Shown here: positions 1 through 23,654 of the stretch, in pieces | Layout of the letters: every line of letters starts with the position of its first letter | Numbering within the stretch: the stretch's first letter is position 1 | Virus record (IMG/VR): IMGVR_UViG_3300034407_000446 | Location: 1 to 23,654 of that record | From: a virus | Strand: one strand, 5' to 3' | Length of the DNA stretch: 23,654 bases | Notes under the pieces: generated by a model | Database searches by the model: none | What the model was told of the DNA's origin: nothing | The model's input: the letters and a program-made list of their open reading frames with translations, nothing else | Position numbers and translations under genes: made by a program

Positions 1-363
1 TACTGGAAGGGTGGTAATCTCAAGACATACTTTGAAAAGCACAGAAGACAGTTGGTATTCAGTAAGGATGGCCTGTGTCATGTTGGTGACGCTGACATCA
101 AAGGTATCGACAGCTTGAGGCGTACCTACCACAGAGAAGGCAAAGCACCTACGCTTACCACTATGGGTGGTGGTCATCGTGAGCCAAAGGTTTATGTTGA
201 GCCTATGAGTTGGCGTAAGCTGTCACCTCTTGAGTGTGAACGATTACAAACCCTGCCTGATAGATACACAGAGGGTGTGTCCAATACACAACGCTACAAA
301 GTATGTGGCAATGGCTTCACTGTGGATGTGATAGCCCATATACTGAAAGGATTATTAGAATGA
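1..363 (+). CDS. DNA cytosine-5 methyltransferase, C-terminal part (5' end outside window)
   Basis: The reading frame is open from base 1, so this is the last 120 residues of a longer gene. It has the C-terminal signature of C5 cytosine methyltransferases. APTLTT (residues 49-54) followed by glycines 56-58 is the segment just after the target-recognition domain. RKLSPLECERLQTLPD (72-87) is motif IX. GNGFTVDVIAHI (103-114) is motif X, which closes the AdoMet pocket. The catalytic PCQ motif would lie left of the window. The family transfers a methyl group from AdoMet to cytosine C5; in phages it usually acts as a solitary enzyme against host restriction or for gene control. The stop overlaps the start of the next gene (ATGA). 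The family call is secure; recognition specificity cannot be read here. Confidence 0.9.
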   Translation, partial: YWKGGNLKTYFEKHRRQLVFSKDGLCHVGDADIKGIDSLRRTYHREGKAPTLTTMGGGHREPKVYVEPMSWRKLSPLECERLQTLPDRYTEGVSNTQRYKVCGNGFTVDVIAHILKGLLE

Positions 364-545
364 CTATAGATCACATAGGTAACAGTTCACTGGCATATGA
401 CACGATCAGCAATGTACTGAGACACAAGGATAAGATCAGTCATGCACACAAACCAGAGACAGGAGCACCTGTACCACTGGAAAAGAAGGACACTGTACAA
501 CCAGCGAAGGAGGGGCTAGGCAAGCACATTGATATTACTACTTGA
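360..545 (+). CDS. Small hypothetical protein, 61 aa
   Basis: The ATG at 360 overlaps the TGA of the methyltransferase, so translation is probably coupled. The longer in-frame start at 303 lies wholly within the methyltransferase and is less likely. The protein is hydrophilic, with many His and Lys residues in the middle (HKDKISHAHK), no membrane segment and no motif I recognise. The TGA at 543-545 lies within the -35 box of a strong promoter, so this gene ends the upstream transcription segment. Function unknown. Confidence 0.6.
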   Translation: MTIDHIGNSSLAYDTISNVLRHKDKISHAHKPETGAPVPLEKKDTVQPAKEGLGKHIDITT

Positions 546-570
546 CACTATTACCAAACAATAATATATT
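542..570 (+). promoter_or_regulatory. Sigma-70-like promoter driving the small-gene/ArfA segment
   Basis: A perfect TTGACA (542-547) is followed after exactly 17 bases by TATATT (565-570), which matches TATAAT at 5 of 6 bases. The surrounding 550-600 is very AT-rich. Initiation is expected near 577, just before the ribosome-binding site (taggag) and ATG of the gene at 602. The -35 box overlaps the stop codon of the upstream gene. This layout is what host vegetative RNA polymerase recognises, so an early-transcribed unit is likely. Confidence 0.8.
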
Positions 571-601
571 AATCATATAATTAACATAGGAGATTTTTAA
601 A

Positions 602-808
602 ATGGCTACAACATCAACACTTATCGTAAGAGTAAACCGTATCACTAACGCTAGAAGCATAGTGGAAGCAGACAACAAAGCTACTGCATCAGGTGGTGAT
701 ACACGAGGTAGGTTGTATCAGGTGTACAAAGGTAGAAGTATTCCTTTCATCCATAAGGACATGGTGCAAGGTGTACGTGATGGTAGAACAGGTAGGTTTG
801 TTGCCTAG
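602..808 (+). CDS. Small hypothetical protein, 68 aa, first gene after promoter
   Basis: The ATG at 602 has a ribosome-binding site (taggag) about 10 bases upstream and lies about 30 bases after the strong promoter, so it should be among the first and most strongly expressed genes of this segment. The protein is basic (many Arg and Lys). A likely beta-strand start (STLIVRVNRI) is followed by a Gly/Arg-rich C-terminus (VRDGRTGRF). There are no membrane segments or Cys pairs. I do not recognise the family. Position and size fit the early host-takeover proteins typical of podoviruses, but that is inference. Confidence 0.7.
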   Translation: MATTSTLIVRVNRITNARSIVEADNKATASGGDTRGRLYQVYKGRSIPFIHKDMVQGVRDGRTGRFVA

Positions 809-815
809 TAATTAG

Positions 816-829
816 GTCCAACATTGGAC
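816..829. promoter_or_regulatory. Short inverted repeat in the 809-857 intergenic gap (possible operator)
   Basis: The sequence GTCCAACATTGGAC has two 6-base arms (GTCCAA / TTGGAC) around a 2-base centre, in the gap before the ArfA-like gene. The loop is too short for a terminator hairpin and no T-run follows, so a protein-binding site is the more natural reading. It may be chance. Confidence 0.25.
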
Positions 830-866
830 TTAACAATTAAATGATCTGAGTATAGGGATGGTGGTT

Positions 867-1046
867 ATGAAGATACGTAGAGTAAACCCAGTAGCAAAAG
901 CAGTAGCTCGTAATCGCCCCCGTACTCAGGTTATACCTAACAAAAAAGGTAAAGGTTCATACAACAGAAAGAAAGGACGAGAGGATGCAGTCTCAGTCAC
1001 AATATCAAAAGATGCGTATAACAAAATTAACAACACCGAAACCTAA
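867..1046 (+). CDS. arfA: ArfA-like alternative ribosome-rescue factor
   Basis: This 59-residue basic protein carries the ArfA signature NKKGKGSYNRKKG at residues 25-37. Recalled E. coli ArfA has NKKGKGSYMRKGK, and the two align without gaps for about 32 residues, starting at N7 here, with the same 19-residue distance from that Asn to the first Lys of the core. ArfA binds ribosomes stalled on mRNAs lacking a stop codon: its basic tail sits in the empty mRNA channel and it recruits RF2 to release the peptide. ATG at 867 is chosen because residue 1 then begins the conserved MKIRR; an in-frame ATG at 858 would add MVV. E. coli ArfA is longer and is controlled by a hairpin in its own mRNA; I see no such hairpin here. 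Activity is unproven. Confidence 0.75.
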   Translation: MKIRRVNPVAKAVARNRPRTQVIPNKKGKGSYNRKKGREDAVSVTISKDAYNKINNTET

Positions 1047-1119
1047 ACGTGACGATTGGAAACGCGAGAGGCGTAAGTTACGTAGAGCGAAACAACAAAC
1101 ACAACAGATTGGACAGTAA
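1012..1119 (+). CDS. Possible 35-aa basic small protein
   Basis: This short frame starts at ATG 1012 inside the 3' end of the ArfA-like gene and ends with TAA one base before the ATG at 1121. That position would couple it to the DUF932 gene. The product is very basic and polar (KPKRDDWKRERRKLRRAK), so nucleic-acid binding is conceivable. The ribosome-binding site is weak. It fills the otherwise untranslated gap 1047-1120 and competes with a longer GTG-start reading of the next gene from 1049. Confidence 0.4.
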   Translation: MRITKLTTPKPKRDDWKRERRKLRRAKQQTQQIGQ

Positions 1120-1120
1120 C

Positions 1121-1927
1121 ATGATGAACACATATGGACATGCAGAGTTTGACGTAGACTATGTAACTACAGAGAGATCAGACAAACACAAGTATGTTAT
1201 TCGCACTGACACAGATGAATGTATTGGTATGGTCAATAGTACCTACACTGGTACGTCACACCCAGATTACTTTGGTAAGATGCGTGAGCAATGGATGGAC
1301 ACGTTGCAACCAGAGAAGTATGACATCAAGACTAGGACAGCAGGTAATGGGGCATGGGCATTAGAGACTGTCACCTTCCCTGACCTCAAAGGTGTGGTTG
1401 AAACTAAGAAGCATAAGACAGAGACAGCCATGCAACTGAACTACTGGCACAGTATCAATGGCAGTACGTCTAACAACTTTGTAGGTGGGCTGATAGATTT
1501 CTTCTGTACAAATGGCATGGTAACAGGTGACTACTCTGTGTTGAAGAAAAGAAACACAAAGAACTTTGACCTGTCTACCTTTGCTGATAAGGCAGGTGGT
1601 ATGATTGCAGGGTACAGTGAGCACAATGCATGGTGTCAGAGACTGGCTGAGAAAGCAGTGACTACTAAACAGATTGAGCTTATGCTTGAATCTATAATGC
1701 CTAAACGTAAAGCTAATAAGATGTACAACTCAGCAATACAGGAGACACATGTACGTGGCTGTAACATGTGGGCTGTGTACTCAGCCATGACACAGTACGC
1801 TACACACAGTGACAGGTTTGAGTTTCGTAAGACTAACAATGACACTCAGGTACAGCGTCAGTTTAACCGCAACCTAGAGGTAGCCAAGTGGGTAGAACAC
1901 CCATCATTTTTAGAGATGGCTGCCTGA
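1121..1927 (+). CDS. DUF932 family phage/plasmid-like protein
   Basis: 268 residues from ATG 1121. The core shows the DUF932 pattern: an N-SxxN-x(n) strand region (INGSTSNNF), then FFCTNGMV with Cys129-Thr-Asn131-Gly132, followed by a helical C-terminal half. This family is common in phages and plasmids, often beside replication or recombination genes; its biochemical role is not established. An in-frame GTG at 1049 would add 24 residues, but it has no ribosome-binding site and those residues look like the out-of-frame small gene, so 1121 is preferred. The stop is followed one base later by the next ATG. Confidence 0.75.
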   Translation: MMNTYGHAEFDVDYVTTERSDKHKYVIRTDTDECIGMVNSTYTGTSHPDYFGKMREQWMDTLQPEKYDIKTRTAGNGAWALETVTFPDLKGVVETKKHKTETAMQLNYWHSINGSTSNNFVGGLIDFFCTNGMVTGDYSVLKKRNTKNFDLSTFADKAGGMIAGYSEHNAWCQRLAEKAVTTKQIELMLESIMPKRKANKMYNSAIQETHVRGCNMWAVYSAMTQYATHSDRFEFRKTNNDTQVQRQFNRNLEVAKWVEHPSFLEMAA

Positions 1928-1928
1928 T

Positions 1929-2159
1929 ATGGGCCAGCAGTGGGATCTACAAACACAGGCAGAGTTCTATGAATGGCTAGACAGATGCCCTGTACAGTAT
2001 CAACGTAGGGTGAACCTGCAAGGTGAGCCTAGCTATGTATTTTTTAACCACAGGAAAGGTAAAGTACCACCTTGCCTACATCAACAGGAAGAGGATGAAG
2101 ATGTGCAGACACTACTAGATAATGCTAGAGGTAGGAAAGGCAGAAATGCTGGACGCTAG
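1929..2159 (+). CDS. Hypothetical protein, 76 aa
   Basis: The ATG follows the DUF932 stop by one base, and the 3' end overlaps the endolysin start. The protein begins with an aromatic-rich helix (EFYEWLDRCPVQYQRR), has a probable short strand (PSYVFF), then an acidic stretch (QQEEDEDVQ) and a basic tail (RGRKGRNAGR). It contains two Cys (C20 and another near residue 49), too few for an obvious zinc site. Family not recognised; expressed within the same operon. Confidence 0.6.
   Translation: MGQQWDLQTQAEFYEWLDRCPVQYQRRVNLQGEPSYVFFNHRKGKVPPCLHQQEEDEDVQTLLDNARGRKGRNAGR
2133..2140 (+). promoter_or_regulatory. Ribosome-binding site selecting the endolysin start at 2146
   Basis: A purine-rich AGGAAAGG lies 5 bases before ATG 2146. 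The alternative in-frame ATG at 2122 has no comparable site, so 2146 is favoured. Confidence 0.55.
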
Positions 2160-2580
2160 TATACTTGCAGTGGGTGCTACGATTACGTGCCTTGCCCAGA
2201 ACATTTACTTTGAGGCACGTGATCAACCTACAGTGGGGCAGATGGCAGTAGCCTATGTCGTACTGAACAGGGTGCACCATCCTGCATGGCCTGATACAGT
2301 GTGTGATGTCATACGTGAAGGGCCAACATACAGTTGGAAGCAGGACTACCCTATCAGGAATAGATGCCAGTTCAGTTGGTACTGTGATGGTAAGCCCGAT
2401 GTACCTAAAGACCAACGTGCATGGAACAGGGCAGTGTCTGTAGCAGAGGAGGTGTACTATTCATATGGTTTAACAATCAATGTAGTGGATGGTGCTACGT
2501 TCTATCATTCAGTGGACGTTAGCCCAGCATGGAATAGAGAGTACATTACAACAATAGAAGATCATATATTTTATAGATAG
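2146..2580 (+). CDS. SleB-like cell wall hydrolase (endolysin)
   Basis: 144 residues covering the whole Hydrolase_2/SleB domain. NIYFEARDQ (19-27) holds the catalytic Glu23. GQMAVAYVVLNRV (31-43) is the second conserved helix. CQFSWYCDG (74-82) is the central motif. GATFYH (116-121) followed by P127 and W129 and the C-terminal HIFYR complete the pattern. The family cleaves peptidoglycan glycan strands; in a phage it would degrade the host wall at lysis. The N-terminus (SILAVGATITCLAQ) is moderately hydrophobic but merges with the domain, so I do not call a signal anchor. No classical holin adjoins it; small membrane proteins about 1-2 kb downstream are candidates. The gene overlaps the preceding one by 14 bases. 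Confidence 0.88.
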   Translation: MLDASILAVGATITCLAQNIYFEARDQPTVGQMAVAYVVLNRVHHPAWPDTVCDVIREGPTYSWKQDYPIRNRCQFSWYCDGKPDVPKDQRAWNRAVSVAEEVYYSYGLTINVVDGATFYHSVDVSPAWNREYITTIEDHIFYR

Positions 2581-2589
2581 GAGTAAGAC

Positions 2590-2901
2590 ATGATAGGTAG
2601 AGACACTATACTAGACAATGCTAAAGCCTTAGTTACAGGAGACAGAGACAAAGAGTATGGCAGTGCCTTTGATAACTTCAATGACATAGCTAGAGGATGG
2701 AGTGTTATATTAGACAAGCATATAACACGAGAGGATGTCATACTGTGTATGTCATGGGTTAAGATAGCACGTTTAGTAAAGACACCTAGTCACATAGATA
2801 GTTGGACAGATCTGGCTGGGTATGCAGGACTAGGTGGTGAGATAGGATCAATAGATGCATCAACTAAAATTGAAATGGCAAGAAAAGGAAATGTAACATG
2901 A
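2590..2901 (+). CDS. DUF6378-like phage protein, 103 aa
   Basis: The ATG has a good ribosome-binding site (taggag). The pattern is a helix with ALVTGDRDKEYGSAFDNF, then W-S, REDVILCMSWVKIARL, and DSWTDLAGYAGLGGEI. This resembles what I remember of DUF6378, a small all-helical phage family often found near nucleotide-metabolism or DNA genes. The GDRxKxYG and DSWxDxAGY motifs are the strongest points. The spaced acidic and His residues recall the all-alpha NTP hydrolases, but I do not see a full metal-binding set, so an enzymatic role is not claimed. The stop overlaps the next ATG (ATGA). Confidence 0.65.
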   Translation: MIGRDTILDNAKALVTGDRDKEYGSAFDNFNDIARGWSVILDKHITREDVILCMSWVKIARLVKTPSHIDSWTDLAGYAGLGGEIGSIDASTKIEMARKGNVT

Positions 2902-3374
2902 ACTTATTTTTTATAGACAAATGCCCAATCAAATCAGCACAACAACTATGTGATAAGCACGTAGTCAAGATGGTGTTGGAGACTGCACAGATGTGTAGCA
3001 CTGCTATGCATGAGTGGGGCTTTGCACGACACCTAAAGCATGTATATAAATCTGCCTACAAGAATCACCCTATGACTGTGTGGGTTAGAGACAACGAACA
3101 TAACTTTGCATGGGCTGTAAATCATGGCCTTGAGATAGGCCGAGAGTATACACGTAGGTATGGTAAGATACACAAAAGTACCGCAGTACTAGCAGAGATG
3201 GATGATGGGTGGGTTCACGATGATTATGATGCACACACTACACCACCACAGTGTATGCCAGATGAGTTCAAGTGTGACGATTATGTGGAAGCGTATCGTG
3301 CATACTACCGCAAGGATAAACGCTACATACTACACTGGACAGGCAGACCTGTACCTGATTGGATTACAGCTTGA
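2898..3374 (+). CDS. Conserved phage protein, possibly related to pyrimidine-dimer glycosylase
   Basis: 158 residues with a conserved pattern seen in many marine phages: an N-terminal FIDKCPIKSAQQLCDKHVVK (5-24), NHPMTVWVRDN, EYTRRYGKIHKS, PPQCMPDEFK, and EAYRAYY followed by a W and P-x-W near the C-terminus. The DKHVVKMVLE segment and the YGK-H motif recall the Pyr_excise group, a family of small DNA-repair glycosylases, as sometimes annotated. That link is weak and from memory. The protein is soluble and translated by overlap with the preceding gene. I am confident it is a real conserved gene, much less of its function. Confidence 0.65.
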   Translation: MNLFFIDKCPIKSAQQLCDKHVVKMVLETAQMCSTAMHEWGFARHLKHVYKSAYKNHPMTVWVRDNEHNFAWAVNHGLEIGREYTRRYGKIHKSTAVLAEMDDGWVHDDYDAHTTPPQCMPDEFKCDDYVEAYRAYYRKDKRYILHWTGRPVPDWITA

Positions 3375-3375
3375 C

Positions 3376-3432
3376 ATGGAGTGGGAAATCATATACCTAT
3401 TAGTAGGTTTGTTAGTAGCCATTATCTTTTGA
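3376..3432 (+). CDS. 18-residue single-span membrane micropeptide (candidate)
   Basis: An ATG one base after the preceding stop begins MEWEIIYLLVGLLVAIIF and then a TGA. Acidic residues lie only at the N-terminus and about 14 hydrophobic residues run to the end, a minimal transmembrane helix. The next gene starts 12 bases later with its own ribosome-binding site, so the space is exactly accounted for. It could be a regulatory micropeptide, a holin-like helper or a translated spacer. Expression is likely by coupling to the upstream stop. Confidence 0.45.
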   Translation: MEWEIIYLLVGLLVAIIF

Positions 3433-3444
3433 AAGGAGAACGAG

Positions 3445-3663
3445 ATGCCTAGATATGAAGTGTGTGTTCTGGTAGAGCTACCTCATAATGAGGAGGTAGA
3501 TGAACTAGAGTACATGGTAGATGTGTCACATAATATGGTGGAGGCATTACAATTAGATACCATACCTAAGTTAGTACACTATGCACTTGACCATGCACGT
3601 GAAGATTATCCACACTCAAAAGTGGAATTAGAATTTATAAAGGAGATACAATATGTTCACTAA
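3445..3663 (+). CDS. Hypothetical acidic protein, 72 aa
   Basis: The ATG has a strong ribosome-binding site (aaaggag). The protein starts with a probable beta strand (YEVCVLVELP), contains a long acidic helix-rich middle (EEVDELEYMVDVSHNMVEAL) and ends with another strand (KVELEFIKEIQYV). The alternating strand/helix pattern would fit a small alpha/beta fold. It overlaps the next gene by 11 bases, and that gene's ribosome-binding site lies inside it. Not a recognised family. Confidence 0.6.
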   Translation: MPRYEVCVLVELPHNEEVDELEYMVDVSHNMVEALQLDTIPKLVHYALDHAREDYPHSKVELEFIKEIQYVH

Positions 3664-3991
3664 CAAACTTAAGAATATACTATATGTGGTAATGCTAATG
3701 GTAGTGCTACCTCTCACTGCATATGCACAGAACCCTGCAGCATGTAGAGACCGGGACAAGGCTATAAAATATTTAGAGCATGTTCATAATGAGGAGTTAG
3801 TATTCAGAGGTATATCTACAAGAGGACATGTCACACTGATACACTTTAATAGTAAGACAGGTGAATGGACTGCCAGTATTATACAAACACAGAACCCTAC
3901 CTTGCTATGTGGTGTAGACAATGGTGGTACAGGTGAGATCATGGCTAATGGTGATGGTAGTACACTAAAGAAAAAGAAGAAAGTATGGTAG
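3653..3991 (+). CDS. Secreted (periplasmic) hypothetical protein with signal peptide
   Basis: 112 residues starting with a textbook Sec signal: positive residues K5 and K7, a hydrophobic core at 9-21, and an AYA cleavage motif ending at residue 25. The mature part is about 87 residues with two Cys (C31 and C86), which could form a disulfide in the periplasm. It ends in a lysine run (KKKKK). aaggag just upstream supports this start. A phage-encoded exported protein suggests action on the envelope, such as superinfection exclusion or lysis support, but no motif indicates which. It overlaps the following gene by 7 bases. Confidence 0.65.
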   Translation: MFTNKLKNILYVVMLMVVLPLTAYAQNPAACRDRDKAIKYLEHVHNEELVFRGISTRGHVTLIHFNSKTGEWTASIIQTQNPTLLCGVDNGGTGEIMANGDGSTLKKKKKVW

Positions 3992-4191
3992 ACGATAAGA
4001 TGTACAGTAATAGTATCTTTGAAATGGTATGGAATGCAGCCCATCACGATCCTGATTATGGTGAGCAACATGCATCAGTGGTTGCATCCATGCACAAGAT
4101 ACCTATAACTACGCTTATGAAAGTAGTGCGACACGCACAACGTACACCTAAGTCTGTCGAGTGGAACAGAGTGAGTGGTAACTTTACTTAA
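3985..4191 (+). CDS. Small hypothetical protein, 68 aa
   Basis: The ATG at 3985 overlaps the previous stop; an in-frame ATG at 4000 is an alternative. The protein is soluble and His-rich (AAHHDPDYGEQHASVV). Its second half is helical and basic (TTLMKVVRHAQRTPKSVEW). No known domain is visible. It lies between a secreted and a membrane protein gene in the same operon. Confidence 0.5.
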   Translation: MVDDKMYSNSIFEMVWNAAHHDPDYGEQHASVVASMHKIPITTLMKVVRHAQRTPKSVEWNRVSGNFT

Positions 4192-4206
4192 TAAAGGATA
4201 TACATT

Positions 4207-4479
4207 ATGTTAGATGACCATGAAGGAACAAGAACAATAACTAAAACCCCACTGTACACATTTGATTGGTACATAAAATGGGTAGCAAGTCTGCTACTTA
4301 TGATTGGTATGGTACTTACTGCAAACAATATCTTTCCTATCAACTTAATCTTTCATGCAATAGGCATTGCAGGTTGGTTGTGGGTAGGTATGCTATGGAA
4401 TGATAGGGCGTTGATCTTTATCAACACATTTGCTTTAGCCACACTCACTAGTAGTTTAGCTAAGATATATATCCTATAA
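4207..4479 (+). CDS. Three-helix membrane protein, 90 aa (holin candidate)
   Basis: A polar N-terminus of about 22 residues with DWYIKW is followed by three hydrophobic segments at about 24-41, 44-63 and 67-90, separated by a short NIFP turn and a WNDR loop. The PINLIFH and GWLWVGMLWNDRAL segments look conserved and I recall similar small proteins in marine bacteria and phages, without a known function. Size and three spans would fit a class I holin, and an endolysin lies upstream in the same operon. It is also directly next to the permease-like gene, so a transport partner is possible. A ribosome-binding site (aaagga) supports the start. Confidence 0.6.
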   Translation: MLDDHEGTRTITKTPLYTFDWYIKWVASLLLMIGMVLTANNIFPINLIFHAIGIAGWLWVGMLWNDRALIFINTFALATLTSSLAKIYIL

Positions 4480-4489
4480 GGAGATAAAT

Positions 4490-5449
4490 ATGGAAAGTGT
4501 AACATTATGGATGGGGATAGGATTCTTGTTAGCTGCCTACTCTGTGATAGCAAACGACTCTGTACAAACATTGGGTACTTGGATAGCATCCAATAATGAA
4601 AAGTTTAATTGGAAAACACTATGGGTATCAGCATCCTCTGTGTTACTTGCTACGTTGTGGTATGGGTGGTACATAAATGGTGGAGACATAAGTTATGGAA
4701 GATTAACTAAGATACCCTTTCAAGAAGTACAATGGTATCATGCAACAGCACCTGCTTTGCTACTGCTACTAACTAGGATAGGAGTGCCTGTCTCTACCAG
4801 TTTCCTAGTGTTATCTGCTTTTGCTAGTACGTTTGTACTAGAGAAAATGTTAATGAAATCCATGATGGGTTATGCAGTAGCAGGTGTAGCAGCCTATGCT
4901 ATCTGGTTTGCCATAACGAAGTACTTTGATGAGAGCACTCCTGTTAAGGAAGAACACAAAAGATACTGGCACATAGGACAATGGACAGCTACAGGTTTTC
5001 TGTGGTGGACATGGCTATCACATGACATAGCAAACATTGCAGTGTTCCTACCTCGCACTGTACCTGTAGATCTCATGGTAATAATTAGTACTGTATTTGT
5101 ATTAGGATTAGCATGGGTCTTCCATGAAAGAGGAGGTAGAATACAGAGTATTGTACTAGAAAAGAAACACACACGTTATGTAAGAAGTGCATGTCTTATT
5201 GACATGTTTTATTTTGTAGTGCTATGGTTCTTTAAAGAACTTAATAATATTCCAATGAGTACCACTTGGGTATTTGTAGGACTACTAACAGGAAGGGAAC
5301 TAGCTATAGCTACACTAACTAACAAAGAAAGTTTTAAGAAAGTATTTCCATTGGTAGGTAAAGACTTCTTTAAAATGATGATAGGGTTAGGTGCTAGTGT
5401 CGGCATAGTTCTTGGGATACACTATATTATAATTCCAAATGGATACTAG
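4490..5449 (+). CDS. PiT-like inorganic phosphate (anion) permease
   Basis: 319 residues with about 8-9 hydrophobic spans. It shows the duplicated PiT/Pho-4 signature. In the first half, IANDSVQTLGT (20-30) corresponds to the PiT GANDVANxxGT motif, and GVPVSTS (98-104) to its PvSTT motif. In the second half, SHDIAN (177-182) and IPMSTT (254-259) repeat the pair. PiT proteins import phosphate with Na+ or H+ using these inverted repeats. As a phage gene this would be an auxiliary metabolic gene raising phosphate uptake for DNA synthesis. At 319 residues it is shorter than usual PiT transporters, so it may be a reduced or diverged form, and the substrate is inferred. A good ribosome-binding site (aaggag) precedes the ATG. 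Confidence 0.65.
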   Translation: MESVTLWMGIGFLLAAYSVIANDSVQTLGTWIASNNEKFNWKTLWVSASSVLLATLWYGWYINGGDISYGRLTKIPFQEVQWYHATAPALLLLLTRIGVPVSTSFLVLSAFASTFVLEKMLMKSMMGYAVAGVAAYAIWFAITKYFDESTPVKEEHKRYWHIGQWTATGFLWWTWLSHDIANIAVFLPRTVPVDLMVIISTVFVLGLAWVFHERGGRIQSIVLEKKHTRYVRSACLIDMFYFVVLWFFKELNNIPMSTTWVFVGLLTGRELAIATLTNKESFKKVFPLVGKDFFKMMIGLGASVGIVLGIHYIIIPNGY

Positions 5450-5460
5450 GAGGAATAACA

Positions 5461-6342
5461 ATGAGAGCGATACCACTAAAGAAGTTGGTCAAGCTATACT
5501 TACAGTCATCTGAGTTTAATCGCTTACGTGATCAAACAAAGTTAGACTACACTAGGTTCTTAAAGATATTGACAGACACGTTAGGTGAAACAACTGCCTC
5601 TGTTGTATCAGGTAAGGACGCAAGGATGGCGTATGAAGAATGGGTTACACGAGGCATACACCTAGCTAATCACGTGGCAGCAGTAGCTGGCATTGTGTAT
5701 AGGCATGGTCAGGATATGGAGTACGTTAAGAATAATCCATTCACGCTAGTAAGGAAGCTATCACCTGTTGCACGTAACACAGTATGGACACAGGATCAGG
5801 TGCGTCAGTTTCTTGATGTAGCCTATGGTGACTTTGTGTATCGTAATGTGGGACTGATAGTGCAGATGGCCTACGAATGGTGTCAGCGTGTGGGTGATAT
5901 GCGTATGCTGACATGGGATAGTATTGACTTCAATACACGTAGACTAAAACTGCTACAGTCCAAGCGTGGTGCAGAGGTACAGCTACCTATATCAGATGAG
6001 TTACTTGAAATGCTTACAGAACAACGTCAGGACTTTGACTTCCAGAAATATGTAGCACCTATGCCTACACCTTATGGTGGTGAGTACAAGCCATTCTCAA
6101 TGGAACGATTGTCCAAGATAGGTAGGAAGATAATGCGACAGGCTAAACTGCCAGATGAATTACGCTTGATGGATCTTAGAAGAACTGGTACAACTGAAAT
6201 GGTAGAGGCAGGTGTTCCACTGCCACAGATTATGTCAGTGACAGGTCATGCTAATCCACAATCGGTGAAGCCTTACATAAAGAATACTTATCTTAGTGCT
6301 AACAGTGCGCTGACTGCACGACAACAGTTTAAGGAGGAATGA
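5461..6342 (+). CDS. int: Tyrosine recombinase (phage integrase) with altered box II
   Basis: 293 residues. The N-terminal half is the SAM-like core-binding domain; the catalytic domain starts near residue 108. Visible catalytic residues are Arg143 (in QRVGDMRML), Lys168 (SKRGAEVQLP), Arg240 (MDLRRTGTT), His263 (TGHANPQS) and Tyr272, nine residues after that His as in XerD. The usual HxxR of box II reads M237-D-L-R240, so the first His is replaced by Met; some active recombinases tolerate change here. The enzyme would integrate or excise the phage genome, implying at least potential lysogeny. No tRNA fragment or attP core was recognised nearby, and there is almost no intergenic space on either side. 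A strong aggagg ribosome-binding site precedes it. Confidence 0.9.
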   Translation: MRAIPLKKLVKLYLQSSEFNRLRDQTKLDYTRFLKILTDTLGETTASVVSGKDARMAYEEWVTRGIHLANHVAAVAGIVYRHGQDMEYVKNNPFTLVRKLSPVARNTVWTQDQVRQFLDVAYGDFVYRNVGLIVQMAYEWCQRVGDMRMLTWDSIDFNTRRLKLLQSKRGAEVQLPISDELLEMLTEQRQDFDFQKYVAPMPTPYGGEYKPFSMERLSKIGRKIMRQAKLPDELRLMDLRRTGTTEMVEAGVPLPQIMSVTGHANPQSVKPYIKNTYLSANSALTARQQFKEE

Positions 6343-6343
6343 T

Positions 6344-6808
6344 ATGCTATCTAGTAGTTTAACTAAAAAACAACAGTATATGAAAGATTATAATAGTAGA
6401 CCCGATGTCAAAGATGCTAAAAAACTATGGTACACGCTTAAAGGAAGTAAAAGAAGGAAGAAAATTTGGAATATTAAGAAGTATGCAGACATAACTCTGG
6501 TTTATTTAAGACAGAGAATAAATAATACTAGATATAGAAATAAGGACACGACATTGACACCTGAAGAATTACTAGAATTGATACCAAAAGATTTAAGATG
6601 CCCTGTATTTGGAACTAAATTTTCATTTGGTAGTGGTGTAAATCAATTTAGTATGTCTATAGATAGAATAGATAATGACAAAGGCTATCATAAAAATAAC
6701 GTAGTGATTGTTTCTATGAAAGCTAATGCCATGAAAAGTTCAGCCACACTTAAGGAGCTATACCAAGTTGCAGATTTTTATTATGAACTAGAAAAAAGGA
6801 GTGCGTAG
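6344..6808 (+). CDS. HNH-type homing endonuclease-like protein
   Basis: 154 residues. The C-terminal half has the phage endonuclease pattern CPVFGTKF (86-93), SIDRIDNDKGYHKNN (105-119), VVIVSMKANAMKS and a final helix. This is the diverged HNH family in which D107-R-x-D-N and the following N-rich strand form the ββα-metal site; it lacks the zinc-binding Cys pairs. The N-terminus is rich in Lys and Arg (KGSKRRKK) for DNA contact. Such nucleases cut DNA and often spread as free-standing mobile genes. The gene is visibly more AT-rich and uses more AAA/TTA codons than the replication genes, suggesting separate acquisition. It begins one base after the integrase stop. Confidence 0.75.
   Translation: MLSSSLTKKQQYMKDYNSRPDVKDAKKLWYTLKGSKRRKKIWNIKKYADITLVYLRQRINNTRYRNKDTTLTPEELLELIPKDLRCPVFGTKFSFGSGVNQFSMSIDRIDNDKGYHKNNVVIVSMKANAMKSSATLKELYQVADFYYELEKRSA
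6796..6801 (+). promoter_or_regulatory. Ribosome-binding site selecting the start at 6810
   Basis: AAGGAG lies 8 bases before ATG 6810. The in-frame GTG at 6801 begins inside this site and so is not the start. Confidence 0.65.
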
Positions 6809-6809
6809 T

Positions 6810-7046
6810 ATGAAAGAGAGATATGTAGTAGCAGGTTTAGAGTATATTGCAGAAGATGTACATTTGTACCTAGCCTTGCACAATGGTTTTAAAACTAAGT
6901 TACAAGCTGAAAGAATAGTAGATAGTTTATACGATGATGATCAAGTTCTAGAATGTAAAATATTTAGTGTATCTGAACTACAAGAGGGACGCGAGGATGG
7001 TAACACAATAAAATCTGAAGATATAGTATATCGTAGTGTAATCTAA
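6810..7046 (+). CDS. Small hypothetical protein, 78 aa
   Basis: Start at 6810 is set by an AAGGAG 8 bases upstream. The protein opens with an alternating strand/helix region (YVVAGLEYIAEDVHLYLALH), continues with a basic helix (TKLQAERIVDSLYDDDQ) and ends acidic. AT-rich like the HNH gene before it, so the two may have entered together. The stop overlaps the primase ATG (TAATG), giving coupled translation. No family recognised. Confidence 0.6.
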   Translation: MKERYVVAGLEYIAEDVHLYLALHNGFKTKLQAERIVDSLYDDDQVLECKIFSVSELQEGREDGNTIKSEDIVYRSVI

Positions 7047-7804
7047 TGCTTGAATATCTCACAGGCTTAGATATCACTGATGGTAGTTCTGTACGTATGG
7101 ATTGTCCTGAATGCAAAGGACGTAGGACATTCACTGTGTCCAATCTAAATGGACAGCTACTGTGGAACTGTTACAAGGCAGGGTGTAGTATCAGTGGTGC
7201 TAATAGGGTGAGCATGTCTGCTACTGCTATACAGGATACGCTAAACAAAATAGTAAGGGTAAAGGACACTAGCTTTGATATGCCTATGTATGTAGTGCCA
7301 GTACCTGTACCTACTGATGCCCCTGTCTATGAGTATGCAAGTGAGTGGGGTCTTGATGTAGCAGAGCATGGTCTGATGTACGACATACGTGAGCATCGTG
7401 TTGTGTTTCCTGTAGTACACAATGGCATTACAGTTGACGCTACAGGCAGGGCATTGGGTAAGAGGATACCTAAGTGGAAGCGATATGGAAATAGTGGGTT
7501 GCCTTATGTATATGGTTGTGGTAAGGTAGCTGTTGTTGTAGAGGATTGCGTTAGTGCAGCAGTTGTTGGAGGAGATCGACATACAGGGGTAGCTTTAATG
7601 GGAACCTCCATGTCCAACGAACAGAGGCAATACCTAGCGCAGTTCTCTACAGCAGTAGTAGCATTAGATCCTGATGCATCAAAGAAAACTTTAGCAATAG
7701 CAAAGGAGTTACGAAGTGTAGTTGATAATGTAAAAGTCCTACGTCTACAGGACGATATAAAGTATAGACACAAGAAAGATATGGACGCTCTTAATGAACT
7801 ATGA
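7046..7804 (+). CDS. DNA primase (zinc-binding and Toprim domains)
   Basis: 252 residues resembling the N-terminal half of T7 gp4. A zinc-binding module uses C20-x2-C23 and C42-x4-C47. The Toprim fold follows: VVVED with Glu166-Asp167 (motif IV region) and VVALDPDA with Asp208 and Asp210, the DxD metal pair. It would make short RNA primers for lagging-strand synthesis. The helicase is encoded separately 11 bases downstream, so the T7-type primase-helicase is split into two polypeptides here. The protein is at the short end for primases, consistent with a minimal RNA-polymerase domain. Confidence 0.88.
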   Translation: MLEYLTGLDITDGSSVRMDCPECKGRRTFTVSNLNGQLLWNCYKAGCSISGANRVSMSATAIQDTLNKIVRVKDTSFDMPMYVVPVPVPTDAPVYEYASEWGLDVAEHGLMYDIREHRVVFPVVHNGITVDATGRALGKRIPKWKRYGNSGLPYVYGCGKVAVVVEDCVSAAVVGGDRHTGVALMGTSMSNEQRQYLAQFSTAVVALDPDASKKTLAIAKELRSVVDNVKVLRLQDDIKYRHKKDMDALNEL

Positions 7805-7815
7805 AAGGATGAGCT

Positions 7816-9039
7816 ATGGAACTTTCACTTATACGAAGCCTTATGGAGAAGCAATTCTACGAGGAACACAGGGGTTCACGTTGCCCTATGAAACTATTTA
7901 GCAAGGACATACAGAAAGTTAAACGTGTAATAGATAAAGCAATGGATGACTATGATCGCAGTGTCTCACCAGATGAAGTTGAGGCACTTTTTTTATCGGA
8001 TAATCCAACACTGACTACAGCACAGAAGCAACAGTACTCTGCTTTGTTTGGTCAGATTAAAACACAACAGCCTATGGGTAAGGACATAGCACAAGAGGTA
8101 CTGTCTAAGTTATTTCAGCAGGTAATTGGTGAAGAGGTTGCCAACTTAGGTTTCGACTTTGTTAATGGATCACTCAAAAGTCTACAGCCACTACGTAATC
8201 TACTTGAGGTACATGGTGATGACTTCATACCTAAGTTACAGGTACAGTGGGAAGACATGAACATGGACAGGATACTAGACGAGGGTGACTTACAAAGCAA
8301 GTGGACCTTCAACATACCTAGCCTTGCACGTAAGGTTCCGGGCGTAAATGCAGGTCAGCTTATTGAGATAGGTGCTAGATCTAACACAGGTAAGACTAGC
8401 TTCCATGCCAGCTTGGTTATGGGGCCAGATGGTTTCGCAGATCAGGGTGCTAAAGTTATTGTGCTCTGTAATGAAGAAACACCTACTCGTGTAGGTCACA
8501 GGTATCTGACATGTGCAGTAGGTACAGATTCAGTAGGCATACGTAAGGATAAAGCTAGACATCTTGCTACGTACAAAGCTAAGTCTAGACATCTTAAGTT
8601 CAAGGACAGTACAGAGAAAGACATGGCATGGGTGGAGTCAGTATGTAAGTACTACAAGCCTGACATCATCATGCTAGATATGGGTGACAAGTTTACATCC
8701 ACAGCTAACTCTGCCAGTATACATGAGACACTCAAACAGAATGTCATGTACGCTAGGCAGATAGCAAAGCAACAGGAGTGTGCTGTGTTCTATATGTCAC
8801 AGTTATCTGCTGAAGCTGAAGGTAGAGTAGTACTCAATCAATCTATGATGGAAGGTTCCAAGACAGGCAAGGCAGCTGAAGCTGACCTCATGCTCCTGAT
8901 TGCAAGAAACCCACCAACAGAGAACCAGACTGAGGAAGATACACAGAGACATATTAACATTGCGAAAAATAAGTTGACAGGTTGGCATGGTATGGTAACT
9001 TGTGAGTTTGATTATAAGACAGCATTGTTTTCAGCATAA
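7816..9039 (+). CDS. Replicative DNA helicase, DnaB/T7 gp4 type
   Basis: 407 residues. The RecA-like core has a Walker A at 187-194 (A-R-S-N-T-G-K-T, Lys193), a Glu in CNEETP after the second strand that fits the catalytic Glu, a Walker B IIMLD ending at Asp288, and a later MSQLSAEAEGR with the H4-like Gln. The N-terminal about 150 residues are helical and would interact with the primase. Predicted to form a hexameric ring that unwinds the fork 5' to 3' ahead of the phage polymerase. aaagga upstream of ATG 7816 and the 11-base gap from the primase support the start. Confidence 0.9.
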   Translation: MELSLIRSLMEKQFYEEHRGSRCPMKLFSKDIQKVKRVIDKAMDDYDRSVSPDEVEALFLSDNPTLTTAQKQQYSALFGQIKTQQPMGKDIAQEVLSKLFQQVIGEEVANLGFDFVNGSLKSLQPLRNLLEVHGDDFIPKLQVQWEDMNMDRILDEGDLQSKWTFNIPSLARKVPGVNAGQLIEIGARSNTGKTSFHASLVMGPDGFADQGAKVIVLCNEETPTRVGHRYLTCAVGTDSVGIRKDKARHLATYKAKSRHLKFKDSTEKDMAWVESVCKYYKPDIIMLDMGDKFTSTANSASIHETLKQNVMYARQIAKQQECAVFYMSQLSAEAEGRVVLNQSMMEGSKTGKAAEADLMLLIARNPPTENQTEEDTQRHINIAKNKLTGWHGMVTCEFDYKTALFSA

Positions 9040-9050
9040 GGAGGTTAAAC

Positions 9051-9737
9051 ATGGTTAATATATTCACACCTAAGAAGGATGCAGATGAGCAGATCTTCTT
9101 TCCATTTGGTCCTGTCATGGGCTACAAGAAACTAAGTCCTGAGTTTGTAAAGAACATGAATAGTTTCTATGAAGAAGAACCTAATCTACAAGACTATTCA
9201 GATAACTTAGTTGGTAAGGTAGGTCAGGAGCTACACTTCAGTGAAGCAATGAGAGACTTATTCCTTAATGAAGTCAAAGACTTTATAGGCAGGTATAATC
9301 AGACAGCTACTATACGAAACTCATATGGTAGAAACAGATTAAATACAGATGCATTCGATTATAGTATGCAGTTTGTATCTGGTTGGTTAGTTAGACAATT
9401 TCAACATGAGTACAATCCAGTGCATCTACATACAGGATGTCGTATGTCCTGTGTTGGGTATCTTAAACTGCCTGAAGGTATCGAGAAAGAATGGGAAGAG
9501 GACTACAAAGATCATCATCCTTCTCATGGACACATACAGTTTATATCTGGTAGTGCAGGTAGCTACAGTGCTACAAACTTTATGGTAAGACCACAAGTAG
9601 GAGACTTCTATGTATTCCCTAGTGAGTTGTTCCATTGTGTGTATCCTTTCTATACTAAAGGTGAGCGCAGATCATTTAGTTCTAACTTTAACTTCGTAGA
9701 AATTCCTAAAGGAGAGAAAAGTGAAACTGACTCTTGA
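9051..9737 (+). CDS. 2-oxoglutarate/Fe(II)-dependent oxygenase
   Basis: 228 residues with the double-stranded beta-helix pattern of the phage 2OG-Fe(II) group. The metal ligands are probably H125-x-H127 (NPVHLHTG), in place of the classic HxD, and His195 (SELFHCVYPF). Arg206/Arg207 (GERRSFSSN) would bind the 2-oxoglutarate carboxylate. HIQFISGS and DFYVFPSE are the expected strands. Members hydroxylate proteins, nucleic acids or small molecules; many marine phages carry one with unknown substrate. It sits between helicase and polymerase and its end overlaps the polymerase start by 17 bases, so a link to replication or DNA modification is plausible but inferred. Confidence 0.85.
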   Translation: MVNIFTPKKDADEQIFFPFGPVMGYKKLSPEFVKNMNSFYEEEPNLQDYSDNLVGKVGQELHFSEAMRDLFLNEVKDFIGRYNQTATIRNSYGRNRLNTDAFDYSMQFVSGWLVRQFQHEYNPVHLHTGCRMSCVGYLKLPEGIEKEWEEDYKDHHPSHGHIQFISGSAGSYSATNFMVRPQVGDFYVFPSELFHCVYPFYTKGERRSFSSNFNFVEIPKGEKSETDS

Positions 9738-11763
9738 TGTAGAAAACACAGTAATCAAACGTGAAGGTAAGCTACAGCTAGATCCTTTCGAGCCAGAGAA
9801 CACACTTGTTATGGTGGGTATGCTTGATGATCAAGGCAATGAAGACATCGTTACGTTTGATCACAGTGAAGTAGAGGCTACTCCTAATGGTCATGCTATT
9901 GTACAGAGTAAGCTAGATCAAGCTACTGTACTGATTGGTCACAACATAGGCCATGACTTAGTGTGGCTATGGGAGTCAGGCTTTACCTACAATGGATCAG
10001 TGTTTGACACAATGATGATGGAGTACCTAATACTACGTGGTGTCAAGCAACCTCTGTCATTGGAAGCATGTGCTCAACGCTACGATCTGGATACTAAGAA
10101 ACAGGACACACTCAAGGCTTATCTCAAGCAGGGTGTATCAGTACGTGACGTACCACATGCTGAGTTATCTGAGTATCTAAGTGCTGACCTACATGCAACA
10201 CAACAACTGGCACATGAGTTACGTGTCAAGCTAGTGGGTACAGATGCTAGTGGTATGCACAATGTAGTGCAGCTAACTAATCAGATGGTTATTGCATTAG
10301 CTAAGATCTACACGAGAGGTTTTAACGTAGACATTACTGCACTGGAAGGTGTACGTATTGCATTTGAAGAAGAAAGAAAGGAGGTATTATCATACTTAGA
10401 AACTAAAGTAAGGGAATTAATGGGGGATGTACCATTAAACTTAAGCAGTCCAGAGCAATTATCCACTCTGATATACAGTCGTAAGCCTGTAGATAAAACA
10501 GTCTGGATAAATAAGTTCGATCCATATATGGGGCAGACTGCTTTTAAACAACTTGTCAGGGAAGAAACTGACATAGTGTACAAGTCACATGTAAAGCGGT
10601 GTGCCGATTGCTATGGGTCAGGTAAAATAAGAAAGGAGAAAAAGGATGGAACACCATACGCCAAACTGTCAAAGTGCAACTCGTGCGATGGCAATGGGTA
10701 TCATGTTATTCCTACTAGTATTGTTGGTGGTTTAAAGTTTAATGCTCCCAATGCTAAGTGGGCTACAGCTAATGGGTTCTCTACTAACAGAAAGAACCTA
10801 GAGCTACTAGCAAACTCAGCGAGAACTAAAGGCATGACTGATGCACTAGAGTTTCTTGAGAAGGTACAAAGGCTATCTGCATTGGATACTTATCTATCCT
10901 CATTCGTTGGTGGGATAGCTAACAATGTGAAAGCTGATGGTAAGTTACACGTAAGACTGAACCAACACATGACATCTACTGGTAGGCTAAGTGGGAAAGA
11001 GCCTAACATGCAGAACATGCCACGTGGTGGTACGTTCCCTGTCAAACGTGTATTTGTATCAAGGTTCAATGGAGGCAAGATACTTGAAGCTGACTTTGCA
11101 CAGCTAGAGTTTCGAGTAGCTGCGTACCTATCTCAAGATCCTGTAGCTATCAGGGAAGTAACAGATGGTTTTGATGTGCATTCCTACACAGCCAAGATCA
11201 TTACAGATGCTGGGCAGGTTATGTCCAGACAGGATGCCAAAGCACATACCTTTGCTCCTCTATATGGGGCTAGTGGATATGGTAGATCTAAAGCAGAAGC
11301 TACCTACTACACCCACTTCAATGAGAAGTACAAAGGTATTGCTAACTGGCATGACACTCTTGCCAAAGAAGCACTTAACACAGGCAAGATTACAACACCA
11401 TCAGGTAGGGAGTTTTCTTTCCCTGATGTACAGAGAAATGCACGTGGTAGGATCAGTTATTTTACACAGATCAAGAACTATCCTGTGCAATCATTTGCTA
11501 CAGCAGATATTGTACCTGTAGCATTACTATGGATAGAGACTTTATTGAAAGGTAAAAAGTCCTGTGTTGTCAATACAGTACATGATAGTATTGTTATTGA
11601 CGTACATCCAGAAGAAGAAGAACAAGTCTTAACAGCTATCGAAGATTGTAATACCAATTTAGATACATGTATTAAACAACATCTAGGTGTTGATATTAAT
11701 GTACCTTTATTATTAGAATCTAAAATAGGTAATAATTGGCTTGACATTAAGGACGTTGCGTAG
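9721..11763 (+). CDS. Family A DNA polymerase with DnaJ-like zinc insert
   Basis: 680 residues from GTG 9721 (aaaggag upstream). A 3'-5' exonuclease comes first: Asp6/Glu8 (LTLDVE), Asp79 (GHNIGHDL) and Y152-x3-Asp156. A linker carries two CxxCxGxG units, C294/C297 and C319/C322, exactly the DnaJ central-domain repeat. The polymerase follows: motif A with Asp458 (ADFAQLE), motif B R503-x3-K507-x3-F511-x3-Y515-G516, and motif C H621-D622-S623. The residue matching E. coli Pol I Phe762 is Phe511. I recall HMO-2011-type podoviruses as having this polymerase-DnaJ arrangement, so the module is known though its role is unclear; it may replace the thioredoxin-type processivity element of T7. The gene overlaps the oxygenase gene. 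Confidence 0.95.
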   Translation: MKLTLDVENTVIKREGKLQLDPFEPENTLVMVGMLDDQGNEDIVTFDHSEVEATPNGHAIVQSKLDQATVLIGHNIGHDLVWLWESGFTYNGSVFDTMMMEYLILRGVKQPLSLEACAQRYDLDTKKQDTLKAYLKQGVSVRDVPHAELSEYLSADLHATQQLAHELRVKLVGTDASGMHNVVQLTNQMVIALAKIYTRGFNVDITALEGVRIAFEEERKEVLSYLETKVRELMGDVPLNLSSPEQLSTLIYSRKPVDKTVWINKFDPYMGQTAFKQLVREETDIVYKSHVKRCADCYGSGKIRKEKKDGTPYAKLSKCNSCDGNGYHVIPTSIVGGLKFNAPNAKWATANGFSTNRKNLELLANSARTKGMTDALEFLEKVQRLSALDTYLSSFVGGIANNVKADGKLHVRLNQHMTSTGRLSGKEPNMQNMPRGGTFPVKRVFVSRFNGGKILEADFAQLEFRVAAYLSQDPVAIREVTDGFDVHSYTAKIITDAGQVMSRQDAKAHTFAPLYGASGYGRSKAEATYYTHFNEKYKGIANWHDTLAKEALNTGKITTPSGREFSFPDVQRNARGRISYFTQIKNYPVQSFATADIVPVALLWIETLLKGKKSCVVNTVHDSIVIDVHPEEEEQVLTAIEDCNTNLDTCIKQHLGVDINVPLLLESKIGNNWLDIKDVA

Positions 11764-11769
11764 TATAAC
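11741..11769 (+). promoter_or_regulatory. Sigma-70-like promoter before the SSB-like gene
   Basis: A perfect TTGACA (11741-11746) sits within the last codons of the polymerase gene. After exactly 17 bases comes TATAAC (11764-11769), 5 of 6 to consensus. Initiation is expected near 11776, about 30 bases before ATG 11807. It would allow stronger expression of the SSB-like, nuclease, resolvase and reductase genes than of the polymerase. Its geometry is identical to the promoter at 542-570. Confidence 0.75.
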
Positions 11770-11806
11770 TATGCTCTTTTGAAAAACTATGTGAGGAGAA
11801 TAACAC

Positions 11807-12700
11807 ATGTCGATAACAACTGTAGATACAAACAACTATGACGAAATGGCTAAAGCAATGGGCATCACAGCAGATGCTGGTAACAAGAGTAAGCAGACTA
11901 GCAATCTAGCTAGACTACGTATATCTCATTCAGCCATCATGGGTGAGACTGAACTTAAAGGTAAGAAGGTAAACATGGAGGTGGTGTCAGGTGGACACTT
12001 CAAGTTAGAAGTACCAGACAGTAGCACTGTGTACGCACCACAGATTAAGATACGTACATTCTTACAACGCTTTATGTACAAGCGTTTCATTAAAGGTTCA
12101 GGTAACATTCCTAATCGCTTTGTCAAGACTGTCATGGGTGAGTCCTTGTATGTCGATCTCAAAGACAACGATGGTGGGTTCAACTGTGGTAAGCCTAGTG
12201 GTTGGATCAAAGACTTCAAGGCACTGCCTACTGCACAGCAGGATCTGATCAGACAGATCAAACGAACACGTGTTGTGTTTGGTTTAGCTGACCTCGTTGA
12301 TCCTGTAGATGAATCAGGTGCAGAAACTAAGGTAGGTACTACACCTTTCATATGGGAGATAGATAATCGTGATGCCTTTAAGATACTAGGTGACACATAC
12401 AACTCCTTTAATAAGCAGAGATTACTACCTATCTCACATGTGCTTACTATCGGCACAGAAGAAAAGCCATTGCCAAATGGTAGTAGCTTCTATATCCCAG
12501 AAGTATCTGTTGATATGGACAACACTATTGCCCTGACATCAGATGATCAGTCTACGTTTGCTGACTTCATGGGGTGGGTAGATAGTTACAATGAGTACAT
12601 CGCTACTGCATGGAATGATAAGTCCAAGCGTAAGATGTCTGCTGATGATACAGACTTAGTGAATGAGTTTGTTGACCTTGAAGATGAAGCAGTAGTGTAA
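11807..12700 (+). CDS. Probable single-stranded DNA-binding protein
   Basis: 297 residues directly after a strong promoter, with a good ribosome-binding site (gaggag). It sits between the DNA polymerase and a Cas4-like nuclease, where podoviruses often encode SSB or recombination mediators. The body is basic (VNMEVVSGGHFKLE, FMYKRFIKG). The C-terminus becomes acidic and ends DLVNEFVDLEDEAVV, the kind of tail phage SSBs such as T7 gp2.5 use to contact replication proteins, although an ultimate aromatic residue is absent. High expression would suit a stoichiometric SSB. I do not recognise the fold from sequence, so this is a context call. TAATG couples it to the next gene. Confidence 0.55.
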   Translation: MSITTVDTNNYDEMAKAMGITADAGNKSKQTSNLARLRISHSAIMGETELKGKKVNMEVVSGGHFKLEVPDSSTVYAPQIKIRTFLQRFMYKRFIKGSGNIPNRFVKTVMGESLYVDLKDNDGGFNCGKPSGWIKDFKALPTAQQDLIRQIKRTRVVFGLADLVDPVDESGAETKVGTTPFIWEIDNRDAFKILGDTYNSFNKQRLLPISHVLTIGTEEKPLPNGSSFYIPEVSVDMDNTIALTSDDQSTFADFMGWVDSYNEYIATAWNDKSKRKMSADDTDLVNEFVDLEDEAVV

Positions 12701-13566
12701 TGAATCATCCTGCTGAACTGGCACTAGCGCAGTACATGACAGATGCAGCCAATGGTAAGGCTGTATTATCTGAAAATACAATAGAACGTATTGGTAAGGA
12801 TGTCATGGATGCACTAGCTCGTCAGTTTGGTGGGGGCAACAAGCGTGGTGAGTTCGGCTTGAGGATGTCTAATATAGGCAGACCCTCTTGCCAACTCTGG
12901 TTTCAAAAGAACCAGCCTGAGAAAGCACAGCCCCTACCCAGTAACTTTGTAATGAACATGATGTTAGGAGATATAGTAGAGGCAGTATTCAAAGGACTAT
13001 TGACTGAAGCAAAGGTAGAGTATGGAGATGCTGATACAGTAGAGCTAGACCTACCTGAACAAGACACTAAGATTAAAGGCACTTATGATATAGAGATTGA
13101 TGGGGCTGTAGATGATATTAAATCTGCATCTGATTGGTCCTACAGAAATAAGTTCAAAGACTTTGCTACGTTAAAAGCACATGACTCGTTTGGTTATGTG
13201 GGTCAACTTGCAGGGTATGCTAAAGCATCAGGTCTTAAGCCCGGTGGTTGGTGGGTAGTTAATAAAGCAAATGGTAGCTTTAAATATGTACCAGCTAAAG
13301 GCATTGACATGATGGAAGAAATGTACCATATTAACAAGACAGTCAAGACTGTTAATAAGAATGAGTTCAAGAGATGTTTTGACTCAGTAGAAGAAACCTT
13401 TAATGGTAAACCAACAGGTAATAAAGTACTAGGTAGTGAGTGTAGCTGGTGTTCTTTCCGCAAAACCTGTTGGCCTAAGTTGAAAGAACTGCCAGCATTG
13501 AAGTCACGTGCAAAGGAACCTAAGATAGTTTCTTACGTGCATATAGAGAAGGAGAGTAAAGCATGA
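12700..13566 (+). CDS. Cas4/RecB-like PD-(D/E)XK exonuclease with Fe-S cluster residues
   Basis: 288 residues. The nuclease core has Asp130 (GTYDIEID), Asp139-x-Lys141 (DDIKSAS) and Q169-x3-Y173 (QLAGY), the RecB-type motif set. Four Cys, C64 (RPSCQLW) and C248-x2-C251-x5-C257 (CSWCSFRKTCW), match the 4Fe-4S arrangement of Cas4 and AddB. It would degrade or process DNA ends for recombination, genome maturation or host DNA recycling; there is no CRISPR context here. It starts on the TAATG junction with the SSB-like gene, an association common in marine podoviruses. Its TGA overlaps the next ATG. Confidence 0.85.
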   Translation: MNHPAELALAQYMTDAANGKAVLSENTIERIGKDVMDALARQFGGGNKRGEFGLRMSNIGRPSCQLWFQKNQPEKAQPLPSNFVMNMMLGDIVEAVFKGLLTEAKVEYGDADTVELDLPEQDTKIKGTYDIEIDGAVDDIKSASDWSYRNKFKDFATLKAHDSFGYVGQLAGYAKASGLKPGGWWVVNKANGSFKYVPAKGIDMMEEMYHINKTVKTVNKNEFKRCFDSVEETFNGKPTGNKVLGSECSWCSFRKTCWPKLKELPALKSRAKEPKIVSYVHIEKESKA

Positions 13567-13715
13567 CTGATTTTCCTGAAGCAAGTTATCTTGAGGCAAA
13601 TCCAGACGTTAAAGAAGCTGTAGAGAATGGACAGTTTCGTGATGGTAAGCATCACTATGATGCATATGGCAAGAATGAAAACAGAAAGGGGTTAGAAGAA
13701 TGGGTGAAGACTTAA
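13563..13715 (+). CDS. 50-residue stand-alone NPDV-motif protein
   Basis: Starts on an ATGA overlap with the nuclease gene and ends inside the next gene. The product (50 residues) reads like one unit of the bacterial NPDV module: YLEANPDVKEAVENG, then F, HHYDAYGKNENR. In cellular proteins this motif (YLaaNPDV...HYxxxGxxEGR) occurs in tandem in large extracellular, calcium-binding or glycan-related proteins. Here it is a free single copy among replication genes. Its role is unknown; a compact helical protein-protein interface is a reasonable guess. Confidence 0.6.
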   Translation: MTDFPEASYLEANPDVKEAVENGQFRDGKHHYDAYGKNENRKGLEEWVKT

Positions 13716-13927
13716 CAGAACTAGAAGATGCAATTAAGGAAGCTGAGAAACAGCTATCTGAAATGAAACGTGAGTACAAAGAGAAGCGTACTGCTTCCTT
13801 ACGTGCTGCATTAGAGGCTAGAAAAGACATAGACTCTACAATACGTGAGGAGCTAAAGACGTTAGGTTATAATATAAATAACACAGGCTCTGGTGCATTT
13901 TCATTCTGGCATGGTAGAGCTTACTAA
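13700..13927 (+). CDS. Coiled-coil protein, 75 aa
   Basis: The ATG lies inside the preceding small gene (16-base overlap). Residues 3-50 form a long charged helix with heptad-like spacing (LTELEDAIKEAEKQLSEMKR), a probable coiled coil. It ends with a Gly/aromatic tail (GSGAFSFWHGRAY) that could be a docking segment. The ribosome-binding site is weak-to-moderate (aggggttagaag upstream). It lies directly before the resolvase gene. Family not recognised. Confidence 0.55.
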   Translation: MGEDLTELEDAIKEAEKQLSEMKREYKEKRTASLRAALEARKDIDSTIREELKTLGYNINNTGSGAFSFWHGRAY

Positions 13928-13933
13928 CACGTG

Positions 13934-14386
13934 ATGAACTACACAAAGTTCTCTCATGCAAGGAAGTATGGGTACAGGTCAGGCTTAGAGAAGAAACTCG
14001 CAGATGAACTTAAGGTTTTAAAAGTAAAGTTTTCATATGAAAGCCTTAAGATAGAGTGGGAAGACCTAGCCTACCGTACCTATACTCCTGATTTTGTACT
14101 GAATAATGGTATAATCATAGAGTCTAAGGGGATGTTTACTGCTGCCGATAGGCGTAAGCACCTTGCAATTAAGAGACAACATCCTAAACTGGATATAAGA
14201 TTTGTCTTTGAAAACAGTAGAAGAAAGCTACGTAAAGGAGCGAAGAGTACGTATGGAGAGTGGTGTTATAAGTATGGCTTACTGTATAGTAACAGAGTTA
14301 TACCTGAAGAATGGTTAAAAGAAAAAGGCAAGAACAAACACAAGAAGTTTATAGCCTTTACAGGAACTAAGAGGAGAATCGTATGA
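13934..14386 (+). CDS. T7 gp3-like endonuclease I (Holliday junction resolvase)
   Basis: 150 residues matching the T7 endonuclease I pattern throughout: YRSGLEKK, FSYE, YTPDFVLNNGIIIESKG, DRRKHL and DIRFVFENS, then TYGEWC and PEEW. The catalytic set is Glu19, Asp53, Glu63 and Lys65, corresponding to T7 Glu20, Asp55, Glu65 and Lys67. The enzyme forms a domain-swapped dimer that cuts four-way junctions and branched DNA, clearing replication intermediates for packaging and helping break down host DNA. GTG 13931 directly precedes ATG 13934 in frame; the ATG aligns better. The last bases overlap the next start (ATGA). Confidence 0.92.
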   Translation: MNYTKFSHARKYGYRSGLEKKLADELKVLKVKFSYESLKIEWEDLAYRTYTPDFVLNNGIIIESKGMFTAADRRKHLAIKRQHPKLDIRFVFENSRRKLRKGAKSTYGEWCYKYGLLYSNRVIPEEWLKEKGKNKHKKFIAFTGTKRRIV

Positions 14387-14745
14387 CAGAAGAAATAACA
14401 CCTGAGTTTGATCCTAATGATTTTGCAATACGATTGCGTCCTCATATGGTAGATGGCAAATGGAATGGTGATGTAGATATATGTATAATGTGGGATGACA
14501 AACACAAACTTACAGGAGAAGACTTTACAAAGCTAATGCATTTGACTAAAATGATTTGTGCTTCTGTGCCTATGATGGAGTACGATGAAGTACTAAGAAG
14601 CGACATAAGTAATTACGTAACAGACTACGAGAATGACACGTTACCAAAGACACATATAACTGAGCCTGTTCGGGCAGAAGTAACTAGTGTAGATGGTAAT
14701 GTAATACACCTAACATTTAACACTAAGACGAAAGGATCAGCATAA
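14383..14745 (+). CDS. Hypothetical protein, 120 aa
   Basis: Translation is coupled by an ATGA overlap. The product is acidic, without membrane segments. It has a plausible helix over MHLTKMICASVPMMEY and strand pairs such as RAEVTSVDGNVIHLTF near the end. No recognised motif. It lies in a group of short genes between the resolvase and the reductase, which in related phages mostly hold conserved proteins of unknown role. The stop overlaps the next ATG (TAATG). Confidence 0.6.
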   Translation: MTEEITPEFDPNDFAIRLRPHMVDGKWNGDVDICIMWDDKHKLTGEDFTKLMHLTKMICASVPMMEYDEVLRSDISNYVTDYENDTLPKTHITEPVRAEVTSVDGNVIHLTFNTKTKGSA

Positions 14746-15029
14746 TGGATACACTTACAATGGGCAATGAGACTATTACGATTAAAGATACCAGTGGGCC
14801 ATTTTCATTCTCATCTTTTGATATGGTAAATCATCCACCACACTATAATCAAAATGGGGTAGAGTGCATTGACGCTATCAGTGCTGCTACAGGTGATAAC
14901 TTTAAGTACTACCTGCAAGGTAACATAATGAAGTACTTATGGAGGTTTGATTACAAAGGTAAGGCTGTAGAGGATCTGAATAAAGCTAAGTGGTACTTAG
15001 ATAAACTAATAGAACACATGGATAAATAA
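14745..15029 (+). CDS. DUF3310 (SaV-like) protein
   Basis: 94 residues with the clear DUF3310 signature from residue 28: VNHPPHYNQNGVECIDAIS, then YLQGNIMKYLWRF, K-G-K-A-V-EDLNKAKWYLDKLIE. This small family is widespread in phages of all kinds, generally beside nucleotide-metabolism and replication genes; its activity is not established. The N-terminal 27 residues (TMGNETITIKDTSG) are variable. It is fully linked to its neighbours by TAATG at both ends. Confidence 0.85.
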   Translation: MDTLTMGNETITIKDTSGPFSFSSFDMVNHPPHYNQNGVECIDAISAATGDNFKYYLQGNIMKYLWRFDYKGKAVEDLNKAKWYLDKLIEHMDK

Positions 15030-15190
15030 TGAGAGTAAAAGTATTTATAACTTTAGACATTGACAAGGAGGAGTATCCAATGCCCTCTGATGGAGATGTC
15101 GCATCTGAAATAGGTGATGGCTTACGTGAATACATCCATGATGTAGAAGGCTTAGAGGTATCATCATTAAAAATTACTATGGAGAGATAG
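15029..15190 (+). CDS. Small conserved phage protein, 53 aa
   Basis: The ATG overlaps the DUF3310 stop. The 53-residue acidic product has a strand-helix-strand form: MRVKVFITLDIDKEEYPMP, then EIGDGLREYIHD and VSSLKITMER. I recall similar short proteins (KVxITLDID with a P-x-D) in many marine podoviruses next to replication genes, function unknown. The reductase starts two bases after its stop, and the purine-rich end (ggagag) doubles as that gene's ribosome-binding site. Confidence 0.65.
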   Translation: MRVKVFITLDIDKEEYPMPSDGDVASEIGDGLREYIHDVEGLEVSSLKITMER

Positions 15191-15192
15191 AC

Positions 15193-17151
15193 ATGCACAC
15201 AAATAATTATTTAAGTTCTGACTACCAAAATTTTATTGCGCTATCACGCTATGCCAGATGGAGAGAAGGTGATCAGAGGCGTGAAGGTTGGCTTGAGACA
15301 GTAGAGAGATACTTCAACTATCTTGAGAACTACGTAAAAGATAAGTATGGTTACACGATGCCTGATGATATACACAAGAAACTATCTAGTGCAGTACAGG
15401 ATTTAAATGTTATGCCAAGTATGAGAGCATTGATGACAGCAGGAGCACCATTGGATATATGCCACGTGCCTAGCTACAACTGTTCATACATGACAGTAGA
15501 TACGCCAAGAGTATTTGATGAATGCATGTACATACTTATGTGTGGTACAGGTGTTGGCTTCTCTGTTGAGAGACAGTACACAGATAAGCTACCCATAGTT
15601 AATGAAGAACTACATCATTCAGATACAGTAATTAAAGTAGGAGACTCACGTGTTGGATGGTCAAAGTCTCTCAAAGAATTACTAGCTATGTTATACTCTG
15701 GTCAGATACCTACATGGGATGTCAGTGCAGTACGTCCTGCTGGTGCTAGGCTAAAGACCTTTGGTGGTCGGGCATCTGGTCCTGCACCACTAGAAGATCT
15801 GTTTAACTTCTGCATTGAGAAGTTTAAAGGTGCAGTAGGACGTAGACTAACACCATTAGAGTGCCATGACATCATGTGTAAGATAGGTGAGGTGGTGGTA
15901 GTAGGTGGTGTAAGACGTAGTGCACTGATCAGCCTGTCAGATATTGATGACGATCAGATGCGCCATGCTAAATCAGGACAGTGGTGGGAGAATGAAGGAC
16001 AGAGAGCACTAGCTAACAACAGTGTAGCTTATAGCACTAAGCCTGACATGGGAACATTCATGCGAGAATGGACATCACTGTACGAAAGTCAATCTGGTGA
16101 GCGTGGTATATTCAACAGGCAGTCAGCAGTTAAACAGGTTAAAAAAACAGGTAGAAGACAATCTTTAAAAAGTTGGACAAATGAACCATATCTGTTTGGT
16201 TGTAACCCATGCTCTGAGATTATACTAAGACCATTTCAGTTCTGTAACCTATCGGAAGTAGTAGCACGTAATACTGATACACTTAAAACACTTAAAGAGA
16301 AAGTAAAGTTAGCTACTATACTAGGTACATTACAATCTACACTTACTGACTTTAGATATTTACGTAAGATATGGAAGACTAATACTGAGGAAGAAAGGTT
16401 GTTAGGTGTATCTCTTACAGGTATCATGGACTGTCCATTGTTAAATGGTAAGCAACAGAGAAACAATCTTCCTAAAGTATTAGAGGAACTAAAGAAAGTA
16501 GCTATAGATACCAACAAAAAAATAGCAAAGGCAATAGGTATCAACATGTCAGTAGCTATTACATGTGTTAAGCCATCAGGTACTGTATCACAGCTAGTAG
16601 ATAGTGCCAGTGGCATTCATGCAAGGCATAGTCCATACTACATCAGGACAGTACGTGCTGATAACAAAGACCCTATGACACAGTTCATGGTTGATATGGG
16701 TATACCTAATGAGCCTGACGTTACTAAGCCTTTAGACACTACAGTGTTTAGCTTTCCTACTATTGCACCAATAGGGGCTGTGACACGTAATGACATGACA
16801 GCAATAGAGCAGTTAAATCTGTGGCTAACATATCAAACACACTGGTGTGAACACAAACCATCTGTTACAATATCGGTTAAGCAGAACGAATGGATGGAAG
16901 TAGGAGCATGGGTGTATGAGAACTTTGATGATCTATCAGGCATTAGCTTCCTACCTTACAGCGAGCATGTGTATAAGCAAGCTCCCTACCAAGAGGTAGA
17001 TAAGTCTACATGCATGGAGATGGTTAAGCGTATGCCAAGCAGAATAGATTGGAGTAAGCTATCCGACTATGAAAAGGAAGATGGCACATCAGGAGGCAGG
17101 GAACTAGCCTGTTCAGCAGGGGTGTGTGAAGTTGTTGATTTAACTACATAA
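15193..17151 (+). CDS. nrdJ: Monomeric class II (B12-dependent) ribonucleotide reductase
   Basis: 652 residues of the RTPR type (Lactobacillus leichmannii model). Key residues have the right spacing: Cys97 (YNCSYM, for Cys119), Asn338-x-Cys340-x-Glu342 (NPCSEI, for Asn406, Cys408, Glu410), Cys351 (eleven after Cys340, for Cys419), and the C-terminal reducing pair Cys640/Cys645 (ACSAGVCE, for Cys731/Cys736). KPSGT is also present. The enzyme uses adenosylcobalamin to form the Cys340 thiyl radical and reduces ribonucleoside triphosphates, supplying dNTPs without oxygen or iron, which suits marine hosts. At about 90 residues shorter than the model it is a reduced form. A bacterial host must supply or import B12. 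Confidence 0.93.
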   Translation: MHTNNYLSSDYQNFIALSRYARWREGDQRREGWLETVERYFNYLENYVKDKYGYTMPDDIHKKLSSAVQDLNVMPSMRALMTAGAPLDICHVPSYNCSYMTVDTPRVFDECMYILMCGTGVGFSVERQYTDKLPIVNEELHHSDTVIKVGDSRVGWSKSLKELLAMLYSGQIPTWDVSAVRPAGARLKTFGGRASGPAPLEDLFNFCIEKFKGAVGRRLTPLECHDIMCKIGEVVVVGGVRRSALISLSDIDDDQMRHAKSGQWWENEGQRALANNSVAYSTKPDMGTFMREWTSLYESQSGERGIFNRQSAVKQVKKTGRRQSLKSWTNEPYLFGCNPCSEIILRPFQFCNLSEVVARNTDTLKTLKEKVKLATILGTLQSTLTDFRYLRKIWKTNTEEERLLGVSLTGIMDCPLLNGKQQRNNLPKVLEELKKVAIDTNKKIAKAIGINMSVAITCVKPSGTVSQLVDSASGIHARHSPYYIRTVRADNKDPMTQFMVDMGIPNEPDVTKPLDTTVFSFPTIAPIGAVTRNDMTAIEQLNLWLTYQTHWCEHKPSVTISVKQNEWMEVGAWVYENFDDLSGISFLPYSEHVYKQAPYQEVDKSTCMEMVKRMPSRIDWSKLSDYEKEDGTSGGRELACSAGVCEVVDLTT

Positions 17152-17163
17152 GGAGTATATAAT

Positions 17164-17640
17164 ATGATTGCACTAGATATAACAGACGATATGGTAATGG
17201 AAGCTAGGCACAAGATGTTAGAGATGGGCATGTTACAGCAGTCCATCTTGAATGGTGGAGGTACACTAGCAGGTTTCATAGGGGAGCAGGTAGCTCTGAA
17301 AGTAATGGGAGGTAAGTGGTTGAACACTTATGACTATGACATTATGCTTGACAATGGTAAGACAGTAGACGTAAAGACAAAGCAGACAAGTGTACCTCCA
17401 CTAAGTCATTACGAATGTTCTGTGGCTAAGTTAAACACCAGACAGAAGTGTGACATGTATGCCTTTGTACGTGTTAAGAAAGATCTTAGCACTGCATGGT
17501 TCTTAGGTAGTAAGGATAAGATAGAGTACTTTGATAAAGCTGTGTTTAAAAAGAAAGGCGATAAAGATGGTGACAATAACTTTGTTATCAGGTCTGATTG
17601 TTATAATATGGCAATTACTGAATTGGATCAACCGAATTAG
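17164..17640 (+). CDS. PD-(D/E)XK nuclease-like protein
   Basis: 158 residues. FIGEQVALK (38-46) supplies Glu41 in the first helix, and YDYDIMLDNGKTVDVKTK (56-73) gives Asp59 and Asp69-x-Lys71. With the strand spacing these fit a restriction-fold nuclease core. After it come QTSVPP and a strand-rich C-terminal half ending in DCYNM. The family is common in phages next to the reductase gene; the substrate is unknown, but a role in host DNA breakdown or DNA repair is reasonable. aaggag precedes the ATG. Confidence 0.75.
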   Translation: MIALDITDDMVMEARHKMLEMGMLQQSILNGGGTLAGFIGEQVALKVMGGKWLNTYDYDIMLDNGKTVDVKTKQTSVPPLSHYECSVAKLNTRQKCDMYAFVRVKKDLSTAWFLGSKDKIEYFDKAVFKKKGDKDGDNNFVIRSDCYNMAITELDQPN

Positions 17641-17654
17641 CAGGGAGAAGTAGT

Positions 17655-17864
17655 ATGCGTAGAGGACTAAATAAGAATGATGCACCACTAAAAATACAGT
17701 GGCGTAGAGGTTACGATGCTTTCTACAGGGGAGCAAAGTATACTAACCCCTACAAAGAAAACTCCATGCAATCTAGAGAGTGGGAACGTGGTTATAACAA
17801 GGCCTACTTTGAGACACTACGAAAGGTGAAGCATGAAGAGCAACTTAGAACAGTCGGCACTTAA
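17655..17864 (+). CDS. Ribosome modulation factor-like (RMF/CrpP family) protein
   Basis: 69 basic residues. The pattern G19-Y-x-A-x3-G26, N31-P-Y33, W43-x2-G46-Y and A50 follows E. coli RMF, as I recall it (RGYQAGIAG, CPYQ, QWLGGWREA). RMF binds near the anti-Shine-Dalgarno region of 16S rRNA and turns 70S ribosomes into silent 100S dimers; CrpP is a related short protein. This copy has a longer C-terminal helix (KVKHEEQLRT). A phage version could hold back host translation or protect ribosomes during starvation. Ribosome-binding site gggag. The spacing NPY-to-W differs slightly from RMF, so family membership is good but activity is inferred. Confidence 0.65.
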   Translation: MRRGLNKNDAPLKIQWRRGYDAFYRGAKYTNPYKENSMQSREWERGYNKAYFETLRKVKHEEQLRTVGT

Positions 17865-17871
17865 CTGGTTG

Positions 17872-17877
17872 AAGGAG
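17872..17877 (+). promoter_or_regulatory. Ribosome-binding site selecting the MazG-like start at 17887
   Basis: AAGGAG lies 9 bases before ATG 17887, where the conserved family N-terminus begins. The in-frame ATG at 17833 has no such site, and ATG 17882 is out of frame. Confidence 0.65.
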
Positions 17878-17886
17878 AGATATGCA

Positions 17887-18216
17887 ATGTTAGATTTTAA
17901 TGATTACCAAAAGATCGCACAGACAACAGCTATATATCCACGAGAATATAAGATTACATATCCAGCTTTAGGTTTAGTTGGGGAAGCAGGTGAGGTAGCT
18001 AATAAGGTAAAGAAACTTATTAGGGATGGTGAAGATACCATGCCTCACGATTGGAAGGAACAACTAGCATCAGAGATAGGTGATGTACTGTGGTACTGTG
18101 CAGCACTGGCATCTGATCTTGACATGTCGTTAAGTGTTATAGCTAAACAGAATAAGGATAAGCTAGAAGCTAGGTTAAAGAAAGGTACGATACAGGGTAG
18201 TGGAGATAAGCGTTAG
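17887..18216 (+). CDS. MazG-like nucleotide pyrophosphohydrolase
   Basis: 109 residues. The metal-binding set is Glu33 and Glu36 (LVGEAGEVANKVKK), Glu63 and Asp66 (EIGDVLWY), the E-x2-E...E-x2-D arrangement of MazG/dUTPase-type all-alpha pyrophosphatases. The N-terminus MLDFNDYQKIAQTTAIYP is the usual opening of the phage and bacterial form. Such enzymes remove pyrophosphate from NTPs or damaged nucleotides. In phages, MazG has been proposed to hydrolyse ppGpp or to adjust dNTP pools, which would fit the reductase upstream. The gene ends on the stop of the convergent virion gene (4-base overlap). Confidence 0.88.
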   Translation: MLDFNDYQKIAQTTAIYPREYKITYPALGLVGEAGEVANKVKKLIRDGEDTMPHDWKEQLASEIGDVLWYCAALASDLDMSLSVIAKQNKDKLEARLKKGTIQGSGDKR

Positions 18217-21200
18217 TTACTTATCATAGACCTACCTAATGCCGCCGCAGTAGCAAGATGATCTACATCAGGTTCTATTCTCTGTTGTTCTAAAACTGTT
18301 TTACCATACATAGTTTTATATATATCATCTGCTAATGCACGGCCTCTTCTACCAGTTTTAATCCACTCCCCTCTACTAAAAGGAGTCGGTCCAGATCCAC
18401 CTTGTACATCACGTGCGGCTACTTCTCCTAAAGATTTAGCCACTTGATTTAAACTGTTAAGTCTTTTACGTATTTCATTTTCCTGTTGTGGCCTACTAAG
18501 TTTCTTATACACTCTAGACTCTACGAGCTTACCTAATTCACTCTCTACAAATGGACCTAGATATTTATTTACATGACCAGCTGCAATCTTATCACCAGTA
18601 TTTACAGTAAGTGTGAATGATTTCATGCCATGTTTTTCTAGTTCTCTTTCAATAGAGTTAAATCTTTCACGTGTAGTTGTACCAAAGAAAGCTCTCATTA
18701 GTGAGTCTTGTCTATATCTATAGTCTGCTCTAGTTGTTTGTTCTTTGGGAGGCAGGGATTGTTTTAGTATGGGTATTCTATATGTATATCTATTTAAGGT
18801 TGCATCACCTACACGTTCAAAGAAACCCTCTCCCTCTACCTGTGCAGGATCTCTCTGCATTGCTTCTTGATCATCAAAGAAAGATAATACATCTGACAGA
18901 AAACCCAAACCTGTTAATGGTCTTCCAGTTACTTCACCTAGATAGTTACCAATCTTATCTGCTATTCTCTCATTAGCAATTTTATCTGTACCACCCTCTG
19001 TGATACCTTCTAAAATAAGTTTAACTATTGCTTCAGATGTACCTGCATAATCTCCTGTTCTATACCTAACACCTGTATAGTCTTTTGCAAACTGTAGAAA
19101 ATCTACTCCTGTTCCTACTGACAGACCTTCATCGTTATTCCTAATCATCTTGTGTATTATTTTACCTAGAGCTAGATGTGCTCCAATAGGCCAGAATCTT
19201 TGCATGTCGTACTGTCTGCCATCATCAGCTTTGATTACAGTTGGAGGTAAGTCACCATCTCCTTGTTCGTACATATACTCTGCATATTTAACTGATGAAA
19301 TTAGTAGACCTGTACCTACTATAGCTTTCCCTAAACGATCTCTTGCGTACTGCATATCAGCAGGTGTTGTCGCATCCAGCATTTCATCGCCCTGTTTTTT
19401 TAACATTTTATTAACCATCATAGTAACAGCGTTCTTAGTTCCTTTAGCACCTTTCATAATTCCTCTACCAGAAGGGATAGCACCTAAAGGACTGTATGCT
19501 AACTGGTGCGCTATAGCATTAACTGTAAATCTTGCATATGGGAACTGTCCTGTTCCAATACCGGGAACAAAAGGTAGAGCTTCTACTAAACGAACAGCAC
19601 CATTACCAGCCCCTTCTAAAAACCCACCGCCCTGTTTCCAACTACGAGGCATAGAGGCAAATGTAGCTTGCATAGCGTCACGTGCACTAGCTTTTAATAC
19701 ATCTGTAGTTAGCTCTGCTTCCCTCGCCACAAGCTCATCGAAGCTAACACCAGTACGTCTTAACTTTCTATCTACTGAAGCTGCAAAGATTGCTCGTCTA
19801 CCATACACATCTACTACCATATTTAAATGGTTTGCTAATGTAGAAAATTTACTTAGTCCTGAATTATTATCAAAGCCACTCATTGATCTATCTATAGTTC
19901 TAGCTATATTAGGATTATGTTTAAGTAAATACTCTGTCATCTCCTGTGCTAGTTGCGGATTATCTAAAAATAGAAATGGTGCAAGTGTGTCTTTAGTCAT
20001 GTTACTAAATCCATTAATCACACCTTTAGCAGATGCCTGACCTGTAGCAATACTTTTAGCAGATCTACCCAAGTGATACAGTGTTGTTTCAAAAGCATTA
20101 GCAGCAGCTTGAAATGTCTGTGTACCCATGAGAGAAGCTAAGTTAGCAGCCGTAGTACCTAACTGTACAACTGCTAATGCTCTACCTTCACGATCTAATC
20201 TTTTTATGCCTTCATAAAACCAGTTATTATACTGTGTTCTAGCTGGGTTATTTGATAATTGATCTAGTGCTTTAGCAAAATCCTCATTTATAAGTTTTCC
20301 ATCTGCACCTTTTTTATTTCTCCATGCTTCTATCCGCTTACCTAAAGGACCGAGCATACCTATAGCTTTACCACTTTCAGACCACGATACAGCAGTCATT
20401 GCTTCAAAAGACTCTACATCTATTCCTGCTTTTGCTAGAGCTTTATCTAATAAATCAGGATCTAATTCTCTAGCAGTAGATGTTTTAGTAATAGTTCTAA
20501 CCATCTCATTTACTTTTAACTTTGAGAACTGATCTACAGACATACCTAGATCGTTAGCTAATTTATTTACCTCACCTCTAACTTCATAGTCTTTAAATAT
20601 AGTTTCAGCTACAGTAGTTATTCTGGCTAGTACTTCATTCTTTACTTTAACATCTAATAAATCTAAATTTTCTGCATTACCTAGATCGTCTAGTAGTTTT
20701 TTACCGTCTATAGGATTTACTAATGTATTGGATAGTTGCTCTACATCAAACAGTTCACCCTGACCAGTTTGTTTACTTTCTACATTTTCTATTATTAGGT
20801 TAGACTGTTCAGCATTTTGTTTAGAGTCTTCTTTTATCTTACTAGCTTTTTCTTTTCTTAACTTTTTCTGGTATGCTAATCGCTCACTTAAATCTGCAAA
20901 CTCTGCTTTCTGAACTGATCCATATCCTACCGCACCAAAGATACCACCTGTTACCCCTGCTATAGCAGTAGTTGTAGGATCTATTTCCCTATCTTCAGAT
21001 TCTAAGTTGGCTTGTTGTAATGTTTGTATGCCTACAGATCTAGTAGCCTCTCCTAATCCCTCTACAGTAGCACCTATCTTTGCACCTCTAGCAAATCCTA
21101 CAGATTTAGCTTTTGCTAGTGCTGCTTTTCTACCTTGAGTCATTAATGTTTTCTTCACTACCTCTACTGCACTTTTAGAAAAGAATTTACCAACAAGACC

Positions 21201-21908
21201 TGTGAGGAGTACGACAGGATCAGTAACATTGTACCATAAGAAGTCTATTAATGCTGACTTAGTATCTCCACCTCCTTTTTCAAAGAAAGCAGGTATATTA
21301 TTTTCTACATCTATAAATAAATCTACAAAGTTATCTCGCTCTTCTACTGAAGCAGTACGTAACCAATCTAATTCTGATCCTAGATTAATAAGGTTAGATT
21401 CCATAGCACGTTTTGCAGTTAAAAATCTTTCAAGGTATTCTGTATTTGTCTGGTTCTCTTGTTGTCTTCCTTCTTTTCCATACCGCGCTTCAAAATGTTT
21501 ACGTAACATATCCATACGATTATTATCAGCAGACCATTCAGCTACAGATATTTTAATCTCTTCTGGTTCTGCTTTTAATTCCATACCAGACATAAGACTA
21601 CGAGGTTGCGCTCTCTCTTTTATTGCCTGTGGAGGTAAGTCTCTTCCTGCTCTAGATACATATTCAGGAGGGTCAATGTCTAATTCATCCTGACCTAACT
21701 CTTCCTGTGCTTGCACATTTTCTTTTTGTTTTTGAGGAGCGTCTAAATCTACATCTATGAGTTTATCATCATCATTATCATCTGTGTTTTTATCCATAGC
21801 CACAGATAAATCTACATCTTTAAGCTCATCATCATTTATATTTTTATCCATAACCACAGATAAATCTACATCTTTAAGCTCATCAATAGGTTCAGTTTCT
21901 AAAGACAT
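18213..21908 (-). CDS. Large internal virion (ejection) protein, 1231 aa
   Basis: A 1231-residue leftward protein, first of the virion block reached from this side. The N-terminal 65 residues are very acidic with an 18-residue tandem repeat (DELKDVDLSV-MDKN). Residues about 240-360 have Gly/Ala-rich amphipathic stretches (ARGAKIGATVEGLGEA, IAGVTGGIFGAVGYG). Later parts are helix-rich with Arg/Lys. Length, composition and a neighbouring second large helical protein match podoviral internal core proteins such as T7 gp15/gp16, which are injected into the envelope with the DNA. I see no lysozyme or transglycosylase motif. The name is inference from size and context; no specific family is recognised. 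Confidence 0.6.
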   Translation of the reverse strand: MSLETEPIDELKDVDLSVVMDKNINDDELKDVDLSVAMDKNTDDNDDDKLIDVDLDAPQKQKENVQAQEELGQDELDIDPPEYVSRAGRDLPPQAIKERAQPRSLMSGMELKAEPEEIKISVAEWSADNNRMDMLRKHFEARYGKEGRQQENQTNTEYLERFLTAKRAMESNLINLGSELDWLRTASVEERDNFVDLFIDVENNIPAFFEKGGGDTKSALIDFLWYNVTDPVVLLTGLVGKFFSKSAVEVVKKTLMTQGRKAALAKAKSVGFARGAKIGATVEGLGEATRSVGIQTLQQANLESEDREIDPTTTAIAGVTGGIFGAVGYGSVQKAEFADLSERLAYQKKLRKEKASKIKEDSKQNAEQSNLIIENVESKQTGQGELFDVEQLSNTLVNPIDGKKLLDDLGNAENLDLLDVKVKNEVLARITTVAETIFKDYEVRGEVNKLANDLGMSVDQFSKLKVNEMVRTITKTSTARELDPDLLDKALAKAGIDVESFEAMTAVSWSESGKAIGMLGPLGKRIEAWRNKKGADGKLINEDFAKALDQLSNNPARTQYNNWFYEGIKRLDREGRALAVVQLGTTAANLASLMGTQTFQAAANAFETTLYHLGRSAKSIATGQASAKGVINGFSNMTKDTLAPFLFLDNPQLAQEMTEYLLKHNPNIARTIDRSMSGFDNNSGLSKFSTLANHLNMVVDVYGRRAIFAASVDRKLRRTGVSFDELVAREAELTTDVLKASARDAMQATFASMPRSWKQGGGFLEGAGNGAVRLVEALPFVPGIGTGQFPYARFTVNAIAHQLAYSPLGAIPSGRGIMKGAKGTKNAVTMMVNKMLKKQGDEMLDATTPADMQYARDRLGKAIVGTGLLISSVKYAEYMYEQGDGDLPPTVIKADDGRQYDMQRFWPIGAHLALGKIIHKMIRNNDEGLSVGTGVDFLQFAKDYTGVRYRTGDYAGTSEAIVKLILEGITEGGTDKIANERIADKIGNYLGEVTGRPLTGLGFLSDVLSFFDDQEAMQRDPAQVEGEGFFERVGDATLNRYTYRIPILKQSLPPKEQTTRADYRYRQDSLMRAFFGTTTRERFNSIERELEKHGMKSFTLTVNTGDKIAAGHVNKYLGPFVESELGKLVESRVYKKLSRPQQENEIRKRLNSLNQVAKSLGEVAARDVQGGSGPTPFSRGEWIKTGRRGRALADDIYKTMYGKTVLEQQRIEPDVDHLATAAALGRSMISN
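21785..21900 (-). repeat. 54-bp tandem repeat encoding acidic 18-residue units
   Basis: Two nearly identical 54-base copies (starting near 21791 and 21845 on the + strand) encode DELKDVDLSV-x-MDKN repeats in the large virion protein. A third, degenerate copy (KLIDVDLDA) lies further along. Being a multiple of 18 codons, copy number changes keep the frame. Confidence 0.8.
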
Positions 21909-21921
21909 TATATAATCCTAA

Positions 21922-23424
21922 TCATCCTGTAGGTCCACCACCCGGTGTGTCTATGGCTACAAGCCTATTTATAATATTCATAGCATCATCTCTAGTGTAC
22001 GTAATACCTTTTGCTCTTCCTGAATTTTGAATACTTGTAATTACTTGCTCAAATTTTCCATCTGCTATAAACTTTTTAAATTGAGCCACTTGCGTAGGAT
22101 CACTTTTAATTGCATCTAAATACATATCGGTTGCTTGCCTTTTATTAGTTGGCATATTGTTTGAGCCACTAGCTGTATTGTTTTGTTGAGCACCTCCTGC
22201 TGGCTCTTCCTCTGTATCGCTAGTTGCACCTACTATACCTGCTACCTGACGTTCTAATTCTTGAACTTCTGTAGCTAGATCATTTAATATAGCATTTCCA
22301 AGTGTATCAGTACCTCCTTTTTTCATCATGTTAATATAGTTCTTTCTAATTTTTATTTGTCCTTGTAATCCCATCAACTGAAGTTTTGGAGGACTATGTA
22401 TTACTGTTTCACCTGTATCGGCATTAAAAATAGGTCTTGGAGTTGTTATCTTACCTTGTCGTATACCAAGATCTTTAAATAATTGGTTATCATCAATATT
22501 TATCATGCTTTGCACTGAAGAACCTTTAATGTACGTACCAGTTCGTAGTCCAGTAGATGTACTTTCAGCAGCTTCTTTTAACTTTATAAAACCTAATAAT
22601 TTCATCGCTTTTTCAGTCGTGCCATTTGCAAGAACTTCTTGATCGTAAGCCTCTCCTAAATTAAGTTTGTCACCTGCCGCTAACTTTTTGTATTCACCTA
22701 TAAGTGTAAGCTCTTGTTTCATTCGAGTATTCTGAGCTTCAAGCTCCTTTCTTTCAGCAGGATTCATGTTAGGATTTGAATTTAATTTTTTTACAATATT
22801 AAATTGTCGTTTCATTAAATTAGCAGACATTTCTTGAAAAGTTTTTACAGTAGGTATAGCCTCATCTAAGTTAGGTAACTTTCTTTTTTCTGACATAGGA
22901 CTAACTTCTGTAGGTGCAGAGGACATAGACGCTACATAGCTATCAGTCTTACGTTGTATAGCTTCAGGCCCACCATATCCAAACATCTTAGACCATCCAC
23001 GAGCAGAAGATTCAACAGGTGCAAGGGCTTTTACAGGTGCGGTTGCCATCTCGCCAAGCTGTTGTGGTGTTGGAAGATCTCCTTCTTCAACTGAAATACC
23101 AGCGTACTGAGCAGGAGTTATATCATTTTCTTTTGTGTATGCTAATAGCTGTGCCGTAGCTTCTTCTGCATAGGGTAGCCCACCTTTCTCAATGTAATGT
23201 CTTAGAATAGCAGTTCCACCCGGACCTAACTGCGCTGCTAGTTTCTGTGTTTTAGCTATATTTTCACGTAAGGTCTTATCACGCTCATCCTGTCGTTGTA
23301 TTGTTCTTTCAGCACGTAGCTTTGCAAGCTGTTTTGTTTCTAACTTACCTGCTTCAATATCTGCTGATATAACTTTTTCTGCTCCTGTAGCAATACCTGC
23401 TAGTACTCCTTTAAATAAGCTCAT
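21922..23424 (-). CDS. Probable internal virion protein, 500 aa
   Basis: 500 residues, leftward, ending 13 bases before the large protein. The N-terminus FKGVLAGIATGAEKVISADIE is a small-residue helix such as virion core proteins use. Long Gln/Glu/Lys-rich helices follow (LAKLRAERTIQRQDERD). A low-complexity stretch with Asn, Ser and Gly (GGAQQNNTASGSNN) links to a C-terminal helical part. No enzyme motif or membrane span. Position beside the larger ejection-type protein suggests the podoviral gp14/gp15 pair, but the function is inferred. The start overlaps the upstream stop (TAATG). Confidence 0.6.
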   Translation of the reverse strand: MSLFKGVLAGIATGAEKVISADIEAGKLETKQLAKLRAERTIQRQDERDKTLRENIAKTQKLAAQLGPGGTAILRHYIEKGGLPYAEEATAQLLAYTKENDITPAQYAGISVEEGDLPTPQQLGEMATAPVKALAPVESSARGWSKMFGYGGPEAIQRKTDSYVASMSSAPTEVSPMSEKRKLPNLDEAIPTVKTFQEMSANLMKRQFNIVKKLNSNPNMNPAERKELEAQNTRMKQELTLIGEYKKLAAGDKLNLGEAYDQEVLANGTTEKAMKLLGFIKLKEAAESTSTGLRTGTYIKGSSVQSMINIDDNQLFKDLGIRQGKITTPRPIFNADTGETVIHSPPKLQLMGLQGQIKIRKNYINMMKKGGTDTLGNAILNDLATEVQELERQVAGIVGATSDTEEEPAGGAQQNNTASGSNNMPTNKRQATDMYLDAIKSDPTQVAQFKKFIADGKFEQVITSIQNSGRAKGITYTRDDAMNIINRLVAIDTPGGGPTG

Positions 23425-23654
23425 TACTGTCTCCTACTCATTAACCCACCACCAGTATCTGTTTCTATGTCTGGTATTGGCATATCATCTGGCTCTTCAT
23501 CCATTTGCTCTGTACTAAAATCTTTTAACTTAGAAAGTAATAATTCGGTACTCATTGGTTTATCAGATGTAGTATCATCCATACCACTATTATACTCTAT
23601 ACCAGCAGCTTCTACTGTAATTAACATCATCTCCATAATCACAGGCAGTGCGAG
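23424..23654 (-). CDS. Virion-block protein, C-terminal part (5' end outside window)
   Basis: The leftward frame is open to the right edge (reading LALPVIMEMM before the first in-frame GTG at 23642), so this is likely the C-terminal 76 residues of a longer gene rather than a small one. The visible part is acidic with Met-rich starts (MEMMLITVE), a DDTTSDKP region, a short helix and a Gly/Arg end (TGGGLMSRRQ). No family recognised. Its stop overlaps the start of the 500-residue gene. Confidence 0.6.
   Translation of the reverse strand, partial: LALPVIMEMMLITVEAAGIEYNSGMDDTTSDKPMSTELLLSKLKDFSTEQMDEEPDDMPIPDIETDTGGGLMSRRQ

Follow-up and report, generated by a model that had tools for sequence, protein, structure and literature searches.

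The short open reading frame (ORF) at 867–1046 of a 23,654-base stretch from a virus record (the whole of which is called the window here) raises the question of whether a marine phage encodes its own relative of the ribosome rescue factor ArfA, and whether such a protein could still act as ArfA does. E. coli ArfA, which has little structure of its own away from the ribosome, releases ribosomes stuck on broken mRNAs. Phages rely on the ribosomes of their hosts, and phage ribosome rescue has been named in passing, with no functional test found in the literature searched. The DNA polymerase of the window phage shares 65% identity with its counterparts in the Roseobacter phages CRP-345 and CRP-1 and the SAR116 phage HMO-2011. 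Hence, going by this identity, the window phage is of the HMO-2011 type, and its host is probably an alphaproteobacterium. The features considered are as follows.

542–570, + strand: sigma-70-type promoter, TTGACA-17-TATATT, 11/12 matches, ∼300 bases upstream of the arfA-like gene
602–808, + strand: 68-aa ORF between promoter and arfA-like gene, conserved at 97–100% in the closest relatives
867–1046, + strand: arfA-like gene, 59 aa, ATG start, own TAA stop
885–941, + strand: N-half NPVAKAVARNRPRTQVIPN, residues 7–25, in gapless alignment with ArfA residues 14–32, the RF2-side half
942–974, + strand: basic core KKGKGSYNRKK, residues 26–36, counterpart of the ArfA mRNA-channel segment (structural role from PMC5378476)
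985–1119, + strand: 44-aa basic ORF in another frame, overlapping the 3′ end of the arfA-like gene, kept in all seven close relatives checked

The 59-residue product has the sequence MKIRRVNPVAKAVARNRPRTQVIPNKKGKGSYNRKKGREDAVSVTISKDAYNKINNTET. A second in-frame ATG is present at 858; the start was placed at 867, since the near relatives L010–L013 (L numbers denote viral or chromosomal loci) lack the ATG at 858 and retain that at 867. Near relatives share gene neighbours with the window, among them a DUF932 gene, a cell-wall hydrolase gene and a pyrimidine-dimer glycosylase-like gene. The ORF codes for a real protein. Purifying selection was seen, with a median dN/dS of 0.09 over 87 usable pairs (some of the loci being core-seeded) and with synonymous change inside KGKGSYNRKK. 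The overlapping 44-aa ORF is rich in arginine and lysine. An inverted repeat, GTCCAA-CA-TTGGAC, with no T run, lies at 811–832, immediately 5′ of the arfA-like gene, and is retained in some close relatives and missing in others.

The sequence-only reading of this ORF as an ArfA-like phage protein was to be checked by an HMM search against the ArfA family. That search returned ArfA (PF03889) as the sole Pfam match of the window protein, with an E-value of 1.3e-5 among 24,736 models; the score of 25.0 bits is just below (by 0.5 bit) the gathering cut-off of 25.5 bits, and the match (residues 19–36) is confined to the core. The same model matched 29 of 34 diverse family members (best E 3.3e-11), and several relatives pass the cut-off with 29.6–42.9 bits, the maximum being reached by intermediate phage proteins. 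A single-sequence phmmer search of the PDB placed ArfA in all six best positions at E 0.4–0.6, and the family profile found ArfA there at E 4.6e-7, with nothing but ArfA below E 1. An HMM of gammaproteobacterial ArfA, applied to 14,662 ORFs taken from the viral loci and the window, matched 72, all with a GKGSY-type core, and the window ORF was among them at E 6.4e-6. No NCBIfam model matched the window protein or any of the 34 relatives, the PHROGs search gave nothing below E 0.14, and the window protein had no profile match to DUF7230 (PF23876). With the 59-aa protein as query, tblastn against named phages yielded only E-values above 1, and family-like queries were needed.

The claim that KKGKGSYNRK lies in a gapless register with E. 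coli ArfA was borne out: the distance from the conserved N to KGKGSY is 20 residues in E. coli ArfA, in the SAR11 proteins described below, in the intermediates and in the window protein. Profile–profile comparison by HHalign connected E. coli-type ArfA with a mixed alphaproteobacterial–phage set of intermediates (98.0%, 37 columns), these intermediates with the window clade (98.9%, 38 columns), and the SAR11 proteins with the window clade (98.4%, 36 columns). With the N-halves alone, the two main steps, ArfA to intermediates and intermediates to window clade, gave 83.5% and 94.5%, and the direct comparison of the window clade with E. coli-type ArfA gave 0.2%. Column permutation over the 20 residues before the core gave p ∼5e-5 for each of these steps, and p 0.009 (0.031 without lysines) for the direct comparison. 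The CRP-212 copy sits in another frame of a gene with an acidic stretch, where lysine and arginine codons are favoured by chance; the HHalign chain was therefore repeated without it, and the result held. Together, the profiles and the chain of intermediates support the window protein as a relative of ArfA, the direct link outside the core being weak, and it is on this evidence that the original assignment stands.

A single IMG/VR scan found 69 loci with relatives (about 70 viral loci), almost all of which encode NP[VI]A[KR]...R..QVVP.KKGKGSYNRKK; part of this set was found with core-derived seeds, so that the conservation of the core there is partly selected for. Relatives were also located in RXM, HTVC027P, OspM_OC, Caulobacter phage Cr30, Sinorhizobium phage phiM12, Roseobacter phage CRP-1 and HMO-2011. 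Among 12 records of HMO-2011-type or related phages, nine had a match, and HTVC033P was weak (E 0.003). No gene is annotated for the copies in Cr30 and HMO-2011, nor is the one in CRP-1 called as a gene of its own. Phage ArfA has been named earlier for g10 of Citromicrobium phage RXM (PMC8953757) and gp30 of Pelagibacter phage HTVC027P (PMC12753301), and annotations already name it in Ochrobactrum phage OspM_OC (p093, in a note only) and Pseudoalteromonas phage J2-1. Phage ArfA as such is thus already known; relatives are widespread in phages of Alphaproteobacteria, and what is new is that most copies there are unannotated. ArfA also occurs in the gammaproteobacterial phages Arash (Salmonella), pf16 (Pseudomonas) and J2-1, and the gammaproteobacterial-type ArfA of Arash (L289:1417-1641) is annotated as ribosomal protein L2. 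ArfA-like ORFs were further seen in the structural-gene region (L080:1498-1623 and L298–L300; CRP-212, CRP-603, CRP-207 and CRP-2); those of CRP-212 and CRP-2 overlap annotated genes in another frame and are either overprinted genes or an artefact of acidic coding. In L048–L051, the N-half (INPIARALALSRRRTQVIPNKKK) is retained and the KGKGSY core is wholly lost.

Loss of KGKGSY in homologues had been named in advance as a finding that would speak against an ArfA assignment. The KKGKGSY core is invariant in close relatives, but it is replaced by KKGNKRK in CRP-1 and CRP-345, and by DKTKYNRKK in a sister group comprising HMO-2011 and many relatives (158 loci found, 80 kept; L083:1001-1156 and L204–L283, with the DUF7230-like L189 and L190). 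The loss in the sister group does not refute ArfA kinship, since the J2-1 protein (L290:1483-1638), in which RDKTKYRRKKKH comes after an ArfA N-half of the E. coli type, also ends in DKTKYRRKKKH. The joining of the two forms in J2-1 suggests one kind of protein with two alternative cores. The HMO-2011 form aligned with the window clade at 99.5% in HHalign and with E. coli-type ArfA directly at 1.5%; its link to ArfA hence rests on the intermediates and the J2-1 protein. The HMO-2011 copy matched Pfam DUF7230 (PF23876) at E 4.3e-5 and 24.0 bits, under the cut-off of 27, and alphaproteobacterial genomes contain DUF7230 members with sequences such as NPVAKKLQSRRYRPKVAADRTKYSRKRRHKK. The DKTKYNRKK form would thus newly link ArfA to DUF7230.

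Whether the window protein could work with RF2 depends on its N-half. In the ArfA structures, the basic segment enters the mRNA channel, while L19, L24 and F25 hold RF2 at W319, V198 and F217 (PMC5378476). In the gapless register these three residues align with A12, R17 and P18 of the window protein, so the hydrophobic patch is not kept; the window clade has A/R/P or A/R/R at these positions. ArfA position 18 holds a small residue, and A18T inactivates the protein. Opposite A18, the window protein has K11 in the gapless register, and A10 or A12 when a one-residue shift is allowed. The Lys-His motif that follows the core in ArfA is absent from the window protein (YNRKKGRE) and is present in L189, L190 and CRP-2. 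On the host side, RF2 of SAR11 and of two other alphaproteobacterial genomes (comparison rows SAR11b, G163 and G233; the SAR11a_RF2 row was left out as a wrong ORF) was found to keep V198, the RHTSF strand with F217, and W319; alphaproteobacterial RF1 lacks the W319 tryptophan. Analogy with ArfA supports binding of the window protein in the mRNA channel. Recruitment of RF2 is predicted, and its activation appears likely but uncertain.

In E. coli, a hairpin causes arfA to be expressed from non-stop mRNA, which has not been shown for all ArfA members. The arfA-like gene of the window ends with a normal TAA stop, and no hairpin of this kind was predicted within it (fold z-score 0.78); its synthesis should hence not depend on tmRNA failure. 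The strong promoter claimed about 290 bases upstream of the gene was recovered as TTGACA-N17-TATATT with 11 of 12 matches, in a scan whose total of 8 sites against 7.6 in shuffled DNA shows no enrichment. The best reading of these features is expression from an early promoter, free of the control by non-stop mRNA that governs arfA in E. coli. A SAR11 phage homologue named ArfA, gp30 of HTVC027P, is expressed both early and late in infection (PMC12753301).

It is reasonably probable, on the comparisons above, that the product of the window gene is a phage ribosome rescue factor of the ArfA type that recruits RF2. Where a ribosome has run to the 3′ end of a broken mRNA and stalled, the KKGKGSYNRKK segment would insert into the vacant mRNA channel, and the N-half would keep host RF2 in the A site and bring about its open form, upon which RF2 would release the nascent chain and leave the ribosome recyclable. 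Unlike E. coli ArfA, the protein would be produced without waiting for tmRNA to fail. The likely benefit would be that ribosomes are kept available when host transcripts are broken down in the course of takeover or cleaved by RNase toxins of the host; both peptide release and a gain to the phage are predicted here from sequence.

The same observations bear on other explanations. A diverged relative that still plugs the mRNA channel and no longer activates RF2, competing with tmRNA-SmpB or ArfB or inhibiting translation, would account for a kept basic core beside a lost L19/L24/F25 patch and for the weak similarity of the N-half to E. coli ArfA. Such a plug is unlikely, as NPVAKA...R..QVVP is conserved across many phages and so is under selection, intermediates grade into PLFR and PKYR forms, and the RF2 docking residues of the hosts are intact. 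The missing patch also bears on an ArfA-type factor that uses RF1, or RF1 together with RF2, like Francisella ArfT, because the strict use of RF2 by ArfA lies in that tryptophan-binding patch; but no sign of RF1 binding was seen in the sequence, alphaproteobacterial RF2 keeps the docking residues, and use of RF1 is considered quite unlikely.

Two further explanations concern benefit and origin. The early promoter and constitutive design would suit a factor that has the biochemistry given above as the best explanation and serves the phage mainly by letting it survive host RNase toxins which cleave mRNA on the ribosome, and ArfA does act on truncated mRNAs (PMC8012679). A toxin-linked context was not found, however, and counter-defence as the main benefit is judged very unlikely. 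Since short lysine-rich sequences readily give weak matches, and only the core ties the window protein directly to E. coli ArfA, a short basic protein that binds RNA or DNA, has no tie to ribosome rescue and gained its KGKGSY-like stretch by convergence was also weighed. The shared 20-residue spacing, the graded intermediates and the lack of false matches in 14,662 ORFs make convergence highly improbable.

The idea that ArfA belongs mainly to gamma- and betaproteobacteria and that alphaproteobacteria go without it was upheld in part. It fits a published survey in which arfA was present in none of 2,376 alphaproteobacterial genomes (PMC11633108), but ArfA-like genes were found on SAR11 chromosomes, a new observation that goes against that survey. 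PF03889 matched 68 of 99 Pelagibacteraceae species, once in each, with 49 over the cut-off and scores up to 32.4 bits; across 289 alphaproteobacterial genomes the cut-off was exceeded in six. At each of 13 SAR11 loci examined, the gene lies between a YggS-type gene and a pfkB-type kinase gene, and this constant placement indicates that it is chromosomal. These genes encode 35–46 aa, some with apparent TTG starts (L092:4998-5105, L097, L094 and ten more Pelagibacteraceae loci). Among 41 SAR11 genomes, searches recovered SmpB in 33 and tmRNA in 35.

If the family works as proposed, very common marine phages carry a rescue factor of their own that is independent of tmRNA; the SAR11 chromosomal copies would also alter the current picture of where ArfA occurs, and through the DKTKY form DUF7230 would gain a testable function. 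A broader view can be offered only tentatively and is rather doubtful: that the phage clade has kept the ArfA channel plug and replaced the RF2-activating patch, making it a mechanistically distinct rescue factor or plug (one that opens RF2 by a different route, uses RF1 or blocks trans-translation) and part of a broader ArfA lineage of alphaproteobacteria, DUF7230 and the SAR11 factor included.

Among known systems, Bacillus BrfA follows the same working idea, with a basic tail in the mRNA channel and recruitment of RF2, but its authors reported no sequence or structural homology to ArfA, and its N-terminus is helical (PMC6881298). The annotated ArfAs of alphaproteobacterial phages share the NP.A motif and the basic core with the window protein; RXM has PAFR and OspM_OC has LLFR where the window clade has R/P residues, and the phage types differ. 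The HMO-2011/DUF7230 form resembles the window clade in its N-half (NPVAKA...RRR.QVVP), its YNRKK end and its phage group, and differs in having DKTKY for KKGKGSY and in being three residues shorter; Pfam gives it no function. The SAR11 chromosomal proteins (MKKRN.FAKDL..PKYRKRIVKPKKGKGSFKRKKK) have the same spacing as the window protein but keep an aromatic residue (Y), lie mostly above the Pfam cut-off and occupy a fixed locus by the pfkB-type kinase. Compared with E. coli ArfA (PF03889), the window protein lacks the RF2-contact patch and the Lys-His motif and has a shorter N-terminus, and its gene differs from E. coli arfA in the normal stop codon and the absence of the non-stop-mRNA hairpin; both proteins are small and basic, with a KKGKGSYxRK core, the same 20-residue spacing and a gapless register.

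Follow-up and report, generated by a model that had tools for sequence, protein, structure and literature searches.

A compact, diverged PiT-like permease gene in an HMO-2011-type phage and its relatives in uncultured phages

The phosphate genes described from phages are mostly pstS and phoH. A reading frame of a different kind, which an earlier sequence-only reading had interpreted as a diverged PiT-like phosphate permease, raises the question to which family the encoded protein belongs and what it might transport for the phage. The window, by which the whole stretch of analysed DNA is meant, comprises 23,654 bases and is an entire IMG/VR virus record. The data described below support the interpretation as a PiT-like permease.

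The gene and its surroundings in the window

The permease gene is an intact open reading frame on the plus strand, running from ATG to stop (4490..5449), and encodes 319 amino acids predicted to form an all-helical membrane protein with two similarly laid-out halves. The printed sequence contains a ribosome-binding site rated as good, AAGGAG at 4478..4483 (+), which overlaps the end of the upstream gene. This upstream gene, located directly 5' (4207..4479, +), encodes a DUF6552 small membrane protein of 90 amino acids (Pfam PF20189, E 8e-20), and the two genes are probably co-transcribed. The same order of DUF6552 followed by the permease occurs in further HMO-2011-type relatives (loci L001-L004 and L013), and it is in HMO-2011-type relatives only that DUF6552 adjoins the permease; the small protein is a possible partner of the permease. 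Hypothetical proteins of the pelagimyophages HTVC008M and Mosig are 47-48% identical to it. Directly 3' of the permease a tyrosine integrase is encoded (5461..6342, +; PF00589, E 1.4e-21), which is 62% identical to the integrase of HMO-2011 and marks the insertion site of the permease relative to HMO-2011 and CRP-1, both of which lack the permease. As the gene before the integrase in these two phages is instead a homologue of the window reading frame 1049-1927, the permease and DUF6552 genes sit in a variable block 5' of the integrase.

The DNA polymerase encoded in the window shares 65% identity with its counterparts in Puniceispirillum phage HMO-2011 and the Roseobacter phages CRP-1 and CRP-345, so that the window is a fragment of an HMO-2011-type phage, a podovirus, in agreement with the bacterial-phage context that had been claimed. 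The permease gene is a candidate auxiliary metabolic gene of the phage: it lies intact on a phage genome, between DUF6552 and the integrase, and has a dN/dS well under 1. Other genes in the window include a pyrimidine-dimer glycosylase-like gene (2898-3374, PF03013), a 2OG-Fe(II) oxygenase gene flanked by helicase and polymerase genes (9051-9737), a B12-dependent ribonucleotide reductase gene (15193-17151), and a MazG gene (17833-18216). A reading frame of 1231 amino acids on the strand opposite to the replication genes (18213-21908, -) has no Pfam match and perhaps encodes an internal virion protein.

Assignment to the PiT superfamily

Taken alone, the window protein yields no match in Pfam, NCBIfam, PHROGs, or PDB sequences, but the PHO4 search that had been proposed as a check succeeds with its relatives, 31 of 77 of which match at E ≤ 0.01 (best 2.8e-7); with a 26-member alignment, 23 of the 26 members match at E ≤ 1 (best 2.2e-6). 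Wherever a score is given it lies below the curated gathering cut-off of PHO4 (PF01384), 33.7 bits, which is reached in none of 20 viral contigs, the cellular copies scoring 18-24 bits. Because no tested member attains this cut-off, the permease is regarded as a diverged, unannotated sister branch of the PiT superfamily and not as an ordinary member. A profile of the family searched against the PDB matched a single chain, the PiT phosphate transporter 6L85 (E 1.3e-5 and 7.9e-6), and when it was compared with a profile of 33 canonical PHO4 proteins, the E value was 1.1e-4.

The alignment to 6L85 is in register at all four motifs which had been pointed out in the earlier reading (NDS/NDV, PVSTS/PVSTT, HDxAN/NDVAN, and PMSTT/PISTT). 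The first signature, ANDSVQTLGT (residues 21-30; 4550..4579, +), aligns with GANDVANS of 6L85, placing D23 on its D22, and the first Ser-Thr motif, PVSTS (residues 100-104; 4787..4801, +), aligns with PVSTT 103-107. In the second half SHDIAN (residues 177-182; 5018..5035, +) aligns with ANDVAN, His178 replacing Asn, and PMSTT (residues 255-259; 5252..5266, +) aligns with PISTT. Conservation was examined in 102 distinct homologues, 64 viral and 38 cellular or from MAGs. Residues N22, D23, P100, S102, T103, N182, P255, S257, and T258 are invariant in this set and D179 is an aspartate in 101 of the 102, which argues against a chance occurrence of the four motifs. The GANDVANA-type signature is thus degenerate in both halves (IANDSVQT and LSHDxANI), with the aspartate kept twice and the second asparagine changed to histidine, while each half has its P-x-Ser-Thr, PVST and PMST being invariant and aligned to 6L85. 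The two-half repeat architecture of PiT transporters, likewise claimed beforehand, is weak when judged by sequence alone, as a comparison of the half profiles placed PVSTS on PMSTT with an E value of 0.06; the internal duplication is clear, however, once both halves are aligned to 6L85 and the fold match is taken into account. By the same alignment, the Asn-Asp and Ser-Thr residues may face one shared site.

Structure prediction points to the same family. AlphaFold2 with a 77-sequence alignment gave a model with pLDDT 85.3 and pTM 0.84, the five models ranging from 78 to 85, and superseded a first model from 26 close sequences (pLDDT 75) for which the models disagreed and no Foldseek match was obtained. 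A Foldseek search of the PDB with the later model ranked 6L85_A first (E 1.1e-3, probability 1.00, TM 0.58 for the query and 0.48), and nothing else in the PDB was credible, the second-best probability being 0.16 or less. The protein is therefore very probably built on the PiT fold, so far as a predicted model can tell, and the different fold that would have spoken against the earlier reading did not emerge.

Several residues depart from those of canonical PiT proteins. Phosphate transport by human PiT2 depends critically on D28, E55, S113, D506, E575, and S593, and H502 is critical as well; for E55 this also follows from its PiT1 counterpart E70 (PMC3126765). Transferred by the 6L85 alignment, with the step from PiT2 to 6L85 read from the motifs, five of the first six have a retained equivalent, namely D23 for D28, S102 for S113, D179 for D506, D238 for E575 (as aspartate), and S257 for S593. 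The equivalent of E55 is missing, with no acidic residue in helix 41-62 across the 102 homologues, and H502 corresponds to Trp175. Both histidines of the STTH motifs are replaced as well, by Phe105 after the first and Trp260 after the second Ser-Thr motif. The branch has invariant motifs of its own (GDISYGR, WLSHDxANIAVFLPR, GGKIQ, GRELA, and KDFxKMM) and an invariant set of subfamily-specific charged residues (D66, R71, K225, R232, R269, E270, D292, and K295). The many invariant charged positions speak for a branch that has diverged coherently and not for a PiT protein in decay, and a dN/dS of 0.03-0.10 where computable, reflecting purifying selection, is consistent with this.

Distribution in phages and bacteria

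At least 599 uncultured virus contigs in IMG/VR, many of them T4-like, encode relatives of the permease, with identities of 73-100% in the best 80 of these contigs, and later IMG/VR scans found carrier contigs of up to 328 kb. T4-like genes near the relatives encode a gp32-type single-strand binding protein, a gp59-type helicase loader, DUF6267, and a virion protein, and the T4-type capsid protein Gp23 is present in 5 of 20 large carrier contigs. No relative was found among INPHARED phages or PLSDB plasmids, in searches that may omit entries very close to the window. No consistent co-occurrence was seen with PhoH (4 of 20 carrier contigs) or with PF02690 (none of 24), and PF02690 is absent from the Pfam matches of all 77 members at E 0.01. 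Of 115 loci, 12 have a PRPP synthetase gene directly 3' of the permease and 28 have one nearby, a neighbourhood which counts in favour of the phosphate-import explanation given below. Viral loci such as L100:1707-2666, L048:2023-3210, L056:4773-5837, L055:8754-9539, and L073:1746-2498 show what else permease-bearing phage contigs encode: PRPP synthetase, an aminotransferase, a fatty acid desaturase, a class 3 lipase, and a UDP-glucose dehydrogenase.

Of the 99 genomes of one alphaproteobacterial family, 35 have a cellular copy, and many of these copies lie on contigs several hundred kilobases long; the class to which the family belongs has a copy in 9 of 385 genomes. Canonical PHO4 is found in 14 of the same 99 genomes and together with the permease homologue in 2; this apparent complementarity (Fisher p 0.13) is suggestive only and was dropped as evidence. 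The first matches in MAGs, from Rhodobacteraceae Water_Bin34 and others, were rejected as host genes, because their contigs appear to be of phage origin and to have been sorted into bacterial bins. Three separate contigs of the Rhodobacteraceae bacterium Water_Bin34 bin (L081, L082, and L083) each carry a copy of the viral clade and are probably phage contigs binned as bacterial. In the phylogenetic tree, which has moderate support, long branches, and some unsure placements, viral and cellular copies stand mostly apart and the window copy is placed among other viral copies. This distribution suggests long residence in phages and transfer between phage types. As the family libraries tried missed a PiT-type permease present in at least 599 contigs, surveys of phage-driven phosphorus uptake based on standard annotation would undercount it.

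Substrate, coupling, and comparison with known systems

The cellular neighbourhoods offer some clues to the substrate. In 5 of 37 alphaproteobacterial loci (L286, L289, L306, L311, and L314) a phosphate-selective porin O/P gene follows directly 3' on the same strand, two of these porins being identified by Pfam PF07396 (E 6e-72 and 4e-74) and the remaining three recognised because they are 43-71% identical to those two. The binomial chance of this adjacency is about 1e-6 or less, assuming up to 10 such porins per 2000 genes. A pair of genes for a porin and an inner-membrane permease would look like the layout expected of a phosphate importer. Another Gram-negative porin lies directly 3' of the homologue in two gammaproteobacterial MAGs. 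Most cellular copies are not beside phosphate genes and many lie in an arginine-biosynthesis region, a neighbourhood which says nothing clear about the substrate; in about a dozen alphaproteobacterial genomes this cluster, recognised by eye, surrounds the homologue, often between argG and argH (L285, L288, L290, L292, L302, L308, and L318 among others). Judged from sequence and gene order, phosphate is the likely substrate.

The explanation which we consider probable is that the protein belongs to the PiT (SLC20/PHO4) superfamily as a small and divergent member and that marine phages keep its gene for auxiliary metabolism, to import phosphate during infection. Synthesis of the permease would coincide with expression of the early and replication genes. 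Once in the inner membrane of the host, the protein would take up inorganic phosphate through an alternating-access mechanism driven by Na+ or H+, and this phosphate would feed phage nucleic-acid synthesis. The gene would then probably be a common, overlooked phage means of feeding phosphate into infected cells. A bolder and doubtful proposal is that a separate, phage-rich PiT branch has its own coupling mechanism, as the helix 2 without acidic residue and the histidine for asparagine in the second signature could indicate, and that uncultured marine phages other than cyanophages rely on it as their main gene for importing phosphate.

The same replacements can be read differently. The family-wide loss of the E55 and H502 equivalents, critical in human PiT proteins (PMC3126765), and the invariant charged set peculiar to the subfamily would also fit a protein which keeps the PiT fold but is uncoupled, uses another coupling ion, or chiefly leaks, exports, or senses phosphate; with five of six critical positions kept and a porin linkage that suggests import, we consider this unlikely. 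Transport of another oxyanion by a PiT-superfamily permease, most likely of sulfate, has a precedent in Bacillus subtilis. The sulfate permease CysP of this organism belongs to PF01384 and resembles the phage permease in superfamily and compact size. Several motif positions unlike canonical PiT would suit such a change of substrate, and one of 26 members weakly matches the NCBIfam sulfate permease CysP (NF053884, E 0.005), yet this match is the only one among the 26. Phosphate is favoured over sulfate because the phosphate-selective porin gene directly follows five of the cellular homologues, and sulfur-assimilation genes were not noticed among the neighbours examined, by inspection without profile search, so that a sulfate permease appears distinctly improbable. 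An unrelated membrane protein, for example for superinfection exclusion or lysis, resembling PiT by chance would explain why no database matches the window protein on its own and why no tested member passes the PHO4 cut-off, but profile, fold, and motif register agree on one family, the chromosomal homologues have ordinary gene neighbours, and the Foldseek match to 6L85 has largely refuted this very remote alternative already.

A phosphate importer of the PiT type therefore remains the preferred reading, and it can be set against known systems. The permease resembles canonical PiT/SLC20/PHO4 proteins (PF01384; 6L85, TmPiT) in being built of two halves, each bearing P-x-Ser-Thr and a signature, here degenerate, of the Asn-Asp type, in its predicted fold, and in five of the six critical positions, one of them as aspartate. 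It differs from them in scoring below the Pfam cut-off, in its length of 319 amino acids versus 402 for 6L85, in having HD rather than ND in the second signature, no acidic residue in helix 2, and no histidine after STT/STS, and in its own invariant motifs. The family offers a compact natural variant with which the residues that PiT proteins require for cation coupling could be probed.

The claim that such a phage gene would be a distinct route of phosphate uptake was overstated, since a PF02690 Na/Pi cotransporter is known from HMO-2011-type phages, where it occurs in eight subgroup I genomes (PMC9038755), in soil phages 'pit' has been listed as a newly recognised auxiliary gene (PMC10987575), and a single phage-like marine pho4 clone, JF837193, was described in 2012 (PMC3429862). 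An earlier report of the permease subfamily was not found in the open-licence literature. What is new is a widespread, unannotated PiT subfamily in phages, and the novelty lies in the subfamily and not in phage phosphate transport itself. The PF02690 cotransporter occurs in the same phage group and has the same proposed role in phosphate uptake but belongs to a different, unrelated Pfam family, which is matched by none of the 24 permease-bearing contigs; two unrelated phosphate permeases in one phage group would indicate strong selection for phosphate import. The soil-phage 'pit' and the marine clone are also phage-carried genes of the PiT type but were picked up by standard annotation or with the PHO4 profile. 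Algal virus PHO4 (PMC3429862, PMC6163359) is of the same superfamily, virus-borne, and with the same proposed role; these symporters have 459-534 amino acids (PMC6163359) and are each nearest to the gene of their eukaryotic host, whereas the viral copies of the phage permease mostly group apart from the cellular ones.
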